The translations under genes were made by a program, and so were the position numbers. From a virus, in IMG/VR virus record IMGVR_UViG_3300032291_003063, positions 1-64,000 of that record: a stretch of DNA of 64,000 bases; one strand, given 5' to 3'. The notes under the pieces were generated by a model that had not been told where the DNA came from, made no database searches, and saw only the letters and a program-made list of their open reading frames with translations. Of this stretch, positions 1-64,000 are shown one piece after another (within the stretch, counting starts at the first letter, position 1; each line of letters begins with the position of its first letter).

Positions 1-1002
1 ATTTCTCCGACTGTGGGCTTCCGCTGGCGACTTCGCGCCGTCTGCGCCGTGGCCAATGCCGCCAACCTCCTGCGGGGTGTCAGCATTTTCGGCAATACCA
101 CCCAGCAACTGATCGCCGACAACTACTATCCCTACAACGAACCACAGGTCTCCCTGACCAACATGACCGCCGGGTCGATGGCGGCGATTTTCAGGAACAG
201 CGACGGTCGCCTGCTCGATATTAAGCCGCACACCCTGCCGAGGCTTTATCCAGCCTGGTATGCCGACACCGGAGTAACTTTGCGGGTTCGTCGCCCCGGC
301 TGGGATGAGGTTGAAACGCCTTTCACGTTGACAGAGAGCGGTGCGGCGTTCCCGCTGAGCCAAAGCGACGCCGCGGCAATTGCAGACGCCGACCCCGGTG
401 CGCTTGGCATCACCGTGACAAACCACGGAGCTAGTCCAGTATCTTGGAATAGTAAAACGTGGAGTATTACAGTAACTGCCCCTATAGGAACTTCCGCAGC
501 CCAGGTTGCTCAATTTCTATCGTGGCAAACAGCACAAAACTCTTACTCCCTTGGGGGCTTTCACAACCTTGCGTGGCCAGTAATGGTTGTAGGCGTTGGT
601 ACTAATCTTGAAACACAGCGTGGTACTTTATTTGGCTCTGTTGGGGCGTCTCTAAAGGGTGTACGAGTCATAGACACCGCTGGTAATGAAATTCCCGGGT
701 TTGCTAGAATGCAAGCTGATGATGCTACTTACTATAGCCCTGCTGCTTCTTACAGTCTGACTATAAATAACATAGTATCTGGTTCTAGGCTTTTAGTTCG
801 CAATAGCAGTACTCAAGCGGTGCTTGTTAATGAAACTATATCTGGAACATCTAGAGTATACACTTACACTTACACTACTGATATACCTGTTGAAATAGTA
901 GTTAGAAAAGGCACCGGGTCTCCTGTCTACCAAGAATGGAGAACTACCACAACACTGACCGCAAGTAACAATAGCCAAACGGCAAACCAACAACTAGACT
1001 AG
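1..1002 (+). CDS. Virion appendage (tail/baseplate) protein, 5' end missing
   Basis: The reading frame is open from base 1 (the first codons read ISPTVGFRW), so the gene starts upstream of the window and only about 333 C-terminal residues are seen. The C-terminal part (YSLTINNIVSGSRLLVRN, then EIVVRKGTG near residues 255-310) has the same order of motifs as the C-terminal part of the next gene (VGNLVSGDRVLV, then VDVRRGSGG), so the two are partial paralogues. The first 430 bases are much richer in GC than the rest, suggesting a recombination junction inside the gene. A tail or baseplate role is inferred from the neighbours; no named family was recognised. Confidence 0.6.
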   Translation: MSPTVGFRWRLRAVCAVANAANLLRGVSIFGNTTQQLIADNYYPYNEPQVSLTNMTAGSMAAIFRNSDGRLLDIKPHTLPRLYPAWYADTGVTLRVRRPGWDEVETPFTLTESGAAFPLSQSDAAAIADADPGALGITVTNHGASPVSWNSKTWSITVTAPIGTSAAQVAQFLSWQTAQNSYSLGGFHNLAWPVMVVGVGTNLETQRGTLFGSVGASLKGVRVIDTAGNEIPGFARMQADDATYYSPAASYSLTINNIVSGSRLLVRNSSTQAVLVNETISGTSRVYTYTYTTDIPVEIVVRKGTGSPVYQEWRTTTTLTASNNSQTANQQLD

Positions 1003-1025
1003 TCTAGTAGCACATAGGAGGTACT

Positions 1026-2459
1026 ATGGCAATATTCGACGACTTTTCAGTCAGTACTACTGGCGATATTCGCCATACTAGTGGTACTGTCATATACAGT
1101 GTACTAGAACTACACGCATGGCTTCAGGACTTGGCGGATGATGCGGTAGCTAGTGGTAATGACCTACTAGATATTCTTGCGCCAAATCCATCTAAGCTAG
1201 ACGGACCAAGAGATGCTGCTGTTGCCTCAAGGCTTAACCTACTTACAAGTGGTAGCGTAGCATTCAATATTGACGATACGGCAGCTCAGTATATTAACTT
1301 CGGTTCAATTAAACAAGCTAATTCAGATGTTCAGTACTCCGGACTTAAGACTATCGGTGGTATCGTTGCTGCTAGCCCTGTTTACGTTGTTCAAAACGGC
1401 TCAAAAATTACTAAGTTTTGGTCGGATGGACATATTCAGGTTCTTGTTAAAGTTAAAACGGCAGGAGCCTTTATAGACTCTGGTAACGTTACAGCCTTTA
1501 GTCGTAAGTGGGGACAAACCTATTCTCACTTTGACGCTAACTTGGCAGCGGGTGGTGAGAACAACGCCGCTCTTTCAACAGCACTTGACTCTAATATCGT
1601 ACTTAGTGAGGCTAACGCCGCATTACTATCAACTAAAGTTACTGTTACTTTTGGGGACACAAACCTAGATTTGGGCAATGGTAATGGGTCTAAGGCTTAC
1701 AAAGGTACTATTGCTTTATCTGGTGGTTGTACGCTACAAGAGGCCTACCAGTACCTTCAGTACTTAACACGTGAAACTAGTACCGCCACACTTAATAGTA
1801 TTCCTGGCTGGCGTTACCGTGTTCTAAATGCTGCTTATACGGAAATTCCGGCGGCTCCTTTTGGTACATTTGCTGGTGGTACGTTCTTCGTAGCACGTGG
1901 TTGGGCGCTAACTGGAGTCCTTGCTGGAGAGTCTACTAGATATCAGCTTATTGCTCATGATGGTACTAGCCAAGTACCTCCTACACTAGTTTCTATTACA
2001 GTAGGAAATCTAGTTAGTGGAGACAGAGTGCTAGTTGCGAGAGACAGTGGTGGTGCTATTCTAAAGGACGAATATACTCCTGTGGCTGCTTCAAGTGGTG
2101 CAACAGCACTAACTATAGTAGAGTCAATTAAGACGGATACTCCAGCAAGCGGAGTAATTCGAATTAAGGGAGTCAGGTATACTTATACGTCATTTAATGC
2201 AGGCACAAAGACCTTCTTAGGGTTGTCTCCAGCGCTAACATCTAATATTGTTACTGCTGATGATGTATTCGTTCCTTATATTGATATAGCTACTACATCA
2301 GTATCTGAGGGAGTTAGCTTTATCTTTGCTTCTAACTTTACTGCTAGAGTTGACGTTCGTAGGGGTTCTGGGGGCTCTCCCATTATTCCGTTTACTACTA
2401 GCTTGAGCGTAACTAACGCTGGCGCATCTGTAAATGCTTCTCGTAACTTGGATGTATAA
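1026..2459 (+). CDS. Virion appendage protein, paralogous C-terminal part with preceding gene
   Basis: This 477-residue protein is rich in Ser, Thr, Val and Gly with little charge, typical of beta-rich tail appendages. It starts at an ATG preceded by AGGAGGT, an almost perfect ribosome binding site. Residues about 325-477 share the NLVSGDRVLVARD and RVDVRRGSGG blocks with the preceding gene. No enzymatic motif was seen. It is followed two bases later by the next structural ORF. Assignment as a tail or baseplate component is contextual. Confidence 0.6.
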   Translation: MAIFDDFSVSTTGDIRHTSGTVIYSVLELHAWLQDLADDAVASGNDLLDILAPNPSKLDGPRDAAVASRLNLLTSGSVAFNIDDTAAQYINFGSIKQANSDVQYSGLKTIGGIVAASPVYVVQNGSKITKFWSDGHIQVLVKVKTAGAFIDSGNVTAFSRKWGQTYSHFDANLAAGGENNAALSTALDSNIVLSEANAALLSTKVTVTFGDTNLDLGNGNGSKAYKGTIALSGGCTLQEAYQYLQYLTRETSTATLNSIPGWRYRVLNAAYTEIPAAPFGTFAGGTFFVARGWALTGVLAGESTRYQLIAHDGTSQVPPTLVSITVGNLVSGDRVLVARDSGGAILKDEYTPVAASSGATALTIVESIKTDTPASGVIRIKGVRYTYTSFNAGTKTFLGLSPALTSNIVTADDVFVPYIDIATTSVSEGVSFIFASNFTARVDVRRGSGGSPIIPFTTSLSVTNAGASVNASRNLDV

Positions 2460-2461
2460 TA

Positions 2462-2977
2462 ATGGCCTATTATCTTGCACCCTTTACTTTTCAATTTGGT
2501 ACGACGAAAATAGAGGTGGATACGGGCACTGTTAATGTTGATTGCAGCACTTTATACGCAGCGTGCAAAGCAGCGCAAGCTTCTTTAGAGGGCATACTAT
2601 ATGAACCGATCGCATCGGGGTCCGGTCTTAAAAACCTCGGACCCGGAGTCCAGGTCGGACTCACCATCGAACTATTGGGGACTTGGCAATTGCGTTTTCC
2701 CGCCGGTGACTACGTCGCCCGAGTTGCTGGAGGGAATCTTATTGGAGGACCCTCCGGAGACCCAATTGCCTACACTGCCGGAGTCCAAGCTCTCCTAATT
2801 CAGTCAGCTGCATCCACTGTAGTTACAGCAAGTGGTAGTATTCCTTCATCGGAACAAAATGCTGCTGCTGTTCTAGCTGCTATGAATACCACACCACCTA
2901 AGGTTAATATTGCGAAAGTTAATGATTATCCTATAGATGGAGAAGGAACAGACCTTAATCCTTGGGGTCCCGCATGA
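2462..2977 (+). CDS. Virion-associated hypothetical protein
   Basis: A 171-residue protein inside the appendage operon. Roughly bases 2600-2790 are clearly richer in GC than the flanks and encode a Gly/Pro-rich stretch (GPGVQVGLTIELLG, then GGNLIGGPSGDP), as if a short segment had been exchanged. The stop codon overlaps the next ATG (ATGA), indicating translational coupling. Family not recognised; a structural role is inferred from position. Confidence 0.55.
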   Translation: MAYYLAPFTFQFGTTKIEVDTGTVNVDCSTLYAACKAAQASLEGILYEPIASGSGLKNLGPGVQVGLTIELLGTWQLRFPAGDYVARVAGGNLIGGPSGDPIAYTAGVQALLIQSAASTVVTASGSIPSSEQNAAAVLAAMNTTPPKVNIAKVNDYPIDGEGTDLNPWGPA

Positions 2978-3147
2978 CGAGTTCATGGGGGACTTCCTGG
3001 TCTACCTCGTGGGGCAACTCTTGGGGTATGTTAGAATCAGTACTATACTATATAAAAGTAGGTACATATACACCAGTTAATTTTTATATAGGAGATACTC
3101 AAGTTTCTCGTATCTATTTAGGTGAGGCACTAGTTTACTCTAGTTAG
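2974..3147 (+). CDS. Small virion-associated protein with Trp-Gly-Thr-Ser repeats
   Basis: 57 residues. The ATG at 2974 overlaps the upstream TGA. The N-terminus is a short repeat (SSWGTSWSTSWGNSWG), followed by a beta-type segment (YYIKVGTYTPVNFYIGD). The repeat may be a tail-fibre interaction segment, but this is only a guess. The frame stays open upstream to 2962, but the coupled ATG is the more natural start. Confidence 0.5.
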   Translation: MTSSWGTSWSTSWGNSWGMLESVLYYIKVGTYTPVNFYIGDTQVSRIYLGEALVYSS

Positions 3148-3155
3148 GATAAAAA

Positions 3156-3481
3156 ATGGCGTCTGCAAAGCATAATCTAATAATTGACCAAGGGTCCGAC
3201 TTCAATATGAAGCTAACCTTTAGACAAGATAAAGTAAACATGAACCTTACTGGATATAATATCCGAGGACAAATAAGACAAACTAAATCTTCTGGCACAG
3301 TTATTGCTTCTTTTACCGGCACTGTAGTAAATGCTGCAACTGGAGAATTTATGCTTAGTATGCCAGCGGCTACTAGCAGTGCAATTCTTCCTGGCACATA
3401 TTTTTATGACGTTGAAGTTTATGGGGCCTCCACAACTCGGGCTCTAGAGGGTAAGGTTATAATTACTCCTGAGGTAACTAG

Positions 3482-3485
<4 letters not shown>
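3156..3485 (+). CDS. Tail fibre accessory (BppU-like N-domain type) protein
   Basis: 109 residues, all beta-like, beginning [15 protein letters not shown] and continuing into [13 protein letters not shown] and [13 protein letters not shown]. This pattern (polar strand, GYxxRGQIR, GxYxYDVE) is common in small phage proteins encoded beside fibre genes and resembles the N-terminal domain of BppU-type baseplate proteins. It overlaps the collagen-like gene by four bases (ATGA). It may connect the fibre to the tail; this is inference. Confidence 0.55.
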
Positions 3486-5508
<2,023 letters not shown>

Positions 5509-5509
<1 letters not shown>

Positions 5510-7182
5510 TGCCTCTTATCACCAGATTTTCTACTACAGCTGCAAGAGCTTATGGGGCACTCGCCTATGCGCCTATAGACCCAACGATAACTTACCTAAT
5601 GGTAGGTGGTGGAGGTGCTGGTGGTGGTGCGTATTATCTTAACACTGCCGGAGGTGGTGGAGGTGCTGGTCGCGTAAGAACCGGAAGTATACCTTCTTTA
5701 TCTGTAGGAACGTACTCAATTGTTGTTGGAGCTGGTGGAGAGGGCATACACGGTTGGGGAACTGGACCTAGCGGTGGAAATACTACTTTTAATGGCCTTA
5801 CCTCTGAAGGAGGCGGTGGGGGTGGAACCTACAATAATGATGCTGGAAATGGCTATAATGGCGGTGGTATGGGCGCCTTTACTGGATCAAATGTTGGCGT
5901 TGGTACATTAAATAATGGTGGTTCAGGAACGTTTGTCCAAGACGCCTCAGTTAGTGGTGGTGGCGGAGGAGGTGCTGGTGCTGGGGGAGGAAACGCATCT
6001 TCTAGCATTGGAGGCGCTGGAGGCAGTGGTACTGTAATAAATATAACAGGATCCCCTATGAATTTTGGAGGCGGAGGAGGCGGAGGCTCTGGTGGTACTG
6101 GAGGTTCCGCATCATCTGGCGGTGGGGCAGGTGGCTCAGTCGAAAGTTTTGGCAACAATGGGGCTGGGGGGTCAGGTAGTGGGGGCGGTGGGGCCGTTAC
6201 ACTAGGTAATGTTATTAGTACGAAGGGAGGTAATGGGGGGGCCGGTTTAGTAGTTATTAAATACCTAACTGGGGCCTACAAAGCTAACGGCGGTCGAGTA
6301 ACTACAGATGGCTTATACACCCTGCACATCTTTACCCGCAGTGGAAACTTTGTAATAACTTCAAATCCTACTTTTGCCTTTGAATATCTACTAGTTGGAG
6401 GAGGTGGTGGAGGCGGCGGACCAAACGGATTTGACAACTATGGTGGGGGCGGTGGTGGTGCTGGTGGTTTGCTTACTGGAGCACAGTTACTTCTTACAGC
6501 TGGTTCTTATTCAATAACAGTTGGTGCTGGGGGAACTGGAGGAAACGTGAACGTCTTCGGAGGGGATGGCACCAACAGTAGTATCGCATCTATTTTAGCC
6601 GCAATTGGTGGAGGCGGTGGGGGTCGTGTCAACGATGGTGTAAACTCTGCTGGTAGAGCTGGTGGTTCTGGTGGTGGTGGTACCATGGCTCCTGGTCCTG
6701 TACACACACCTGGTGGTGCCGCAACATTTGGCCAAGGTAATATTGGGGGCGCCCCGTTTAATAATGCAGGTGGAGGAACCCCTGCTGGAGGGGGTGGTGC
6801 TGGTGCGGTAGGTGAAAACGGTCAGACTACTAGAGGAGGCAATGGGGGAGCTGGACTGGCCTCTTCTATATCGGGCTCTTCTATTACGTATGCTGGAGGA
6901 GGTGGTGGAGGCGCTAGAAGACAAAATACTCCGGGTACTGGAGGAACCGGAGGCGGGGGTACTGGAAGTGGGGGTGGAAGTGGTACGGCAGCAGCAGGCA
7001 CTGCAAACAGGGGTGGCGGAGGCGGGGGCGGAAGCTTTAGTGCTGGCGCAAATGGTGGTTCGGGTATCGTTATTGTACGATACTTAACCGGAACAGCTAG
7101 CTGCACTGGCGGTGACGTGACAACAAGCGGTGGCTACACCATACATACTTTTAATAGCTCTGGAACTTTTACAGTTTCGTAA
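5509..7182 (+). CDS. Glycine-rich virion protein with repeated Gly-rich domains
   Basis: 557 residues starting MPLITRF, with the ATG overlapping the previous stop. It contains at least two copies of a glycine-rich unit: a YLMVGGGGAGGG or YLLVGGGGGGGG entry, then GSYSITVGAGG, and then VVIKYLTG or VIVRYLTG. Each unit is followed by a short TxGGYTIHTFxxSGTF domain. This repeating Gly-rich domain is common in receptor-contacting phage tail proteins, where polyglycine-II helices pack together (established for related adhesins). Likely a tail-tip adhesin; the exact receptor cannot be deduced. Confidence 0.75.
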
Positions 7183-7197
7183 TAGATTGGAAACACT

Positions 7198-7554
7198 ATG
7201 GCACACTTTGCCGAAATAAATGAAAACAACGTAGTTACAAGAGTAATAGTAGTAGCTAATACTGATATAATCGACAATGAAGTTGAGTCGGAAGCTAAAG
7301 GTATTGAGTTTTGTAAAAACTTACTAGGGCAAGACACAACCTGGGTACAAACTAGCTATAATGGTACGTTTCGTAAAAGGTATGCTGGCGAAGGCTTTAC
7401 TTATAATGTAGAGTTTGATGCTTTTATACCCCCTAAGCCGTATTCTAGTTGGTCCTTAAACCCGACTACACTACTCTACGACCCTCCGGTACCTAGGCCT
7501 TCAGAAGGGGTCTACATTTGGGATGAGCCAACTCTATCCTGGGTAGAAGTATAA
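7198..7554 (+). CDS. Small virion accessory protein of the MAHFAEINENN type
   Basis: 118 residues beginning MAHFAEINENNVVTRVIVV. This opening is shared by small proteins encoded near the tail fibres of many marine and alphaproteobacterial phages. The middle is GTFRKRYAGEGFTYN, and the C-terminus is Pro/Trp-rich (SWSLNPTTLLYDPP, ending in IWDEPTLSWVEV). Its function is not established. It ends with a TAATG overlap with the oxygenase gene, so the two are coupled. Confidence 0.65.
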   Translation: MAHFAEINENNVVTRVIVVANTDIIDNEVESEAKGIEFCKNLLGQDTTWVQTSYNGTFRKRYAGEGFTYNVEFDAFIPPKPYSSWSLNPTTLLYDPPVPRPSEGVYIWDEPTLSWVEV

Positions 7555-8138
7555 TGTATCAACTAGCCCCTTCTCCTTCTATTGCTACCAAAGACTCTAC
7601 TCACGCTTTTTGGCATCAAGCATTTACTGATGAAGAAATAGATAGAATAGTGAGCATAGGTAACTCTATGCCTACTAACAACTCTATAATTTCCGGTGGA
7701 GAACTAGAGCCTACCATTAGAAACAGTAGAAATTCGTGGTTAGGGCATATGTCAGAAACAGACTTTATCTATTCTAAGCTGGCCCATATGGCTAGACAGT
7801 TAAATGGAGAGTTTTTTGACTTTGAACTAACTGGGTTCTTTGAGCAGCTACAATTTACAGTTTATGATGAAACGGGGTCTCACTATGACTGGCATCTTGA
7901 TAAGATGCTATCAGATCTTCCCCCAAGAAAGCTTAGCCTAGTCTTGCAACTAAGTGACCCTTCGGAATATGAGGGGGGCGACTTAGAACTATTTGTATCT
8001 TCTATTCCTACTAAAGTAGAAAGAAAGAAAGGTCTATTAACGGCATTTCCATCTTTTACTTTACATAGAGTAACTCCGGTTACTTCTGGAATACGAAAAA
8101 GTTTAGTTGCATGGGTAGGAGGTCCTAAGTTTAAATAG
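7554..8138 (+). CDS. 2-oxoglutarate/Fe(II)-dependent oxygenase (PKHD-type)
   Basis: 194 residues. The double-stranded beta-helix signature is clear: the metal-binding H-x-D is within HYDWHLDKM, the distal His is in TLHRVTPVTSG, and the 2OG-binding Arg follows in GIRKSLVAW. The HRVTPV motif is typical of prolyl 4-hydroxylase-like (PiuC/PKHD) enzymes. It lies between structural genes and the lysis cassette, so the substrate may be a virion protein or a host protein; this is unknown. A second member of this superfamily lies at 38811-39272. Confidence 0.8.
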   Translation: MYQLAPSPSIATKDSTHAFWHQAFTDEEIDRIVSIGNSMPTNNSIISGGELEPTIRNSRNSWLGHMSETDFIYSKLAHMARQLNGEFFDFELTGFFEQLQFTVYDETGSHYDWHLDKMLSDLPPRKLSLVLQLSDPSEYEGGDLELFVSSIPTKVERKKGLLTAFPSFTLHRVTPVTSGIRKSLVAWVGGPKFK

Positions 8139-8144
8139 GAAAAC

Positions 8145-8390
8145 ATGGACGATCAAACTCCCCCCGAAAGAGGCTGGTTTTACAGGCGGTGGTACACATT
8201 TATCAGTGCTATATTTTACGCGGCAGCCCTAACTACAATCATACTAAAGGTAGAAGACAATGACGTACTAAAATGGATAGCTCTTGCACTTATTGGCGCC
8301 AAGATCATTGTTGACACATTGTATATGGCAGGAGCCTCAGTACTTGACTACGCTAAGTTAGCGGCAGGATGGAAAGGAAAAAGTGAGTGA
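8145..8390 (+). CDS. Holin-like small membrane protein
   Basis: 81 residues with two hydrophobic segments (about 17-36 FISAIFYAAALTTIILKV and 45-65 WIALALIGAKIIVDTLYMAG) and charged ends, placed directly upstream of the endolysin. The topology and position fit a class II-type holin that would permeabilise the inner membrane to release the endolysin. No holin family was identified by sequence, so this rests on context. The stop overlaps the endolysin start. Confidence 0.6.
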   Translation: MDDQTPPERGWFYRRWYTFISAIFYAAALTTIILKVEDNDVLKWIALALIGAKIIVDTLYMAGASVLDYAKLAAGWKGKSE

Positions 8391-8901
8391 TTATAACTGG
8401 TTATCTGATTTAAGTCTCCCAAAGACTATTCTCGAAGGAGTAAAGCTGCTTGGAACACTAGAAACTCCGGGGCCTAGAAGCAACAAAGTTATTCTAGACT
8501 GGGCAAAAGAAGTGGGTGTGACTAAAACCTACTCAGACGATAGTATTCCTTGGTGTGGCTTGTTTGCTGCAGTAGTCGTCAAAAGAGCTGGAAAAGATGT
8601 AGTAGAAAACCCACTATGGGCTAGAAACTGGGCTAAGTTTGGCACTGTGTCTAGTACACCGGGTTTAGGCGATGTTTTAGTTTTTGTGAGAAATGGTGGG
8701 GGTCACGTTGGCTTTTACGTGGCAGAAGACGCTACTGCTTATCACGTACTCGGAGGAAATCAATCTGACGCAGTAACTATAACTAGAATATCCAAGACTA
8801 GATTTATGGCAGCTAGAAGGCCTTTCTACACAAATAAACCCAGCTCAGTTAAGCCATACATAGTTAAGGCGACAGGCAGACTATCGGAGAATGAAGAATG
8901 A
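8383..8901 (+). CDS. Endolysin, TIGR02594-type cysteine peptidase/amidase
   Basis: 172 residues, GTG start at 8383 preceded by AGGAAA. The core carries the TIGR02594 signature: IPWCGLFAAVVV (catalytic Cys in PWCG), ARNWAKFG, GDVLVF, GGHVGFYV (catalytic His) and VLGGNQSDAV. This is an NlpC/P60-CHAP-like peptidoglycan hydrolase fold that cleaves the peptide part of murein. No signal peptide is seen, so export depends on the holin. Overlaps the spanin gene by four bases. Confidence 0.8.
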   Translation: MSDYNWLSDLSLPKTILEGVKLLGTLETPGPRSNKVILDWAKEVGVTKTYSDDSIPWCGLFAAVVVKRAGKDVVENPLWARNWAKFGTVSSTPGLGDVLVFVRNGGGHVGFYVAEDATAYHVLGGNQSDAVTITRISKTRFMAARRPFYTNKPSSVKPYIVKATGRLSENEE

Positions 8902-9260
8902 ATTATATTAGAATAGCGGCTGGAATTTTACTAGTAATTGGTATTATTGTGGTTGGAGGATGGCTCTACGATCCTTTTGGGTGGAAAGAGAGTAGGCTAG
9001 AAAAAGCGGAGGTAGCAGCGGCTTTAAGCAGAGGAGAGGCTGTAAAAGCACAACAAGAGACTGGCCTTGCTAGGGATACAGTAAAAATTATCACTGCCTC
9101 TAAGGCAAGAGACTCTAAGATAGAAGGGATCAATAATACAAATGTTTCATCAATTAAAAACAGTACAGGGGCTAATGATAAGCTTACTCCTGAGCTCGTC
9201 GCTAGTATTAACCGCGGGTTGTGCAAGTACGAATCAACGCCTAGCTGCTCTGGCAATTGA
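8898..9260 (+). CDS. Rz-like inner-membrane spanin (i-spanin)
   Basis: 120 residues with one N-terminal transmembrane helix (about 5-24, RIAAGILLVIGIIVVGGWLY) followed by a charged, Ala/Glu/Lys-rich helical periplasmic domain. This is the topology of an i-spanin, which spans the periplasm and joins the o-spanin to disrupt the outer membrane. The o-spanin starts inside its 3' part in another frame, as in the lambda Rz/Rz1 pair. Confidence 0.75.
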   Translation: MNYIRIAAGILLVIGIIVVGGWLYDPFGWKESRLEKAEVAAALSRGEAVKAQQETGLARDTVKIITASKARDSKIEGINNTNVSSIKNSTGANDKLTPELVASINRGLCKYESTPSCSGN

Positions 9261-9471
9261 GTGCTCTTCTTCTATTCCAGCACAAACTAGGGCTAAAGTT
9301 CCGGGAGTTAAGCCTCTCGCACCGGGGTCCACTGTTGGAGACTTAGGGGCTGCATTAGACTCTCAAACAGCTAATTTAGATAAGGCCAACGGCAACACAG
9401 CCGACGCAATTTCTATCGTAGAAATGTGCGATAAAAGAAATAAAGAAGTTATTAAGTTACTTTCTAAATGA
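9175..9471 (+). CDS. Rz1-like outer-membrane lipoprotein spanin (o-spanin)
   Basis: Starting at ATG 9175 it gives a classical lipoprotein signal, MISLLLSSSLVLTAGC, with lipobox LTAGC. The mature protein would be about 83 residues anchored in the outer membrane. An upstream in-frame ATG at 9142 is possible, but the 9175 start has an AGGGG site just upstream and makes a proper signal peptide. Its first third overlaps the i-spanin in another frame. It is immediately followed by a strong terminator. Confidence 0.75.
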   Translation: MISLLLSSSLVLTAGCASTNQRLAALAIECSSSIPAQTRAKVPGVKPLAPGSTVGDLGAALDSQTANLDKANGNTADAISIVEMCDKRNKEVIKLLSK

Positions 9472-9475
9472 GAAA

Positions 9476-9508
9476 AACCCCCGCAGTTGCCTGCGGGGGT
9501 TTATTTTT
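9476..9508. terminator. Bidirectional rho-independent terminator
   Basis: An 11-bp stem (AACCCCCGCAG / CTGCGGGGGTT) with a TTGC loop, followed on the plus strand by TTATTTTTA and preceded by a run of A. It ends the lysis operon and also lies at the 3' end of nrdB from the other direction. Confidence 0.9.
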
Positions 9509-10463
9509 ACTTAAACAGCTCGGACCAATTGCCAGAAGTCGATGCTCTAGCATACTCTGTTGATCTGTTCTCAAAGAAGTTTGTGTGCTCTACTCCATTA
9601 AGAATATAGTCAAGCCAATCTAGTGGATTTTTATCACTGTTAAAGATTTTCTTTAGGCCAAGCCCTAGAAGTCGTCTATCAGCAATATACCTAATATACT
9701 GTTTTACTTCTTCGGGTGTTAGCCCAGGCACTTCGGCTTCTTCAAAGCATGTGTCGATGAAAGCATCTTCTAGCTCTACACAGCGCTCCGCCCCACAGTA
9801 GATATCGTACTTTAGGCTATCAGTCCATATCTCTGGGTTTTCTGAGATATACTCTCTAAACAGACGGCTCATTCCTTCCACATGTAAAGACTCATCTCGA
9901 ACGGACCACGTAATAATCTGGCCCATGCCCTTCATCAGGTTATGTCTAGGAAAGTTAAGCAAAATAGCAAAACTGGAGAATAGCTGAACTCCCTCGGTAA
10001 ATCCACTGTAAATTGCCAATGTCTTAGCAATATTTTCTTTAGTGTCCATACCAAAGTTGCTTAGGTACTCGTGCTTTTCCATCATGGCTTTAATTTCCAT
10101 GAATTTCTTATACTCGTCATCGGGAAGCCCGAGAGTCTCTAGTAGTAGAGAGTATGCTTCTTGGTGCACTCCTTCCATAGAGGCAAAAGCTGAAAGCATC
10201 ATTCTTACTTCAGGAGGCTTAAATGTTGGAAGGTAGTGATCAGCATAACCTCCCGCAACATCACTATCCGCTTGAGTGAAGAACCTAAATAGCTTCTTAA
10301 CAAGATTTTGGCTACCTGGAGATAGCTTATCTCTGAAATCTTTTAGGTCATCTGCAACCGGGACTTCCTGAGGAAGCCAATGCATGTGTTGCTGGGTTTT
10401 ATAGTATTCAAATGCCCAAGGGTATTCGAATGGTTTAAAGTATTCTCTGCTCTCTGTTAACAT
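9507..10463 (-). CDS. nrdB: Ribonucleotide reductase small (beta) subunit, class I
   Basis: 318 residues. The di-iron/tyrosyl radical ligand set is visible: an Asp in DSDVAGG, then MEGVHQEAY, where Glu, His and the Tyr four residues after His match E115/H118/Y122 of E. coli NrdB, and later RDESLHVEG, matching the second Glu/His pair. It generates the radical used by NrdA to reduce ribonucleotides. It follows nrdA with no gap, as expected for a coupled operon. The length is slightly shorter than cellular NrdB (about 375). Confidence 0.93.
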   Translation of the reverse strand: MLTESREYFKPFEYPWAFEYYKTQQHMHWLPQEVPVADDLKDFRDKLSPGSQNLVKKLFRFFTQADSDVAGGYADHYLPTFKPPEVRMMLSAFASMEGVHQEAYSLLLETLGLPDDEYKKFMEIKAMMEKHEYLSNFGMDTKENIAKTLAIYSGFTEGVQLFSSFAILLNFPRHNLMKGMGQIITWSVRDESLHVEGMSRLFREYISENPEIWTDSLKYDIYCGAERCVELEDAFIDTCFEEAEVPGLTPEEVKQYIRYIADRRLLGLGLKKIFNSDKNPLDWLDYILNGVEHTNFFENRSTEYARASTSGNWSELFK

Positions 10464-12224
10464 TTAGCCCTCACAAGCAACGCAATCGTTTTCAGTAGGA
10501 AACTGACTCTTTTGCACCTCTACAGAGATATTCTCTGCACGTTTCATAGCTTTACTTCTAATATAGTAGAGGGTCTTCATTCCTCTACTCCAAGCAGCTA
10601 AATGATCATCATGTAGCTTCTTTTTATTTACTTCAGGGGAATAAAATAAGTTTACGCTTTGTGATTGACAGATATCTTCTGTTCTATCCGCAGCTAACTC
10701 AATTACCCATCTTTGGTCTATTTCTTGTGCAGTCTTAAATACATCCTTGTCATGCTGACTAAGAAAATCTAAGTGCTGTACACTGCCCTCACTAGTAATA
10801 ATATCCTTCCAAACTTCATCAGTATCCATATCATACTCTTGAAGTAGGTGCTCCAGGTACTCGTTCTTTAGAAGAGCTGTCCCTGATTTGGTCTTTTGAG
10901 TAAAGGCATTAGCAGTATAAGGATCATTACTGGGACTAGTATTACCACAAATAATACTACTACTAGCATTGGGAGCAGGAGCAAGAAGATGGCTGAAGCG
11001 CCTATTATAACCCACTGCATCAGGAGCTGGACCACGTTCAGCACAAAGAATACTATCGGCTCTAAGAGCTTCCTTCTTAATGTGCCTGTAAATGTCCTTA
11101 TTAAGTTTCTTAGCGAAAACGCTTTCAAATGCGACATTGTTCCTCTGGAAATATGCGTGGAGCCCCATTGCTCCTAGCCCGATACTACGCTCTCTTTCAG
11201 CACTATACTTTGCTTTATGTAGCTCAGGTGGGGCATTTTTAATAAAGTGAGTCAGAACGTTATCCAGCATTCTGATAATGTCTGGAATAAAGTCTTCGTT
11301 GTCTTTCCAACTGGCATACTCTTCCACATTGACACTAGAAAGGCAGCATACTGCGGTTCTGTCTTCGTTTGAAGGAAGAACAATTTCAGTACATAGATTA
11401 GAGTGATGTACTTCGAGCCCTAGTTTTGTAAGCCACTCAGGCACTGCTCTATCTACAGCGTCCTTAAACATAATGTAGGGCTCGCCGGTCTCAACTCTGT
11501 TTTCCAGAATTTTAACCCAGATTACCTTAGCTGGAATTACTTTAACAACTTTTCCACTGTTAGGGTCAATTAGAGGCCAACTGTCGTCAAAGCCCGGAAT
11601 TTCAGCAGCATTCTTTATGAGCTGCATAAACTTATCGGGAATAATTACAGCGTGATGAAGATTAGTAGACTTTCTATTAATGTCTCCACCAGTCGGCTTT
11701 CTTATATCGAGAAACTCTTCAATCTCCGGATGGCTCACATCGAGGTACGTTGCGTAGCTGCCACGGCGTGTAACTCCCTGAGAAAACGCTAGCATTTCAG
11801 CGTCTACTACCTTTATAAAGGGAATTACTCCTGTGGACTCTGACCCATGAGAAGTCTTAGACCCAACACCACGAACGTCTCCCCAGTACCCTCCAATACC
11901 TCCACCAACGGAGCTTAGATAAGCATTTTCTTCGTAATGTCCTGTAATACCCTTTCGGCTATCTGGTACATAATTTAGAAAACAACTAATCGGCAAGCCT
12001 CTTGTGGTTCCCCCATTGGAAAGAATAGGCGTGCTAAACATAAACCACAGATTACTAGCGTAATCGTAAAGCCTTTGTGCGTGAGCATCATCGTCCGCAA
12101 AAGCCTTAGCGGCTCTTGCAAATGCGTCTTGGGGAGAAGTCTCTCCTGCTACTAGATACCTATCCTTGACAGTTGCTATTCCAAAAGGAGATAGCAACTT
12201 ATCCCTGTTGTAATCTATATTCAT
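10464..12224 (-). CDS. nrdA: Ribonucleotide reductase large (alpha) subunit, class I
   Basis: 586 residues. It keeps the catalytic residues: the first redox Cys in LPISCFLNY, the thiyl-radical Cys in SNLCTEI, its partner in AVCCLSS, the radical-transfer Tyr pair in KTLYYIRS, and a C-terminal shuttle CxxC (DCVACEG). It is about 170 residues shorter than E. coli NrdA because the N-terminal ATP-cone is missing, so allosteric dATP shut-off is probably absent, which would suit bulk dNTP production. It overlaps the 3' end of the flap exonuclease gene by 26 bases. Confidence 0.92.
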   Translation of the reverse strand: MNIDYNRDKLLSPFGIATVKDRYLVAGETSPQDAFARAAKAFADDDAHAQRLYDYASNLWFMFSTPILSNGGTTRGLPISCFLNYVPDSRKGITGHYEENAYLSSVGGGIGGYWGDVRGVGSKTSHGSESTGVIPFIKVVDAEMLAFSQGVTRRGSYATYLDVSHPEIEEFLDIRKPTGGDINRKSTNLHHAVIIPDKFMQLIKNAAEIPGFDDSWPLIDPNSGKVVKVIPAKVIWVKILENRVETGEPYIMFKDAVDRAVPEWLTKLGLEVHHSNLCTEIVLPSNEDRTAVCCLSSVNVEEYASWKDNEDFIPDIIRMLDNVLTHFIKNAPPELHKAKYSAERERSIGLGAMGLHAYFQRNNVAFESVFAKKLNKDIYRHIKKEALRADSILCAERGPAPDAVGYNRRFSHLLAPAPNASSSIICGNTSPSNDPYTANAFTQKTKSGTALLKNEYLEHLLQEYDMDTDEVWKDIITSEGSVQHLDFLSQHDKDVFKTAQEIDQRWVIELAADRTEDICQSQSVNLFYSPEVNKKKLHDDHLAAWSRGMKTLYYIRSKAMKRAENISVEVQKSQFPTENDCVACEG

Positions 12225-13041
12225 TTAGTCTCCATTGTAAGTCCAGTACGTTGGACTGACCAATTGCTTCTTCACAATAAGTTATTAAATCCATTAGCTC
12301 ATAATTAACTAATAGTTGGTCTTTGTATTCGTTCAAAGTCTGGATATACTTGTAAGAACTAGGAATAGGACAAGCCGCATGAATATCGAAGGCGTCTCCA
12401 TACTCCTCAATTAGCTTTACAGCTTTCTTGGGTCCAATACCTGTAATCCCTGGAATATTGTCTCCCTTGTCTCCAATCAAGCATTTATATGAGATATAGT
12501 GCTCCGGAGGTACATCGTAGTCCCAAGTCTCTAGAGTAGTCTCTTTTCTAGTAATATAAGAAAATCTACTCACATTCTCTCTAATAAGAAGGTCCCAGTC
12601 TCGGTCAGAACTAATAAGCCAGATAGTATCATAAGCAAACTTGTCATTGCTTCTAACAATCCAAGCTGCGATATCATCGGCCTCTACTCCCTTATATCTG
12701 AATACGGGAAACTCCTCGGAAAGCACCTCTAGAGTGCGCTCGTACTCTTCGAAAAATAGTTCGGCCTCTCGCTTTTCTTCTTCTGATTGAGCGTTAACTA
12801 GATCTTGTCTATTTGCCTTATATTCGGGAAAGATTTCTCGTCTAAAAGTGCTTCTGCCCCAATCTGCTGCAATTACTATTGAGCCGCAGTTATAAGACTT
12901 TGCTAGTGACTTGACCGTATCTTTATACTCGGTAGCAAAAACTAGCTTCTTGCTATGCTTATACCTAAATGCTAGGTTTAAAGCATCTACAACCATCAAA
13001 TTTCCTGAAGGTCTCTCTTTCATTGCATTTGCAAACTTCAT
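12199..13041 (-). CDS. 5'-3' exonuclease / flap endonuclease
   Basis: 280 residues. Acidic metal-binding motifs are seen in order: VVDALNLAFR, the helical-arch region EYKANRQ, EADDIAAWI, SSDRDWDLL, and the helix-3-turn-helix GDKGDNIPGITGIGPKKAVKL. This is the T5 D15 / Pol I N-terminal nuclease family, which removes RNA primers and flaps. The family A polymerase at 20805-23072 lacks this domain, so the two activities are encoded separately. Confidence 0.92.
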   Translation of the reverse strand: MKFANAMKERPSGNLMVVDALNLAFRYKHSKKLVFATEYKDTVKSLAKSYNCGSIVIAADWGRSTFRREIFPEYKANRQDLVNAQSEEEKREAELFFEEYERTLEVLSEEFPVFRYKGVEADDIAAWIVRSNDKFAYDTIWLISSDRDWDLLIRENVSRFSYITRKETTLETWDYDVPPEHYISYKCLIGDKGDNIPGITGIGPKKAVKLIEEYGDAFDIHAACPIPSSYKYIQTLNEYKDQLLVNYELMDLITYCEEAIGQSNVLDLQWRLNEYRLQQG

Positions 13042-13478
13042 TTTATAAACTCAACCTTCTCTTTGTCTAACCACTCTTCGGCCAGTATAATATAACACAA
13101 TAACCAGCCAATGTAAAGAAACTTTTCAGTATTCTCTGGCTTTTTCGCTGTAGCAACAAATACCTTAGACCTGTCATACTTAAAAAACAGCAAGGGTTCT
13201 TGAGATGCATTTGATGCTTGATGGCGTATCTTTATCCACCATTTAACTAGATTATTAGTCTTTTCTTGTGTAAACAACTTGTCTGTCAATGGTGAATCAG
13301 CGTAGTTCTTTACTTCTATACAAAAAACGTTATTTCTATTAGGAACGTATAAGTCCCCTTTTAAGTATTCAAGAGCCCCGGATAAAGGGACTCTCTCAAA
13401 TTGTAACCCGGTACGGTCTCTAAGTAAATCTCTTACTAGATATTCCCCACGCGCTCCTTTTGCTCGTGAATCTACCAT
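13038..13478 (-). CDS. Hjc-like PD-(D/E)XK nuclease (putative Holliday junction resolvase)
   Basis: 146 residues. The N-terminus KGARGEYLVRDLL is the conserved basic/Glu helix. ERVPLSGAL, then KGDLYV (catalytic Asp), then FCIEVKNY (E-x-K) form the nuclease core seen in archaeal Hjc-type resolvases. It lies between the flap nuclease and the SbcCD pair and overlaps the former by four bases, which supports a role in branch resolution before packaging. A more general VRR/RecB-type nuclease cannot be excluded. Confidence 0.7.
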   Translation of the reverse strand: MVDSRAKGARGEYLVRDLLRDRTGLQFERVPLSGALEYLKGDLYVPNRNNVFCIEVKNYADSPLTDKLFTQEKTNNLVKWWIKIRHQASNASQEPLLFFKYDRSKVFVATAKKPENTEKFLYIGWLLCYIILAEEWLDKEKVEFIK

Positions 13479-13479
13479 T

Positions 13480-15282
13480 CTACCTTTCTATTCGACTTAC
13501 ACCGTTCTCGTCTTTGATCACTTCGATCTTTGCGAGTAATGGGTGTGTCCAGTTATGTGAAACAATAAAGGTATTTAAATCCTCATTTAATAGCACTTCT
13601 ACTAGTTTCTCTTTACCGGTTTCATCTAATACGTTAATAACTTCATCTAAAAACAGCACATTTAACTTTGACTTAGATATGCTATTCATTAGCTTTCTAA
13701 GTGCAAGTAGAGTGGCTGTGTTAACTCTTGCCAACTCTCCGCTAGACAATGCTAGAATATCCACTGTTTTTCCGAAGTCGGTAACTTCTACGTTTAGCTT
13801 ATCGTTAGAGACCACAAACTCAATTGTAAATCTACCATCAGATAGTTCAGCGAGATATTTATTTGTTAGCTCTTCAAGTTCTTTGATCAGGTTCTCGATC
13901 TTGTAGGCAATAAGGCCATTAGAACTAAAAGCCTTTTTAAGCACTTCTAGCTTTGATAGCTTATCTGACTCAATATCTAGGCTCTTTCTGGCGCTCTCAA
14001 GTTCTAGAATAAACTTGTCTGTTTGTTCCTGAATTACTTGAATACGAGTATTTTGTTTGGTTCTATCCTCATTAGTCTTTATAATTGCAGTAATTTTAGC
14101 TTTAGTCTGGGCTATCGTAGTTTTTAGCCCAGCTATTTTTGTCTCGTATTCTTGCCTGTCAAGAAGCGTTGTGGGTAGAGACTTATCTACTGACCTTAAA
14201 GCATCTTCGTAGTCTTTTTGTAGCTTTACCTTTTTGTTGAAGGCGTTGTTATTGGTTTGAATAGAGGATATTTTACTCTCTAGATCAGTAATGTCTGCTT
14301 CTAGTGTAGTAAGGTTTACTCTGTCTTCCTCTATTAGTCTTTGCTTGAAGTCGGGAGCAATATCTTGCTCACAAGTAGGGCACTGGTCCCCAAGCCCCTC
14401 AAGCTTAGCTATAGACTTCTTTACAGTAACTATCTGAGCCTTTTTTGCCCCAAGTTCTTGCTGCTCCAAATCGTAGGGTAGAACCTCAAAAGCTTGTATT
14501 CTAGAATATTCGGAAAAATCAATCTTTGCTAGTCGGTCGATATTGTCATTATTTATAGATATTTTTCGATTTTTATCCGAGATATTTTCAAGTTCCTTCG
14601 TTAAAGAACCCAATGCAACCTCTTCTTTTTCCGACGAAATATCTAAATTTAGCAGGGGGAGTACTTCCGTAGCCTCCAATTTATTTGTGGCCAACCATTT
14701 TTCTATGGTAGTTACACGTGCTTCTTCCCCAGAAACTACAATAGCGCTTTCTTTTACGGCCTCTCTAAATACTTCAAATAACTCTACGTATCCTTCTAAG
14801 TGCAGTAGATCAATAAGAAACTTTTTTCTATTGGTGTCGGTAGCAGTTAGGAATTGTAGACTAGCATTTGTATTTTGGTAGAATAACTGGGACATTGTTT
14901 TAAAGTCCATGCCCAGTAGATCAAGCACTGTTTTTAGAGTATTGGTAGCTGTGTGGCTAGAAACATCTTCTCCATTTTCTAGTAAAGTAACTTTTAAGGT
15001 TGATCCTCTAGTTACTCTTAGTACGTACTCGGTATCAGATATATCAAATGATAGCGATATTGTGTAAGATTCTCCATTGGAGTTTCTATTTGCTATCTCT
15101 GACTTTTTGATGCCCTTGGAGTTCTTGCTAAATAAAACTTCCTCGATAATAAGCGGAATAGAAGACTTGCCCGCCCCATTTAACCCAATAATCTGTGTTA
15201 TTGTATTTTCGTCTAGGTCTAGGTAGTTGTCTTTGCCGTAACTAAAACAATTATCCCATGTCAGTCTTTTTAATTTTATCAT
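13480..15282 (-). CDS. SbcC/Rad50-like recombination ATPase (T4 gp46-type)
   Basis: 600 residues. Walker A is GLNGAGKSS at about residue 35, a zinc hook CPTCEQ lies near the middle flanked by long Glu/Lys-rich coiled coils, the ABC signature is LSSGELARV, and Walker B is VLFLDEVINVLDE. With SbcD (next gene, overlapping by 32 bases) it forms the nuclease complex that processes DNA ends for recombination-dependent replication. Length matches phage gp46/D13 proteins, about half of bacterial SbcC. Confidence 0.93.
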   Translation of the reverse strand: MIKLKRLTWDNCFSYGKDNYLDLDENTITQIIGLNGAGKSSIPLIIEEVLFSKNSKGIKKSEIANRNSNGESYTISLSFDISDTEYVLRVTRGSTLKVTLLENGEDVSSHTATNTLKTVLDLLGMDFKTMSQLFYQNTNASLQFLTATDTNRKKFLIDLLHLEGYVELFEVFREAVKESAIVVSGEEARVTTIEKWLATNKLEATEVLPLLNLDISSEKEEVALGSLTKELENISDKNRKISINNDNIDRLAKIDFSEYSRIQAFEVLPYDLEQQELGAKKAQIVTVKKSIAKLEGLGDQCPTCEQDIAPDFKQRLIEEDRVNLTTLEADITDLESKISSIQTNNNAFNKKVKLQKDYEDALRSVDKSLPTTLLDRQEYETKIAGLKTTIAQTKAKITAIIKTNEDRTKQNTRIQVIQEQTDKFILELESARKSLDIESDKLSKLEVLKKAFSSNGLIAYKIENLIKELEELTNKYLAELSDGRFTIEFVVSNDKLNVEVTDFGKTVDILALSSGELARVNTATLLALRKLMNSISKSKLNVLFLDEVINVLDETGKEKLVEVLLNEDLNTFIVSHNWTHPLLAKIEVIKDENGVSRIER

Positions 15283-16186
15283 GGTATACTCCTACTAGTT
15301 CTGGCACCTTTTCTTCGGGTAGTTCCAGAATGTATAATAAATATTCTACTAACTCTTGCTCCACAGTCATTTCTTTTGTAAGAACTAGTGCAGTGTCTGA
15401 ACTTTTCTTCACTAGCTTTTTGTCTAGTAAGTCGTTAGCTTTTACATTTGATAAGTCTACTAAGTCACCCTCAAGCTCATAGATCGTGTGGTGGTAATCA
15501 CTAGCAACCATGTCTGCTTGGTTTGAAACAGTCTTTCGGAGTAACTGGGGTAGGTCAAAGCTATGCCAAGTCCAATTAACCCCATCTATAAGAAGATACC
15601 CAGTATCTACTAGGTTTCTGTGGAAAGATGTGGTCATCGGGCTGCCGGGATAGATTATATTTCTTTGTGTATTACCATGGGAATGTAAGTCTCCGGCATA
15701 AACTATAGGAAATCTATCAAGTAGCTCTAAGTTTATCTCTGGTTTGACGTGCGGCGGAATCTCTCCGCGAACGTGAGTGTATATAGGATGTTGGGGAAGA
15801 CTAGCCCAGTCCACTGTGTGTATAAATTCGTACGGTACAATTGAGAAATCCTCTGTTGTTAGTACCTCGTCCACTATCTGTACCAAAGGGTTGATCTGAT
15901 TTGTGGCTTCTTTTAGAAAGCTCATAAAAGACTTACCGCGCTTAGTAGATTCGTGGTTCCCACTATAGATATATGTAGGAATAGAGATTCCCTTAACAAA
16001 GGAAAAGTATAGCTCAAGTTCTTCCATGCTTGGCAATCTATCAAATATATCGCCTCCTAAAATCATTTTAGAAGCTGTTATATTGTACACTTGCTGAAAG
16101 AAGGAATGATACCTTTGCTTAGCCCACTCTACTGGAACATTCTTTTGCCCTAGTTTTATATGTATATCCGCAATAAAGAGAATCAT
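15251..16186 (-). CDS. SbcD/Mre11-like nuclease (T4 gp47-type)
   Basis: 311 residues. Calcineurin-type phosphoesterase motifs appear in order: FIADIHI (D-x-H), GGDIFDR, SGNHESTK, and DLHSHGN in the last metal site. It is the nuclease partner of the SbcC-like ATPase. A terminator-like hairpin separates it from the SSB gene upstream. Confidence 0.92.
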   Translation of the reverse strand: MILFIADIHIKLGQKNVPVEWAKQRYHSFFQQVYNITASKMILGGDIFDRLPSMEELELYFSFVKGISIPTYIYSGNHESTKRGKSFMSFLKEATNQINPLVQIVDEVLTTEDFSIVPYEFIHTVDWASLPQHPIYTHVRGEIPPHVKPEINLELLDRFPIVYAGDLHSHGNTQRNIIYPGSPMTTSFHRNLVDTGYLLIDGVNWTWHSFDLPQLLRKTVSNQADMVASDYHHTIYELEGDLVDLSNVKANDLLDKKLVKKSSDTALVLTKEMTVEQELVEYLLYILELPEEKVPELVGVYHDKIKKTDMG

Positions 16187-16196
16187 AATACTCCTG

Positions 16197-16226
16197 ATAA
16201 AAATGCGGGGGCAGTTACGCCCCCGC
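16197..16226 (-). terminator. Rho-independent terminator after SSB gene
   Basis: An 8-bp GC stem (GCGGGGGC / GCCCCCGC, loop of six) followed on the minus strand by ATTTTTAT. It should reduce read-through from the SSB gene into sbcD, giving SSB its own expression level. Confidence 0.85.
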
Positions 16227-16234
16227 TGTATATA

Positions 16235-16867
16235 TTAGTCTACTGAGAATTCTTCGTCGATAGACTCATTATCGGTGTTCCCACCGTTAGCTCCTTGGCG
16301 AATACGGTCAAGAAGAGTCTTTTGCGCCTCTGGTGTAGAGCGGGGGATAACTTCTTCCATAGACTTAAGACCATCAACTAGAGCACGCTCTTCAGCGTTC
16401 AAAGCACGATTCTTACAACGAAGAACCTTTAGTGTGTACTCTACGTTGATAGGACGAGGACCAGTCTTCTTCTTTTCGAAGACAACATCCCAACCCGTAT
16501 CGGGGTCAGTAGGGTCTCCAAGGTCTTCGGCGGCAGTAATAATCTGCTCCCAAAGCTTCTTCTTTAGATTAAACACAGCGATCTTGCCATCGGCAATACA
16601 CTGTACGGCGTACGCCCACCCGCACTTAATGTCTGGGTAGTACTCCTTTACGTAATCCTGCTCAGCACGGTCAAATGTTTCGGTGTCACGGTTGAATTCA
16701 AGGCACTCAAAAGGAATATCCTTATTGTTTTCGCCCTTGACCCAGTAGACGTAACGAGCGAGAATGTCGCCAACGATACGAATAGTCTGTTCACCGTCCT
16801 TAATCTTGTAAGTGTTAAGGCTGCTCTTCTGAGCAGAACCCTTTTGATTTGCAAATCCTAAAGCCAT
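16235..16867 (-). CDS. Single-stranded DNA-binding protein (gp32-like, putative)
   Basis: 210 residues. A basic N-terminus (ANQKGSAQKSSLNTYKIKDG) precedes a beta-rich domain (TIRIVGDILARYVYWVKG). The C-terminus is strongly acidic (NTDNESIDEEFSVD), as in phage SSBs that recruit partner proteins through an acidic tail. It is followed by its own terminator and preceded by GGAGATATAG. The family is assigned from tail, size and location among replication genes rather than a diagnostic motif. Confidence 0.6.
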   Translation of the reverse strand: MALGFANQKGSAQKSSLNTYKIKDGEQTIRIVGDILARYVYWVKGENNKDIPFECLEFNRDTETFDRAEQDYVKEYYPDIKCGWAYAVQCIADGKIAVFNLKKKLWEQIITAAEDLGDPTDPDTGWDVVFEKKKTGPRPINVEYTLKVLRCKNRALNAEERALVDGLKSMEEVIPRSTPEAQKTLLDRIRQGANGGNTDNESIDEEFSVD

Positions 16868-17260
16868 CTATATCTCCTTTATTTCTTCGTACAGAAATTT
16901 AATGCTGTTGTCAATCTGTAGCAAGCGGTTGTTTTCAATTAGTTTAATCGGTACTGGGTTTTTTATTAGACTCAAGCTTTTATTCCCAGTCATTACAAAT
17001 TCTGCATGACTTCTAAAGCTAGCTAGAGCTATATACTGAGCCACTTCTTTGTTTGTGTAGCTACCTCTATCCTCTAGTAGTTCTTTTGGATTAAGTAAAT
17101 ACGATAGACCGCTAAAGTCGCGCCCGTAAAATTTACATCTTGAGTCTTTAGAGCTTCGAGGCTTTCTGTTATACGTTATCATATCCAGTATAGTTATGAT
17201 ATCTTTTATCTGCCTATTAGCGGCTCTATTTATCTTATTCCAATCGTACAGAATAGTCAT
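16868..17260 (-). CDS. Hypothetical protein
   Basis: About 130 residues from ATG 17260 (MTILYDWNKINRAANRQ). A longer reading from TTG 17287 would use bases that look like a -35 element and is less likely. Basic in the N-terminal third, with a KFYGRDFSGLSYLLNP stretch; no family recognised. It starts five bases after the thyX stop and ends one base before the SSB gene. Confidence 0.6.
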   Translation of the reverse strand: MTILYDWNKINRAANRQIKDIITILDMITYNRKPRSSKDSRCKFYGRDFSGLSYLLNPKELLEDRGSYTNKEVAQYIALASFRSHAEFVMTGNKSLSLIKNPVPIKLIENNRLLQIDNSIKFLYEEIKEI

Positions 17261-17264
17261 TCTA

Positions 17265-18017
17265 TCACACAAAACGTTGAAAGTCAAGCTTTATTTTGTG
17301 TAAGGTATCCGGCATATACTGTTCCATGAAGTTGACGAGAGCAATCTTATATTTGTTGCCGCTTTCAAGTTCCTGGGCAATTTCAGCAATATTTGGGAAG
17401 TGTTCCTTAATAATATCCCAACAATCTGATGCGATTTTACTATGCTCTTTTTGAGTCCCATTTCCCATTCTAAGTAGGCAATAATGAACCCAGGAACGTA
17501 GGGTTCCATTCATATACATTAGAGTATACGTATTGCCTTCTGGGAGTACGACTCTAGCCTGCTCTTTGGCTATACCATGCTCTATAGCCCAGCTATACTT
17601 TTCTTTTGCTAGGTTATAAACCTGTGCTTGATGCATATTCCAAGACTCATTAAGATTAGCGTCTTGGCTGTCAACACTATTTTGCCTATTTTTAGTATCT
17701 TGCAGTCTCGCTTCTCTAAGTATGGGTGGATTATCCACTACTGCATACCGTTGAGAAAACTCCTGAAAAGAAAAGCTTCTGTGTCTAACAATTTGCCGAC
17801 TAATATCTCTAGTAGTTTCGATTTCGATTACTAGATTTACCATTTCGAGAGGGCTCCAGTGGGCATCTCGCACAAGGCTCTTAAGAAGCTTTTTGGCTGT
17901 CTTAGTGTTGCCTTGATTTTTAGGATTAGATACTCGGGCCATATAGGCCACAAGGTCCGCACTAGTAGCAATCTCAAGTCCGGGAACTGGCTGTGTTAAA
18001 CCTATTAGCTTTACCAC
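17265..18017 (-). CDS. thyX: Flavin-dependent thymidylate synthase ThyX
   Basis: 250 residues, GTG start overlapping the end of the mazG-like gene. The ThyX signature RHRxxSxxxxSxRY is present as RHRSFSFQEFSQRY, with further conserved parts HWSPLEMVN and LRSWVHYCLLR. It makes dTMP from dUMP using methylene-THF and NADPH/FAD. The downstream reading GQSVGI-type ORFs in other frames are shadows. Confidence 0.95.
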   Translation of the reverse strand: MVKLIGLTQPVPGLEIATSADLVAYMARVSNPKNQGNTKTAKKLLKSLVRDAHWSPLEMVNLVIEIETTRDISRQIVRHRSFSFQEFSQRYAVVDNPPILREARLQDTKNRQNSVDSQDANLNESWNMHQAQVYNLAKEKYSWAIEHGIAKEQARVVLPEGNTYTLMYMNGTLRSWVHYCLLRMGNGTQKEHSKIASDCWDIIKEHFPNIAEIAQELESGNKYKIALVNFMEQYMPDTLHKIKLDFQRFV

Positions 18018-18406
18018 TTTTTACCCCCTTCTGCAACTCTATTAGAGAGCTTATGGTCGGCTCGGGTAGCATTATACTCTAGTTTATCAAGAATAGCCCC
18101 AGAGAGGTCAAGGTTAAACCCACCACAAAAATCAGCAATTCTAATAACAGCATCAGCAAGCTCTTCCTCGACACCTAAATAGTCTGGAAGCTTATCACTT
18201 TCAAGATTTCTACGGCAGGCTTCCATGGCTTCTGCAATCTCAGATACAATTAGCATCAGCATCTCGCCCTGATTTCTTTCTTTTGGGTTGCCAGCTAGGT
18301 CGGACCACCATCCTGCCTTATCAGAAGCATTAAAGCACTTCTCTATCAGACAATTGATACCATCTTCAATCAGCAGTTCTTTGTTAATATTATTGAGTTC
18401 TCTCAT
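18011..18406 (-). CDS. MazG-like nucleotide pyrophosphohydrolase
   Basis: 131 residues, all helical. The MazG metal-binding pattern is present: LIVSEIAEAMEA (ExxE) and GVEEELADAVIRIAD (E..ExxD). These enzymes hydrolyse NTPs or dNTPs to monophosphates; phage versions have been linked to dNTP quality control and to (p)ppGpp or nucleotide pools. Overlaps both neighbours (ATGA with the helicase gene, GTG of thyX inside its end). Confidence 0.8.
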   Translation of the reverse strand: MRELNNINKELLIEDGINCLIEKCFNASDKAGWWSDLAGNPKERNQGEMLMLIVSEIAEAMEACRRNLESDKLPDYLGVEEELADAVIRIADFCGGFNLDLSGAILDKLEYNATRADHKLSNRVAEGGKKW

Positions 18407-19671
18407 ATGTACTTTACCTTATACCCTTCCTTTATGTAAATGCCAAGCCTACTATTAAATTGCCTATTAGCGGTTTTTCCGTCTAACTTTATGTCTACAA
18501 TTACTGGCGTTTTCTTGCCAGCTTTTTCTCTAACTACTCGCCCAATTAACTGAGTCAATAAGGATTCATTGTTTACAGGAGTTCCAAGAATTAAGCAACT
18601 TAGTGCGTCTTCAGAAATTCCTTCAGAAAACAGGGATTGAGTCCCACAGATTACATTTTTATTTCCGCTAATAGAATTTAGCAGTTGTTCCCTGTCTTTA
18701 ACCTTTCCGGTAATTACTACCGCAGAGTCCCCTATTAGTTTTCCTACCATATTGAGAAAGTGGACCCTATCTGATAGAGCAAGCACTTTATGCCCTTCAG
18801 AAGAGTACTTAGAAGCAATTACTGCTATTAGTCTTTGGTACTCTTCCATCTCTACTAGTTTGTTGACTCGAGTAGCCCAAGGCAGTCCGTCTAGAAAACG
18901 TATTCCGGGCTCTACTACGTGAATTTCGGGAATCATATAGTTTTCTTTTTCTGGCTTAAATATTTTATTGCCAAAATAGTCTCTAAAAACTACATGTTTT
19001 CCGTCTTTTCTGAGAATCGTACCACTAAGCCCAATTTTATACCTAGCATAACTACTATCTATAATCTTGGAAAAAGTTGGGCTTGATACGTGGTGCATTT
19101 CATCAAGTATAATCGTACCGAATTCTCTAGATACTTTAGGAATGTTTCTATACAGAGATTGTATATTTGACACAGTAATAGGCTTACTAGTATCAAATGA
19201 CCCACTACCAATAATAGAGGGAGTAAATCCATAGACCTTTTCGGTCTGCTGGGCCCACTGATTTCTCAGGGGTATGGTGTGCGTAACTATAAGAGTTTTT
19301 TGCTTGAGCTTTCCGGCAATTGCAAGACCGGTAAAGGTCTTTCCCCAAGAAACCCACGCATTAATTATCGCGTTGTCTTCAAGCTCATCATAGACAGCTT
19401 TTTGGCTCGGTCGAAGAGTAAACTTAAAGTCGGGAAACTTAACTGGGGCAAGAACTCTTTTGTCAACTATTTCGTGGTTTTTAGGTATTAGATCGGTTCG
19501 TCCTATTGGAATAGATACTATACCTGGACGAATTAACCCCATGTTCTTTATGATCTCCGGGGGAGCTTCTTCATTCCAGGAAGGAATCCTATACGTGAGT
19601 TCCTTATCTAGCTCCGATTGGATTTCAGGAGTTACGTCCAGATAAATTCTATTGCTTAGAACGGCTTTCAT
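18403..19671 (-). CDS. SF2 DNA helicase (UvsW / T5 D10-like)
   Basis: 422 residues. Motif I is VSWGKTFTGLA (GKT retained, but Trp precedes it), Ia LIVTHTIPLRNQW, II ILDEMHHV, III GLSGT, and V/VI near GTPVNNESLLTQLIGRVVR. This is the T4 UvsW/T5 D10 group that branch-migrates and unwinds recombination intermediates. It starts inside the 3' end of the phoH-like gene. Confidence 0.88.
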   Translation of the reverse strand: MKAVLSNRIYLDVTPEIQSELDKELTYRIPSWNEEAPPEIIKNMGLIRPGIVSIPIGRTDLIPKNHEIVDKRVLAPVKFPDFKFTLRPSQKAVYDELEDNAIINAWVSWGKTFTGLAIAGKLKQKTLIVTHTIPLRNQWAQQTEKVYGFTPSIIGSGSFDTSKPITVSNIQSLYRNIPKVSREFGTIILDEMHHVSSPTFSKIIDSSYARYKIGLSGTILRKDGKHVVFRDYFGNKIFKPEKENYMIPEIHVVEPGIRFLDGLPWATRVNKLVEMEEYQRLIAVIASKYSSEGHKVLALSDRVHFLNMVGKLIGDSAVVITGKVKDREQLLNSISGNKNVICGTQSLFSEGISEDALSCLILGTPVNNESLLTQLIGRVVREKAGKKTPVIVDIKLDGKTANRQFNSRLGIYIKEGYKVKYI

Positions 19672-20323
19672 ACTTGTTTTTTGCCTTTATGTAGCTTTTA
19701 ACGAGGCCACTTCTTACTATGTCATCTACAGTAAACTCAACGTAGTCAAATTCTCCCATGCTCGAAAGAATAGCGAAGAAGTCTTTTAGGCCATTAGACT
19801 TGAGGTCTGATTGTCTAAAATCACCAGAGAAGATAACTCTACAGTTATCTCCTACTCTAGTCATGATTGAGTCGAGTTCGTGCATAGTCATGTTTTGACA
19901 TTCGTCTACAATTATAACAGAGTCTCTAATTGTAGTGCCTCTTATAAAAGAGGTTGTGCGAAAGTCTACTTGGTTGTTAGCTTTTAGTATTTGGTAAGCA
20001 TCGCCTCTGCTAAATAATTCTTGGCATATATCCCTATAAGGGCTCTCATAAATTTCTGCCTTGTCCTTATCATTGCCAGGTAGAAAGCCTATGTCCCTAG
20101 TAGGTACAGCACTTCTTACTAAAACGATCTTATCGCATTCACCTTCAAATAAATGTTTAAGCCCAAGGTATAGGCTCAGAAAGGTTTTTCCAGTTCCTGC
20201 AACACCATGTAAAACAAGGTGCCCGTCAGAGTCGAAAACTTTTCGCTGATTATCGGTCTTTGGAACGACTGATACTAGCTCCAAGTTTTGTTGTGGTATG
20301 CCTCTCTTTCGTGGTTTACTCAT
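19649..20323 (-). CDS. PhoH-like ATPase
   Basis: 224 residues. Walker A is HGVAGTGKTFLSL, Walker B VIIVDECQNM, and the conserved LVRSAVPTRDIGFLPG and SGDFRQSD segments are typical of PhoH. PhoH-like proteins are frequent in phages of aquatic and alphaproteobacterial hosts; the biochemical role (RNA or nucleotide-linked ATPase) remains uncertain. Confidence 0.9.
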   Translation of the reverse strand: MSKPRKRGIPQQNLELVSVVPKTDNQRKVFDSDGHLVLHGVAGTGKTFLSLYLGLKHLFEGECDKIVLVRSAVPTRDIGFLPGNDKDKAEIYESPYRDICQELFSRGDAYQILKANNQVDFRTTSFIRGTTIRDSVIIVDECQNMTMHELDSIMTRVGDNCRVIFSGDFRQSDLKSNGLKDFFAILSSMGEFDYVEFTVDDIVRSGLVKSYIKAKNKYESRSKQ

Positions 20324-20808
20324 ATTTTCCTCTTAGTGTCCTTACCCTTCTCTAGGGTAAATTCATACACAAACCAAGGGTGGCCGTTAAGACAGAGAAT
20401 CCTGGCAAAAGGATATTTTTCGTCAGGCGGCCTTGTAGCCTCAATTGGAAACGGGATATCAAAAAACCATAGTAGTGATTTAATATCTTTCTTCTCTACT
20501 AGCTTTAACTTATAATACTTTAAATCTTGTCTAGAAGTCTTTTCGTATGTAAAGACTTTTCCAGAGGAATCAATAAAGTGCTTATATTTAAATAAGTACT
20601 CTAAGTCATAAGACCCTTTTGACAGCTTGTATAAGCCGCCAAAAGGAGTCTGTAGCCTTCTGCGCCCTAGATTTTCTCCGGGCATGTTTGTATCATCTAG
20701 AATTTCTCCCTCTATAAATAAAATCCCATCTCCTAAACTAACATTGTCTGTATGCAGTCGATAGATGGGAAATACTATATTAGGAATATTTCTATAAGTA
20801 TAAATCAT
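20320..20808 (-). CDS. Hypothetical protein between phoH and polymerase
   Basis: 162 residues, mixed alpha/beta with no recognised motif (for example GDGILFIEGEILDD and YPFARILCLNGHPWFVYEF). It overlaps both neighbours by four bases, so it is part of the replication operon. Function unknown. Confidence 0.65.
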   Translation of the reverse strand: MIYTYRNIPNIVFPIYRLHTDNVSLGDGILFIEGEILDDTNMPGENLGRRRLQTPFGGLYKLSKGSYDLEYLFKYKHFIDSSGKVFTYEKTSRQDLKYYKLKLVEKKDIKSLLWFFDIPFPIEATRPPDEKYPFARILCLNGHPWFVYEFTLEKGKDTKRKI

Positions 20809-23072
20809 ACAAGGTCTTCGTAAGTCTTTTCAAACTTTCCTGTGGAGTAGTCTTCTCCAATTTCAAAGTCACACATAATTGGTACTCCAGGAATACTCAC
20901 ACCTCTATCCACTTGAATAAAGTGTTCGAGCTTACTCTTGTACTCCTCAATCTCGTCGTCAGGAACTTCTGCTAGAATAGAGTCATGCACAAGAGCAAAT
21001 ATACGAGATTTCATTCCCTTAGCATCAATATAGGCTTGCATATCAATAGCTCCAAGCACATTTACGTCACTAGAGGGAGACTGCACTAGAAAGTTAATTC
21101 CAGACCTAACAGTATGCGCTACTGTTGCCCTGTCTTCGGAGAAGACGTTGGCTAGTCTGCGCTTTCTGCCAAAGAAGCTATAGATAAACCCGTTCTCAAG
21201 AATAAACTTCTTGTTCCCGTCGATCCACTTCTTTAGTTTCTTGAAGGTATTAAAGTAATCAGTAATAACTTCTTCGGCCTCAGAAACAGAGAACAGAGTC
21301 CCGGTTTCTTTAGTTACCTCAGAACTGATCTTATCAGCGCCAGCTCCGTACAGAATACCAAAGGTAACTGCCTTAACAGCACTTCTTTTTTCAGGGAAAA
21401 GAGTCTTAATCTCTTCTACTTTACATGGTAGGGCAAACACTCTTTTTGCAATACTTGAGTGGAAGTCTTCCTTGTTACGGAATACATCCATAAGAGCTTC
21501 GTCTTTAGACACTACGGCTGCAATGTATACTTCCGCAGTCTTCAAGTCCATTGATACAATCTTATGCCCAGGAGCTGCTTTAATACAGCCTTTAACAATA
21601 GGATTGTCTCTAGGAAGCTGCTGCATGTTAAGCTTACCACTGGAAGAAAGACGACCACTAGTAGTACTATGCAGATTAAAGTTGGTACGAAGACGACTAT
21701 CTTTATCCAGTTGAGGAATAATCTTGTCTAGGTATGTGTTCTTGATCTTTGCCTTTTGGCGAATTGCAAGAATTAGCCTTGGAATTTCATGCTGAGTGCT
21801 AAGCTGCTCTAGAACTTCGGCATCAGTAGAGCTTGCACCCTTCTTGGTCTTCTTGCTAGGCCTGAGCTTTAGGAAGTCGAAGAGTAGTACTCTTAGCTGA
21901 TTAACACTATTGGGGTTGAATTTCTTTCCTTGAAACTGCTCAAATTCAGCAACAACTTGATGGGTATATAGTTCTGCAATAGCCTTATCAATATCTTCCT
22001 GCATAAGAGCTTGGGCCTTAACGAGACGATCCTTGTCAAAAGGAACTCCGTTATTTTCCATCTTAATAAGAAAGTTTGAGCCCGGCATTAGAATATTATT
22101 ATATACATGCGCGAGTTTCTTATTCTTATCAATAACAGGCTTAAACTTCTGGAATATGGCTAGAGTAACCACTGAGTCGATTGCCGCATAAGGAACCATA
22201 ATATCAAAAGGAATAAACGAGTACGAGAGGTCTTCCTTTAAAATACCATGAGTTTTGCAGTAGTTATTCTTCCACTCCTCTAGGTCTCTTTCGTAGTCGC
22301 CAAACTTGGTGTACTTAAGTGCAAGTTGCTTAAGCCCATGAGTACCCGGAGTTTCATCAATAAGATAGTGTAGAAGCATGGTATCATCTGAGCGAGGAAA
22401 CTTCCAGCCAAAATGATAAATAAACCAAGACTTGTCGAACTTAGCGTTATGAAACACTACGTTCTTCTTATTGAAAAGCTCCTGAAGCTTAGCTTCGACT
22501 TCTTCAGTAAAACAATCAGTGCTAATATAAGCACCAAAGTCTTCCTTATAGGAAATACTAATGCCAAGAATATGCCCGTTACGGGGGTAAAGCGCAGAAG
22601 TTTCTGAGTCTAGAGCAATATTGTTTTCGGGGTGATCTATAGCTGCTTGAATGTACTCCAAGGCTTTTTCGGTGTCGTCGATGCCCACGTAATATGAGCT
22701 GTCTAGGGTAAATCCTGTATCGGCGCCCGATACCAGGTCGTTGATCTTTTGCTTTGACTCGTCAAAAAGGGTCTTAGACTCTGGCTTGAATGCAAGCATT
22801 GCCGGATTGATTATCGGAATAAACTTTTCCTGAACAACCTTACCAGAATACTCAGTTACAGAAGTAACCTTAGTGAAAAACTTCAAGGGTTCGCTACCAA
22901 CCAGAATAACCCAGTCGTAGTTGTCCATGTTGATATCAATATCAACATCTTTCTTAAGAATCTTCTTAAGGGAGGCATCAGAAGCTAGTACATATTGGTC
23001 AAACTCAAAATCAAAATGAGACTTGTAGTCTGTTCTGCTTTTCTTTGTTTCAATAATTGCTACTTTAGCCAT
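20805..23072 (-). CDS. Family A DNA polymerase with 3'-5' exonuclease domain
   Basis: 755 residues. The proofreading domain begins near residue 150 with LDSETSALYPRNG (DxE), followed by VFHNAKFDKSWF. The polymerase domain carries TTSGRLSSSGKLNMQQLPR, motif A SMDLKTAEVYIAAV (catalytic Asp; the usual SQIELR is replaced by KTAEVY), motif B KRSAVKAVTFGILYGAG (O-helix) and motif C LVHDSILAEV. There is no 5'-3' exonuclease domain. This is the replicative polymerase of the phage. Confidence 0.95.
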   Translation of the reverse strand: MAKVAIIETKKSRTDYKSHFDFEFDQYVLASDASLKKILKKDVDIDINMDNYDWVILVGSEPLKFFTKVTSVTEYSGKVVQEKFIPIINPAMLAFKPESKTLFDESKQKINDLVSGADTGFTLDSSYYVGIDDTEKALEYIQAAIDHPENNIALDSETSALYPRNGHILGISISYKEDFGAYISTDCFTEEVEAKLQELFNKKNVVFHNAKFDKSWFIYHFGWKFPRSDDTMLLHYLIDETPGTHGLKQLALKYTKFGDYERDLEEWKNNYCKTHGILKEDLSYSFIPFDIMVPYAAIDSVVTLAIFQKFKPVIDKNKKLAHVYNNILMPGSNFLIKMENNGVPFDKDRLVKAQALMQEDIDKAIAELYTHQVVAEFEQFQGKKFNPNSVNQLRVLLFDFLKLRPSKKTKKGASSTDAEVLEQLSTQHEIPRLILAIRQKAKIKNTYLDKIIPQLDKDSRLRTNFNLHSTTSGRLSSSGKLNMQQLPRDNPIVKGCIKAAPGHKIVSMDLKTAEVYIAAVVSKDEALMDVFRNKEDFHSSIAKRVFALPCKVEEIKTLFPEKRSAVKAVTFGILYGAGADKISSEVTKETGTLFSVSEAEEVITDYFNTFKKLKKWIDGNKKFILENGFIYSFFGRKRRLANVFSEDRATVAHTVRSGINFLVQSPSSDVNVLGAIDMQAYIDAKGMKSRIFALVHDSILAEVPDDEIEEYKSKLEHFIQVDRGVSIPGVPIMCDFEIGEDYSTGKFEKTYEDLV

Positions 23073-23895
23073 ACAATTTCCTTTTTAAGTTAAGCACTGT
23101 AGTCTCCGGTAGAGACCCAGGGTCATTCTGTTTCAATTCGATGTTTCTGTAAGATAAGTCTAACTTATCACAAAGTTCTTTGACTCTAAGTGCAGCGGAC
23201 TGTCCCGCCTCATCGGCATCAAAAAATATATCTACACCTTCTATGCCCTGTACCTTGAGTATTTCTAGCTTTTCTAGCGTTAGCGTTCGTGTACCAAAAG
23301 TACACACAGCATTAGTCAGCCCTTTATCGTGCAAATTAAGTACGTCAAATATGCCTTCTACTAGAATAACTTTCCCTTCTATAGGAGTTACTACCGGGTA
23401 CAGAGGTATCTTTGCTTCTCTAGGCGAAATTAGGTACTTAGGAGTATGCATCATGTTGGTATGCCTAGCTATAAAAGCCACCGTCCTACCACTAATATCG
23501 TTAATAGGAAAGACAATTCTACTAGCAAACTCAGGTAAAGCACTTTGAAAAGCACCAAATGCTTTGTAAGTCTTACCAGAAATACCTCTCCAGTCTCCTT
23601 CGTAGTCTTCGGCATCGGAAGGCTTTAGCATTCCGATACTTTCTACTAGCTTTTGGTTTATCTTCTTTTTTAGAAGCTCTCGCCTAATCTGTCCTGCATT
23701 GGGTTTGGCATTAAAGTATGTAAATACGTTACCCTTAAAGCCACAAGAAAAGCAGTGGTATATACCAGTAATTCGATCAACCCGCATACTTGGGTTGCTA
23801 TCATCATGGTCTGGGTTAAGACAAGAAAGAATATAGTCATTCCCTCTTTGCTGAAACGCTATATTCTTCTTGTTAAGTAGTTCTTCCACTCTCAT
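23065..23895 (-). CDS. DnaG-type DNA primase (zinc finger plus TOPRIM)
   Basis: 276 residues, about half the size of bacterial DnaG. The N-terminal zinc finger is CLNPDHDDSNPS followed by YHCFSCGFKGN (CHC2-type). The TOPRIM domain has VEGIFDVL and FFDADEAGQSA. It makes RNA primers and overlaps the polymerase start by eight bases. The helicase-interaction domain of bacterial DnaG is lacking. Confidence 0.92.
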   Translation of the reverse strand: MRVEELLNKKNIAFQQRGNDYILSCLNPDHDDSNPSMRVDRITGIYHCFSCGFKGNVFTYFNAKPNAGQIRRELLKKKINQKLVESIGMLKPSDAEDYEGDWRGISGKTYKAFGAFQSALPEFASRIVFPINDISGRTVAFIARHTNMMHTPKYLISPREAKIPLYPVVTPIEGKVILVEGIFDVLNLHDKGLTNAVCTFGTRTLTLEKLEILKVQGIEGVDIFFDADEAGQSAALRVKELCDKLDLSYRNIELKQNDPGSLPETTVLNLKRKLYG

Positions 23896-25238
23896 TAGAA
23901 TACCTCATTTGGTTCTTCTGACGATGACTTTTTAGAGGCTTCTTTTTCTTTTGGAGTAAGTGCCGTGTTAGGCCCAATCTTAAGGCTGGACCAGTCTACT
24001 TCTGATGTAAATGATTTTAACTCGTTATTTCTCATCTTCACACAATCAAAAGTAATGCAGTTATCCCCGTGGCTCCAAGTATTCATAGTAAAAGCAGCAT
24101 CACACGAGTCAAGAACACCCTTAGCAAACCTAGCTTCTCCAGAAGCATCAATTTGATAAGGGCTAATAACAGGAACATTATATTCCTGGGCCATTGCCTT
24201 TAGAGCTTTGGCTATCTCAATCTGCTCAGTCCACTCATACTGGCCGTTTTTACTACCAGTGTTACGCTTTACTTGGTTTAGGTAATCTACAATAATAATT
24301 CCTAAGTCCTGAGTCTTGTATATCTTGTCCACTTCACTCTGGATTTTACCCAAAGTGAGGTATGGGTCATATATAATTTCTATCTGATTTGATACCATAG
24401 GCTCTTTGGTGAGACCCAGGTGCAGTTTAGTAAAATCTCGATGCTCTAGGTAATTTTCATAGTGAAAACTACTGTGCTCTTTTCTATCGCACCACCACTT
24501 AGCCACTACTTCCCACTCTTGAACAGAAAGGTTCTTAGTTCTAAGTCTACCGAAAGGAATTCCTGTATCTACAGAGCAAAAGCGCTGTAGAATGTTTCGG
24601 CTGTCCATTTCAATAGTAAAATAAATCGCAGCTCTACCACTGTTTTTGATGTTTACAGCTAGATTGGCACAAGTAACTGACTTACCAGCCCCACGCTTAC
24701 CACCGATAAGAATAAGGTCTCTAGGAGAGAACTTTATCTCATGGTCGTAGTTTGTATTTAGCCCTAGTGCAATATACTTTGACAACTCTTCGTCAGACTC
24801 AAATAGAGTAATTCGCTCCATAGACTCGGCAGGGTCTTTAATCTCTACCTGTGTCTCTACGTCTAGAACTATTTGATGAAGATGTGCTAAGGTTTCTTCA
24901 GCGGTCTCAAAAGAGATAGACGTATCAATGTACGTCTCTAGTTTTGTTAGAATCTCTCTTTGTGCATATTCATTTTTTAGGAATTCGAGCAGGAGCGAAG
25001 GATCGGCGTCAACTTCAAGAGCCTCAACTGCAAATAATTTGGCACGAGTTTGCGCATCGCGTATCCCTAGCTTTAGTTCCTCAAACGAGGGCAAACTGTG
25101 CTGAGATTCGCAATGTTTTGTAATAACGCTAAATAGCGTATGATATTCGGGAGGAAGATAATGCTTACGTACATTAGACCATGTATCTAAATCACTTTCT
25201 TCCAGAACTTTCTTTAGTAGCGCGCTGGCTATATTCAA
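23895..25238 (-). CDS. DnaB-like replicative helicase
   Basis: 447 residues. RecA-type core: Walker A GGKRGAGKSVTCANLA near residue 180, GRAAIYFTIEMD, Walker B GIIIVDYLNQVKR, and a C-terminal arginine/sensor region SCDAAFTMNTWS. The N-terminal about 150 residues are helical as in DnaB. It directly precedes the primase gene with a one-base overlap, a usual helicase-primase pairing. Confidence 0.9.
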   Translation of the reverse strand: MNIASALLKKVLEESDLDTWSNVRKHYLPPEYHTLFSVITKHCESQHSLPSFEELKLGIRDAQTRAKLFAVEALEVDADPSLLLEFLKNEYAQREILTKLETYIDTSISFETAEETLAHLHQIVLDVETQVEIKDPAESMERITLFESDEELSKYIALGLNTNYDHEIKFSPRDLILIGGKRGAGKSVTCANLAVNIKNSGRAAIYFTIEMDSRNILQRFCSVDTGIPFGRLRTKNLSVQEWEVVAKWWCDRKEHSSFHYENYLEHRDFTKLHLGLTKEPMVSNQIEIIYDPYLTLGKIQSEVDKIYKTQDLGIIIVDYLNQVKRNTGSKNGQYEWTEQIEIAKALKAMAQEYNVPVISPYQIDASGEARFAKGVLDSCDAAFTMNTWSHGDNCITFDCVKMRNNELKSFTSEVDWSSLKIGPNTALTPKEKEASKKSSSEEPNEVF

Positions 25239-25249
25239 ATGCTTTTCCC

Positions 25250-25287
25250 TAAAATAAAGGCGGGAGCATGATCTCCACGCTCCCGCC
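25250..25287 (-). terminator. Rho-independent terminator
   Basis: Nine-bp stem (GGCGGGAGC / GCTCCCGCC) followed on the minus strand by TTTATTTTAG. It lies between the repeated-HTH protein gene and the helicase gene, so it attenuates the replication operon after its first member. Confidence 0.85.
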
Positions 25288-25308
25288 CAATCAGCTTAAA
25301 GGAAAAGT

Positions 25309-26043
25309 TTAGACTGCTGCTGCAGCCTTTTCCTTCTTGGTAGCACCATCATAGTCGGCAACCTTGATGCCCCTACGAGTTAGCATGGTCTTAACCCCGC
25401 GAACAGTCTTGCCAAGCTTATCAGCAATGTCTTGGACAGTCATGTCAGCAACGTCACCAAGGTCGTCCAAGGCGTCCGTCTTAGCAACGGCCTTGTTAGC
25501 TTGATACGGAATGGCCTCAATCTGACCAGCGCGAAGAAGGCTGAGAGCCTTACCACGAACGCTGTTAATGGCCTTTCCGAGACGCTCGGCGATGGCTTCT
25601 AGCGAAGCTCCACCAGTTGCAAGCTGGACAAATACACCTTCTTCTTCTTCGGTGTAGGTACGTACAGCCTCTACCTTAGGGGTAGGACGCACGTGAGCGG
25701 TAAGTTCCATAGAAAGGATCTTACCTTGAATAGACTTAGGCGAGAAGCTTCCGCCCTCAAAAACCTCAGCAATTTCCCCGTAGGTATAAGTGCCAGAGTT
25801 TGAAGTAACGAAGCTAGCAAGAGCGGCTTCTTGGTCATCGCTATAAGCCTTTACAGCGGCCTTGTCGGCAGCCGATTGAACTTCATAACCTTCCTTACGC
25901 AGCTTGCTGGCTACAGAGCGAGAAGTAGTACCCAGAGCTTCCGCAGCACTCGCTACGGTTTCAACGGATACGGGGGTCTCACCACCGACTAGGTCGGCAA
26001 GTTGGTTAGTACGGTCTTCAGTCCACTTAGGTAAAGCAGTCAA
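25309..26043 (-). CDS. DNA-binding protein with four Myb/HTH-like repeats
   Basis: 244 residues built from about four tandem HTH-like units: WTEDRTNQLADLV ... TTSRSVASKLRKEGYEV, then YSDDQEAALASFV, then YTEEEEGVFVQLA ... AINSVRGKALSLL, then DMTVQDIADKLGKTVRGVK. Each unit resembles the single N-terminal HTH of the proteins at 28784, 50195 and 52276. It is the first gene before a strong terminator, so it is probably made in high amount. A chromosome-organising or transcription-regulatory role is inferred. Confidence 0.65.
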   Translation of the reverse strand: MTALPKWTEDRTNQLADLVGGETPVSVETVASAAEALGTTSRSVASKLRKEGYEVQSAADKAAVKAYSDDQEAALASFVTSNSGTYTYGEIAEVFEGGSFSPKSIQGKILSMELTAHVRPTPKVEAVRTYTEEEEGVFVQLATGGASLEAIAERLGKAINSVRGKALSLLRAGQIEAIPYQANKAVAKTDALDDLGDVADMTVQDIADKLGKTVRGVKTMLTRRGIKVADYDGATKKEKAAAAV

Positions 26044-26052
26044 TTTAGTCTC

Positions 26053-26757
26053 CTATAATATTTCTGTTAAGTTATTTACAATACGAACGCCAGACTCTCT
26101 GGCCTTCACGGTTTTAGCGGACTCAATGCCGCTCTCATTTACTAGTATAGTCACATCCTTTGTGATACTAGCTTTTACAGTATACCCCTTGGCCTCTAGA
26201 ACCTTCTTGGCTTCATCTTTATTCTTGAAGCTAGTAAGTTTCCCGGAAATACATACAACACCGTTAGTGGCCGACTTCTTAGCAAACATATAGCTAAAAG
26301 GAAGATCATAAGAAAATCTTTGTAAAAATTCCATTAGATTATTAGTTGCTTTTTCGCCAATCCCGGCTTCTTTACAGACTTCCGCAGTAACCTCAGATAG
26401 AGAGTCAACATGAAAGGCTAGTTTGTCCGCGACAGAAGCGCCCACTAGTGGGACTCCAAGCGCAGGAAGCACAAGATTTAGGGGGGCTGCCTTTGATTTT
26501 TCGATTTCTTCGTTTAGCTTGGCAGCTAGCTTATGTCCGAGAGGGCTAGTGTCAACAGTGTAAACATCATAGAAAGTACGAATGTCTAACTTACGGACAG
26601 CAGCAGGCCCCAAACCCTTGATCTTTAGAGTAGAAGCAAAGTGCTCCACTTTTTTATACTGCCGGTCCCCACATTCTGTGTTAGTGCAGTATAGCTGATC
26701 TTTTACTAGGGTTAGTTGGCCCTCACATGATGGGCAATTACTCGGTGGTTTGATCAT
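26053..26757 (-). CDS. NAD-dependent DNA ligase, C-terminal part (LigB-like fragment)
   Basis: 234 residues from ATG 26757 (MIKPPSNCPSC), preceded by GAGAGGG; an upstream in-frame ATG at 26769 is less likely. It holds the zinc finger (CPSC ... CTNTEC), a helix-hairpin-helix region (IKGLGPAAVRKL and AGIGEKATNNL) and a BRCT domain (GVVCISGKLTSFKNKDEA). Together with the fragment at 27168-28070 it makes a full LigA, as in T5, where the ligase is also encoded in two pieces. It has its own promoter. Confidence 0.85.
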   Translation of the reverse strand: MIKPPSNCPSCEGQLTLVKDQLYCTNTECGDRQYKKVEHFASTLKIKGLGPAAVRKLDIRTFYDVYTVDTSPLGHKLAAKLNEEIEKSKAAPLNLVLPALGVPLVGASVADKLAFHVDSLSEVTAEVCKEAGIGEKATNNLMEFLQRFSYDLPFSYMFAKKSATNGVVCISGKLTSFKNKDEAKKVLEAKGYTVKASITKDVTILVNESGIESAKTVKARESGVRIVNNLTEIL

Positions 26758-26780
26758 TCGCCCTCTCATTTAATATAGTG

Positions 26781-26809
26781 ATTATAGCCCAGATAACCAC
26801 GAAAGTCAA
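26781..26809 (-). promoter_or_regulatory. Sigma70 promoter for ligase C-terminal fragment
   Basis: TTGACT, 17 bp, TATAAT on the minus strand. It sits at the 3' end of the GIY-YIG gene and fires into the ligase C-terminal gene. Confidence 0.75.
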
Positions 26810-27171
26810 GAGTTATTTTTTGGAATGCTAGCAATAATTTCGGGGCAAATCTCAAAGCACTCCGTGTAGCCTCCAAATGCAACACTAGGAACTTTCTTTT
26901 TATGTTTCCATTTTTGATGCAATTCTTGCTCAAGGCTCCATACTTCATACAAAGTCGCACAATAAATCTTCTGAATTCTTAGGTCATAACCTTTGAACCC
27001 AAAAGAGCGTTTTACTGCATCTTTATAGCTTCTACCTTTTGCAATTCCAATTTTAAGAACTTCTCTTTCGAGAGTTCTTTTGTTTACTAGAATTACACAG
27101 TACAGAATACCGGGCTGATTTGCTATTTCGGGGCGTGTAGAAAAGTAGGTTTCGTTGTATACTCCACTCAT
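26806..27171 (-). CDS. GIY-YIG-like nuclease between the ligase halves
   Basis: 121 residues from ATG 27171, which overlaps the stop of the ligase N-terminal gene (ATGA), so translation is coupled. GILYCVILVNKR and EVLKIGIAKGRSYKDAVKRSFGF resemble the GIY-YIG core (first strand, then K-IG-A); EVWSLEQELHQKWKHKK has the conserved downstream Glu. A homing-endonuclease origin for the ligase split is an inference. The reading upstream of 27171 in this frame overlaps the ligase and is ignored. Confidence 0.65.
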   Translation of the reverse strand: MSGVYNETYFSTRPEIANQPGILYCVILVNKRTLEREVLKIGIAKGRSYKDAVKRSFGFKGYDLRIQKIYCATLYEVWSLEQELHQKWKHKKKVPSVAFGGYTECFEICPEIIASIPKNNS

Positions 27172-28070
27172 ACACGCCTCACAATTCGGGGAATAATCTC
27201 TCCGGACCGAATTACCTCGACTTTGCACCCAAGCTCTAGACCCAGCGCATTGATATACGCAATGTTATGAAGAGTGGCTCTTGAAACAAGGGCGTCTCCA
27301 ACAAGAACGGGCTCTAGAATAGCCGTGGGGGCTACTACACCAGACCGGCCTACATTCCACTCTACATCAAGCAAAGTAGTAATAGAACCACTAGTCTGCT
27401 CTTTGAGAGCGTAGGCACCGCGAGGATGCTTAGCGGTATAACCTAGAGACTCGAAATCGCTCTGATTATTGATACGAATAACTAGCCCGTCAGACGGAAA
27501 GATATCGAGGTCTTGACAGAGCACCGTAGTAAAGCCAACGCTTTCTAGAAACTCCATAGACTCGGTGTAACTTGCTGTGGTTGGATTAAGGCCATAAGCA
27601 ATAAAGTATAGTTCTCGCTGTAGAAACTCATCGGTACTCTTAAGATTAAGAGCACCCGCGGCGTAGTTACGAGAGTTTTTTATCTGCTTCGGCGCTACCA
27701 CTTCTCCGACGACCTGAAATGTTCCCGAGCTTAGCTCAGGAACGAGACACCGCATCTTATCGGTAATGACCAGGCCTTCTTTACCATTGCCGCGAGTAGC
27801 AGCAACAGTAAGTTCGCCATCGACAAACTCTAGAGACACGGCTGCTCCGTCCAACTTAACAGTTGTGACAAGATCACCAGTATAATTAGCAAGGGGGTTT
27901 TCGTCGTTATAAGCTTTTTGAAGAGACCACATAGGGTACTTGTGGGAGTGCTTTTCTCCCTCTACCGCATATCCGATAACATCGTAGTTATCTGAGATTG
28001 CGTCGAACTCCTCATCAGTGAGAATTGGAGCACCTTCATAATAGGCTTTACTGGCTTGTTCTAAAATCAT
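27168..28070 (-). CDS. NAD-dependent DNA ligase, N-terminal (adenylation and OB) part
   Basis: 300 residues. Contains ILTDEEFDAI, HKYPMWSLQKAY, the adenylation motif TVKLDGAAVSL (KxDG, Lys forms the AMP adduct), AATRGNGKEG, and an OB-fold end VGRSGVVAPTAILEPV. It stops exactly where the zinc finger of a full LigA would follow. The start ATG lies five bases after a -10 box, suggesting a leaderless mRNA. Confidence 0.9.
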   Translation of the reverse strand: MILEQASKAYYEGAPILTDEEFDAISDNYDVIGYAVEGEKHSHKYPMWSLQKAYNDENPLANYTGDLVTTVKLDGAAVSLEFVDGELTVAATRGNGKEGLVITDKMRCLVPELSSGTFQVVGEVVAPKQIKNSRNYAAGALNLKSTDEFLQRELYFIAYGLNPTTASYTESMEFLESVGFTTVLCQDLDIFPSDGLVIRINNQSDFESLGYTAKHPRGAYALKEQTSGSITTLLDVEWNVGRSGVVAPTAILEPVLVGDALVSRATLHNIAYINALGLELGCKVEVIRSGEIIPRIVRRV

Positions 28071-28075
28071 AATAT

Positions 28076-28104
28076 ATGATACCCCATAAAACCTTAAAAG
28101 TCAA
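28076..28104 (-). promoter_or_regulatory. Sigma70 promoter, leaderless arrangement, for ligase N-part
   Basis: TTGACT, 17 bp, TATCAT; the -10 ends five bases before the ATG at 28070 and no Shine-Dalgarno sequence is present, so transcription should begin at or next to the start codon. Confidence 0.75.
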
Positions 28105-28107
28105 GAA

Positions 28108-28407
28108 TTATTGAAACGTAAGTTTAATTAAATCTTCAAAGTGGGAAACTATAATATCTCTACTTTCTGCTAGAGATAGAATTTCTACTAAACCCGCAAA
28201 TAGTTCTCTAGAGTTTTCTAGGTCTATAGGCATAGCAACCCCTTCACTACTTGGCTTCCATGACTCATCAAAATCTTGGTAGTACTTTCTTAGGTGTAGG
28301 TATTCTACTCCACGAAAAGTATTAACAGTAAGACGTATTTGATGGTCTTTTACTGGATCATAGTGTATAATTCGTTCATATGCTGTAGGAGCTTCATGGA
28401 TTTCCAC
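28108..28407 (-). CDS. PC4-like (transcriptional coactivator p15) ssDNA-binding protein
   Basis: 99 residues. The central segment IRLTVNTFRGVEYLHLRKYYQDFDESWKPSSEGVAMP (positions about 23-60, quoted in part) has the PC4 layout: two strands, a Lys/Tyr-Tyr strand, then GV-hydrophobic and a C-terminal helix LFAGLVEIL. Bacterial and phage PC4 (YdbC-like) proteins bind ssDNA and affect replication or transcription. Overlaps the upstream gene by 14 bases. Confidence 0.7.
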   Translation of the reverse strand: MEIHEAPTAYERIIHYDPVKDHQIRLTVNTFRGVEYLHLRKYYQDFDESWKPSSEGVAMPIDLENSRELFAGLVEILSLAESRDIIVSHFEDLIKLTFQ

Positions 28408-28684
28408 GGTTACTCCTGTCTAAGCTACGTTGCAAAGCTACTGATAGTGGCTCTACCTTCTGCACGTTAGCTACTTTAATTAATCGGTAAGAATCAGTAT
28501 CCCAGCAAAATAGTAGGATTGTATCTTCTGACTCTTTAGCTCTATTTTGCTTGGATGCGATGTACGGCGTGGAAAAATCTAGGGTGCATACATTGTACTT
28601 TAGCTTCTGTGATTCAGCGCTTCTATAGTCAATAATACAGTCCCCATGCTCCAGCAATACTGCTCGCAAATCTTCTTTTCTCAA
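28394..28684 (-). CDS. Small WYL-like / SH3-barrel type hypothetical protein
   Basis: 96 residues. KYNVCTLDF, then TILLFCWDTDSYRLIKVANVQKVEPL resembles the small beta barrel of WYL-type ligand or nucleic-acid sensing domains (strand, W-D-x-DSYR-hydrophobic, V-xx-VEPL). The C-terminal tail is Arg/Ser-rich. Assignment to the WYL superfamily is tentative. Confidence 0.5.
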   Translation of the reverse strand: MRKEDLRAVLLEHGDCIIDYRSAESQKLKYNVCTLDFSTPYIASKQNRAKESEDTILLFCWDTDSYRLIKVANVQKVEPLSVALQRSLDRSNRGNP

Positions 28685-28749
28685 AGTGTTACTCCTTATC
28701 AGTAGGTTGGCAAACCTCTTTGCTCCTTACATGCTTCGGATACACTAAT

Positions 28750-28776
28750 GCCCGCTCAGCCAAAGACTGAGCGGGC
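28750..28776. terminator. Strong hairpin after HTH gene
   Basis: A 10-bp perfect stem (GCCCGCTCAG / CTGAGCGGGC, loop of seven) just past the stop of the HTH protein gene. The T-run is weak on both strands, so it may act as an mRNA 3'-end stabiliser rather than a full terminator. Confidence 0.6.
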
Positions 28777-28783
28777 GATTAAC

Positions 28784-29221
28784 TTACTTGCTAGAAATGA
28801 CTTCTGCAAGGTAGAGCGCGGCCTTACCAGTCAGCTTAGAAACAACTTCTTCGTTGACTTCCGCTCCAATACCAGTAATTGCTGCCCGAAGCTTTTCAAA
28901 GGCAGCTTCCTTACTGACGCGAGCGCCCGCACCTTCGGCCTTGGGGGCCTTAGACGATCCGGCTGCGGCAGACTTAGCGATATATACGCCAGCCTTAGTA
29001 AGGATCATACGAACGCCGTTGGGGCTTTCGTCTAGGTCGTCTGCAATTTCCTTAACAATTTCTACAGAAGTCTCAGCAGTAGGGTTTGCATCTTGATACA
29101 TATCTACAGCGCGCTTCTTCTTGTTATCGTCCCATGCCATTCGCTTTTTCTTTCCTTTTCCAATGTAACCTGGGCAGGTACCCAGTGTTTTAATTTGCTC
29201 TTGATAAAAACGGTCGCCCAT
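28784..29221 (-). CDS. HTH regulator-like protein with C-terminal helical domain
   Basis: 145 residues, ATG 29221 preceded by GAGAGG. Residues about 28-80 form an HTH (KEIADDLDESPNGVRMILTKAGVYI); an Ala/Lys linker follows; the C-terminal EAAFEKLRAAITGIGAE and TGKAALYLAEVI match the C-terminal domain of the proteins at 50195 and 52276. It is therefore one of a set of phage-encoded paralogous DNA-binding proteins. Preceded by a good promoter. Confidence 0.65.
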   Translation of the reverse strand: MGDRFYQEQIKTLGTCPGYIGKGKKKRMAWDDNKKKRAVDMYQDANPTAETSVEIVKEIADDLDESPNGVRMILTKAGVYIAKSAAAGSSKAPKAEGAGARVSKEAAFEKLRAAITGIGAEVNEEVVSKLTGKAALYLAEVISSK

Positions 29222-29244
29222 TAGTACCTCTCCGATGAAAAGAT

Positions 29245-29273
29245 ATAATACTATAAGTGACCGAAAAAGTCAA
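29245..29273 (-). promoter_or_regulatory. Sigma70 promoter for HTH gene
   Basis: TTGACT, 17 bp, TATTAT on the minus strand, about 25 bases upstream of the ATG at 29221. Confidence 0.75.
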
Positions 29274-29276
29274 GAA

Positions 29277-29726
29277 CTATATTTTTTTACCCCTAGCTAA
29301 ATGGTCAGCGCAGTGTGCCGCAGCAAATGCAAAGGGTTTGATTCTAGTTTCAACATAAGGAAGCGCGCTCTTAACATAAGATAAAGCCTCCTTTACGGCA
29401 ACATTAGACTTGTGCCGAGGGTTTTGGTTTAAGTCAAGGTGAATTTCTAGGTGTCGAGTGTCAATCGAGTCTAGCAGTTCTAGCGCCACATTGACCGTAT
29501 TCATAACTTCGGTTAATAGTCGCTGTTTCATATTACCATAGTCCGGTAATACTACAGTTTCGTAGAATAACTGACACCCTTTGTTAGAGTCTACGTGAAG
29601 CACTACCACCGTAGAGTACCTGGCGTACCAGCGGTTTTGCTTCTTAAATCTTACAGAATCGCATCCAATATAAACAGAGCTTTCTTTGGAGCTTTGTTCA
29701 ATGGCTTTCTTGGCTAGTTCTAACAT
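29277..29726 (-). CDS. RNase H-like fold protein (YkuK/DUF458-type)
   Basis: 149 residues. YIGCDSVRF at about residue 19 (catalytic Asp), ARYSTVVVLHVD, then EIHLDLNQNPRHKSNVAV (second acidic strand) and KPFAFAAAHCADHLARG match predicted RNase H-like DUF458 proteins. These are predicted nucleases acting on RNA-DNA hybrids; no activity is proven. The gene follows directly on the terminator of the large RNA transcript. Confidence 0.65.
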   Translation of the reverse strand: MLELAKKAIEQSSKESSVYIGCDSVRFKKQNRWYARYSTVVVLHVDSNKGCQLFYETVVLPDYGNMKQRLLTEVMNTVNVALELLDSIDTRHLEIHLDLNQNPRHKSNVAVKEALSYVKSALPYVETRIKPFAFAAAHCADHLARGKKI

Positions 29727-29728
29727 GA

Positions 29729-29761
29729 TTTTTCCTATAAAAATAGCCCCAAAATGGGGCT
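29729..29761 (-). terminator. Terminator of the large noncoding transcript
   Basis: On the minus strand AGCCCC, loop ATTTT, GGGGCT, then ATTTTTATAGG. It ends transcripts coming from the promoter at 31056-31083 and precedes the RNase H-like gene. Confidence 0.85.
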
Positions 29762-31049
29762 AATAAGTACCTACCCTGAGATTACGGGAGGTAAATGATG
29801 AGCCTTAAGTGCCTTATGGTTTAGCACCTTATCCAGTGAAGTTATATCACTATCTCATCAGAGCCGCACAATTTATATAGCGCAGGCTATAGCGCTTTAA
29901 CACTTAGATACTCGACTAGCTCTACCACCACCTGTCTCCCGACAGTTCAAAGCCGCTAAGCTCTTATGATGTGCCTTCTAATCAACACTCTTTGGCTTTC
30001 GGCCTAGGAATGACTCCATTCTTTAGTGGAGTATTTGGCTCCTTACTCTAAGTGTAGGACAAGGCTTTTGATTTTTAAACGATTAGCCGAAGCATTTCTT
30101 TTTTCCAATAAAAAGCGTCTTGTGATAGACTATAATCTGCACTTAGGACACGCTCGTCCAGTAGCTTTCAGCTCTTTTGAAGCCAAAAATGCTACGCGCC
30201 CTGAATATCGTTCGGTTTTGCATCCCTACTAGAATGTTTGATGGCTCGATGTGCTATTGCCCACCAACCCACTAAACTGGTACCCGCCCTAACCTGCTAA
30301 GCTCGGACTGAAGTACACTCGACAAGAACACTATATACCCTCAACTTATTGCAATCCATAATTTGACCTTGCGGAGTCAAAAATCATAATCTGCCCGAGT
30401 ATGACTGTCTGGTAAGCTATTGGGCTTTTACCCTCCTAAGAGAGCAGGGAGTTATTAGCTCCACGCCTTGTCTGCGTGCTTAACCCTCTTACGAGGTCGA
30501 AACAGTTAGTGCAACCGTTTCTGTCACTGTATCACTACAGCTTTCGCCGCACGCGGCAATTAGACTTTTTAAGGCACAACGGAGAATTGTGACCAAAGAA
30601 GCCTAATTAATTAGGAACTTCCCGCAAGTAGTTTTCTATTCGCTGATACCGGATATAAAGAGCCGGCCGAGTCGAACAATAAAGAGTTACCACCAGCGTT
30701 TTCCTACTAACCGGAACTGGGGAAGAGCTCATCTAAGCATACTTACTAGAACAGTAGGTTCATTAGCCAAACTGGTCGTTAGTGTGTAGAAATACTTTTA
30801 CAAGCAGTTGCTAAACCACGGTAATGTGCCTTTGGCGGGATACCGGTCTTGGAAAGCCTATTGTTTTTCATCTACTTCAATAGTGGAGTAGTTTACTGTG
30901 GTCAAGTCCCGGATAAAGGCCTTACAGAGCCGGGGGTATATTACACAAGGTCCGCTTATGCAATTCGCGGGCGAGCTACTCTAAATAGGTATTTATTAGA
31001 TTTGCCTATTTATTACCGAGAGATTGGCTTTGCAGTCCTCACTCTCAAT
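29735..31049 (-). ncRNA. Very large structured noncoding RNA (about 1.3 kb), GOLLD/ROOL size class
   Basis: About 1.3 kb bounded by a strong minus-strand promoter (31056-31083) and a rho-independent terminator (29729-29761), with no minus-strand ORF of 60 codons or more. Reading the minus strand I find many local hairpins: CTGTC-GGGA-GACAG and ACCTC-GTAA-GAGG(G)T (GNRA loops), TATAGC-CTGC-GCTATA, CACAAT-TCTCC-GTTGTG, CCTAA-TTAA-TTAGG, ACTCCA-N8-TGGAGT, CACGC-N7-GCGTG and TAAATAGG-N15-CCTATTTA. Position next to a phage tRNA cluster, length and lack of coding match the giant ornate RNAs GOLLD and ROOL, but membership is not shown. The function is unknown. Confidence 0.75.
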
Positions 31050-31055
31050 ATAAGT

Positions 31056-31083
31056 ATTATATCCGATATTTCGGAAAAGTCAA
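31056..31083 (-). promoter_or_regulatory. Sigma70 promoter of the large noncoding RNA
   Basis: TTGACT, 16 bp, TATAAT, with an A/T-rich upstream element. It is one copy of a 41-bp direct repeat whose second copy is at 31178-31218. Confidence 0.85.
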
Positions 31084-31181
31084 GAACTTTTTTAGCTGTA
31101 CCTCACGTATTCGGTACGAATGAATTCTAGAATTGCGACGACTTCGAGAGCCGGTTGGAAGTCGTATCCAGATCTTCAAGT

Positions 31182-31209
31182 ATTATATCCGATATTTCGG
31201 AAAAGTCAA
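31182..31209 (-). promoter_or_regulatory. Second, duplicated copy of the same promoter
   Basis: TTGACT, 16 bp, TATAAT, identical over 41 bp to the promoter 126 bp downstream. The leader between the copies contains a 7-bp stem (CGACTTC / GAAGTCG) and GTACC / GGTAC, so a second short RNA or a longer form of the large RNA could start here. Confidence 0.75.
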
Positions 31210-31216
31210 GAACTTT

Positions 31217-31513
31217 TTAAAATTGAATTGGAATGATACTAAGAGTACCACCTGCTGAGTTCTGAATTACTGCAACAAAACTATTCATAGGAATCCTAAT
31301 ATTTAGTTTTTCGTTCGCTGCCATAGGCATTGAACCTGCTCCGTTAGTAGCCACAACAGTAGAATTACCTACTCGAATAAAACAAGCTGTGCTAGAGACT
31401 ACTTGAATTTCCTCAAAAGGAATAGCTGTAGATCGAGCACTAGTCGCTCCAACTGTTAGAACTTGTGCAGTACTAAAGTCATACTGGCGTGTATTATGTT
31501 CGAGATTACTCAT
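31217..31513 (-). CDS. Small beta-type protein, possibly virion or decoration protein
   Basis: 98 residues from ATG 31513 (MSNLEHNTRQYDF), preceded by GGAGA. The pattern VGATSARSTAIPFEEIQVVSSTACFIRVGN, continuing to FVAVIQNSAGGTLSIIPI (quoted in pieces), is common in small phage proteins of unknown function that look like single beta sandwiches. It lies alone at the edge of the tRNA cluster. Its stop lies just beside the duplicated promoter. Confidence 0.6.
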   Translation of the reverse strand: MSNLEHNTRQYDFSTAQVLTVGATSARSTAIPFEEIQVVSSTACFIRVGNSTVVATNGAGSMPMAANEKLNIRIPMNSFVAVIQNSAGGTLSIIPIQF

Positions 31514-31552
31514 TTTTGTCTCCATAAATCTTGAGACAAATGTCTCGTTAAT

Positions 31553-31629
31553 TGGTCGGGCATGTAAGATTCAAACTTACGACCCTCGCATCCCAAATGC
31601 GATGCTCTATCAAGCTGAGCTAATGCCCG
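31553..31629 (-). tRNA. tRNA-Pro(TGG)
   Basis: Acceptor CGGGCAT/ATGCCCG, D arm GCTC/GAGC, anticodon stem TCGCA/TGCGA with loop TTTGGGA, encoded CCA. Confidence 0.9.
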
Positions 31630-31636
31630 TAATTAT

Positions 31637-31711
31637 TGGCACTCCCTGAAGGAATCGAACCCTCATCAACAGGGTAGAAACCTGATGCTCTTTCCATTGA
31701 GCTAAGGGAGC
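31637..31711 (-). tRNA. tRNA-Arg(TCT)
   Basis: Acceptor GCTCCCT/AGGGAGT, anticodon loop TTTCTAC, T loop TTCGATT, CCA encoded. It reads AGA, rare in GC-rich hosts and common in this phage. Confidence 0.9.
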
Positions 31712-31712
31712 G

Positions 31713-31740
31713 TGGTATGCCGAGAGGGACTCGAACTTAC
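31713..31740 (-). pseudogene. 3' half of a disrupted tRNA
   Basis: Only T loop, 3' T-stem, acceptor strand TCGGCAT, discriminator A and CCA remain; the 5' T-stem (GTAAG) no longer pairs with CCCTC. The acceptor strand is fully complementary to the 5' fragment at 32411-32448 (ATGCCGG), so the two appear to be halves of one tRNA. Confidence 0.65.
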
Positions 31741-31741
31741 C

Positions 31742-31816
31742 TGGTAGGCACGGCTGGAATTGAACCAGCATTAAATCAGTTATGAGCTGATGACTTTACC
31801 ATTAAGTTACGCGCCT
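31742..31816 (-). tRNA. tRNA-Met(CAT), elongator or Ile2 type
   Basis: Acceptor AGGCGCG/CGTGCCT, anticodon stem ATCAG/CTGAT with loop CTCATAA, T stem GCTGG/CCAGC, CCA encoded. No C1-A72 mismatch, so not an initiator; a lysidine-dependent Ile identity is possible. It lies inside the disrupted tRNA. Confidence 0.85.
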
Positions 31817-32366
31817 AAAATCTATTGCTTTTACTTAGGTTATCTTTTTTAGCTAAATACTGTAAATTTTCCAAAACATGTAGCCCAGATACATTCTTCC
31901 CATTTAATGGTACTACATGATCCACTTGCATACCCTCTGGGCAGTTTCTATAAAATTCCTTAATAGCCTCTAAGTTAGCCCAAGATACTGTTTTTAATTC
32001 TATAGAAGCTCGATACTCAGCTGATCTTGCTGGCTGCGTTTTCTTTGTTTGTGCATACTGGCAATTTTTACATTGACTATTTATACCCTGCCTGTTGGCT
32101 TGGTTTTTATGGAAATTATCAAAAGATATTACATTGTCGCACCCTGCGCAATATCTATCGTTGAATATTTCTGGTATGAATACTCTTAAATGCACACCCT
32201 TTGGTTTTCCTGGAAAATACTTACTAGTAAAAGAAGAGTAGGTACTTGCACTCCAAGAGTGTGCTCTGTACCCGTTAATTATAGCGCCAACGACACTTTT
32301 TTCTAAATATGTTGTTGGTACTGATAATTGTTCTAATTTTGATATAATATACTCTTCTAGTTTCAT
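31815..32366 (-). CDS. HNH homing endonuclease inside the tRNA cluster
   Basis: 183 residues. Two Cys pairs (RYCAGCDN and SQCKNCQY) bind structural zinc, and the HNH core is MQVDHVVPLNGKNVSGLHVLENLQYL followed by KDNLSKSN (quoted in parts). It resembles free-standing mobile HNH endonucleases. The gene is inserted with a tRNA-Met between the two halves of another tRNA. Its ATG lies six bases after a -10 box, so the mRNA is probably leaderless. Confidence 0.85.
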   Translation of the reverse strand: MKLEEYIISKLEQLSVPTTYLEKSVVGAIINGYRAHSWSASTYSSFTSKYFPGKPKGVHLRVFIPEIFNDRYCAGCDNVISFDNFHKNQANRQGINSQCKNCQYAQTKKTQPARSAEYRASIELKTVSWANLEAIKEFYRNCPEGMQVDHVVPLNGKNVSGLHVLENLQYLAKKDNLSKSNRF

Positions 32367-32372
32367 AAATAT

Positions 32373-32401
32373 ATTATACCAAGGTTAGAGTAGCTTGTAA
32401 A
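32373..32401 (-). promoter_or_regulatory. Promoter of HNH gene, leaderless
   Basis: TTTACA, 17 bp, TATAAT; six bases separate the -10 from the ATG at 32366. Confidence 0.7.
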
Positions 32402-32410
32402 GAAAAATTT

Positions 32411-32448
32411 TTATAAATGGTTGGCTCTGACCGTTGAGCTACCGGCAT
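32411..32448 (-). pseudogene. 5' half of a disrupted tRNA
   Basis: Reads ATGCCGG, TA, D arm GCTC-AACGGTCA-GAGC, then AACCA and an A/T-rich run without the 3' anticodon stem. The seven acceptor bases pair completely (one G-U) with TCGGCAT of the fragment at 31713-31740. Confidence 0.65.
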
Positions 32449-32455
32449 AAAATTG

Positions 32456-32530
32456 GGAGTCGCTAGGTGGATCGAATAATTTCCGTCCGGCCCTGGCCGA
32501 TTTTACGGCTCACGCTTCCGACTATATCCC
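32456..32530. ncRNA. Possible structured RNA between disrupted tRNA and tRNA-Gln
   Basis: No ORF. GGGAGTCG near 32456 faces CGACTATATCCC near 32519-32530, enclosing GCCG-ATTTTA-CGGC. Orientation unknown; evidence is weak. Confidence 0.35.
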
Positions 32531-32568
32531 ATTGAAGGGCCTAGTTAGAGCAATCGCTCCGTTTTTAA

Positions 32569-32644
32569 TGGCTGGGGAGGTAGGGCTCGAACCTACTACC
32601 TTCTGATTCAAAGTCAGATGTTCAACCAGTTAAACTGCTCCCCA
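32569..32644 (-). tRNA. tRNA-Gln(TTG)
   Basis: Acceptor TGGGGAG/CTCCCCA, anticodon stem TCTGA/TCAGA with loop CTTTGAA, T stem GTAGG/CCTAC, CCA encoded. Confidence 0.92.
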
Positions 32645-32645
32645 A

Positions 32646-32728
32646 TGGTGGGAAGCGGTGGTTACGCTCCACTCCCGCTAAGATGGGTTTTACAGACCCA
32701 CTGCTGAAACTATCAGCTTTCACTTCCC
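32646..32728 (-). tRNA. tRNA-Tyr(GTA)
   Basis: Class II with a long variable arm, acceptor GGGAAGT/GCTTCCC, anticodon loop CTGTAAA, CCA encoded. Confidence 0.9.
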
Positions 32729-32734
32729 ATAAAC

Positions 32735-33185
32735 AATGGCAAGGGCCGAGGCCTTCCCCGGCCCTCGAACGGCCAGCACGCTGACCGCGGGTAGTACTGC
32801 TATACTCCCTTTCGGGAAACGGACACCATAAAGGGCCGCAAGTACTACAGGCCGGAACCTGTAGGGGGCCGCAAGTAAACTTGGAGCGCGAATTGTTAGA
32901 CGGTTAAAGCTCTTTCATCACCGTAAGTTTTATAACACAGAGCACTTTGGTCAGTCATTAAATCGCCGTTCGTCAGACTGACAATTGAGAACGAGCGAAG
33001 CAAGAGCTGAGTCTGACTCGCGAGGCGGCGATTCAGCCCTGCCCCTCACGCCCGAAGCCGTGAGGGGGGTTATTTAAAAGGACGTGCCCGAAGACACGTC
33101 CCAACCAATCCGATCCGGGACTTTTGGCCCCGCGCGCTCGTTTGGTTATCCGAACCCTTGCGGGCCGGGAATTTCCGCTGCAGTG
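32735..33185 (-). ncRNA. GC-rich structured noncoding region inside tRNA cluster
   Basis: About 450 bases without ORF, richer in GC than the surroundings. On the minus strand it contains two C(UUCG)G-type hairpins (GGACGTG-TCTTCGGG-CACGTCC followed by TTTTAAAT, a good terminator, and CCCCTCACG-GCTTCGGG-CGTGAGGGG), an 8+8-bp nested hairpin (AATCGCCG and GTCAGACT with their complements), CTACAGG-TTCCGG-CCTGTAG, CCC-GAAA-GGG and a twice-repeated ACTTGCGGCCC box. It is likely one or more RNAs; none matches a family I know. Confidence 0.5.
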
Positions 33186-33189
33186 GCGC

Positions 33190-33263
33190 TGGAGCTGGCT
33201 AGGGGAATCGAACCCCTGTCGTCAGGTTGGAAGCCTGTAATAATACCATTATACTAAACCAGC
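33190..33263 (-). tRNA. tRNA-Gly(TCC)
   Basis: Acceptor GCTGGTT/AGCCAGC, anticodon loop CTTCCAA, T loop TTCGATT, CCA encoded. Confidence 0.9.
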
Positions 33264-33445
33264 AAATCTTTAAATACGTACTTAGGGTACTCTACCTTAT
33301 TAGTCAGTGGAGACTCCTTAATCATAGCATAAACCACATCGGTAGGAGCTGCTTCAATCAAACGAATAGCATCAGCAGCCGTTAAGTTCTTCTCAACAAC
33401 GCTGCCTACTTGCTCTAGTCGAACAACTGTGTATTTATCAATCAA
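33254..33445 (-). CDS. Possible small hypothetical protein
   Basis: 63 codons from TTG 33445, ending inside the first bases of tRNA-Gly. The translation (LTAADAIRLIEAAPTDVVYAM) looks protein-like. However the only visible promoter has its -10 box three bases before this TTG, which would put the transcript start past it, so expression would need read-through from upstream. Doubtful. Confidence 0.35.
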   Translation of the reverse strand: MIDKYTVVRLEQVGSVVEKNLTAADAIRLIEAAPTDVVYAMIKESPLTNKVEYPKYVFKDLLV

Positions 33446-33447
33446 GT

Positions 33448-33475
33448 ATTATACTCCAAATTTTGAAAAAGTCAA
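33448..33475 (-). promoter_or_regulatory. Sigma70 promoter within tRNA cluster
   Basis: TTGACT, 16 bp, TATAAT with A/T-rich upstream element; fires toward tRNA-Gly and the downstream RNAs. Confidence 0.75.
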
Positions 33476-33484
33476 GAACTTTTT

Positions 33485-33569
33485 TGGCGGAAGGTATGGG
33501 AATCGAACCCATTCTACTTATAGTAGTACAGATTAGCAATCTGCTGCATTACCGGCCTGCCCACCTTCC
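33485..33569 (-). tRNA. tRNA-Ser(GCT)
   Basis: Class II, acceptor GGAAGGT/ACCTTCC, anticodon loop TTGCTAA, variable arm CTAC-TATAA-GTAG type, CCA encoded. Confidence 0.88.
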
Positions 33570-33570
33570 G

Positions 33571-33641
33571 TACCCAAGAAAAGAATCGAACTTTTATGTG
33601 CGCATCCACAATGCGCTGCTTTACCATTAAGCTACTCAGGC
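33571..33641 (-). tRNA. tRNA-His(GTG), lacking G-1
   Basis: Acceptor GCCTGAG/CTTGGGT gives G1:U72; discriminator is A73; base -1 is U, not G; anticodon stem GCGCA/TGCGC with loop TTGTGGA; T stem AAAAG/CTTTT. Loss of G-1 with U72 and A73 is the known alphaproteobacterial tRNA-His type. No CCA is encoded, and only one base separates it from tRNA-Ser. Confidence 0.85.
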
Positions 33642-33642
33642 A

Positions 33643-33718
33643 TGGCACTTCGGGAAAGACTCAAACTCTCATCTCTACGTTCGTAGCGTAGTGTTCTATT
33701 CTATTGAACTACCGAAGC
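33643..33718 (-). tRNA. tRNA-Arg(ACG)
   Basis: Acceptor GCTTCGG/CCGAAGT, anticodon stem CTACG/CGTAG with loop CTACGAA (A34, presumably inosine), CCA encoded. Confidence 0.88.
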
Positions 33719-33721
33719 ATC

Positions 33722-33797
33722 TGGAGGGCCTAATGGGATTTGAACCCAAAGCGAGGTGATTAAAAGTCACCTGCCATTCCCAGATGGCCCTAGGCCC
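33722..33797 (-). tRNA. tRNA-Lys(TTT)
   Basis: Acceptor GGGCCTA/TAGGCCC, anticodon stem GGTGA/TCACC with loop CTTTTAA, CCA encoded; one mismatch in the T stem. Confidence 0.88.
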
Positions 33798-33801
33798 GTA
33801 T

Positions 33802-33893
33802 TGGTTGTCCTACCCGGACTTGAACCGGGATCGTGCAGTCATCTACTGCTCATGCCTTATAAGGACACCGCTCTACCATTGAGCTATAGGACG
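33802..33893 (-). tRNA. Unusual class II tRNA with UAU anticodon (tRNA-Ile(TAT)?)
   Basis: Acceptor CGTCCTA/TAGGACA has a C1-A72 mismatch and is otherwise perfect. D arm GCTC/GAGC, anticodon stem GTGTC/GGCAT with loop CTTATAA (UAU, reading AUA), a 22-base variable region with hairpin GCAGT-AGATG-ACTGC, T stem CCCGG/CCGGG, CCA encoded. A long variable arm is normal only for Leu, Ser and Tyr tRNAs, and C1-A72 is otherwise an initiator feature. Confidence 0.7.
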
Positions 33894-33897
33894 TTGT

Positions 33898-33973
33898 TGG
33901 TGCATTCCCGGGGAATTGAACCCCAACCTCATGCTTTTCAGACACATGTGCCGACCACGTACACCAGAAATGC
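33898..33973 (-). tRNA. tRNA-Phe(GAA)
   Basis: Acceptor GCATTTC/GGAATGC, anticodon loop CTGAAAA, anticodon stem with three G-U pairs, T stem GGGG/CCCC, CCA encoded. Confidence 0.82.
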
Positions 33974-33979
33974 GTAAAA

Positions 33980-34032
33980 TAGGGGCCAAGATTCGAACTT
34001 GGATAGTGCACTAGCGTCCCTTACGCCCCCTA
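33980..34032 (-). pseudogene. 53-nt tRNA-like element without a proper anticodon arm
   Basis: TAGGGG/CCCCTA acceptor-like stem, GCGT-AAGGG-ACGC arm, a short TAGTGCACTA palindrome in place of the anticodon arm, and a perfect T arm CCAAG-TTCGAAT-CTTGG. It is followed by TTTT rather than CCA. Either a decayed tRNA or a tRNA mimic. Confidence 0.5.
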
Positions 34033-34035
34033 AAT

Positions 34036-34111
34036 TGGCGAACCTAACGGGAGTTGAACCCGCACAAACTAAATCGACAGTTTAGTGCTCTACCAGTTAA
34101 GCTATAGGTCC
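34036..34111 (-). tRNA. tRNA-Asp(GTC)
   Basis: Acceptor GGACCTA/TAGGTTC, anticodon stem CTAAA/TTTAG with loop CTGTCGA, CCA encoded. Confidence 0.9.
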
Positions 34112-34241
34112 ATTGTTTAGGAAGATACATAAAATACCATTGATTGTTGGAGCAATCAGTTTCGCCCTCCTCCAAGAGGACCGACGCTATTCTAGCACGC
34201 TCGAAGTGAGTAGCGCCGTCTTATGTACCTACGTAAACAAT
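34112..34241. ncRNA. Closed-stem structured RNA between tRNA-Lys(CTT) and tRNA-Asp
   Basis: ATTGTTTA at 34112 pairs with TAAACAAT ending at 34241, next to ACATAA/TTATGT. It encloses TTGATTG-TTGGAG-CAATCA, a CCTCC/GAGG hairpin and a GACGCTA/TAGCG(c)C-type arm. About 130 bases, no ORF, exactly filling the gap between two tRNAs. Confidence 0.5.
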
Positions 34242-34315
34242 GGAGGGTGATCTCGGGATTGAACCGAGGACACACGGATTAAGAGCCCGTTGCTCTACCT
34301 CTGAGCTAATCACCC
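34241..34315 (-). tRNA. tRNA-Lys(CTT)
   Basis: Acceptor GGGTGAT/ATCACCC, anticodon stem ACGGG/TCCGT with loop CTCTTAA, T stem CTCGG/CCGAG, CCA encoded. Confidence 0.92.
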
Positions 34316-34316
34316 C

Positions 34317-34393
34317 TGGAACACGCAATGGGACTCGAACCCATATCTACACATTGAAAGTGTGTTATCCTAGGCCAGCTAGACGATGCGTGC
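34317..34393 (-). tRNA. tRNA-Glu(TTC)
   Basis: Acceptor GCACGCA/TGCGTGT, anticodon stem ACACA/TGTGT with loop CTTTCAA, T stem ATGGG/CCCAT, CCA encoded. Confidence 0.92.
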
Positions 34394-34394
34394 T

Positions 34395-34469
34395 TGGTGA
34401 TAGGGGGTGGAGTCGAACCAACACAGCCCGGCGTATGAGACCGATGCACTACCGTTATGCTACCCTATC
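34395..34469 (-). tRNA. tRNA-Met(CAT), second copy
   Basis: Acceptor GATAGGG/CCCTATC, anticodon stem TCGGT/GCCGG with loop CTCATAC, CCA encoded. G1-C72 argues against initiator; either Met elongator or Ile2. Confidence 0.85.
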
Positions 34470-34471
34470 AT

Positions 34472-34549
34472 TGGAGTTGCGGGAGGGATTCGAACCCCCG
34501 GTTTTAGGGATTTGCAGTCCCTTGCATTGGGCCACTCTGCCACCGCAAC
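34472..34549 (-). tRNA. tRNA-Cys(GCA)
   Basis: Acceptor GTTGCGG/CCGCAAC, anticodon stem AGGGA/TCCCT with loop CTGCAAA, CCA encoded. Confidence 0.92.
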
Positions 34550-34550
34550 A

Positions 34551-34625
34551 TGGTAGTTTCACCAAGAATCGAACTTGGATCTAACGATTATCAGTCGTTT
34601 GCACTAGCCATTGTGCTATGAAACC
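34551..34625 (-). tRNA. tRNA-Ile(GAT)
   Basis: Acceptor GGTTTCA/TGAAACT, anticodon stem AACGA/TCGTT with loop CTGATAA, T stem CCAAG/CTTGG, CCA encoded. Confidence 0.92.
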
Positions 34626-34641
34626 ATACATCCAGCACCAA

Positions 34642-34833
34642 TTAGTCACCTCCTAGGCGGTGCTGGATTTCATTAATTCGTTGGTTAAAATACTTGAGCA
34701 CATCTTCTAGTGCCCACCGCTCGTCATCAGCTAGATTGTTATCTGTCTGATTATCATAGTCAGCTTGCAAAAGCTGAGTAATTTTAAAAGCAATCTGCGC
34801 TCGTTCGTGAACAAAGACGTTTAGAGTTACCAT
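34642..34833 (-). CDS. Small hypothetical protein
   Basis: 63 residues, helical and acidic (ERAQIAFKITQLLQADYDN, then DDERWALEDVLKYFNQR). It follows the next upstream small gene by two bases, so both are co-transcribed inside the tRNA cluster. No family recognised. Confidence 0.6.
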   Translation of the reverse strand: MVTLNVFVHERAQIAFKITQLLQADYDNQTDNNLADDERWALEDVLKYFNQRINEIQHRLGGD

Positions 34834-34835
34834 GT

Positions 34836-35066
34836 CTACGCTACTGATTGTGAATTCCCCTTATGGGTATAAATACCATTGACAAGAAAACCAAGTAATC
34901 TTAGGTCTCTATGATTTTTAAATACCTGAGACTTTAGCGGTCCCCTCAAACGAGCGTATGCTTTGTCGAAGTCTACAACTTCCTCATCCCAATAGCCATA
35001 GAAATACTTAAGTCTATGGTTGGTATGCTCTCTAAGCAATGCGTTTTTCTCAATTTGAGAATCCAT
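34836..35066 (-). CDS. Small hypothetical protein
   Basis: 76 residues (MDSQIEKNALLREH, YGYWDEEVVDFDKAYARLRG). The ATG overlaps the -10 box of the promoter at 35065-35092, so its mRNA must come from further upstream, or the true start lies later. Family unknown. Confidence 0.55.
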   Translation of the reverse strand: MDSQIEKNALLREHTNHRLKYFYGYWDEEVVDFDKAYARLRGPLKSQVFKNHRDLRLLGFLVNGIYTHKGNSQSVA

Positions 35067-35092
35067 TATACTTTACTTTCCGAAAAAGTCAA
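35065..35092 (-). promoter_or_regulatory. Sigma70 promoter within tRNA cluster
   Basis: TTGACT, 16 bp, TATAAT; it lies just 3' of tRNA-Ser(TGA) and drives the downstream tRNA group. Confidence 0.72.
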
Positions 35093-35100
35093 GAACTATT

Positions 35101-35190
35101 TGGAGGAAGGCTGGTAGTGTCGATCTCCATACCGGTTAAAGTACCACCTGTTTTCAAGACAGGGCTGAGGGCCGCCTCAGTTAACCTTCC
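35101..35190 (-). tRNA. tRNA-Ser(TGA)
   Basis: Class II, acceptor GGAAGGT/GCCTTCC, anticodon stem CCTGT/ACAGG with loop CTTGAAA, CCA encoded. The T stem is imperfect, with ATCGACA in place of TTCGANN. Confidence 0.82.
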
Positions 35191-35228
35191 ATATTTAGTG
35201 TGGAACAGTCCCCGCTGCTCTGTATTAC

Positions 35229-35316
35229 TGTTTGGTCACTGGGGTTTCATAGAGGTCGCGCCCGCATTCCAGGGTGGCCGACGTCGATCAGCCTCTATCT
35301 CTTCACTATCCAAACA
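35229..35316. ncRNA. Closed-stem structured RNA between tRNA-Trp and tRNA-Ser
   Basis: TGTTTGG (35229-35235) pairs with CCAAACA (35310-35316); inside, ATAGAGG (35249-35255) pairs with CCTCTAT (35292-35298) and encloses GC-rich sequence. About 88 bases, no ORF. Confidence 0.45.
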
Positions 35317-35326
35317 AACCACAAAT

Positions 35327-35401
35327 TGGCACAAGTGGTAGGAATTGAACCTACTTCTCAAGGTTTTGGAGACCCGCGGATTTCCGTTTTCCTTCACTTG
35401 T
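35327..35401 (-). tRNA. tRNA-Trp(CCA)
   Basis: Acceptor ACAAGTG/CACTTGT, anticodon loop CTCCAAA, T stem GTAGG/CCTAC, CCA encoded. Confidence 0.88.
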
Positions 35402-35402
35402 A

Positions 35403-35477
35403 TGGCTGGCTAGGTAGGAATCGAACCTACAACCACTCGGTTAACAGCCGAGAGCTCTACCGTTAAGCTACTAACCA
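35403..35477 (-). tRNA. tRNA-Asn(GTT)
   Basis: Acceptor TGGTTAG/CTAGCCA, anticodon stem CTCGG/CCGAG with loop CTGTTAA, T stem GTAGG/CCTAC, CCA encoded. Confidence 0.92.
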
Positions 35478-35484
35478 AAAAACT

Positions 35485-35566
35485 TGGTGCGGGTGAGAGG
35501 ATTCGAACCTCCACGGTCGCCCGCCAGATTCTAAGTCTGGTGCGTCTACCATTTCGCCACACCCGC
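35485..35566 (-). tRNA. tRNA-Leu(TAG)
   Basis: Class II, acceptor GCGGGTG/CACCCGC, anticodon stem CCAGA/TCTGG with loop CTTAGAA, CCA encoded. Confidence 0.92.
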
Positions 35567-35576
35567 ATAATATATA

Positions 35577-35710
35577 TTTACTCGCCGTAACTTGTATCTC
35601 ATATAAAGTTACTGATACTAACTGAATTAGTACTGCTACAGACATCGGACTCGATAGCTCGGATTGAGAATAAAGACTATCTTTAGGGTCACTGTACACA
35701 CACGAGTAAA
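35577..35710 (-). ncRNA. Multi-helix structured RNA upstream of tRNA-Leu
   Basis: An 8-bp closing stem (TTTACTCG / CGAGTAAA) spans 134 bases. Inside on the minus strand are AAAGA-TAG-TCTTT, ACTAA-TTCAG-TTAGT and GTAACTT-N12-AAGTTAC. It is transcribed from the promoter at 35805-35833. No credible ORF. Confidence 0.5.
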
Positions 35711-35719
35711 ACTGTAAGG

Positions 35720-35812
35720 GGTAGTATATTTATATGTAACTGCGCCCCAAACCTCGCGCTATGTTACTAGCCAAGCCTATAGCTTGTCTCCCTCAAGAAA
35801 AAACATACTACC
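35720..35812 (-). ncRNA. Inverted-repeat-bounded leader with two internal hairpins
   Basis: GGTAGTAT / ATACTACC bound 93 bases; inside are CAAGC-TATAG-GCTTG and GTAAC ... GTTAC enclosing GCGC-N10-GCGC. One arm overlaps the -10 box of the promoter, so the repeat may act on DNA (operator) rather than in RNA. Confidence 0.4.
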
Positions 35813-35833
35813 ACATTAGAGCATGAAAGTCAA
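35805..35833 (-). promoter_or_regulatory. Sigma70 promoter within tRNA cluster
   Basis: TTGACT, 17 bp, TAGTAT, just downstream of tRNA-Ala. Confidence 0.7.
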
Positions 35834-35842
35834 GAACTTTTT

Positions 35843-35918
35843 TGGTGGAGACTGCCGGGATCGAACCGGCCGCCTTCTGCGTGCAAAGCAGACGCTCTAC
35901 CAAATGAGCTAAATCCCC
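35843..35918 (-). tRNA. tRNA-Ala(TGC)
   Basis: Acceptor GGGGATT/AGTCTCC, anticodon stem TCTGC/GCAGA with loop TTTGCAC, T stem GCCGG/CCGGC, CCA encoded. Confidence 0.92.
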
Positions 35919-36058
35919 ATATCAGGAACTGGATACTTAGGCTTTCGTGAGGGGGCAGGCATAAACCTAACCTGCCTCCGCCTCTTAAAAGCCTTCTTGT
36001 CTTCTAGAATTGTGGTAAAGACATAAATACCAGAGTTAGTAAAACTAATGTAAGTCAC
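35909..36058 (-). CDS. Tiny basic protein coupled to upstream gene
   Basis: 49 codons from GTG 36058, whose bases overlap the stop of the upstream gene (GTGA). Translation begins MTYISFTNSGIYVFTT and continues with a basic KKAFKRRRQVRF part. It ends inside the first bases of tRNA-Ala. The coupling and composition favour a real gene, but it is short. Confidence 0.45.
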   Translation of the reverse strand: MTYISFTNSGIYVFTTILEDKKAFKRRRQVRFMPAPSRKPKYPVPDMGI

Positions 36059-36288
36059 TTCTTCCAATTTCCCCAGTATTCATTGGCACGAACACGGATA
36101 AACGGCTTATTCTTTGCAGTCGTAGGAACAGTAAGCCAAGGATTTTGACCGTTGCGCCAAGCGTCAATCTTGTTGCCTAGAACAGATACCGTAGACCGCT
36201 CGGCACGAAGCGCTTGCCTCATTCCGTTGGTCATAGCCGAGTGAATCCCAGCAGACTTATACTTCTTCCTTGTTCTCTTCTTACCCAT
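36055..36288 (-). CDS. Small basic hypothetical protein
   Basis: 77 residues, strongly basic N-terminus (MGKKRTRKKYKSAGIHSAM) and RQALRAERSTVSVLGNKIDAW. A TAAGGAG site six bases before the ATG supports the start. Possibly nucleic-acid-binding; family not recognised. Confidence 0.6.
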   Translation of the reverse strand: MGKKRTRKKYKSAGIHSAMTNGMRQALRAERSTVSVLGNKIDAWRNGQNPWLTVPTTAKNKPFIRVRANEYWGNWKK

Positions 36289-36298
36289 CAGTCTCTCC

Positions 36299-36454
36299 TT
36301 ACGAAATTGAGTCTTGTATTTTTACTATACCAAAAACAGTTAGTGCATATAGTAATATCATTGGTATTACTATAGGAAAAGTATAAATAAAATACCCTAG
36401 ACAAACTACAAAGGGCGAAACACAAGCTAGTCCAATTAAAAGATTCTTATTCAT
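36299..36454 (-). CDS. Small two-helix membrane protein
   Basis: 51 residues from ATG 36454 (MNKNLLIGLACVSPFVVCLGY), with GGAG seven bases upstream. Two hydrophobic segments fill most of the protein. The open frame further upstream runs into tRNA-Val and is not coding. Function unknown. Confidence 0.6.
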   Translation of the reverse strand: MNKNLLIGLACVSPFVVCLGYFIYTFPIVIPMILLYALTVFGIVKIQDSIS

Positions 36455-36469
36455 TTTTGCTCCAAAAAG

Positions 36470-36544
36470 TGGTACCCGAAGACGGGATCGAACCGCCGAC
36501 ATTCTCGGTGTAAACGAGACGCTCTACCTCTGAGCTATTCGGGC
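36470..36544 (-). tRNA. tRNA-Val(TAC)
   Basis: Acceptor GCCCGAA/TTCGGGT, anticodon stem TCTCG/CGAGA with loop TTTACAC, CCA encoded. Confidence 0.92.
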
Positions 36545-36550
36545 ATTTCA

Positions 36551-36725
36551 AGAAATATACTCAGGACCCTTATACTACATGACCTGTGCCAAGTTGGTTC
36601 CCCGCTACGCCAAATCTCCAAGTTCAATCTCGGGATATTATTTTCTATTCGTCAAAATAGAGCGCGGTAGTCTTTTCGTTACCTAAATCTTGTTGACGCA
36701 AGTTTAAGCACTAGAGTATATTTCT
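36551..36725. ncRNA. 175-nt RNA closed by a perfect 12-bp stem
   Basis: AGAAATATACTC at 36551-36562 is perfectly complementary to GAGTATATTTCT at 36714-36725. The interior has CTATT-TTGACG-AATAG and pairing between CTTGG/CCAAG-type blocks but no ORF. It fills the gap between tRNA-Leu(TAA) and tRNA-Val, like the T4 stable RNAs that lie among its tRNAs (established for T4; homology not claimed). Confidence 0.6.
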
Positions 36726-36743
36726 AAAAATGCCATAAAAAAT

Positions 36744-36825
36744 TGGTACGGGCAGCCGGGGTCGAACCGGCACTCCTAAGAAGCGGATTTTAAGTCCGCC
36801 GCGTCTGCCTTTCCGCCATGCCCGC
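36744..36825 (-). tRNA. tRNA-Leu(TAA)
   Basis: Class II, acceptor GCGGGCA/TGCCCGT, anticodon stem GCGGA/TCCGC with loop CTTAAAA, T stem GCCGG/CCGGC, CCA encoded. Confidence 0.92.
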
Positions 36826-37011
36826 TTAATATGCTTTAAACCAGTCAATCACTTCACTAATAGAATTAAGAAAATAAGCTTTCTGCCTCGTTTCTTCTGC
36901 TGGGTTAAAAGACCAGATTGCAGTATTTTCCTCAATAACCATTCTTCGCGCATTACGAAGGGCCTGCAGGACGATCTGGTCCGTAATATCGTCGTTGATT
37001 TCAATTTGCAT
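36826..37011 (-). CDS. Small hypothetical protein
   Basis: 61 residues from ATG 37011 (MQIEINDDITDQIV), preceded by GGGGAAC; the in-frame ATG at 37023 lies in front of that site. ARRMVIEENTAIWSFNPAEE is typical of small phage helical proteins. It overlaps the upstream gene, so they are coupled. Confidence 0.6.
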   Translation of the reverse strand: MQIEINDDITDQIVLQALRNARRMVIEENTAIWSFNPAEETRQKAYFLNSISEVIDWFKAY

Positions 37012-37255
37012 TTTGTTCCCCATTTACAGGCGTCCAACCAAGGTAAGCACTAGCCAAAATCCACAAGTATCCTTCGGCAAGAGCCGCATCATAACCCGCT
37101 TGGTAGCCTTCTGCTCGGTAGCGAATGGCGGGGCTATAGTCTGCATGGCCGGCATCAATTCCGGCTTGCGAGTAAATTCTATGAAGATGCGGGTCTTGGC
37201 TTCTAGCCCACACATAGGCGGGAGTTTCTACTGGATTATAACAATATTGCAACAT
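37001..37255 (-). CDS. Small hypothetical protein
   Basis: 84 residues with GGAG seven bases upstream and a promoter at 37281-37309. The region GIDAGHADYSPAIRYRAEGYQAGYDAALAEGY (positions about 33-63, quoted in part) is the G-x-x-x-G-Y-x-x-G-Y-D pattern common in small phage proteins of unknown role. Confidence 0.65.
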   Translation of the reverse strand: MLQYCYNPVETPAYVWARSQDPHLHRIYSQAGIDAGHADYSPAIRYRAEGYQAGYDAALAEGYLWILASAYLGWTPVNGEQNAN

Positions 37256-37280
37256 CGCTCGACTCCCTTATTGTCTAAAT

Positions 37281-37309
37281 ATTATAGGGGAGCCGGGCGC
37301 AAAAGTCAA
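37281..37309 (-). promoter_or_regulatory. Sigma70 promoter
   Basis: TTGACT, 17 bp, TATAAT in front of the small gene at 37001-37255; it overlaps the end of the SpeD-like gene region. Confidence 0.78.
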
Positions 37310-37312
37310 GAA

Positions 37313-37693
37313 CTAAATTTCTTCAATTAGACCATATTCTCGGTCAAGAAATTTCCAGGACACATTGGTCGGCTCAAGACACTCCAGCTCGCTAAAGATA
37401 AGAGACTTATCAAAGTGCCCACAGGTGTATACGTCAAGCTGCATAAGTCCGGTTTCTTCCCAGAAGTGCACCGCAATGTGTGAAGTCTCGATAATGACCA
37501 CACCAGTGCACCCAATGTTGCCCTCTACGTTGTCAACGCGAGCAACGTGTGGTCCGCTAAGAATTCGCATTCCGATAACATTTACCAGATGACGAAGCCA
37601 CTCCTTAACCCACGCCGGGTTGTCGGGGCAGTAGCCGAGTTCGGCTCGAACAATAAGATGCTTATGAACTAAGTTTGTCAAGTTTGATTCCAT
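37313..37693 (-). CDS. SpeD/AdoMet decarboxylase-like pyruvoyl enzyme
   Basis: 126 residues from ATG 37693 (MESNLTNLVHKHLIVRAE), inside the end of the upstream gene. The core IIETSHIAVHFWEETG matches the (E)SHxxxHxW region of S-adenosylmethionine decarboxylases, in which the Ser becomes the pyruvoyl group, and LDVYTCG matches the catalytic Cys strand. The residue before the Ser is Thr rather than the usual Glu. Some SpeD homologues use other amino acids as substrate, so activity cannot be fixed from sequence. A polyamine role would help DNA packaging or translation. Confidence 0.75.
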   Translation of the reverse strand: MESNLTNLVHKHLIVRAELGYCPDNPAWVKEWLRHLVNVIGMRILSGPHVARVDNVEGNIGCTGVVIIETSHIAVHFWEETGLMQLDVYTCGHFDKSLIFSELECLEPTNVSWKFLDREYGLIEEI

Positions 37694-38354
37694 ATTCTTG
37701 AAGGTGAGTGAGTTTACCAAGATCGTATGCGTAGGCGTAGGCAAAATGCCCACCAGTCTGAATACCCGCAAAACGGGGCGGAACATCTTCCATTCGTTCC
37801 GTTACAAAAACTCTATAACAAGGAGTTTCATAGTTCCCGGAAATACCGGGATTTTTAGCTAGATAGGCCTCGTCTAGCACAGCCTCAATTCGGCAAGGTG
37901 CATGGTACTTTGCAGACCAAGCAATTTCACCCTTCTCAAATGAGTCCGAAATACAATTATCAGGAAGAAGGGACTTTCTAAAGCGTTCGTCTCCAGTGGG
38001 ACGACGAGGAACACCAATACGCTCCAGAATGTGACTAACAAATGCTCCGCCTCTGTACAGACGCTGAGCAATTTCTGTGACACCTTCTCCGGCCAGATAA
38101 AGCTCAATAATGCTTTGAATCTCGGTCGGGTCCGCAGGCTTACCACGGTTCTTTTCACGACGCATAGCCTCATAGGCCTTTTCGGCCTTATGTTCCTCGA
38201 TAATTCTAGCCAGTCGAGAAGGGTTCTCGTTGATGTTTAGAATTCCATAGGCTTCCTTCTTGGTGATCGGCTTTGGGCCTTCGAGCAGTTTAATAACGTG
38301 CTCGATATTAGCTTTCGTCAGCTTTTCGTGTGCTTGTACCTTGATCTTTTTCAA
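37662..38354 (-). CDS. HTH-containing hypothetical protein
   Basis: 230 residues. A helical N-terminus (HVIKLLEGPKPITKKEAYGIL) and a clear helix-turn-helix (YLAGEGVTEIAQRLYRGG, then VSHILERIGVP) are followed by a C-terminal beta domain (EGEIAWSAKYHAPC-like, TPCYRVFVTE). DNA binding is likely for the N-terminal half; the role is unknown. Confidence 0.6.
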   Translation of the reverse strand: MKKIKVQAHEKLTKANIEHVIKLLEGPKPITKKEAYGILNINENPSRLARIIEEHKAEKAYEAMRREKNRGKPADPTEIQSIIELYLAGEGVTEIAQRLYRGGAFVSHILERIGVPRRPTGDERFRKSLLPDNCISDSFEKGEIAWSAKYHAPCRIEAVLDEAYLAKNPGISGNYETPCYRVFVTERMEDVPPRFAGIQTGGHFAYAYAYDLGKLTHLQEYGIKLDKLSS

Positions 38355-38823
38355 GTTTATCTTCCAATTTAAACATCAAACAGCAAATAGCGTGCGCTAG
38401 TGTATCAATATGCGACTCTTCATCGACTGCATTTTGATCAATCATATGATCGGCAATATGCCTAAGAGCAGCAGCGGTATACCGCGCTTGAAGATCACTG
38501 ACTCGTTTCCAGTTACCAGGAGCATACTTTGAGGCCCCAAAACTTAGCACCTTAGCAACCTCAACTAAAGCACGCGGAGGCAGTAAATCCATGCGAGGCT
38601 TTTCGGAATCATACTTAACCCCTGCAACGCCTCCGGAACCTCCCCCGCCCACATACCCGGGCGTAGCCTGGGCAGGGCCTGTAATCCCAGAATTACTATG
38701 CACTGGCAAGGTTTGGGCGTTCAGATAGCCGGCCCACAATCGCTCTGCGTTCATGCCCAGGCGGTCGCAGGCCGCCCGCACGTCTGCTGGTATTGGTTGT
38801 ACTACTTGTATCATTGCCACCAC
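38308..38823 (-). CDS. dATP/dGTP diphosphohydrolase-like protein (PF18909-type)
   Basis: 171 residues. The signature KPRMDLLPPRALVEVAKVLSFGASKYAPGNW (positions about 75-105, quoted in part), then TAAALRHIADHM and DEESHIDTLAHAICC matches the phage family annotated as dATP/dGTP diphosphohydrolase N-terminal domain. Related enzymes supply dGMP in Z-base phages, but many phages without Z-DNA also carry the domain, and no PurZ is visible here. The N-terminal 65 residues are low-complexity (GGGGSGGVAG). Confidence 0.7.
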   Translation of the reverse strand: MVAMIQVVQPIPADVRAACDRLGMNAERLWAGYLNAQTLPVHSNSGITGPAQATPGYVGGGGSGGVAGVKYDSEKPRMDLLPPRALVEVAKVLSFGASKYAPGNWKRVSDLQARYTAAALRHIADHMIDQNAVDEESHIDTLAHAICCLMFKLEDKLEKDQGTSTRKADES

Positions 38824-39272
38824 ACTACTAGGGACTCTCTGATCCCGGTTAATACAGGTTGAACTCTATGCTCAACATTAGGAAAGAATACGGCACGCCC
38901 AGCTCTCTTTTTCAGATGCGAGTCCCGAAACTCTAGTCTACCACCAGTAAAATTATCATTGAGTAATAGAGAGCAGGACATAAGCCGTCCATCTGTGTGC
39001 CACCCGTAAAAGTCCCCTGGGTGGTACGTAGAGAGCTGTATATGGTCATTGATACGGAGAACACGATCAATGCCAAGTTGGGCCTGTGATTGGCGGCCGT
39101 ATTCTTGCATAATCCTGAACACATTCGGAAACTCGTCACGCTTGATAAAGCGTACTTCGCCTCTTCGAAGGTCTGGAATTTCAACTGGCTTGCCGTCCTT
39201 TAGGACGGCAGCACGTTGCGGTTGGATTTTATCCTTAAGGGCTAGAAAGTCCCGATACTCCGGAATATTCAT
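38811..39272 (-). CDS. 2OG-Fe(II) oxygenase
   Basis: 153 residues. The H-x-D is in FYGWHTDGR, the distal His in NVEHRVQPV and the 2OG-binding Arg in TGIRESLVVWW. SCSLLLNDNFTGGRLEF is the usual core strand pair. It lies between two DNA-linked genes and overlaps both by a few bases, which favours a nucleotide, DNA or tRNA substrate, but this is inference. Confidence 0.8.
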   Translation of the reverse strand: MNIPEYRDFLALKDKIQPQRAAVLKDGKPVEIPDLRRGEVRFIKRDEFPNVFRIMQEYGRQSQAQLGIDRVLRINDHIQLSTYHPGDFYGWHTDGRLMSCSLLLNDNFTGGRLEFRDSHLKKRAGRAVFFPNVEHRVQPVLTGIRESLVVWWQ

Positions 39273-39826
39273 CTACTGATCCTTCCATTTTGAGCCTCCA
39301 CTAGTGAATCGTCCCACCAGAAAGGCTTGTCTCGGTACTTCCAAGTTGCAAAGGGACCTTTGTCTAGCATATAGAACAATCTATACGAGGCAATGTGATC
39401 ATCGGACTTAAGTTCGTCTGGCATAGCCTGTGCAAATGGAGTAAGCCCGAGCCGCGGAATATTGGGCTCGGGAAGACGATTTACCACTTCCAGGGATTTG
39501 TGAGACTTGCCACCATAACGATAGCCATACTCAGAATTAAGGGCATTAGCATAGCAATGAAGCCACTCGAAGTTGTCTAGACTAGCACGTGCCCAGATGG
39601 CACAAGGATGGTTGTAGTGAGTAATGCCGTAGAAATCTTTGGTGATAAGCTCTTGCGTCTGCTTTTTTTCGTCTGGAGTAATCTTGCGAGGAAAAAAACC
39701 TACTTGACTAATCCAGTGTGCAGAGCAAAGAAGCTGTGCGGCTTCTAGTGGCATCTTGACAATATGCTTGTCGATGTGATACTCTGCACAGGTATCGAAA
39801 TCTTCGTCTAGTACAAAAATATTCAT
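39269..39826 (-). CDS. Pyrimidine-dimer glycosylase-like protein (T4 DenV relative)
   Basis: 185 residues. MNIFVLDEDFDTCAEYHIDKHIVKMPLEAAQLL (quoted in part up to 20: DKHIVKMPLEAAQLLCSAH), then HYNHPCAIWARASLDNFEWL and EYGYRYGGKSHKS are hallmarks of a widespread phage family often annotated as pyrimidine dimer DNA glycosylase. Repair activity is not proven for this branch. Its ATG sits five bases after a -10 box, so the mRNA is probably leaderless. Confidence 0.65.
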   Translation of the reverse strand: MNIFVLDEDFDTCAEYHIDKHIVKMPLEAAQLLCSAHWISQVGFFPRKITPDEKKQTQELITKDFYGITHYNHPCAIWARASLDNFEWLHCYANALNSEYGYRYGGKSHKSLEVVNRLPEPNIPRLGLTPFAQAMPDELKSDDHIASYRLFYMLDKGPFATWKYRDKPFWWDDSLVEAQNGRISR

Positions 39827-39831
39827 AATGT

Positions 39832-39859
39832 ATTATACATCAAAAGCTGAAAATGTCAA
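39832..39859 (-). promoter_or_regulatory. Sigma70 promoter, leaderless arrangement
   Basis: TTGACA, 16 bp, TATAAT, ending five bases before the ATG at 39826, with no Shine-Dalgarno sequence. Confidence 0.8.
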
Positions 39860-39893
39860 GGAATAAAATAGGGCTCCCTATGCGGAAGCCCTA
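39860..39893 (-). terminator. Terminator after tRNA-Thr
   Basis: Minus strand GGGCTTCC-GCATA-GGGAGCCC followed by TATTTTATT; separates tRNA-Thr from the downstream promoter. Confidence 0.8.
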
Positions 39894-39896
39894 ATA

Positions 39897-39972
39897 TGGT
39901 GCTGGTTGCAGGAATCGAACCCACGGCATCCACGTTACAAAGGTGGCGCTCTACCTACTGAGCTAAACCAGC
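39897..39972 (-). tRNA. tRNA-Thr(TGT)
   Basis: Acceptor GCTGGTT/AACCAGC, anticodon loop TTTGTAA (one C-C mismatch at the top of the stem), T loop TTCGATT, CCA encoded. It is separated from the main cluster by about 3 kb. Confidence 0.88.
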
Positions 39973-39973
39973 A

Positions 39974-40276
39974 TTAAGTATTAGTTGCTTCGCAAGCTTT
40001 ATATACGGCAGCGCTGAATTCCGTAACCATCTTTTGCTTATCAGTTACGATAGGAATTCTATATGCAGCTACCTGAATAGTTAGCATGTTAGCAATAGTA
40101 GTCCCCGACATGCTTCTTGAAAAGCTAGTGGTAAATGCGTCAATCATGTCTAGAAATGACGTACCACTTTGACGTTCTGCCATAACAAAGTCAGCGTAAG
40201 CTGCCTGTGCTCTACACACCGGGTTTGCCGCTGCTGGAGTTGCAAAAAGAACAGCGGCTAGAATATACTTTAGCAT
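39974..40276 (-). CDS. Small exported protein with signal peptide
   Basis: 100 residues from ATG 40276 (MLKYILAAVLFATPAAANPVC), a clear Sec signal with AxA cleavage site. The mature protein is helical with two Cys (PVCRAQ, YKACEAT), which could form a disulfide in the periplasm. The in-frame extension upstream overlaps the phosphoesterase gene and is not needed. Function unknown. Confidence 0.7.
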   Translation of the reverse strand: MLKYILAAVLFATPAAANPVCRAQAAYADFVMAERQSGTSFLDMIDAFTTSFSRSMSGTTIANMLTIQVAAYRIPIVTDKQKMVTEFSAAVYKACEATNT

Positions 40277-40277
40277 T

Positions 40278-41090
40278 TTAAATCTCGATAAGTTGAAGTG
40301 AAAAGTTTTTATGGTTAGGATCGAAGCCAGAGTAGCCACGAGGGTTACAAGCTACAATTGTATTTCCCATGGTGTAAGTTACGGGATCGTGCATGTGCCC
40401 ATGAGTCCACAAAGCAATCTGTGGGTGATCTAGAATGAATTCCGACAGGTCACTATGGTATCCGCCATTCATAATAGTTTCGTTGGCGTATGCAGCATTA
40501 ATACTAAGTGCTGTAGGTGCATGATGCGTAACTACAACGTACTTTCCGGGAGCCTCAAGAGCCTTTGTAAAGTACTCTAGAGTCTTCTCATGTTCTGCCA
40601 CTGCATCGTGAGGAGAGAAGGCTCCCTCTTGCGTCTTAATTCGCCTAAAATCATTCATCATGTTTTTGATGGCGTAAATAGTGTGCGGGTCTCTCTTATT
40701 CATGTCAGTCCAAAGTGTGGCCCCTAGAAAAGTAATCCCATCAATCACAACGCTACTGTTTTGTAGAAAGTGAATATTTGGGTACCTAGAAGCTTCTTCG
40801 GCTAGCCAGTCATAAGCGTCTGGAAATACACCCCCATAAAACTCATGGTTGCCAGCAACCAAAATTACATGTCGATACATATAACTGACACGCTTTAGAA
40901 AGTCTATAAAGCGAACATAATGTCCTTGATCTTTACCACCGTAAAGGGTAGCGTGTCCTCCTGGCTTCCAATCGTTTAAAGGACGAGCAACCATAATATC
41001 TCCAGATAGAATGAGAACGTCAGCCTCCAGCTTAGGAAGCACAATATCTCCAAACTCTAGGTGAAAGTCTGAACCTAATGCAATTTTCAT
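40278..41090 (-). CDS. Calcineurin-like metallophosphoesterase
   Basis: 270 residues. All metal motifs are visible: LGSDFHLEF (D-x-H), ILSGDIMVA, VAGNHEFYG, VVTHHAPT and WTHGHMHDP. It hydrolyses phosphoester bonds; the substrate could be a nucleotide, cyclic nucleotide or RNA end and is not defined. Conserved in many phages near RNA or nucleotide genes. Confidence 0.85.
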   Translation of the reverse strand: MKIALGSDFHLEFGDIVLPKLEADVLILSGDIMVARPLNDWKPGGHATLYGGKDQGHYVRFIDFLKRVSYMYRHVILVAGNHEFYGGVFPDAYDWLAEEASRYPNIHFLQNSSVVIDGITFLGATLWTDMNKRDPHTIYAIKNMMNDFRRIKTQEGAFSPHDAVAEHEKTLEYFTKALEAPGKYVVVTHHAPTALSINAAYANETIMNGGYHSDLSEFILDHPQIALWTHGHMHDPVTYTMGNTIVACNPRGYSGFDPNHKNFSLQLIEI

Positions 41091-41103
41091 TTTTCTACCC
41101 TGT

Positions 41104-41137
41104 CAAAAATAGCCCTTAGCCGGGAAGGCTAAGGGCT
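41104..41137 (-). terminator. Terminator of tmRNA gene
   Basis: AGCCCTTAGCC-TTCCC-GGCTAAGGGCT followed by ATTTTTGACA on the minus strand, an 11-bp perfect stem. Confidence 0.92.
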
Positions 41138-41446
41138 TGCACTTCTGTTTCGAGGCGTGCCCGCCCAAGAGAATTAAGCCGCTAGGGCTAATTCTACAAA
41201 TGCTTCGTTATCGTTAGCATTTATAAGTTTGAACTGATTAGCGGTCGTTTCTTACCGTGTTCTCCACTATCCTATATGCCAGTCGAAATCTGGTCGCCCC
41301 CATCAAATACACCTAGGCCCGAAATCTGGCTATCCATGATCCCTTAGTCTTTCACGTTACCGCATGGCGCACGCCTAGATGTATATGGTGGAGGCGGGGA
41401 GAATTGCACTCCCGTCCTGAACACTTTACTTTCGTATCACCGAACA
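41104..41446 (-). ncRNA. ssrA: Circularly permuted (two-piece type) tmRNA, tag ANDNEAFVELALAA
   Basis: The acceptor piece comes first: 3' strand CGCCTCC, A, CCA (41386-41396) with T stem GGGAG/CTCCC. Then comes an intervening segment closed by ATACATCTAGG/CCTAGGTGTAT (41374-41384 with 41307-41317), and then the coding piece, starting GGGGGCG (41301-41295) ACCAGATTTCGACTGG. GGGGGCG pairs fully with CGCCTCC (one G-U). The tag frame at 41218-41174 reads ANDNEAFVELALAA-stop, in the style of alphaproteobacterial tags ending LAA. Its own promoter and terminator frame it. It would rescue stalled ribosomes and tag proteins for Clp proteolysis. Confidence 0.92.
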
Positions 41447-41452
41447 GTCATA

Positions 41453-41480
41453 AGTATAGCACAATATGACCAAAAGTCAA
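41453..41480 (-). promoter_or_regulatory. Promoter of tmRNA
   Basis: TTGACT, 16 bp, TATACT on the minus strand. Confidence 0.8.
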
Positions 41481-41506
41481 GAACTATTTTTCAAATAGTT
41501 ATACGT

Positions 41507-41875
41507 TTAATCTCCTCTATGTTTGTCACAACGAACCTTCCACCAATCACCTTTAATAAGCTCGCCTGAGTACCCACAAACTTCGCAGGTCGTAAGACTT
41601 AGCTGTTGTGTATATGTGCTAAGAAACTTAATATGGTCGTCTCCGCCTATGTAGTAAAAAGCTAGGCCCCCAAACTTTTCTTTTACTTGAGTTGCTTTTA
41701 TTTGATGGGCTGGCCCAGAGTCAATATATGCTTGAGTCGCGTCAATATATGCTTGAGTCGCACGACAAAAGTCGTTTAAAAGGATGTACCACCCATCCCG
41801 ACACTCAATCCTATTGACATTAGTAAAAATTTTAGGGTAATTTTTAATTAGTGTGTCTTGTAGGTCTTTCCGCAT
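41507..41875 (-). CDS. Hypothetical protein with zinc-ribbon-like end
   Basis: 122 residues from ATG 41875 (MRKDLQDTLIKNYPKIF), with GGAGG eight bases upstream; the ATG overlaps the preceding stop (TAATG). The C-terminus has TCEVCGYSGEL and VRCDKHRGD, a possible zinc site. Residues ATQAYID occur twice in a row through a recent tandem duplication of 21 bp. Family unknown. Confidence 0.65.
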   Translation of the reverse strand: MRKDLQDTLIKNYPKIFTNVNRIECRDGWYILLNDFCRATQAYIDATQAYIDSGPAHQIKATQVKEKFGGLAFYYIGGDDHIKFLSTYTQQLSLTTCEVCGYSGELIKGDWWKVRCDKHRGD

Positions 41876-42318
41876 TATGCAGTCCTCCACTCAATCTCAG
41901 ACTCTGCAACAATACACTCTCCGCCATCATCACAATGAATATAGTATCTAGTACCCATAGGAAGCTCTCTGACCCCCATCAAAACACCCCAGCTATCGTG
42001 AACATCACTCCGCTGAATGTTTTTGATTCCTCCTAGCTTGTCAATAATGCGAAAAACTTCTGGGTCATCTCGGGAGCGCTCAGTAAAGCGATGCCCTCTC
42101 CTACTAAAGTAGAGATTATGAAACTCTTCACTAAGACTATCCTCTAAAAAAGTTCCCGAGTTTCTATTAAACAAAATTCTAGTCATCATTATGCTATAAT
42201 CGTTAACGCTTTCTCCAGCATCGCCAGACTTTTGTTGCGCAGCATCCCACACTTTCTGACCAAAACGAACAAGCTGGTCACTCATAATAGGTTGAGTCTT
42301 TAAAAAGTCATTGTACAT
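41875..42318 (-). CDS. Hypothetical protein
   Basis: 147 residues from ATG 42318 (MYNDFLKTQPIMSDQLVRFG), with AAGGAAG upstream; an in-frame ATG at 42333 lies in front of that site. The C-terminal half is beta-rich (GTRYYIHCDDGGECIVAESEIEW). No family recognised. It is the first gene of a short leftward operon starting at the divergent promoter region. Confidence 0.6.
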   Translation of the reverse strand: MYNDFLKTQPIMSDQLVRFGQKVWDAAQQKSGDAGESVNDYSIMMTRILFNRNSGTFLEDSLSEEFHNLYFSRRGHRFTERSRDDPEVFRIIDKLGGIKNIQRSDVHDSWGVLMGVRELPMGTRYYIHCDDGGECIVAESEIEWRTA

Positions 42319-42340
42319 GTCGCTTCCTTTCATGACGACT

Positions 42341-42368
42341 ATATTACCATAAAAAGCCCAAAAGTCAA
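42341..42368 (-). promoter_or_regulatory. Leftward promoter of the divergent pair at 42.35 kb
   Basis: TTGACT, 16 bp, TAATAT on the minus strand, about 30 bases from its rightward partner. Confidence 0.75.
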
Positions 42369-42398
42369 GGGTTATTTTGACCGAAGGTATTTTAATCC

Positions 42399-42426
42399 TT
42401 GACTTTTTTCATAATTATGATATAAT
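42399..42426 (+). promoter_or_regulatory. Rightward promoter of the accessory operon, leaderless
   Basis: TTGACT, 16 bp, TATAAT; the ATG at 42432 follows after five bases, so the first gene is probably translated from a leaderless mRNA. Confidence 0.82.
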
Positions 42427-42431
42427 TGCCT

Positions 42432-42584
42432 ATGCGTTGGACCTGGGAAGAAAAGTGTAGGCTTAAAAAGCTTTATGGAACTATGCCTATGCACGAGTTG
42501 CTGGGGCATTTTCCGGGTAAAACAGAGCGTTCTATTACTAATCAGGTTTACTACCTAAGAAAGAGAAAGTGGACTTTTAGATGA
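42432..42584 (+). CDS. Small Myb/SANT-like DNA-binding protein
   Basis: 50 residues ([19 protein letters not shown], then [15 protein letters not shown]). Trp spacing, an acidic first helix, and a basic recognition helix after GKTERS make a single Myb/SANT-like HTH. As first gene of the operon right at the promoter it may be an autoregulator. It overlaps the glycosyltransferase start (ATGA). Confidence 0.6.
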
Positions 42585-43672
42585 TTCACGTTTTAGGCCT
42601 TCCGCATACTGTTACTTCTAAGGAGTATTCGGCGTGTGCCTACACACAAAAAGTTGTTAAGTTCTGCCAGATGTTTGAGTGTACTCACTATGGGCATGAA
42701 GACAGCACCGTGCCAAACAACGTACCTGTTACCACCAACGCGGACCTAGAGAAAGCGTATAGTTATGACTGGCGCAGCAACTTTTTCCAGTTTGATATGA
42801 ACGACCACGCTTATCAGACTTTCTTTGCAAACGCAATTCGAGAGATTGGGCTTAGAAAGCAGCCTGGTGATATCATTCTTCCGTTTTGGGGCGCCGGAGT
42901 GCGCCCGGTGTGTGACGCTCATCCTGACCTGATTACAATTGAGCCCGGAATTGGATACGCTAGAGGACACTGGGCTCGGTTTAAGGTATTTGAGTCATAC
43001 GCAATCTATCATGCATACTATGGCCTAGAGGCCGTAGAAACGTGCAAACAAGATTGGTATGACACTGTAATTCCGAATTACTTTGATGTAAATGACTTTG
43101 AGGTTGCCCCTAAAGAAGACTACTTTCTATTTCTGGGACGTGTATACGAAGGCAAGGGCGTAAATATTGCTATTCAGGCGGCTAAAGAGGCCGGAGTTAA
43201 GCTAAAGATAGCGGGACAAGGCTCTCTGGAGGCTATGGGCTATACGGATATTCCGAGCCACGTAGAGTTCGTTGGGTACGCTGATGTAGAAACTCGAAAG
43301 CGTTTAATGAGCAGAGCTATAGCAGCTTTTGTTCCGAGCTTATACAACGAGCCTTTTGGCGGTGTGCAGGTTGAGTGCCTTCTTAGTGGAACACCCACAA
43401 TAACTACAGACTGGGGCGCTTTTACTGAGAACAATATTCATGGGGTTACAGGCTATAGATGCCGTAACTTTGGGGAGTTTGTTTGGGCAGCTAAAAATAT
43501 ATCGAGTATAGATTCAAATGTCTGCCGCAAGTTTGCTGTAGATAACTTTAGTCTTGAGGCAGTAAAGCCGAAGTATGAAGACTATTTTGAGTCTGTGAGA
43601 AACTTAACCGGAGAAGGTTGGTATACTCTAAGGAATAAACCAATTGTAAATAAAAAAGTATTTGACTTTTAG
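42581..43672 (+). CDS. GT-B glycosyltransferase, family 4-like
   Basis: 363 residues. The C-terminal nucleotide-sugar domain is clear: [42 protein letters not shown] and [20 protein letters not shown] (E-x7-E), then TDWGAF. The donor and acceptor are unknown; phage glycosyltransferases modify DNA bases, capsid proteins or host surface glycans. The epimerase downstream at 45207 could supply its sugar donor. Confidence 0.85.
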
Positions 43673-43680
43673 GCTAGGAT

Positions 43681-43917
43681 ATGATAATGTTTGAGATATA
43701 TACGGTACCCAATTGTAAGTGGTGCGATAAAGCTAAGGAGTTAGCTACTCGGCTAGGTTATGACATTGTAGAAAATGACTTTTATGCCCCGAGTACGTGG
43801 GAATGGTTAGAGTGGACAGGAAGTGTGCCGCAGACTGCTCCGCAGATTTTTGTTGATGGAGACCACATTGGTGGTTGCCAGGATTTTATGGAATTTATAG
43901 ATGCAAGTGCAAGTTAA
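43681..43917 (+). CDS. Glutaredoxin
   Basis: 78 residues; ATG 43687 (MFEIYTVPNCKWC) is equally possible and better spaced from TAGGAT. Active site NCKWCDKA (CxxC), TAPQIFVDGDHIGGCQDF (cis-Pro and GG turn). It probably reduces the NrdA C-terminal cysteines using glutathione. Confidence 0.88.
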   Translation: MIMFEIYTVPNCKWCDKAKELATRLGYDIVENDFYAPSTWEWLEWTGSVPQTAPQIFVDGDHIGGCQDFMEFIDASAS

Positions 43918-44092
43918 GAATAACAACGTTGACCGGGCTATTCGTAGCCTAAAGCGTAAGCTAGCTGATGATGGAATGTTTATTAAGCTGGCTCAAAAAG
44001 AATACTATGAGAAGCCCTCAGAAAAGCGCAGGCGTAAGCTAAAGTCGGCCATGGTTCGAGAGCGCAAGCGACAAGAAGAACTGTGCAACTAG
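43901..44092 (+). CDS. rpsU: Ribosomal protein bS21 homologue
   Basis: 63 residues. MQVQVKNNNVDRAIRSLKRK and EYYEKPSEKRRRKLKSAM match bS21, including the YEKPSEKRRR core, and the MQV-x-V-x-(D/N)NNVD opening is that of alphaproteobacterial bS21. bS21 helps the 30S subunit select mRNAs; phage copies are known and thought to redirect ribosomes to phage messages. It lies inside the glutaredoxin end and overlaps the next gene. Confidence 0.9.
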   Translation: MQVQVKNNNVDRAIRSLKRKLADDGMFIKLAQKEYYEKPSEKRRRKLKSAMVRERKRQEELCN

Positions 44093-44418
44093 ATTGTTTA
44101 GCACAGGCCGTATACTATGAGGCTCGTGGAGAGTCTACACTAGGCCAAAAAGCCGTTGCATATGTTGTAATCAATCGGGGTAAGCCCTGTAAGGTTATTA
44201 AATGCGGCGCTTTCAGCTGGAAATGTAAGCCCCAAAAAGCTCCATATGGAGAGGCTTGGATTGCTGCGCAATCTGTTGCTAAATATGTTTGGAATAACCC
44301 TGAGTTAGATGTAACTCAGGGAGCTACACATTTTCATTCGGGTAAAAAACCTTACTGGGTAAGAAGTATGGACTTCACAATTAAAATTGGAAGACACTAC
44401 TTTTATAGGGACAAATGA
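44083..44418 (+). CDS. SleB-like cell wall hydrolase
   Basis: 111 residues from GTG 44083 overlapping the bS21 stop. LAQAVYYEARGEST is the catalytic start (Glu) of SleB/hydrolase_2 domains, followed by QKAVAYVVINR, YGEAWIAAQSVA and GATHFHS. No signal peptide. It acts on peptidoglycan; it could assist lysis or be a virion enzyme, although the gene is far from both gene sets. Confidence 0.8.
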   Translation: MQLDCLAQAVYYEARGESTLGQKAVAYVVINRGKPCKVIKCGAFSWKCKPQKAPYGEAWIAAQSVAKYVWNNPELDVTQGATHFHSGKKPYWVRSMDFTIKIGRHYFYRDK

Positions 44419-44777
44419 ACGTAATATTCTTTGATGTGATGGGGGTACTTATTACTGGAGCCCCCGATTTGTTTATTGACGCTTCTAGTATAGAAAGCTG
44501 GAATTGTATTGTACTTAGAAATCTGGCAACAGACACAGGGTCTACTTTAGTTGCTAGAAATTCTCCGGTGACTGCGGCTGAATTGACTGCTGCGGTTGGA
44601 TTACCAGTTATTATTGCCGATCCCGCGGAGTATTTAGACAATCACACTGTGAATAACTTTGTGCTAATTATTTCAAGTGACGAGCCCGGCAGAAACTATA
44701 TGACTGATTGGAAGTTTGGAATTACTCCCACAGATGCTGTAAAGGTAAAGAAATGGTTAGATACTGGAACCCTTTAA
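44415..44777 (+). CDS. HAD-like protein with altered catalytic motif
   Basis: 120 residues. VIFFDVMGVLITG resembles HAD motif I (D-x-D-G-x-(L/T)), but the second Asp is Met, so ordinary phosphatase chemistry is doubtful. NFVLIISSDEPGRN and WKFGITPTDAVKVKKWLDTG could be the later HAD strands. Related to small HAD domains of RNA-repair proteins at best. Overlaps the neighbours (ATGA, TAATG). Confidence 0.55.
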   Translation: MNVIFFDVMGVLITGAPDLFIDASSIESWNCIVLRNLATDTGSTLVARNSPVTAAELTAAVGLPVIIADPAEYLDNHTVNNFVLIISSDEPGRNYMTDWKFGITPTDAVKVKKWLDTGTL

Positions 44778-44959
44778 TGAATAGGTCTTACTCCAAAGAG
44801 GATCTAATTAAAGATTTCTGGCCCTGGTGGTCGGAAAAAATGATTGAAAGATACGGAGAAGATTCTCCGATTATTACACACGACAATTGTATTGAAGATT
44901 GGTTGATGGTGAATTATGGACATAAGATTGAGTCAGATGACAGAAATAGAGCTAATTAA
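44777..44959 (+). CDS. Small acidic hypothetical protein
   Basis: 60 residues from ATG 44777 (MNRSYSKEDLIKDFWPWW), whose first base is the last of the previous stop. ITHDNCIEDWLMVNYGHK follows. Longer upstream readings run into the HAD-like gene. Family unknown. Confidence 0.6.
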   Translation: MNRSYSKEDLIKDFWPWWSEKMIERYGEDSPIITHDNCIEDWLMVNYGHKIESDDRNRAN

Positions 44960-45077
44960 TAAGCTAGAAGGTATTCTAGTGCACATTAGAAACTCTGCGG
45001 CTCCAAGTGGTTACATCTATAGACTTGCGGAAAAAACTGTCGAGGATATAGAGGATTGGAAGAATGGACGGGAGTGA
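44937..45077 (+). CDS. Tiny hypothetical protein
   Basis: 46 codons (MTEIELINKLEGILVHIRNS, ending VEDIEDWKNGRE), ATG inside the end of the previous gene. An amphipathic helix is likely. Part of a chain of overlapping small genes. Confidence 0.5.
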   Translation: MTEIELINKLEGILVHIRNSAAPSGYIYRLAEKTVEDIEDWKNGRE

Positions 45078-45207
45078 GTTTTACACAGCAGTTATACTCG
45101 CACTGCTAATATATGCGGGATTGGCTGTTTTTAACCCCCTATTTGCGTTTATTGGTATTGCATACACTGTATTTATGTGTTTGATAGCCTACGGGGCTAG
45201 TGAGTAA
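45064..45207 (+). CDS. Tiny two-helix membrane protein
   Basis: 47 codons: MDGSEFYTAVILALLIYAGL, then NPLFAFIGIAYTVFMCLIAY. Two hydrophobic helices, start overlapping the previous gene, stop overlapping the epimerase ATG (TAATG). Function unknown. Confidence 0.5.
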   Translation: MDGSEFYTAVILALLIYAGLAVFNPLFAFIGIAYTVFMCLIAYGASE

Positions 45208-45896
45208 TGAGGTACTTAATTCTGGGTGGAAAAGGCTTTATTGGCTCCGTGCTACAGGAATTTATTGAGGCCGATATTGTAGATCAAGGTGACGTCGTTA
45301 CTAAGTCTTACGACGTAGTGTTTGACTTAGCGGCCTATCATTCAGTAACTGAGTCAGTCAAGAACCCGCAGATGTATATTCAAAATAATACTTACTGGCC
45401 TGGAAAAGTGGAGACAGATCACTATGTGTTTGCCAGTAGTGCGGCGGTTTATGGAGAAGGAAATGGTCCTATCAATCCTTACGGAGTCAGTAAGGCTATG
45501 GCCGAAAACTTGGTCAACCAATATGCCCGCAAGACTATTTTTCGGTTATTTAATGTAGCTGGTGGGACTAAGGTTAAGGACCATAACAGGCGAATTATTC
45601 CTATTTTTAAGCGGGAACCTAATCCTGTTATTTTCGGAAAAGACTACCCTACTCCCGATGGTACAGCAATTAGAACATATATTCATGTAGTTGATGTATG
45701 CAAAGCACTGCTTAAAAAGCCCGAGGGTACTTACGATCTTGGCCTGCACATTGCCAGCAATAAGGATATTGCTGACCTGTGCGGAGTTATTCCGACGTAT
45801 GCAGATGCTAGACCTGGAGAGCCGGCTCGATTAGTCGGCGGAAACTATATGGTAGACAGCCCTAAAACATTAGAGGAGATTATTGATGATTCTTAG
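45207..45896 (+). CDS. NAD-dependent nucleotide-sugar epimerase/dehydratase (short SDR)
   Basis: 229 residues. Rossmann motif LILGGKGFIGSVLQ, then VFDLAAYHSVTESV, FASSAAVYG, the catalytic YGVSK (Y-x3-K) and AIRTYIHVVDVCKAL. It resembles GalE-type epimerases but is about 100 residues shorter, with a reduced substrate domain. It may provide a sugar nucleotide to the glycosyltransferase at 42581. Confidence 0.82.
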   Translation: MRYLILGGKGFIGSVLQEFIEADIVDQGDVVTKSYDVVFDLAAYHSVTESVKNPQMYIQNNTYWPGKVETDHYVFASSAAVYGEGNGPINPYGVSKAMAENLVNQYARKTIFRLFNVAGGTKVKDHNRRIIPIFKREPNPVIFGKDYPTPDGTAIRTYIHVVDVCKALLKKPEGTYDLGLHIASNKDIADLCGVIPTYADARPGEPARLVGGNYMVDSPKTLEEIIDDS

Positions 45897-46188
45897 GGAA
45901 CTTTCAGACGACGCACTAGTTAAACTTGCTGGTGACTTTATAGAGTATAAGTACGGAAACGTACCATTGCTTCACCGGTTTAGAGCGGGCGAAATGATTG
46001 ATCACTGGTCTAGTTTGGGAGCAATTCTCACTATTAGGAATAGTGAGCATAAGGATATGAAGCTTTTAGCTGCTATGGATAACCTTAGTGAACGTGACTG
46101 GCTTTTTCACCGTGCTCACGAATTATTTCTCGACCCAGACAACAGAAGGTGGTACTATGATGGTAATGGAAATAAGCGCTGCACTTAG
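45886..46188 (+). CDS. Hypothetical protein
   Basis: 100 residues from ATG 45886 (MILRELSDDALVKLAGDFIEY), preceded by GAGGAG. Ends with WYYDGNGNKRCT. Alpha-helical, no recognised family. Overlaps the epimerase end and the next small gene. Confidence 0.6.
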   Translation: MILRELSDDALVKLAGDFIEYKYGNVPLLHRFRAGEMIDHWSSLGAILTIRNSEHKDMKLLAAMDNLSERDWLFHRAHELFLDPDNRRWYYDGNGNKRCT

Positions 46189-46294
46189 CGCATACTTTAT
46201 GGCCCAGCTTCTTCTTCCCGGGTCGGGCCTTTTGGTTATTCTAGTAATTACTTGGTTGGTTGTTTCTCATCACTTTGGGTATGACCCTCGATGA
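46157..46294 (+). CDS. Tiny membrane protein
   Basis: 45 codons from ATG 46157 (MMVMEISAALSAYFMAQLLL, then GLLVILVITWLVVSHHFGY) with AGGTGG upstream. Two hydrophobic stretches. Overlaps neighbours on both sides. Confidence 0.5.
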   Translation: MMVMEISAALSAYFMAQLLLPGSGLLVILVITWLVVSHHFGYDPR

Positions 46295-46401
46295 TAACGG
46301 TAAAAGTAATTACTATAATTATACAGTTAATAACTATAATCATAAATTTAGTAGTCATATTTAGTATGGACTCACTGATAAAAAGGATTGAAAAACTATG
46401 A
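46291..46401 (+). CDS. Tiny single-helix membrane peptide
   Basis: 36 codons, MITVKVITIIIQLITIIINL then a basic tail SLIKRIEKL. One very hydrophobic helix; ATG overlaps the previous stop and the stop overlaps the next ATG. Confidence 0.4.
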   Translation: MITVKVITIIIQLITIIINLVVIFSMDSLIKRIEKL

Positions 46402-46661
46402 GACCACATTATAACCTTTTGATTAAAGAAGTGGTGCGTCGATTTCCTTATGAAGATCTGTCAGCAGAAGTGCTTGTTGAAAGGGTTGTAGCTCTAGAGC
46501 GTGGGGGCTGGGTTCCGTTTGTTCCGCCCGAACTTCAAAAAGCTCGCGAAAAGTATGCGGAACTATACCCCGTTGTCGGACATGAGGCTATTGTTGGGGC
46601 GTTTGATGATCGGGATACTATGCAACTATTGGTAAAAATGATTAAGAGAGGTGATTTTTGA
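46398..46661 (+). CDS. Small protein of a local paralogue family
   Basis: 87 residues. VERVVALERGGWVPFVPPEL parallels (V)REGWxPVDPDLL in the proteins at 46658 and 47963, and the three share length and C-terminal helix. Function unknown. Confidence 0.6.
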   Translation: MRPHYNLLIKEVVRRFPYEDLSAEVLVERVVALERGGWVPFVPPELQKAREKYAELYPVVGHEAIVGAFDDRDTMQLLVKMIKRGDF

Positions 46662-46936
46662 ATACGATGTCTGACTACAAAATTGTGCTAGAGGCTGTGC
46701 GACTATACAACGAAAAGCCGTCGCCTATTTATAATAAAGACCCCATCTTTGATATTGCTTTAATTGCAATTCAGCTTGTTCGTGAAGGTTGGAAGCCTGT
46801 AGACCCTGACCTGCTGGTGGTACAAAAACTTTTGGCTGAATGTCACCCAGAGCTTAAAGAAGGTTACTTAGACGGCTGGCTCGATGTTGAGGATGCTGTT
46901 ATCGCCTACAAAGCTGGAAAGGCTGTCAATGCTTGA
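46658..46936 (+). CDS. Small protein of a local paralogue family
   Basis: 92 residues from TTG 46658 (overlapping TTGA; AGAGG six bases upstream) or 89 from ATG 46667. IAIQLVREGWKPVDPDLLVV, LDGWLDVEDAVIAYKAGKAV. Paralogous to 46398 and 47963. Confidence 0.6.
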   Translation: MNTMSDYKIVLEAVRLYNEKPSPIYNKDPIFDIALIAIQLVREGWKPVDPDLLVVQKLLAECHPELKEGYLDGWLDVEDAVIAYKAGKAVNA

Positions 46937-47444
46937 GTTTATTTCACTTGCAGCAATACCACTGTTTAGTTGGGCTGACCGCCGTGTAGGCTCCGGAGGC
47001 CCCAACGTTATTGGGCCTTTTGGGGGCCGAAGTGTTGGTTTTATTACTGCCGGAGTTATTGGGGCGGGCCTTGGCTATGTTGCTCTCGGCCCGGCAGGAG
47101 CGATTCTGGGGCCTTTCTGGTCTGTATATCGCTCGCTGGATTTTAAGCATGGAGCCCTCATTCCGGTTAACACCAAAGAACGAATTAACGCCGCTTTAAG
47201 GCACCTACTCTCGATGTTAGTTGCAGTACCGATGTTTTTCCTAGGAGGACCTTGGCTGGCTGCTGCTATCGTTATGGCGGTGTTCGCAGTTGTAGCTATT
47301 TCACTAGCTTATTGGTTGGGAGGAAAGCTAATTGGCTGCCGTGAGCAGGGGCTAGCCTGGAATGACAGTTGGCATGTTAAATCTGAACACCTACGAGGCG
47401 CCGCTTATGGTGTTGCTTTTGCGGCGATTTGCCTGATCGGTTAA
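46929..47444 (+). CDS. Integral membrane protein
   Basis: 171 residues from ATG 46929 (MLEFISLAAIPLFSWADRRV), which overlaps the previous gene and has AAAGG upstream. At least four hydrophobic segments, including VGFITAGVIGAGLGYVALG and LAAAIVMAVFAVVAISLAY. No transporter motif. Last gene before a new promoter. Confidence 0.6.
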   Translation: MLEFISLAAIPLFSWADRRVGSGGPNVIGPFGGRSVGFITAGVIGAGLGYVALGPAGAILGPFWSVYRSLDFKHGALIPVNTKERINAALRHLLSMLVAVPMFFLGGPWLAAAIVMAVFAVVAISLAYWLGGKLIGCREQGLAWNDSWHVKSEHLRGAAYGVAFAAICLIG

Positions 47445-47452
47445 AATAACTC

Positions 47453-47480
47453 TTGACTTTTACGGTTTTTGATATATAAT
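47453..47480 (+). promoter_or_regulatory. Sigma70 promoter before the GC-rich gene group
   Basis: TTGACT, 16 bp, TATAAT; it marks the entry to the imported-looking GC-rich small genes. Confidence 0.75.
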
Positions 47481-47502
47481 AGAGACTTAATTGGAAAATA
47501 TT

Positions 47503-47670
47503 ATGACTGACTGGAAAGAACACGACGGCGGGCTCATTGCTCTGCGTCTGGAGTGCATGAAGATGGCGGTAGAACTCGTAGCTTCAAGCAGTTCACCCTC
47601 TGGACGAGTATCCGACGTAGAGAGACTAGCCGACACCCTCCTCACTTATGTCACCAAGGAATGGAACTAA
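47503..47670 (+). CDS. Small hypothetical protein, WKEHDGG opening
   Basis: 55 codons (MTDWKEHDGGLIALRLECMK). The first ten codons are nearly identical in DNA to those of the next gene, suggesting duplication of a start region. Its stop overlaps the next ATG (TAATG). Confidence 0.55.
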   Translation: MTDWKEHDGGLIALRLECMKMAVELVASSSSPSGRVSDVERLADTLLTYVTKEWN

Positions 47671-47966
47671 TGATTGACTGGAAAGAACACGACGGCGGAC
47701 CCCAGCCGGTTGCGGATGATGTGTGGGTGGCAATCCGCTACACGTATGATGGCCCCGCAGACCAAACCTATTGGTGGAAGCAGTTGGAATACCGCATCCT
47801 CAACCAACACCTGATCGACGCCGCCCGGCTGGAAGGCATCCGGCTAGGGCTGGAGGCTGCTGCGAATGAGGCTAACGTTGACTGGTTTGATCCAGCGAGC
47901 CGCAGTCAGGCTAGGCTGACCGTCGCCAACATCCCCGCCACCATCGCAAAGGAGAATGCACGATGA
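47670..47966 (+). CDS. Small hypothetical protein, WKEHDGG opening
   Basis: 98 residues from ATG 47670 (MIDWKEHDGGPQPVADDVWV). The part EGIRLGLEAAANEANVDWFD, then ARLTVANIPATIAKE is common among small early proteins of phages of GC-rich hosts. Base composition is GC-rich, unlike most of this genome. Function unknown. Confidence 0.6.
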   Translation: MIDWKEHDGGPQPVADDVWVAIRYTYDGPADQTYWWKQLEYRILNQHLIDAARLEGIRLGLEAAANEANVDWFDPASRSQARLTVANIPATIAKENAR

Positions 47967-48247
47967 CCGCGACGTATGAACAGATCGAAGATGAGGCGCA
48001 TCGCCGCTTTGACGAAAACCAATGCTCCACGCACACCTTAACCTACTACATCATCGACGTGACCCGCGAAGGCTGGACCCCGCCGCCGCCGGTTGACCCG
48101 GATGTGCTGGCGGTGCGCGAAGTGCTGGCCCGGCCTGAAGTTGGGGGCGCGATTAACAGCACCAGTTATCTCGAAGGCTACTACGACAACGAAAGAAGCT
48201 TCAAACTGGCCCTCGCCGCATACAAAGCCGGAAGGGCTGCACGATGA
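47963..48247 (+). CDS. Small protein of a local paralogue family, GC-rich
   Basis: 94 residues (YEQIEDEAHRRFDENQ, DVTREGWTPPPPVDPDVLAV, LALAAYKAGRAAR). Same plan as the AT-rich copies at 46398 and 46658, but GC-rich, so it probably came from another phage by horizontal transfer. Confidence 0.62.
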   Translation: MTATYEQIEDEAHRRFDENQCSTHTLTYYIIDVTREGWTPPPPVDPDVLAVREVLARPEVGGAINSTSYLEGYYDNERSFKLALAAYKAGRAAR

Positions 48248-48597
48248 GCGAGCCCGACGAGGCCCTGCTGTGGGCGAGATCGCAAGTCCCCGAATATTGG
48301 TATGAAGACCCGGGCGACATTGAGTGGCGAGCGCGAGCCTACCGCGCCGGGCAGGCCGCATCCGCCGAGCGGATTAAGGCGCTGGAGGAAGTGGGTGGTC
48401 TGTTGGCTTGGCTGGCAGAACACCCGGAGATCGAACTTTCGTGGGGCGTTTCCGGGGACGCGAGCGAATGTCTTTGGCGCGTTCACTCTGTCAGCGGCGG
48501 GATCAACGACCGTGAATGGCGACTGGTGGACGTGGGGCACACGCCGACCGAAGCCCTAACTAACGCCCGCAACTTGCTCAAGGAGGCTGACCAGTGA
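48244..48597 (+). CDS. Hypothetical protein, GC-rich
   Basis: 117 residues (MSEPDEALLWARSQVPEYWY, RARAYRAGQAASAERIKALE, then DREWRLVDVGHTPTEALTNA). The C-terminal half resembles small 'phage early' proteins with an AL-x-NARNLL end. Function unknown; ATGA-type overlaps on both ends. Confidence 0.6.
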   Translation: MSEPDEALLWARSQVPEYWYEDPGDIEWRARAYRAGQAASAERIKALEEVGGLLAWLAEHPEIELSWGVSGDASECLWRVHSVSGGINDREWRLVDVGHTPTEALTNARNLLKEADQ

Positions 48598-48740
48598 GTA
48601 GCTACGAAATCTTTTTGGGGTTCGGAATTATTACCGCCTTCAACGCCTTTATTGCCATTGTCGTAGTGTATCAGCAACTTGTGATTATGCGACTGAACGC
48701 GGCTGTTCGTTACTTGCTACGCAAGGAGGCTGACCAGTGA
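48594..48740 (+). CDS. Tiny membrane protein
   Basis: 48 codons from GTG 48594, which overlaps the upstream TGA. GFGIITAFNAFIAIVVVYQQ is a transmembrane helix. The 20 bases up to and including its GTG are repeated almost exactly at the start of the next gene. Confidence 0.5.
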   Translation: MSSYEIFLGFGIITAFNAFIAIVVVYQQLVIMRLNAAVRYLLRKEADQ

Positions 48741-48874
48741 GTGATGATGAACGCATTGAGGCGCTAGAGGCTGAACTTGTTAGACACATGGCAGAACTTC
48801 GCTGGAGGATTGTGGTCTTCGGTCTGTTCTGCGCTGCGTGGGGTGGAGCGGTTGTTTGGGCGCTGCACCAATGA
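48737..48874 (+). CDS. Tiny membrane protein with helical N-terminus
   Basis: 45 codons from GTG 48737 (MSDDERIEALEAELVRHMAE, then RIVVFGLFCAAWGGAVVWAL). Amphipathic helix plus one transmembrane helix. Overlaps both neighbours. Confidence 0.5.
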   Translation: MSDDERIEALEAELVRHMAELRWRIVVFGLFCAAWGGAVVWALHQ

Positions 48875-49032
48875 ACCCCGCATGGCTGATCAACGAAATC
48901 CTCCGCGCCATCTTCGGTCCGCCTAAACCCCGCCGTCCGCCGCTGCAAATGCCCGATGACCGCAACTATGGCGGGCCTGAGCGGCGGTTCAACGGCTGGC
49001 CTAACACGACACGAAAGGACCCTTGGTCATGA
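48871..49032 (+). CDS. Tiny Pro/Arg-rich protein
   Basis: 53 codons (MNPAWLINEILRAIFGPPKP, DDRNYGGPERRFNGWPNTTR). ATGA overlaps with both neighbours support translation. Function unknown. Confidence 0.5.
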   Translation: MNPAWLINEILRAIFGPPKPRRPPLQMPDDRNYGGPERRFNGWPNTTRKDPWS

Positions 49033-49208
49033 TGACGGCTCAAATAACTTGCCTGTGTTTTATGTCCCTTATCGGCACAGGTTGCCTTGGTTGGGTCACA
49101 GAGTGGGACCGCATGTCCCGCCGCAAGCAATTTCTCATCGCCGCATGGCTGGCTTTCTGGCTTGGCCCGCCGCTGTATTTTATTTGGACAAAGGGAGTAT
49201 TAGGGTAA
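49029..49208 (+). CDS. Small membrane protein
   Basis: 59 codons from ATG 49029 (MMTAQITCLCFMSLIGTGCL, then FLIAAWLAFWLGPPLYFIW). Two hydrophobic segments. Overlaps both neighbours. Confidence 0.5.
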   Translation: MMTAQITCLCFMSLIGTGCLGWVTEWDRMSRRKQFLIAAWLAFWLGPPLYFIWTKGVLG

Positions 49209-49273
49209 TGGTGACCGTGATAATTTTACTATTTATAGTTTGGCTCTGGACTGGAATGAGAAAACCCTACTAA
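49208..49273 (+). CDS. Very small membrane peptide
   Basis: 21 codons, MVTVIILLFIVWLWTGMRKP, between two TAATG junctions. Too short for strong support, but its start and stop overlaps match the pattern of this operon. Confidence 0.35.
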   Translation: MVTVIILLFIVWLWTGMRKPY

Positions 49274-49440
49274 TGGAAAGATATAGACAAGCATACGACG
49301 ATTTTATGGATTTGGAACGGCTTGCGTATGGACGTTCAAGCGAGGGCTCCTTTTGGGCAGCTCTAAGACCCTATTGGGAGGAGGCACGAAATCACTACCG
49401 AAGCGCATACTTTGACTGTTTTGGACACTTACCTGGTTAA
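49273..49440 (+). CDS. Small hypothetical protein
   Basis: 55 codons from ATG 49273 (MERYRQAYDDFMDLERLAYG), overlapping the previous stop. Helical and acidic; unknown family. Confidence 0.5.
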   Translation: MERYRQAYDDFMDLERLAYGRSSEGSFWAALRPYWEEARNHYRSAYFDCFGHLPG

Positions 49441-49618
49441 AAACACGGTCATTAAAGACTTTAAGAAAAATTTATACGCCGGAGACAGTGTAGTGCTTAT
49501 CGCATATTCTGAGACCGAAGCGGTTGTATTTAAGGATGGGTTCTGGGTCACACACATTACTAATCTAGAAACTGCAGATTTTGCCAGATGTTGGATGGAG
49601 GCTCTAGGGGAAACCTAG
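49412..49618 (+). CDS. Small hypothetical protein, last gene of operon
   Basis: 68 codons from TTG 49412 within the previous gene. NLYAGDSVVLIAYSETEAVV and DGFWVTHITNLETADFARCW form a plausible small beta domain. The start is uncertain. It is followed directly by a terminator. Confidence 0.5.
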   Translation: MTVLDTYLVKNTVIKDFKKNLYAGDSVVLIAYSETEAVVFKDGFWVTHITNLETADFARCWMEALGET

Positions 49619-49632
49619 AGCCTTTATTTTTG
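49601..49632 (+). terminator. Terminator of the rightward accessory operon
   Basis: GCTCTAGG / CCTAGAGC stem followed by CTTTATTTTTG. Confidence 0.88.
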
Positions 49633-49664
49633 TATCCATGACAAAAAATAGATTAAAAATGTTC

Positions 49665-49693
49665 TTGCATTTTCTAGAAAGTTGTGATACAAT
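49665..49693 (+). promoter_or_regulatory. Sigma70 promoter of the 49.7-50.2 kb transcript
   Basis: TTGCAT, 17 bp, TACAAT on the plus strand. Confidence 0.65.
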
Positions 49694-49699
49694 CATAAC

Positions 49700-50205
49700 A
49701 ATTGTGAAGAGAAAGAAATGACAATGCAGCAATTAATCAGACCCGAAGCGAAGTCGTTCAACTGGGGGTTATTTGTCATTTGGGTTGGGGGCGTAGCACA
49801 AAGCGAAGCCCCCTAACCACATAGACACATATGCCCCAGTGTTGAACGGGTTCGCAGCTAGAATATGTAACTTCGTTACCGACGAAGATTTACCTCTGAT
49901 AACCGCTGAAATAAGTCATGGACTAAGAACGACCAAAGCGAGTCGTGCACAATTCGATCAATGTTGTTAAGAAATTTACAAACGTGAATCAAAAATAGCA
50001 TTGATCTAAGGCTCGAAGTGTGTCTTTACAAATTGTAACGAAGTAAAATTTTCTGGTGAAAGAGGTTCTTGGTTATGAACTGCTGTTTATGCTTTTATTA
50101 AGAAACAAAAGTAAGAGGGACCGCGCCGCGATTTTTCTCAATCCGACACAATTGTCACAAAAATACCCTCTGGCTCACACCAGAGGGTTTCTTTTTATTC
50201 GTAGC
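49700..50205 (+). ncRNA. Possible noncoding RNA with promoter and terminator (about 0.5 kb)
   Basis: No convincing gene between 49640 and 50195; the only start near the promoter is a 32-codon frame at 49718-49816. The segment has GGGGGC-N15-GCCCCC, GTAAC-TTC-GTTAC, CGAC/GTCG and an 8-bp long-range stem GATCAATG/CATTGATC, and it ends in a strong terminator (CCCTCTGG-CTCACA-CCAGAGGG then TTTCTTTTTATT, about 50168-50205). It lies where transcription changes from rightward to leftward, so an origin or leader function is also possible. Confidence 0.5.
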
Positions 50206-50485
50206 TCAAATATTCCACTAGCTTTCGAAGGTCTTCTTTTCCAGCTTTTACTAGTGTCGGTAGTTCAATTCCGAAACGATCCTCGATCTGGCTGACTAGT
50301 GCTGCCTTACTGACAATCTCTTGACCCGTCTTGTCTAGGCGAGCCTTTTTGTAGATTCCCATTTTCGCTAGCTTTGCTATAACGCTTCGAGTGCTCCGGT
50401 TTAATTCAAGGCTTAGCTCCTCGACAGTCTTGCCAGGGTACGCCTCAAGTGCTTCGACCTCTTCTTTTGTGTACATTTTCCCCAC
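50195..50485 (-). CDS. HTH regulator-like protein with C-terminal helical domain
   Basis: 96 residues. YTKEEVEALEAYPGKTVEEL, then NRSTRSVIAKLAKMGIYKKA is an HTH; KAALVSQIEDRFGIELPTLV and KAGKEDLRKLVEYL is the shared C-terminal domain. Paralogue of 28784 and 52276 and of the repeats at 25309. It overlaps the metallopeptidase gene by 73 bases. Confidence 0.68.
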   Translation of the reverse strand: MGKMYTKEEVEALEAYPGKTVEELSLELNRSTRSVIAKLAKMGIYKKARLDKTGQEIVSKAALVSQIEDRFGIELPTLVKAGKEDLRKLVEYLSYE

Positions 50486-51087
50486 TCATGCAAAATTGCT
50501 TCTTCCATTCCACGTGCTTCGATTTCCCAAGGTGCCCACCAATATTGCGACTTGGTACCAATAGGATATTCCTCTCCTCTGTAGAAACCCTTGTCTCCAA
50601 GGATCACTAGTCCGGACTGAAACTGCATCTGATGAGCCATTTCGTGGAAAATAACTCGAGGCAGCTCATCTGCTGGGCAGTTAACGACGATCTCTCCGGG
50701 CGTTGCCTCAGCGTAGTGATTAAAGTAACCTCGCTTTAGCCTTGGCTCGGGCACCTTAAGCAGCTTAGCGGCCCATGTTACTAGATCGGGCTTGCCTCGT
50801 TCGATGACGGGTTCTTCCTCGGCATCTTCGGGCACCCACACTGCTCCTGGGATCAACTCATCTAGAATAACTACGTCGGCCGTTTTTCCTACTAAATCAT
50901 CAAACGACTTTCCTCTAGATGAGGCATTTTTTTCTTCTGGTCCGTCAGGTAGCCTGCTTCTCCAGAATTTTTCGATCTCGTCCAACTTATTTCCTACTGG
51001 TTCTTGTTCTAGCCAAGCTTGAGACTCAGCGTAGTCGTCTCCGGATCGTAAGCGTTCCTTGTTCAGTTCGGTAAGGTCAAAGTCCAT
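50413..51087 (-). CDS. Zinc metallopeptidase (HExxH) protein
   Basis: 224 residues from ATG 51087 (MDFDLTELNKERLRSGDDYA), preceded by AGGAG; in-frame ATG 51120 lies upstream of that site. Residues about 155-165 carry IFHEMAHQMQF (HExxH), and APWEIEARGMEEAIL supplies a downstream Glu, as in SprT/gluzincin-like proteases. The substrate is unknown; it may act on host proteins early in infection. Confidence 0.72.
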   Translation of the reverse strand: MDFDLTELNKERLRSGDDYAESQAWLEQEPVGNKLDEIEKFWRSRLPDGPEEKNASSRGKSFDDLVGKTADVVILDELIPGAVWVPEDAEEEPVIERGKPDLVTWAAKLLKVPEPRLKRGYFNHYAEATPGEIVVNCPADELPRVIFHEMAHQMQFQSGLVILGDKGFYRGEEYPIGTKSQYWWAPWEIEARGMEEAILHEWGKCTQKKRSKHLRRTLARLSRS

Positions 51088-51198
51088 CAAACCAGCTCCT
51101 AATTTGGCGGTTTGATTCAAACCACACCCACACTATAATCAATACAAATACTCCAGATAATATCATTTTTTGGCGCCACGCGTAACTTCCATGCGACA

Positions 51199-51226
51199 AT
51201 TATAGCATATTTGCGTAAAATGTCAA
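51199..51226 (-). promoter_or_regulatory. Leftward promoter for metallopeptidase and HTH genes
   Basis: TTGACA, 16 bp, TATAAT on the minus strand; leader about 105 bases. Confidence 0.82.
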
Positions 51227-51306
51227 GTTCTATTTCAACTTGACCTAATTTGCTCCCGGCAACTCACATCTGGGGCGACTTGCCCCGACCTGAGGTAAAA
51301 TAGGAC

Positions 51307-51335
51307 TTGACACGCGTGCTGGCCCATGGTATACT
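51307..51335 (+). promoter_or_regulatory. Plus-strand promoter module 1
   Basis: TTGACA, 17 bp, TATACT; followed by GCACTGGCGCGG. No downstream plus-strand gene. Confidence 0.7.
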
Positions 51336-51420
51336 TTGAATGCCGTAGCTCATGCACTGGCGCGGCCAGCTAATAAAAATATGTCAACCACTGGCGCTAC
51401 CAGTTTGGCTAAAATATGAC

Positions 51421-51449
51421 TTGACATGGCCGCTGTTTGGCCTTATAAT
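51421..51449 (+). promoter_or_regulatory. Plus-strand promoter module 2
   Basis: TTGACA, 17 bp, TATAAT, then GGTGTGATGCCTCAAAA, the same kind of initial region as modules 11-13, and two GCACTGGCGC boxes further on. The region 51240-51780 holds no gene I can support. Confidence 0.75.
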
Positions 51450-51594
51450 GGTGTGATGCCTCAAAACTTCAGCACGCGGTACACAACGGCCGTATACCAC
51501 GCACTGGCGCGGAGCACTTAAAGACCATAGCTCGCGCACTGGCGCAGGGAGCTGCGCTGGGTGAGGTTGCGACTCATTCGCACAAACAAAGGGC

Positions 51595-51677
51595 TTGACA
51601 GGGTTTCTAGTGCGTGGTATACTGGAGTGATGGGCCAAATTTTTGGCGCGTGGGGTGTTGCAATTTTGCAACACCCC
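51595..51677 (+). promoter_or_regulatory. Plus-strand promoter-hairpin module 3
   Basis: TTGACA, 17 bp, TATACT; conserved box AATTTTTGGCGC; then hairpin GGGGTGTTGC-AATTTT-GCAACACCCC. It fires toward the 3' end of the leftward gene at 51788. Confidence 0.78.
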
Positions 51678-51787
51678 TATTGATCTAGGCGACAACCTCT
51701 TGATAGGGGCGTCCACTGGCCGTAGGCCGGGGCCAAGTTCCGCGACGCGCCTCATAAGCTTGCGGGGTTGTGTCCTAGATCAAAGGC

Positions 51788-52003
51788 CTATTCGGGATCG
51801 ATAGTCAGGAAAACAAAAGACACTTCTCCACACTCTTCCATGTGTTCGAGGTTCTCAAAGTCCCCTTGCTCATCTTCAGTGGTAAAAAGGCCTTCGACCT
51901 CTCCATAAAGCTTTGTAGCATATTCCCGCGCCTTGTCAAGAGTAGAAAAAACAACTCCCTCAAAATAACCGTTCGGGTCGAAATTGTCAATGATCTGATA
52001 CAT
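51788..52003 (-). CDS. Small protein, tandem duplicate (MYQI family)
   Basis: 71 residues from ATG 52003, overlapping the stop of its upstream paralogue (TAATG). MYQIIDNFDPNGYFEGVVFS, TLDKAREYATKLYGEVEGLF. Acidic; function unknown. Confidence 0.62.
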   Translation of the reverse strand: MYQIIDNFDPNGYFEGVVFSTLDKAREYATKLYGEVEGLFTTEDEQGDFENLEHMEECGEVSFVFLTIDPE

Positions 52004-52218
52004 TAAAAATTCTCCGGTTCGGGGTCTAGATACATTTCCGAAAAAACCACAACCCCCGCCATTTCCATATGAGCGAGGCTTTCCCATTGGCGCATAATAT
52101 CGTCAGCCCCAATGCTTCCGTCTTCGGTGAAATACTTTGTAGCATATTCCCGCGCCTTGTCAATAGTAGAAAAGACAAGATGCTGAAACATGTAATCCGG
52201 GTCAAAAATCTGATACAT
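52003..52218 (-). CDS. Small protein, tandem duplicate (MYQI family)
   Basis: 71 residues (MYQIFDPDYMFQHLVFSTID, KAREYATKYFTEDGSIGADD). Clear paralogue of the next downstream gene over the first 35 residues. GGGATATC upstream is a modest ribosome site. Confidence 0.62.
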   Translation of the reverse strand: MYQIFDPDYMFQHLVFSTIDKAREYATKYFTEDGSIGADDIMRQWESLAHMEMAGVVVFSEMYLDPEPENF

Positions 52219-52275
52219 GATATCCCTCTCTGTAATCCCGGCTAGATTACTCTAGCCGGGACACATTGTCAAGCC

Positions 52276-52587
52276 TTACTCTTCCGAGATAATCAGGCGA
52301 GCCAGAACGGCTTGAAGGCTATTCTTGCTGGCCTTTTCCAAGCCGTCAAGATTGCCCGGAACAAACTTAGCGATTTCTTCGACAAGGGTTTCCTTGCGAA
52401 TAACCGCTTCGCCCGTCTTAGACACGTTAGCCTTGCGCTCATAAGGCACATTCATGCGAATAGCCTTAGCGGTAATAGACCGCGCCGACTTTCCAAGGGT
52501 TGCGCCAAGGGCTTCTGCCTTAGCTTGATTAAGGGGAGCCGCCGCGCGAATAGCGGCTTCCATTTCAGGGGTGAACTTAACTTCCAT
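52276..52587 (-). CDS. HTH regulator-like protein with C-terminal helical domain
   Basis: 103 residues from ATG 52587 (MEVKFTPEMEAAIRAAAPLN). LGATLGKSARSITAKAIRMN is the HTH recognition part; VIRKETLVEEIAKFVPGNLD, then KASKNSLQAVLARLI is the shared C-terminal domain. The open frame upstream of 52587 overlaps the promoter and is not used. Confidence 0.68.
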   Translation of the reverse strand: MEVKFTPEMEAAIRAAAPLNQAKAEALGATLGKSARSITAKAIRMNVPYERKANVSKTGEAVIRKETLVEEIAKFVPGNLDGLEKASKNSLQAVLARLIISEE

Positions 52588-52617
52588 TTGTCTTTTTCTC
52601 CGTTGCTTTGATGATGT

Positions 52618-52646
52618 ATAATACGACACACACAAGAGTTTGTCAA
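52618..52646 (-). promoter_or_regulatory. Leftward promoter of HTH gene
   Basis: TTGACA, 17 bp, TATTAT on the minus strand. Confidence 0.8.
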
Positions 52647-52742
52647 GAACTTTTTTAGCGGAGTTTGTTTCCCCCGCCTCTTGAAAATGAATATAGGGCA
52701 TTCTTAGTCAGGGGTCAAGAACTTTTTTAGAAAAAGATGGGG

Positions 52743-52825
52743 TTGACAGGGGTGACATACGTGTGGTATAATTAGTGGGGTGTGCCAATTTTTGGCGCAT
52801 CGGGTGTTGCATTTCTGCAACACCC
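52743..52825 (+). promoter_or_regulatory. Plus-strand promoter-hairpin module 4
   Basis: TTGACA, 18 bp, TATAAT, TAGTGGGG, CCAATTTTTGGCGC, hairpin GGGTGTTGC-ATTTCT-GCAACACCC. Confidence 0.8.
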
Positions 52826-52831
52826 TTCGAT

Positions 52832-53005
52832 TTAGTCCCAAAGCTCTCCGGGGCTATACTCTACAGTATAGCTAACCCTAGCATACACCTCAATATCTGT
52901 AAATTCGAGGGAAAAAATTTCCTCTAGCGTAGCGGAAAAACTTACGTCGTCCACATTAAAGTGTTGCCAAAAGCCGCCTTCGTCCCGCGCCTTAATGATA
53001 TACAT
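52832..53005 (-). CDS. Small acidic hypothetical protein
   Basis: 57 codons (MYIIKARDEGGFWQHFNVDD, then EVYARVSYTVEYSPGELWD). ATG overlaps the upstream stop (TAATG), GGGAGG lies 10 bases upstream. Unknown family. Confidence 0.6.
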   Translation of the reverse strand: MYIIKARDEGGFWQHFNVDDVSFSATLEEIFSLEFTDIEVYARVSYTVEYSPGELWD

Positions 53006-53190
53006 TAGTCGACCTCCCTTGTGATGCTCAACTTATGGGGAATGATAGCAGCAAATTGCATGTCTGTCAACCTACAATCGAGATATTGCAATTCGTTTTC
53101 TACAAACCTAGCACAAAAATCTCCGAAGCTTTCCCCGTCTTCACTCTGACTTAGCACGTTGCCCCCGTCAGCGTCAATCGCAATATACAT
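53005..53190 (-). CDS. Small hypothetical protein
   Basis: 61 residues (MYIAIDADGGNVLSQSEDGE, FGDFCARFVENELQYLDCRL). Shares the MYI opening with its neighbour and co-transcribed with it. Unknown. Confidence 0.6.
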   Translation of the reverse strand: MYIAIDADGGNVLSQSEDGESFGDFCARFVENELQYLDCRLTDMQFAAIIPHKLSITREVD

Positions 53191-53201
53191 TTTATTTTCC
53201 T

Positions 53202-53915
53202 TTATTTGGGTTGATACCAGTCTTTAACCTGAACGTCGCGCCATGTGACCGGCTGAGGATTAAGATAGACCTTTGGGGACGTTGTGTCAATAAGTTTTTT
53301 CAGAATTGGCAATTCATAAAACTTTGCATCTTCTAGGGCTGTATGCGGTTCATCTTCTAGGTTAGGGTCATTTAGAACAAACCGCGCCATGATTTCGGCT
53401 TTAGTCTGAAAAGACATGTTACCGTGCTTAGTAGGATTGTTAAACGCTACGTTATCCAGAACAAATTGACGATATGGCTTAGTATGCATCCACCGATTAG
53501 CAGAAGCATACCAAAGGCAGAATTGCGTTTCAAAAATTGAAAGGTCAATTCCACTATTCCGACATTTGCCTAAGTCAAAGTTTAGGTTATATGCAGTAAG
53601 CGCGGGCTTATACTTAGCAAGCGCCTTTGCTAGCCAGCCGTTAACAGCCGGAACACTAGCAAGCATACGCGATCCGTTAGCTAACATTGCGTCATAAGCG
53701 GCGTATCGCTTAGGGAGGTTTTTCTTGCTCCAAAGCGGGTCAGCGTCGCCAATATGGAACAACGGATGTTGCTCCCTGTCAAGATAATATTCGCGCACCA
53801 AAACGCCACATTCCGCCGCAATATTCCCTTGCCTATCGGCAATAACCGCGCCAAAATCCGCGACCATATCGCTTTGCGTCGTTTCTGTATCGACGATTAG
53901 AAAATATTTCTTCAT
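53202..53915 (-). CDS. DEDD-family 3'-5' exonuclease
   Basis: 237 residues. Exo I is LIVDTETTQSD (D-x-E), Exo II is TAYNLNFDLGKC and Exo III is PHTALEDAKFYELPIL (H-x4-D, DEDDh). This is the RNase T/DnaQ class, degrading single-stranded DNA or RNA from 3' ends. Possible roles are host nucleic acid turnover or proofreading; not determinable from sequence. Confidence 0.85.
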   Translation of the reverse strand: MKKYFLIVDTETTQSDMVADFGAVIADRQGNIAAECGVLVREYYLDREQHPLFHIGDADPLWSKKNLPKRYAAYDAMLANGSRMLASVPAVNGWLAKALAKYKPALTAYNLNFDLGKCRNSGIDLSIFETQFCLWYASANRWMHTKPYRQFVLDNVAFNNPTKHGNMSFQTKAEIMARFVLNDPNLEDEPHTALEDAKFYELPILKKLIDTTSPKVYLNPQPVTWRDVQVKDWYQPK

Positions 53916-53978
53916 GGGTTCCCCTTAGTGAAGCTAGATAATACTCTATTTTTAGGCGATTGCAAGCGAAATGTTTGC

Positions 53979-54035
53979 TTGACAACCTAGGGCCACACGT
54001 GTTATAATTAGTGGGGTGTGCCAATTTTTTGGCGC
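53979..54035 (+). promoter_or_regulatory. Plus-strand promoter module 5 (no hairpin)
   Basis: TTGACA, 18 bp, TATAAT, TAGTGGGG, CCAATTTTTTGGCGC. It runs directly into module 6, so here the hairpin is missing and two promoters lie in tandem. Confidence 0.78.
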
Positions 54036-54047
54036 AAATTTAGGGGG

Positions 54048-54130
54048 TTGACACGTGTTCTAGCGCGTGTTATAATTAGTGGGGTTCTCCGAATTTTTGG
54101 CGCGGCGGGTGTTACATTTCTGTAACACCC
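54048..54130 (+). promoter_or_regulatory. Plus-strand promoter-hairpin module 6
   Basis: TTGACA, 17 bp, TATAAT, TAGTGGGG, GAATTTTTGGCGC, hairpin GGGTGTTAC-ATTTCT-GTAACACCC. The third base pair from the loop differs from module 4 by a compensated change (C-G for G-C to A-T type), keeping the stem intact. Confidence 0.8.
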
Positions 54131-54366
54131 TTTTGCTCTAACTGCTCCAATTCGTATTCTAGGTCCTCTATAATATTCTCTACCACATTAATTTCAGCGT
54201 GGCAATAGTATAGGGCGTCTGCTACACTGTTAATGTCTGCATCATTGTTGGTTTGAATTGCTTCTAGCAAATCCTTAATAAAAATCGCTCTATCTTCTAG
54301 CAAGTTTGCTAGAACCCACTTTTCATCTTCTATGGCTTGCAGAATTTCCTCTTGGGCACTAGACAT
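54112..54366 (-). CDS. Small helical hypothetical protein
   Basis: 84 residues from ATG 54366 (MSSAQEEILQAIEDEKWVLA), GAGGA seven bases upstream. INVVENIIEDLEYELEQLEQ suggests a coiled coil. It overlaps the upstream gene by eight bases. Its 3' end lies inside the hairpin of module 6. Confidence 0.6.
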   Translation of the reverse strand: MSSAQEEILQAIEDEKWVLANLLEDRAIFIKDLLEAIQTNNDADINSVADALYYCHAEINVVENIIEDLEYELEQLEQKGVTEM

Positions 54367-54529
54367 TAATGATCCTCGTTTCATCATTATACGTCAGACT
54401 TTCTAGAAGGTCTTCAATCTCCCCCGTCTCTTGATCTGTAAGCGGGTAATGTTCCAGTAGGCTTGTCAATTCAATACAAATAAGCCTCAAAGTGCTAGAA
54501 CTAATACTTACAATTCCAATATGTGCCAT
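54359..54529 (-). CDS. Small acidic hypothetical protein
   Basis: 56 codons (MAHIGIVSISSSTLRLICIE, then GEIEDLLESLTYNDETRIIN). ATG overlaps the HAD gene stop (TAATG). Unknown. Confidence 0.58.
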   Translation of the reverse strand: MAHIGIVSISSSTLRLICIELTSLLEHYPLTDQETGEIEDLLESLTYNDETRIINV

Positions 54530-54975
54530 TATCGTTTTCCTTTCGCGTCAATACATCTTACACCGAAATTGTTCATCGCGTCAATAACTTTGTCGTTGTC
54601 ATCCCACATAGTTACACGATTAACAGGCACTTTAATTCGGGACAGTAGCCGTGCCAATTGCTCAACTTTTAGCTTTCCGTCCTCTGTCATACAACCTTTA
54701 GGCCGACTAAGAACATAATGGAAAGGGACATTGTTGTCAAGAAAAAACTTGTAGTCAGCGCGACTAAGAATTCGCGCCGTGCAAATCACGACAATTCTTG
54801 ACTTATAGAATTTCCGCATAGTATGCACTAGCGGCAAAAGCTTATCTTGTGCAATCTTTTGCGGAGTGTTATTTTCTAGCCAATGCTCCAAATCAATAGA
54901 GCCATCAGGCTTACTAGCGTGACGGTGGCGGCTATCAATCACGGTTCCGTCAAGGTCAAAAACAGCAACTTTCAT
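54529..54975 (-). CDS. HAD-superfamily phosphatase (PNK 3'-phosphatase-like)
   Basis: 148 residues from ATG 54975 (MKVAVFDLDGTVIDSRHRHA), preceded by GGAGGG. Motif I DLDGT, motif II VVICTAR (T), motif III/IV WDDNDKVID. The layout resembles phosphatase domains of phage polynucleotide kinases, but a kinase domain is absent. It could remove 3' or 5' phosphates from nucleotides or ends. Confidence 0.75.
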   Translation of the reverse strand: MKVAVFDLDGTVIDSRHRHASKPDGSIDLEHWLENNTPQKIAQDKLLPLVHTMRKFYKSRIVVICTARILSRADYKFFLDNNVPFHYVLSRPKGCMTEDGKLKVEQLARLLSRIKVPVNRVTMWDDNDKVIDAMNNFGVRCIDAKGKR

Positions 54976-55037
54976 GTGTCCCTCCGTTGATGCTGTATAG
55001 TAGCACACAAAAAGAGCCTGTCAACGCAATTGTTTTG

Positions 55038-55121
55038 TTGACAGGCTGATATGCACGTGTTATAATTAGTGGGGTTCTCCGAATTTTTGGCGCTGAAGGT
55101 GTTGCATTTCTGCAACACCCT
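55038..55121 (+). promoter_or_regulatory. Plus-strand promoter-hairpin module 7
   Basis: TTGACA, 17 bp, TATAAT, TAGTGGGG, GAATTTTTGGCGC, hairpin GGTGTTGC-ATTTCT-GCAACACC. Its -35 and the -35 of the leftward promoter form the two arms of CCTGTCAAC-N11-GTTGACAGG. Confidence 0.8.
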
Positions 55122-55130
55122 TCCTACTAG

Positions 55131-55307
55131 TCATTCTGAGGCGTCCTGCCCCCCGAGCCAATAACCTTCGCTATAGCCTTCGCTATACCCATCGGAATAA
55201 GCGTCACTTTCGCCCTCCTCCAAGAGGGTGTCAACCTCTTTTCGCAGTTCTTTACTAGTAAGTTGCCCGGTCTCAAATTCGGCAAAAATTGTTTCAATAC
55301 TACGCAT
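55131..55307 (-). CDS. Small protein with C-terminal DGY/EGY repeats
   Basis: 58 residues from ATG 55307 (MRSIETIFAEFETGQLTSKE), GGGAG upstream. The end SDAYSDGYSEGYSEGYWLGG is a tandem (D/E)GYxxGY repeat, paired with a similar end in the neighbour at 55300. Function unknown; the repeats could be a protein-interaction or metal-binding tail. Confidence 0.6.
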   Translation of the reverse strand: MRSIETIFAEFETGQLTSKELRKEVDTLLEEGESDAYSDGYSEGYSEGYWLGGQDASE

Positions 55308-55524
55308 CTTCGCTCCCTTGCATTCCGTCATCATGACCGGCCCCATAGCCGTCATCATAACCGTAGTTATATCCATCATTATAGTTGCTTAGAGCAACAT
55401 CGTCAATGTAATTTTGGAATTCCGTAGACATAATAGATTTTTGCGAGGCTGTCATCAAGTCAAAAGTGACGCCTGCCTCGCAAAGTATATCCACAAACTC
55501 ACCCCAGGTTGCTGTATATTTCAT
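55300..55524 (-). CDS. Small protein with C-terminal DGY repeats
   Basis: 74 residues from ATG 55524 (MKYTATWGEFVDILCEAGVT), GGGAG upstream. Ends NYNDGYNYGYDDGYGAGHDD. Preceded by its own promoter inside the upstream gene. Confidence 0.6.
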   Translation of the reverse strand: MKYTATWGEFVDILCEAGVTFDLMTASQKSIMSTEFQNYIDDVALSNYNDGYNYGYDDGYGAGHDDGMQGSEDA

Positions 55525-55657
55525 ATGTGTCTCCCTGTCTGTAGTAACCATAATAGGCCGATTGTAGGGCCTTGTCAACTAGTTTATCCAACTTTTCGGG
55601 GTTTAATTCTCCGCCGAATTCCACTAAAAACAAAATATCCTTAGTTAACTGGTGCAT
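55499..55657 (-). CDS. Small hypothetical protein
   Basis: 52 codons (MHQLTKDILFLVEFGGELNP, then QSAYYGYYRQGDTYEIY). GGAGG six bases before the ATG. It overlaps the next gene and carries that gene's promoter within it. Confidence 0.55.
   Translation of the reverse strand: MHQLTKDILFLVEFGGELNPEKLDKLVDKALQSAYYGYYRQGDTYEIYSNLG
55550..55578 (-). promoter_or_regulatory. Internal leftward promoter
   Basis: TTGACA, 17 bp, TATTAT, inside the 52-codon gene and in front of ATG 55524. Confidence 0.75.
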
Positions 55658-55658
55658 T

Positions 55659-55916
55659 TTACCTCCATGGAAAAATAATAAGGGCTAGCATAACACTTTG
55701 CATTAGAAAGCCAAAGGAATTTGAAATAATATACAGGCGGTCACTTTGTGCAATAGCCCGAACAAGAAACAGGCCAAGCCCCGCCCATACTAGCAGGACC
55801 ATTGACAATGGGGGCAAAGTAGGATTTGCACCAGCCAAAACGCCAATAGTCGCCGGAAGTGTTGCGGAATGAATAAGGGCCATTCCGACGTAGCCGCCGA
55901 TCTCTGTCTTTTTCAT
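55659..55916 (-). CDS. Small membrane protein
   Basis: 85 residues with three hydrophobic segments (GMALIHSATLPATIGVLAG, LSMVLLVWAGLGLFLVRAI, LMQSVMLALIIF). The -10 TAATAT lies six bases before the ATG and no ribosome site is present, so the mRNA is probably leaderless. Function unknown. Confidence 0.6.
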   Translation of the reverse strand: MKKTEIGGYVGMALIHSATLPATIGVLAGANPTLPPLSMVLLVWAGLGLFLVRAIAQSDRLYIISNSFGFLMQSVMLALIIFPWR

Positions 55917-55963
55917 GCTTGTATATTAGCATAAAAAAAGCATCTGTAAAGCGAATTGTTTTG

Positions 55964-56041
55964 TTGACAGCCTGAGCGCCGCGTGCTATAATAAGTGGGG
56001 CACTCCAAAATTTTGGCGCAAGTGGCTGTCGTTAGACAGCC
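55964..56041 (+). promoter_or_regulatory. Plus-strand promoter-hairpin module 8
   Basis: TTGACA, 17 bp, TATAAT, AAGTGGGG, CAAAATTTTGGCGC, hairpin GGCTGTC-GTTA-GACAGCC (different stem sequence, pairing kept). Confidence 0.8.
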
Positions 56042-56214
56042 GGAGTCTCGCTTACTTCGTATAGGAGGAAGTCATATGCGCTCGCTTCCCACATATCGTC
56101 AAAGCGGTCTGATTTTCCTTCCTTAGCCATGATTTGATTGGCAACTTTCAGCGCGTGATCCTCACTAGTGCAAATATACGCCTCGCAGCTAGATCCGTCA
56201 ATTAGAACAAACAT
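56032..56214 (-). CDS. Small hypothetical protein
   Basis: 60 residues (MFVLIDGSSCEAYICTSEDH, ALKVANQIMAKEGKSDRFDD). Its last codons lie in the hairpin of module 8. Unknown family. Confidence 0.6.
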   Translation of the reverse strand: MFVLIDGSSCEAYICTSEDHALKVANQIMAKEGKSDRFDDMWEASAYDFLLYEVSETPAV

Positions 56215-56217
56215 CAG

Positions 56218-56439
56218 TCATTTCTTCATCCTAAAAAGAGCATACTCGATAATATCGAAAATGTCAAACGATTGACATTCGATACCATGACAATCCATTT
56301 TTCGAAGTGTATTGGCATGGTCATAGTCCTCCATTACCTGCTTCTTAATTAGATATCTAGCAGCATCATTCAATGAAAAACCCGTCCCAGACTCATATAG
56401 TTCTCGCACTGCTTCCGTAGTAACATCAGGCTTATACAT
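56218..56439 (-). CDS. Small hypothetical protein
   Basis: 73 residues (MYKPDVTTEAVRELYESGTG, FSLNDAARYLIKKQVMEDYD). Overlaps the upstream zinc-finger gene by eight bases. Unknown. Confidence 0.6.
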   Translation of the reverse strand: MYKPDVTTEAVRELYESGTGFSLNDAARYLIKKQVMEDYDHANTLRKMDCHGIECQSFDIFDIIEYALFRMKK

Positions 56440-56692
56440 CTTCTAATTCCTCCGGTTTACATTGGTCACAAACGGGCCCGCAGTCTGTATCTACAGCTTC
56501 GGACATTTCGCACCACCAGCCACAACAATCGCACTCAAAAATGCGATTGTCAAGCTCAAATAGAATAGCTGTTTCGTTTTCATAGAAAAAAGTTTCCTCA
56601 GCTTCTTCTAGGCTATCCATATGCCCATAAAGACTTTTGCAAGTGCCTTGCAGTTCGTGCACTAGCCTTTCTGAAAAGTCTTCAATATTCAT
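56432..56692 (-). CDS. Small zinc-finger-like protein
   Basis: 86 residues. Two Cys clusters, FECDCCGWWCEMSEAVD and GPVCDQCKPEEL, form a likely zinc ribbon; the first 50 residues are acidic and helical. It could bind nucleic acid or a host protein. Overlaps the neighbour at 56689 (ATGA). Confidence 0.62.
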   Translation of the reverse strand: MNIEDFSERLVHELQGTCKSLYGHMDSLEEAEETFFYENETAILFELDNRIFECDCCGWWCEMSEAVDTDCGPVCDQCKPEELEDV

Positions 56693-56877
56693 TTCATTCT
56701 TTCCTTAATTTCAGGGCAACTCTCGGTTAGGCCGGACTCATTTTCTCGATATAAGTCTTTCCCATCCCAATAGTCAAAGCTATAATAGCTGCAATAATAC
56801 CCCTCGTCAATAGAATATTCTTTATGGGGGCAATTATCACAACTAGATACAGTAACTTGAAAAAATAGTTGTGTCAC
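56689..56877 (-). CDS. Small Cys-rich protein
   Basis: 62 residues from GTG 56877 overlapping the upstream stop. SSCDNCPHKEYSIDEGYYCS, and later ESCPEIKERM, supply four or more Cys for metal binding. Unknown. Confidence 0.58.
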   Translation of the reverse strand: MTQLFFQVTVSSCDNCPHKEYSIDEGYYCSYYSFDYWDGKDLYRENESGLTESCPEIKERMK

Positions 56878-57026
56878 TGCTTCACCTCATACCAAATGTC
56901 CTCAACGTCAAGGTTATGCTCTAACGCCTCGTAGGCGGCTCGCATCACTCCGGCATTAGGATTACCATTCCAAGTGAAGGCTGTCAACACTTCATTTGTC
57001 TTTAGGCGAATATAAATGGTATACAT
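56874..57026 (-). CDS. Small hypothetical protein
   Basis: 50 codons (MYTIYIRLKTNEVLTAFTWN, then YEALEHNLDVEDIWYEVKQ). GGAGAACGGCT precedes the ATG. First gene after the promoter at 57050-57077. Confidence 0.6.
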   Translation of the reverse strand: MYTIYIRLKTNEVLTAFTWNGNPNAGVMRAAYEALEHNLDVEDIWYEVKQ

Positions 57027-57049
57027 AGCCGTTCTCCGATTGAGTCCCT

Positions 57050-57077
57050 ATTATATATGAAATTCTTTGAAAGTCAA
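57050..57077 (-). promoter_or_regulatory. Leftward promoter of the 56-57 kb gene group
   Basis: TTGACT, 16 bp, TATAAT; 41 bp around it are almost identical to the promoter at 60222-60249. Confidence 0.82.
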
Positions 57078-57090
57078 GTGCTTTTTTCGG

Positions 57091-57176
57091 TTGACTCGCG
57101 CACACGCACGTGTTATAATAAGTGGGGCACTCTAAAATTTTGGCGCAAGGGTGGGTCAGGTATACGAACCTGACCC
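57091..57176 (+). promoter_or_regulatory. Plus-strand promoter-hairpin module 9
   Basis: TTGACT, 17 bp, TATAAT, AAGTGGGG, AAAATTTTGGCGC, hairpin GGGTCAGG-TATACGAA-CCTGACCC. Confidence 0.8.
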
Positions 57177-57455
57177 TTTGTTGCAGTTTGCGGCCACCCG
57201 AGTAGCAAGCTCGGACCCGTATTACTGTCTACAGAAAGTAAACCTCTTGCTTGTTGGCCGGGCTGAGTCGCGCGCGGCAAAAGAACTTTCTATAGTAAAC
57301 ACAAAAGATTTTTCTACCGCTGCTCAACCACCCGGTATACTTTGCTTTTTGTGCTCCAACAACCTTGCTAGTCGCGAGCCATTCCCTTCCAGGCTGTCTC
57401 CACTAGCTCTAGGAATTCTTGCCCCCAGCTAACTCTGTAATACTAACACACCGCC
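57177..57455. other. Gene-free segment with hairpins
   Basis: About 280 bases between module 9 and the gene at 57464. A plus-strand frame is open from 57151 to 57432 but its translation has no protein-like character. CCGAG-CTTGCTA-CTCGG and a CTAGT ... ACTAG enclosed arm are present, so it may belong to a longer RNA started by module 9. Confidence 0.4.
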
Positions 57456-57463
57456 TAGGCTTG

Positions 57464-57670
57464 TCAAGCGGTTATTTCGGCGGCCCACTCTTCCGGGGTA
57501 ATTCCAGTCATCAGAAATTCCCGATCATCCGCGCTAAGATAGGAAAGCGTGTTCTGAATAAGCCCGTCACCATACCACCACTTGCGATAGTCTCGAATAT
57601 CGAGAGCGATTTCTCGCTTGTGCGTCTTTCCGGTTAGCTTAGACACTCGCACAAAAATATACGTCTGCAT
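57464..57670 (-). CDS. Small hypothetical protein
   Basis: 68 residues (MQTYIFVRVSKLTGKTHKRE, then YLSADDREFLMTGITPEEWA). GGAGGG upstream of the ATG. Unknown. Confidence 0.62.
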   Translation of the reverse strand: MQTYIFVRVSKLTGKTHKREIALDIRDYRKWWYGDGLIQNTLSYLSADDREFLMTGITPEEWAAEITA

Positions 57671-57734
57671 GTCTGTCCCTCCGTTGATGATTATTTATAG
57701 CACGAAAAAACATAAAAACAAGCGAAATGTTTGC

Positions 57735-57818
57735 TTGACTCTCGCACTCGTATGTGTTACACTAGGCTGATCACTTCAATTTTTTGGCGCAGGGGGTGTG
57801 GCAGAAATGCCACACCCC
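57735..57818 (+). promoter_or_regulatory. Plus-strand promoter-hairpin module 10
   Basis: TTGACT, 17 bp, TACACT, CAATTTTTTGGCGC, hairpin GGGGTGTGGC-AGAAAT-GCCACACCCC. Core AAGCGAAATGTTTGCTTGAC upstream is shared with modules 5 and 11. Confidence 0.78.
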
Positions 57819-57823
57819 GCCCC

Positions 57824-58087
57824 TCAGTCGTCAAACCCGCAGGTCTGCATAACTAGAGAGTAGATTTCATTTGCAATTTCGTTGTCGCTAAAATCAGCAA
57901 TCAACTCTTCACCATCCGAGGCGTTGCCCCAAACCAGCAGAAACGACGCGACGGTTCCTCCGTTTAGGTCCTTAGCCCAAACCGTTTGCTCGTCCGTGCA
58001 CCCGAGTTCCTCGTCTTCAATGACAGCCTCAAGTCGGGCAGCATTGATGATCCTTACCAACGTCTCGGCAACTGTAGTCTCTCGCAT
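57824..58087 (-). CDS. Small acidic hypothetical protein
   Basis: 87 residues (MRETTVAETLVRIINAARLE, VASFLLVWGNASDGEELIAD). GGGAG upstream. Promoter region shares TGGGTTATTATAAATCATCA with 59077 and other genes. Unknown. Confidence 0.62.
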   Translation of the reverse strand: MRETTVAETLVRIINAARLEAVIEDEELGCTDEQTVWAKDLNGGTVASFLLVWGNASDGEELIADFSDNEIANEIYSLVMQTCGFDD

Positions 58088-58151
58088 GTCTGTCTCCCTG
58101 TTGATGATTTATAATAACCCATTTTTATATAAAAACAAGCGAAATGTTTGC

Positions 58152-58235
58152 TTGACAGCACCCGATTATTCGTGGTATAATGGTCTGATGCCCGAAAATT
58201 TTTGGCGCCTGGGGTGTCTCAAATTGAGACACCCC
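58152..58235 (+). promoter_or_regulatory. Plus-strand promoter-hairpin module 11
   Basis: TTGACA, 18 bp, TATAAT, GATGCCCGAAAATTTTTGGCGC, hairpin GGGGTGTCTC-AAATT-GAGACACCCC. Confidence 0.8.
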
Positions 58236-58240
58236 TTTCA

Positions 58241-58483
58241 TTATGCCGCGTTGCGGTCCCGGTAGTCTTGCATTTCCGTAATGTTGTCCCAGCCTTCCGG
58301 GACGTTTCCGATAAACGGGTCCGGCATGTCTTCCCGCCCCAGCGCGGCGGCAACCGCACCGATCGCCAGAATGACTTGCTGAAGCTGTTCAGAAAATGCC
58401 GGAATGTTCCATTCCGGAAAAGCGGCGGAAACTTCATCGCGGGCGATGTTGGCGATGATCAGGTCTTGCGCGGTCAGGTTCAT
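58241..58483 (-). CDS. Small hypothetical protein
   Basis: 80 residues (MNLTAQDLIIANIARDEVSA, FSEQLQQVILAIGAVAAALG). GGAGACGACAA before ATG. Relatively GC-rich. Unknown. Confidence 0.6.
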   Translation of the reverse strand: MNLTAQDLIIANIARDEVSAAFPEWNIPAFSEQLQQVILAIGAVAAALGREDMPDPFIGNVPEGWDNITEMQDYRDRNAA

Positions 58484-58517
58484 TTGTCGTCTCCGATTGA
58501 TGATTTATAATACCCTA

Positions 58518-58724
58518 TTATGGAGCGCAGTCAATAGCTAATTCGAGGCTATCGGCAAATTCTTGCATAAGAATTGCAATCGCCCGAATTTCGGCCGCAT
58601 CGCGGTGCATAGCCGTAGGGTTATTAAAAATGCCCTTAAGATAATACTTATCCACAAAAGGAGCATACCGCGCATCAATTTCACGAAACTTTGCGGCGTT
58701 TGTATTGCTATAAGAAATTTGCAT
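58518..58724 (-). CDS. Small hypothetical protein
   Basis: 68 residues from ATG 58724 (MQISYSNTNAAKFREIDARY), GGAG nine bases upstream. EIRAIAILMQEFADSLELAI is helical. Longer readings overlap the promoter region. Confidence 0.6.
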   Translation of the reverse strand: MQISYSNTNAAKFREIDARYAPFVDKYYLKGIFNNPTAMHRDAAEIRAIAILMQEFADSLELAIDCAP

Positions 58725-58788
58725 GGCTCGTTCTCCGTTGATGACCCATACTAGCGCAAAAAAAGCATTTGTAAAGCGAATTGTTTTG

Positions 58789-58871
58789 TTGACAGCCATT
58801 CTCTAGCGTGTTACAATGGGGTGATGCCTAAAATTTTTGGCGCTGGGGCTGTTGCAATTTTGCAACAGCCC
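58789..58871 (+). promoter_or_regulatory. Plus-strand promoter-hairpin module 12
   Basis: TTGACA, 17 bp, TACAAT, GATGCCTAAAATTTTTGGCGC, hairpin GGGCTGTTGC-AATTTT-GCAACAGCCC. Confidence 0.8.
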
Positions 58872-58876
58872 GCCCG

Positions 58877-59077
58877 TCAGGAAATCTTAATGTTGAAGGC
58901 TTCCAGACCTGCCGCCCCATACTCTCCCTCTATGGTCTGAATAACCGCCTCGATAGGGTCAAGCTCTTCATCCCACATATCCCAGTAACATTGATCCGGC
59001 CAGTCCTCTCGGCCAAGGCCGGTAATCTTGATAAAGCAAGCATCCACGCGATCCATCCAAACTTCGAACGTGTCCAT
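58877..59077 (-). CDS. Small acidic hypothetical protein
   Basis: 66 residues (MDTFEVWMDRVDACFIKITG, then WDEELDPIEAVIQTIEGEYG). GGGAG upstream. Unknown. Confidence 0.62.
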   Translation of the reverse strand: MDTFEVWMDRVDACFIKITGLGREDWPDQCYWDMWDEELDPIEAVIQTIEGEYGAAGLEAFNIKIS

Positions 59078-59141
59078 GTCTGTCTCCCGGTTGATGATTT
59101 ATAATAACCCATTTTTATATAAAAACAAGCGAATTGTTTTG

Positions 59142-59224
59142 TTGACAGCTATTCTCTAGCATGTTACAATGGGCTGATGCTTGAAATTTTCGGCGCTGGG
59201 GCTGTTGCAATTTTGCAACAGCCC
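59142..59224 (+). promoter_or_regulatory. Plus-strand promoter-hairpin module 13
   Basis: TTGACA, 17 bp, TACAAT, GATGCTTGAAATTTTCGGCGC, hairpin identical to module 12. Confidence 0.8.
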
Positions 59225-59229
59225 GCCCG

Positions 59230-59505
59230 TCAGTTGTAACTCTTCATAAACGCTTTCTTTGCCAACTTGTCTGCCCATACCAGCAAAAATGCTGGAACTG
59301 CAAAAAGAACAATAGGCCCCCAAAAAAACGAGAAGACGAAGCCCGAGACTGCTAGTCCGCGAAGGTGTTCATATTGTGCGTCAGATGTAATTACATCTGA
59401 CCACCAGTATTTGGCCTCCCTACGCACGGCAATAATGACAAGTCCCCAAGAGATGACTATGCCTATGGCATAGAGGCGCACTATGTCCCACTCTTCAAAA
59501 ACCAT
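59230..59505 (-). CDS. Membrane protein
   Basis: 91 residues with hydrophobic segments LYAIGIVISWGLVIIAV and LAVSGFVFSFFWGPIVLFAV plus a third near the C-terminus. GGGAG upstream. Function unknown. Confidence 0.6.
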   Translation of the reverse strand: MVFEEWDIVRLYAIGIVISWGLVIIAVRREAKYWWSDVITSDAQYEHLRGLAVSGFVFSFFWGPIVLFAVPAFLLVWADKLAKKAFMKSYN

Positions 59506-59571
59506 TAGTCTGTCTCCCTGTTGATGACCTATAATAACCCATTCCTAGCAGTAGTCAAGAAATCTTTTCGC

Positions 59572-59640
59572 TTGACAGGCTGAAAAAATGTGCTAAAATC
59601 GGCGCGAGTTAGGCTCGCTTGTTGCGCTTAAACGAGCCTT
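59572..59640 (+). promoter_or_regulatory. Plus-strand promoter module 14 (divergent form)
   Basis: TTGACA, 16 bp, TAAAAT, GGCGC at once, then a hairpin AGGCTCG / CGAGCCT that lies in the 3' end of the opposite gene. The least conserved copy. Confidence 0.6.
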
Positions 59641-59710
59641 TGCCCTTTTTGGGCTTGACAGTCGCGGGCTTATTAAACTTGCCCATGTATCTAGCGACGG
59701 GGTTTCTCAT
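59609..59710 (-). CDS. Tiny basic protein (MRNPVARYM type)
   Basis: 33 codons (MRNPVARYMGKFNKPATVKP, then KKGKGSFKRNKRA). Very short basic proteins with this RNPVAR-x-M-x-KFN opening are conserved in many phages. ATG overlaps the previous stop (ATGA). Likely RNA- or DNA-binding; function unknown. Confidence 0.65.
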   Translation of the reverse strand: MRNPVARYMGKFNKPATVKPKKGKGSFKRNKRA

Positions 59711-59973
59711 TCTGGACCCTTCGGAACCACCCGGCGACTATCCTCAATTTTAGTCGTATCACGGATAGTCTGCTCAAGTTTCTCAATCTCGTTAAGGAAA
59801 TCATCGCGCTTTTGGCGAAGAACTCGGATGGTGGCATTGGCCTTCTTCAAATCAGCCGTAGCCTCTTCCGCAAGGGCGGTTGCCTGATTAGCAAGCTTCT
59901 GCCACGTTTCCGCAGTCTCGCGCCATTGCTTAGCAAGTTCCAGCGCCCACTTATATGCTTCCGTATAGTTCAT
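59707..59973 (-). CDS. Coiled-coil hypothetical protein
   Basis: 88 residues from ATG 59973 (MNYTEAYKWALELAKQWRET), GGAG upstream. Almost entirely a heptad-rich helix (NATIRVLRQKRDDFLNEIEK). Unknown function. Confidence 0.62.
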   Translation of the reverse strand: MNYTEAYKWALELAKQWRETAETWQKLANQATALAEEATADLKKANATIRVLRQKRDDFLNEIEKLEQTIRDTTKIEDSRRVVPKGPE

Positions 59974-59991
59974 GTCGTTTCTCCGATTTTG

Positions 59992-60019
59992 AGTATACAT
60001 CAAGCCTCTGGCTTGTCAA
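59992..60019 (-). promoter_or_regulatory. Leftward promoter
   Basis: TTGACA, 16 bp, TATACT before the coiled-coil gene. Confidence 0.75.
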
Positions 60020-60198
60020 GTCTCTTTAATCGTGACTTCTGCAGTAAAAGTGCTAATCTTTTGCGCTACAAAAACCTCAACTTCCGGCATATTCTTAGCG
60101 CGAATTTGAGCGTTAGACCGAGCAAGCTCTAGCGTTCCGTAGCCCTCGAAAGCCGGTTCATCATCGTTTGGGTTGTGGTAATAAACAACATAGTTCAT
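60016..60198 (-). CDS. Small hypothetical protein
   Basis: 60 residues (MNYVVYYHNPNDDEPAFEGY, VEVFVAQKISTFTAEVTIKE). GGAGAACACAC before ATG. Unknown. Confidence 0.6.
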   Translation of the reverse strand: MNYVVYYHNPNDDEPAFEGYGTLELARSNAQIRAKNMPEVEVFVAQKISTFTAEVTIKET

Positions 60199-60221
60199 GT
60201 GTGTTCTCCGATTGAGCCTTT

Positions 60222-60249
60222 ATTATATATGAAATTCTTTGAAAGTCAA
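60222..60249 (-). promoter_or_regulatory. Leftward promoter
   Basis: TTGACT, 16 bp, TATAAT, near-identical copy of 57050-57077. Confidence 0.8.
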
Positions 60250-60262
60250 GTGCTTTTTTCGG

Positions 60263-60396
60263 TTGACTTGTTTTGCGACACGTGTTAAAATATGTAGCGC
60301 ACTCACTTTTTCTGGCGCAAGCGCCGCACTTAGTTATCGCACTCACTTTGGCGCAGGCCGCTGGGGGTTCGTGTCAGATCGACACGAACCCCTTTT
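60263..60396 (+). promoter_or_regulatory. Plus-strand promoter-hairpin module 15 (extended)
   Basis: TTGACT, 17 bp, TAAAAT, two GCGCACTCACTTT...GGCGC blocks, then a 12-bp hairpin GGGGTTCGTGTC-AGATC-GACACGAACCCC with TTTT after it, here a true terminator. Confidence 0.75.
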
Positions 60397-60508
60397 GCTC
60401 CAAATGAGCAAAACCCCCTTTTGCTCCAAGTGAGCAAAAGCCCTAGTGCTAATGCGACTCATTCGCAACTAGGCTGAAAAAGAAAGCCCGGCTCTAAGGC
60501 CGGGCTTT
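60391..60508. terminator. Cluster of hairpins and terminators
   Basis: Two copies of TTTTGCTC-N4/5-GAGCAAAA, then CTAGT ... ACTAG, then AAAGCCCGGC-TCTAAG-GCCGGGCTTT, which is a bidirectional terminator. It isolates the early block from the small gene at 60513. Confidence 0.75.
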
Positions 60509-60512
60509 GGGC

Positions 60513-60605
60513 TTAGTGGTCCCGCCGGGCGTCGGCGAAGGCACATACGTAGCCAAAGATGATGGCCCAAAAGGCCATGGCGACAAGTGCGTGGGTTGGG
60601 GTCAT
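60513..60605 (-). CDS. Tiny membrane peptide
   Basis: 30 codons (MTPTHALVAMAFWAIIFGYV, then CAFADARRDH). AGGGGG upstream, ATG overlapping the previous stop (ATGA). One helix. Confidence 0.5.
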   Translation of the reverse strand: MTPTHALVAMAFWAIIFGYVCAFADARRDH

Positions 60606-60829
60606 GCTCTTCCCCCTAGCAGTGCGCCAGCGCCAATCACAATACCCGACAACCCTTCTGGCCCGCCCACGAGTAGGTTAGCAAGTCCGAGAATGATAAG
60701 CCCGCCCGGAAGGAAGCTCACGAGACGGCCACCCTTTAGGGGAGCGTTAGAGCGCGTGCGACAGAACATGAATTGAAAGCGGCCGATTTTCAGAAAGTGA
60801 AAGCCACCGTGCTTTTTGACGCTGATCAT
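60602..60829 (-). CDS. Small membrane protein
   Basis: 75 residues; basic N-terminus (MISVKKHGGFHFLKIGRFQF) and a Gly-rich hydrophobic C-terminus (PGGLIILGLANLLVGG). Unknown. Confidence 0.55.
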   Translation of the reverse strand: MISVKKHGGFHFLKIGRFQFMFCRTRSNAPLKGGRLVSFLPGGLIILGLANLLVGGPEGLSGIVIGAGALLGGRA

Positions 60830-60851
60830 TGCGAAGCCTTTCAGGAAGGAA

Positions 60852-60875
60852 AGGGGAGCCTTGCGACTCCCCTAG
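60852..60875 (-). terminator. Hairpin upstream of 60829 gene
   Basis: GGGGAG-CCTTGCGA-CTCCCC between the genes at 60880 and 60602; no clear T-run. Confidence 0.5.
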
Positions 60876-60879
60876 GATT

Positions 60880-61128
60880 TCAGTCTCGCAGAATAACCGT
60901 TCGAAAATCGCCGGGGTTGCCCTCACTGTAGGATGCATAAGCAATCGTGGTGTCTTTCGTGAAATGCGCGTTTGCGACGTTGATTTCGCAGAGGGGAAAT
61001 TCCGCCAGCATTTCTGCTAGAACAGTGCGAACTTGCGAAGGATTTTCGCAGATGCGAACGCCTATCAATTCATGATCGGAATTGAAGGCAGAAACAGCGT
61101 AGTAAGTTTGATAGGGAGACAGGGACAT
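60880..61128 (-). CDS. Small hypothetical protein
   Basis: 82 residues (MSLSPYQTYYAVSAFNSDHE, then NPSQVRTVLAEMLAEFPLCE). Unknown; lies in a row of small leftward genes. Confidence 0.6.
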   Translation of the reverse strand: MSLSPYQTYYAVSAFNSDHELIGVRICENPSQVRTVLAEMLAEFPLCEINVANAHFTKDTTIAYASYSEGNPGDFRTVILRD

Positions 61129-61155
61129 TTGAATTCCTTTCGGAAGGGGAAGGGA

Positions 61156-61180
61156 AGGGGAGCCCGTCGGGCTCCCCTAG
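61156..61180 (-). terminator. Hairpin between small genes
   Basis: GGGGAGCCC-GTC-GGGCTCCCC, 9-bp stem, in the gap between 61184 and 61128. Confidence 0.6.
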
Positions 61181-61183
61181 TTT

Positions 61184-61357
61184 TCAGGCAGCGCGGTAGA
61201 AAATGCGCGTCGGCAGATTGTGCCGACGGGACCAAGCGCGAGCGAAAGCGCGGGCTTCACTGACAGAGAGCCAGCCTGTCAGATTGTGGGCACCCTTGAG
61301 GTTTCCCTTTTCGTCCATCGAATGAAAGCCTTCGATCCGAGCAACAAGCGAATTCAT
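61184..61357 (-). CDS. Small basic hypothetical protein
   Basis: 57 residues from ATG 61357 (MNSLVARIEGFHSMDEKGNL), GGAATACAAC upstream. LSVSEARAFARAWSRRHNLP is basic. Unknown. Confidence 0.6.
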   Translation of the reverse strand: MNSLVARIEGFHSMDEKGNLKGAHNLTGWLSVSEARAFARAWSRRHNLPTRIFYRAA

Positions 61358-61488
61358 GTTGTATTCCTTTAAGGTGGCCCGCAGGCCGTGGCCGCAGCGA
61401 CTCGCTACCCCCAATATATGCGCCTTTTTCCGAATTGCTACAATAGGTTTATTATCACGAATTGTAACAGCGTGCTGTTAGAAAGCCT

Positions 61489-61547
61489 TTACTTGCGAGG
61501 GCAAAACGATTACTTGCGCGGGCAAAACGATTACTTGCGAATACTTG
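61489..61547. repeat. Tandem 21-bp repeats before the packaging genes
   Basis: TTACTTGCGAGGGCAAAACG-A, then the same with CGGG, then a partial third copy TTACTTGCGAATACTTG. The surrounding 61360-61620 contains no gene I can support. Confidence 0.8.
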
Positions 61548-61629
61548 TAGGACAGGGGCGGTTATTAGACTACTACTTATAGCCCTGCTGCGGGCTCCCC
61601 CGCACGTGTAACTTTAAAAAAAATAATTC

Positions 61630-61658
61630 TTGACAACGTAGGTCACACACATCATAAT
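61630..61658 (+). promoter_or_regulatory. Rightward promoter of packaging operon, leaderless
   Basis: TTGACA, 17 bp, CATAAT; six bases then the TerS ATG; no Shine-Dalgarno sequence. Confidence 0.72.
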
Positions 61659-61664
61659 GAACAC

Positions 61665-62069
61665 ATGAATTTAGTACCACAACCCGAATGGCTCGAAGTA
61701 GCCAACACCTATCTATATACAGGCTGCTCCATTCCAGACACAGCGGCCCAGTTACAGATACCCGCGCACTCCGTGACGGAAATTCTAGCGAAACGAGACG
61801 TTAAGGCGTACGTTGACTCAGTCTTTCTAGATCTGGGCTACCGAAACAAAGCCAAGCTAGGCCAGTTACTTGACACGATTATCGACTCCAAAATTGCCGA
61901 AGCCGAAGAATCGGGACTCTACACTAGTAAAGACCTAGTGGACCTAATTGCCCTGGCTCACAAGATGCGTATGGATGAGATAAAGTCTCAAACACCAAAT
62001 CAAACGAATATTCAGATTAACAACTATGACAATCTGATGGGGAGGCTCCTTGGAAGTAAGCCGTCTTGA
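61665..62069 (+). CDS. Terminase small subunit
   Basis: 134 residues. The N-terminal HTH (YTGCSIPDTAAQLQIPAHSV) recognises the packaging site; a central helical oligomerisation part follows; the C-terminus (NQTNIQINNYDNLMGRLLG) would contact TerL. The TerL start lies inside its end. Likely leaderless mRNA. Assigned by HTH, size and position before TerL. Confidence 0.78.
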   Translation: MNLVPQPEWLEVANTYLYTGCSIPDTAAQLQIPAHSVTEILAKRDVKAYVDSVFLDLGYRNKAKLGQLLDTIIDSKIAEAEESGLYTSKDLVDLIALAHKMRMDEIKSQTPNQTNIQINNYDNLMGRLLGSKPS

Positions 62070-63324
62070 TATTCCGACCCACGAAATAGTCGAATACCCA
62101 AACGGCTTTTTTAAGGTCCCCCCAAAAGCATACCTTGATCTTCTAGAAATCGAGCCCATTCCTAGCCAAATCGCTATGGTCAATGCGGTCAACAACCCAA
62201 AGTACCGTTTCATTTGCGGAGCTCTTTCTAGGCGTCAAGGTAAAACATTTATCGCCAATATAATTGGCCAGCTAGTAATTTTAGTCCCGGGCTGCAACGT
62301 CCTGATAATGTCTCCCAACTACAGCCTTAGCCAAATCTCGTTTGATCTGCAAAGGCAGCTAATCAAGAAGTTTTCGCTAGAAGTAGTTCGAGATAACTCC
62401 AAGGACAAAATTATTGAAATCTCCAATGGCAGCACTGTTCGAATGGGCTCAGTGAACCAAGTTGACTCAGCTGTCGGAAGATCGTATGACCTTATCATAT
62501 TTGACGAGGCTGCTCTAGCCGATGGAGAAGAAGCATTTAACGTGGCCCTTCGACCCACACTAGACAAGCCAAACTCAAAGGCTATATTTATTTCAACGCC
62601 CCGCGGCAAAGAAAACTGGTTCTCCAAGTTCTTTCAGCGCGGATTTTCTAGCGACTTTCCGAACTGGTGTTCAATCAAAGCCACCTACCTCGACAATCCT
62701 AGAGCAAGTGAGTCCGACATTGAGGAAGCACGACGCTCGATGAGTAAAGCCGAATTTGAGCAGGAGTACATGGCGTCGTTTAACACTTATCAGGGCCAAG
62801 TATGGCACTTTGATGATAAGAATATTCTAGACGAGTTTGATATTTCCGGAATGGACGTTTTTGCCGGACTCGACGTCGGATTTAAAGATCCAACAGCTTT
62901 TGTAGTAATTGCAACGGACTACGAAAAGTTCTATGTCATAGACGAGTACTACGCCGCCGAAAAAACCACCGAAGAACACGCTAGATCAATCAAGGAACTA
63001 GTCAATAAGTATGGCATCGAAATGATCTTTATTGACTCAGCGGCGCAGCAAACTCGGTTCGATCTTGCACAGAACTATGACATAAGCACTAACAACGCTA
63101 AGAAGTCTGTACTCGATGGTATCGCTAGCGTTGGAGCTATCGTCGAAAACCATAGGCTTATCGTGTCCTCGTCCTGTAAAGAAGTACTGCGTTCGCTAGA
63201 CCAGTATAAATGGGACCCAGCAGCAATTGCTAAAGAGCGCCCCAAACATGACGATGCATCACACATGGCAGACGCCCTTCGGTATGCTCTTTATACGTTC
63301 GAGGTTATGGGGACCTCGTTTTAA
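62050..63324 (+). CDS. Terminase large subunit
   Basis: 424 residues from TTG 62050, which has GGGGAGG four bases upstream and no earlier alternative; the first in-frame ATG would remove the N-terminus. Walker A GALSRRQGKTFIAN (deviant), Walker B LIIFDEAAL, coupling motif FISTPRG. The RNase H-like nuclease has AGLDVGFKDPTAF, MIFIDSAAQ and HDDASHMADALRYAL. It powers DNA packaging and cuts concatemers. Confidence 0.93.
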   Translation: MEVSRLDIPTHEIVEYPNGFFKVPPKAYLDLLEIEPIPSQIAMVNAVNNPKYRFICGALSRRQGKTFIANIIGQLVILVPGCNVLIMSPNYSLSQISFDLQRQLIKKFSLEVVRDNSKDKIIEISNGSTVRMGSVNQVDSAVGRSYDLIIFDEAALADGEEAFNVALRPTLDKPNSKAIFISTPRGKENWFSKFFQRGFSSDFPNWCSIKATYLDNPRASESDIEEARRSMSKAEFEQEYMASFNTYQGQVWHFDDKNILDEFDISGMDVFAGLDVGFKDPTAFVVIATDYEKFYVIDEYYAAEKTTEEHARSIKELVNKYGIEMIFIDSAAQQTRFDLAQNYDISTNNAKKSVLDGIASVGAIVENHRLIVSSSCKEVLRSLDQYKWDPAAIAKERPKHDDASHMADALRYALYTFEVMGTSF

Positions 63325-63331
63325 ATAGTTC

Positions 63332-63360
63332 TTGACAAGCAAGCTTAATGAAAGTAGAAT
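63332..63360 (+). promoter_or_regulatory. Rightward promoter, leaderless arrangement
   Basis: TTGACA, 17 bp, TAGAAT, five bases before the HNH ATG. Confidence 0.7.
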
Positions 63361-63365
63361 GAACA

Positions 63366-63731
63366 ATGAAACGTGACCCCATAAAATGGATTAGAGATGC
63401 AGCGAAATCTCGGTATAACAAAGGTTCGGCTTGCGAAATTTGCGGAGCCACTACCTCGTTAGACTTTCACCACTACAATAGCATGACTCCACTTCTAAAC
63501 AAGTGGCTAAAGGAAAAGCGCATCGTCATACGGGATGATGAGTCAATTGTAGCTATCAGAGATCAGTTTATTAGTGAGCACTCTCATGAGGTATTTGATG
63601 CGACGGTGACGCTTTGTCACCCGCATCATGTCAAGCTTCACTCCGTATATGGAAGAAACCCAACACTAGCGACAGCTAAAAAGCAGGAAAATTGGGTTAA
63701 GATCCAAAGGGAGAAACATGGCTTGGTATAA
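63366..63731 (+). CDS. HNH endonuclease
   Basis: 121 residues. ACEICGATTSLDFHHYNSMT and TLCHPHHVKLHSVYGRNP form a Cys-coordinated HNH core. HNH proteins next to terminase genes take part in packaging-linked cleavage in several siphoviruses (established for HK97-type systems); a homing role is the alternative. Overlaps the portal start. Confidence 0.82.
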   Translation: MKRDPIKWIRDAAKSRYNKGSACEICGATTSLDFHHYNSMTPLLNKWLKEKRIVIRDDESIVAIRDQFISEHSHEVFDATVTLCHPHHVKLHSVYGRNPTLATAKKQENWVKIQREKHGLV

Positions 63732-64000
63732 CTTCTTTTTAAAGGCTAATACTTCCCAGCCTATGATTGTTATGCGAGAAGGCACTAGTATTGATAGTGC
63801 TGAGCCCATACACACATATAAGCAGTACTATGAAAAGCTAGAAATAGTTAATCGGGCTATCAATATGATAGTAGATGACGTGGCCGAAGTCCGTGCTAAA
63901 GTTGGTGAGCCAACGACTGCTACACGTAGAATTAATCGCACCAAGAAAGTAGCTGTTGACAGGCTTTTAAATGTGGAGCCTAATCCGTACCAGGATGTAA
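63718..64000 (+). CDS. Portal protein, 3' end outside window
   Basis: The first 94 codons are present (MAWYNFFLKANTSQPMIVMR). KLEIVNRAINMIVDDVAEVR and RLLNVEPNPYQDV match the N-terminal region of HK97-type portals. Position after TerL/HNH and overlap with the HNH gene support this. The portal is the dodecameric gate at the capsid vertex. Confidence 0.8.
   Translation, partial: MAWYNFFLKANTSQPMIVMREGTSIDSAEPIHTYKQYYEKLEIVNRAINMIVDDVAEVRAKVGEPTTATRRINRTKKVAVDRLLNVEPNPYQDV

What the first reader, a model, noticed from the sequence alone, without database searches (positions are those of the whole stretch)
29735..31049. 1.3 kb noncoding transcript with dense hairpins (giant ornate RNA candidate)
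A strong promoter and a strong terminator frame 1.3 kb lacking minus-strand ORFs but full of stable hairpins, two with GNRA loops. It borders the tRNA cluster, exactly where GOLLD and ROOL RNAs occur in other phages. It is longer than typical members of either, so it may be a divergent member or a new class. Such RNAs can assemble into large multimers.
Basis: partly seen in the sequence, partly recalled or inferred. Interest (0 to 1): 0.9.

Follow-up and report, generated by a model that had tools for sequence, protein, structure and literature searches.

The report
Extended GOLLD giant RNA in T5-like phage
This is a GOLLD RNA, a known kind of giant phage-made RNA (one relative assembles into a hollow 14-piece cage), but this copy carries an extra folded stretch of about 490 letters at its front end that was found in only one other distinct phage lineage.

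Summary
Window 31049-29744 (minus strand) is a ~1.3-kb non-coding transcription unit with a strong promoter, an intrinsic terminator and abundant structure. Rfam settles its identity: 30204-29773 matches GOLLD (RF02032) over the whole model, 174.6 bits against a cut-off of 150. The carrier is a tRNA-rich, T5-like aquatic phage; T5-like Vibrio phages also carry GOLLD.

The excess length is not a stretched GOLLD. Relatives show that the core, at ~785 nt, has ordinary size (30557-29773). In front of it lies a separate ~490-nt extension (31049-30558). It occurs only in this phage lineage and one relative (L004, 80% identical over the extension). It folds as its own domain, shows compensatory changes above a shuffled control, is not coding and matches no Rfam family. 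The nearest GOLLD relatives lack it; one (L145) has a ~75-nt tRNA-like leader in that slot.

Best reading: a GOLLD nanocage RNA carrying an additional 5' RNA domain. Membership is near certain. Cage formation is inferred from the cryo-EM of env-38 GOLLD. The extension's role, and whether it is cleaved off, are untested. Verdict: a new variant of a known kind.

The parts
31182..31209 (-). distal copy of the sigma-70-type promoter TTGACT-16-TATAAT, inside an exact 36-bp repeat (31178-31213)
   Evidence: L004 has a single copy
31056..31083 (-). proximal promoter TTGACT-16-TATAAT; predicted start of the RNA about 31049
   Evidence: conserved in L004 immediately before the homologous RNA
30558..31049 (-). 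~490-nt 5' extension: structured, non-coding, 80% identical in L004, absent from other GOLLDs examined
   Evidence: no Rfam match; no other hit in the collections scanned
30205..30557 (-). GOLLD 5' (cap) domain of this clade, shared with L004, L145 and L154
30472..30557 (-). first element of the 5' domain: invariant closing helix GCGUG/CACGC (30554-30550 with 30478-30474) around three hairpins, two with GNRA loops
   Evidence: model R2 and pair counts; held-out L154 recovered at 54.5 bits
29773..30204 (-). GOLLD 3' domain, RF02032 positions 1-416, 174.6 bits
30075..30128 (-). variable linker of the GOLLD 3' domain (approximate; by model position it corresponds to the disordered linker 497-538 of env-38); no tRNA inside
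   Evidence: cmscan alignment, ARAGORN, paper PMC12286853
29744..29762 (-). intrinsic terminator TAGCCCCATTTTGGGGCTA + T tail
   Evidence: conserved in L004
29277..29726 (-). adjacent downstream gene, 149 aa, RNase H-like family PF04308; the same gene follows GOLLD directly in L004 and L145

Best explanation
The region encodes a GOLLD RNA. It is transcribed as one unit of about 1.3 kb, on the same strand as the adjacent tRNA array, from a strong host-type promoter (present twice) to an intrinsic terminator. The ~785-nt core folds into the two GOLLD domains, a 5' cap domain and a 3' ring domain with an internal linker. By homology with env-38 GOLLD, it probably assembles without protein into a closed multimeric cage. 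In front of the core sits a ~490-nt self-contained structured 5' extension. It most likely stays on the RNA as an extra domain, so that a cage would carry many copies of it; it may instead be removed by processing, as the tRNA-like leader of relative L145 may be. Shown here: GOLLD identity, boundaries, conserved signals, non-coding status, structure with compensatory changes, and absence of the extension from the other GOLLDs examined. Inferred: transcription, multimer formation, fate and role of the extension.
For: RF02032 over the full model, 174.6 bits against cut-off 150, E 2.3e-47; no control genome rings. Same RNA with promoter and terminator in L004. Relatives L145, L154 and L147 carry GOLLD at 161-179 bits; their homology to the window starts no earlier than alignment column 494 (about 30563), which gives the core boundary. 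First 5' element: 100% of cells paired, 7 of 18 pairs changed on both sides, 0 of 500 shuffles as high; the model recovers held-out L154 at E 3.5e-11. Extension: in the 31052-30470 block, 10 doubly changed pairs against 3.0 +/- 1.5 in shuffles and energy -126 against -94 +/- 6, 0 of 100. Non-coding by tblastx. Cage, cap and ring for env-38 GOLLD: PMC12286853.
Against: Covariation in the extension rests on two distinct sequences. The predicted start of the RNA rests on a promoter match only; no transcript data were available. The window lacks a self-complementary loop at the hairpin that I take to correspond to L21b of env-38 (GGGA here), so a contact between half-shells may be lost or replaced; that correspondence is my own reading. 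A 14-mer has been shown only for env-38.
Confidence: 0.72

Rival explanations
1. The extension is a separate non-coding RNA that is merely co-transcribed with GOLLD and cut off by host RNases, leaving an ordinary ~785-nt GOLLD.
For: It folds as a closed unit and is better conserved than the GOLLD cap region next to it (block identity 0.79 against 0.49). In L145 the same slot holds a tRNA-like leader, and in L147 a tRNA gene precedes GOLLD closely.
Against: No minus-strand terminator inside the unit and no conserved internal promoter were seen; no processing signal was identified.
Confidence: 0.3
2. A wholly new class of giant RNA unrelated to GOLLD.
For: The first 490 nt match nothing known, and the 5' region does not score with a model of the main aquatic GOLLD 5' domain.
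Against: The full GOLLD model matches above the curated cut-off, and relatives link the cap region to other GOLLDs.
Confidence: 0.02
3. Decayed coding sequence or a plain intergenic region whose hairpins are chance.
For: Lies between genes; a 68-aa and a 93-aa open frame exist on the plus strand.
Against: Compensatory changes, no dominant coding frame, conserved promoter and terminator.
Confidence: 0.01

Closest known systems
GOLLD RNA (Rfam RF02032), incl. env-38 GOLLD (833 nt, homo-14-mer cage)
   Same: 3' domain over the full Rfam model; 5' cap plus 3' domain plus linker layout; phage genome; tRNA array; core of similar size (~785 nt)
   Different: Extra ~490-nt 5' extension (total ~1.3 kb); the cap domain is not detected by a model of the main aquatic 5' type
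GOLLD of T5-like Vibrio phages (vB_VpS_PG07, VspSw_1, 234P7B; annotated as GOLLD in the last)
   Same: T5-like phage, tRNA-rich region, RF02032 match (176.4 bits in D386)
   Different: Weak match of their 5' domain to the main aquatic type (16.5 bits at the right place in PG07); no 490-nt extension
GOLLD of L145 (97-kb IMG/VR contig)
   Same: Directly upstream of the same RNase H-like gene; cap homologous from window ~30563; tandem promoters of the same type
   Different: Instead of the extension, a ~75-nt tRNA-like leader; total about 0.93 kb
ROOL RNA (RF03087)
   Same: Giant cage-forming phage RNA near tRNA genes (literature)
   Different: No match in the window at the gathering score and none in the carrier record

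Membership tests
GOLLD (RF02032) | Conserved 3' region scoring above the curated covariance-model cut-off over its full length | tested here: met
   174.6 bits against 150, model 1-416
GOLLD (RF02032) | Less conserved structured 5' region of about 400 nt upstream of the 3' region | tested here: met
   ~350-nt cap domain 30557-30205 shared with L004, L145 and L154, with compensatory changes; not detected by the model of the main 5' type, while DSS3_MAL1 is hit at the same place by both type models (21.5 and 16.1 bits)
GOLLD (RF02032) | Variable linker inside the 3' region, sometimes holding a tRNA | tested here: met
   Insertion at the linker position, no tRNA in it; relatives L154 and L147 hold a tRNA there
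GOLLD (RF02032) | Phage or prophage location, often near tRNA genes | tested here: met
   Virus record, T5-like terminase and polymerase, tRNA array
GOLLD (RF02032) | Homo-oligomeric RNA cage (14-mer shown for env-38) | not testable with these tools
   Known for env-38 only
GOLLD (RF02032) | Expression rises during phage lysis | not testable with these tools
   Reported in PMC12286853; no transcriptome here
ROOL (RF03087) | Covariance-model match | tested here: not met
   No match in the window against all Rfam families or in 9 related records (in that search no control rang, so it is weak alone)

The most novel reading that the evidence does not exclude
The 490-nt extension is a new structured RNA domain carried on every GOLLD monomer, so that the assembled cage displays or encloses about 14 copies of it: a natural RNA cage with a covalently attached RNA payload or add-on shell.
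Probability: 0.3. Interest if true: 0.8.

Novelty: new variant of a known kind. Interest (0 to 1): 0.5.

Why it matters
GOLLD cages were solved only in 2025 and have no known function. A member whose core is of ordinary size but which carries a large, better-conserved extra domain offers a handle on function: what the cage carries or presents may be read from what is fused to it. The comparison also shows modularity at the 5' end, where related phages put a tRNA-like leader or a 490-nt domain in the same slot, and it adds a GOLLD lineage with its own cap sequence.

Tried and rejected
New class or ROOL: rejected by Rfam. Protein-coding: rejected by frame analysis. Relatives in annotated phages and plasmids by DNA similarity: none. 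Extension elsewhere: three DNA patterns in viral contigs hit only the two known contigs. One pattern in GTDB genomes hit three contigs; two gave no match to the profile of the window and L004 RNAs, and the third only a non-significant one (E 3.3). Window 5' region as the main aquatic 5' type: at most 4.4 bits in the 5' region, against 150-190 bits for held-out members of that type. Lactobacillales-type 5' domain: only a marginal nhmmer match near the 3' domain. Two classic GOLLD papers (PMC4140389, PMC7549688) are not held, so statements about them come only from papers that cite them.

Full report
What was checked. All of that is present. The promoter TTGACT-16-TATAAT (31083-31056, minus strand) matches 11 of 12 consensus positions, is duplicated exactly 126 bp upstream, and belongs to a motif (TTCTTGACTTTT-N-TATAAT) found five times in the window and never in shuffles. 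The terminator at 29762-29744 is conserved in a relative.

Identity. Rfam gives GOLLD (RF02032) at 30204-29773 with 174.6 bits (cut-off 150), end to end in the 416-position model. That model covers only the 3' region of GOLLD; the literature describes a conserved 3' region and a divergent 5' region, which in the env-38 RNA form the ring and the cap of a closed 14-mer cage (PMC12286853). No ROOL match was found.

Carrier. The window is part of a 69,962-base IMG/VR record. Terminase and DNA polymerase are closest to T5-like phages (50.6% to Vibrio phages, 45% to Tequintavirus). GOLLD also occurs in T5-like Vibrio phages, where one record is annotated as such. So GOLLD in this kind of phage is not itself new.

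Close relatives. L002 is nearly the same phage (L002/L003/L007 are one contig). L004 (90% in the RNase H-like neighbour protein) carries the whole unit, from promoter to terminator, at 1.24 kb. A search with the RNase H-like family found 32 loci; a GOLLD scan of 28 of the records behind them found five more carriers. Three of those sequences (L145, and the pair L154/L155) align with the window from about 30563 onward, and a fourth (L147) from the 3' domain onward. This places the start of the GOLLD core at about 30557, where the motif GCCGCGUG begins, and makes the core about 785 nt, close to the 833 nt of env-38.

The cap domain. Its first element (30557-30472) has an invariant helix GCGUG/CACGC closing three hairpins, two with GNRA loops. 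On window, L145 and L004 all 18 pairs form in every sequence and 7 change on both sides; no shuffle of 500 does as well, and shifted controls fail. A model of this element built from those three finds the held-out L154 at 54.5 bits. It does not match the 95 other loci scanned with it, nearly all of them GOLLD carriers of other types. A separate model of the main aquatic 5' domain (29 sequences) does not match the window's 5' region (at most 4.4 bits) but matches held-out members at 150-190 bits. Both models hit the same place in the roseophage DSS3_MAL1 (21.5 and 16.1 bits, the second at E 0.12), so the two cap types may be distant relatives. That is suggestive, not shown.

The extension. The 492 nt in front of the core (31049-30558) were found only in this lineage and L004, where they are 80% identical. 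The block 31052-30470, which is mostly this extension, is more conserved between the two (0.79) than the rest of the cap region (0.49) or the 3' domain (0.59). That block has 10 pairs changed on both sides against 3.0 +/- 1.5 in column shuffles, with energy -126 against -94 +/- 6. The folding z-scores of the extension alone are -2.4 and -2.7, modest by themselves. In tblastx no reading frame stands out, and indels break frames. No Rfam family matches. Three patterns in IMG/VR and one in GTDB genomes gave no further copy. These scans need exact matches and would miss distant copies.

How it probably works. Shown: identity, boundaries, signals, structure, non-coding status. Inferred: a single transcript of about 1.3 kb reading in the direction of the tRNA array; folding of cap and ring; cage assembly as in env-38; the extension either as an additional domain on the cage or as a leader removed by processing. 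In L145 the same slot holds a tRNA-like leader (acceptor-like stem, T-arm-like hairpin; my reading, not called by ARAGORN), which favours a slot for exchangeable 5' modules. GOLLD's function is unknown in the literature; the published suggestions are encapsulation of the linker, tRNAs or ribosomes, and in one prophage GOLLD was reported to be dispensable for phage production (PMC7567579).

Judgement. Membership in GOLLD is met on every feature tested. What is new is the extension and a cap sequence type shared by a few uncultivated phages. This is a new variant of a known kind; the strongest open question is whether the extension stays attached.

Noticed in passing
41132-41484 (-): A tmRNA gene: permuted tmRNA model (RF04321, 121.1 bits, 41446-41174) and alpha-type tmRNA model (80.4 bits) match the same place in this T5-like phage; DSS3_MAL1 also has a tmRNA next to its GOLLD.
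   Followed up: no
31088-31177 (-): Between the two exact promoter copies lies ~90 nt with two small hairpins, possibly a separate short RNA; L004 has only one promoter and lacks it.
   Followed up: partly
L145:4058-4150: A tRNA-like leader (acceptor-like AGCAUGAG/CUCAUGCU, T-arm-like GAGGUUCAAUUCCUC) at the 5' end of a GOLLD transcript behind three tandem promoters; not called by ARAGORN.
   Followed up: partly
L154:2169-2239 and L147:7834-7909: tRNA genes (Arg-tct; His with unusual atg anticodon) inside the GOLLD linker region of related phages.
   Followed up: no
29277-29726 (-): RNase H-like protein (PF04308) directly follows GOLLD in the window, L004 and L145, and in DSS3_MAL1 it lies inside the tRNA array next to a peptidyl-tRNA hydrolase gene; a possible role in tRNA or GOLLD processing is untested.
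   Followed up: partly
L147:8790-8864: A predicted tRNA with anticodon CTA (called tRNA-Pyl by ARAGORN) in the tRNA array of a related phage, a possible amber suppressor.
   Followed up: no
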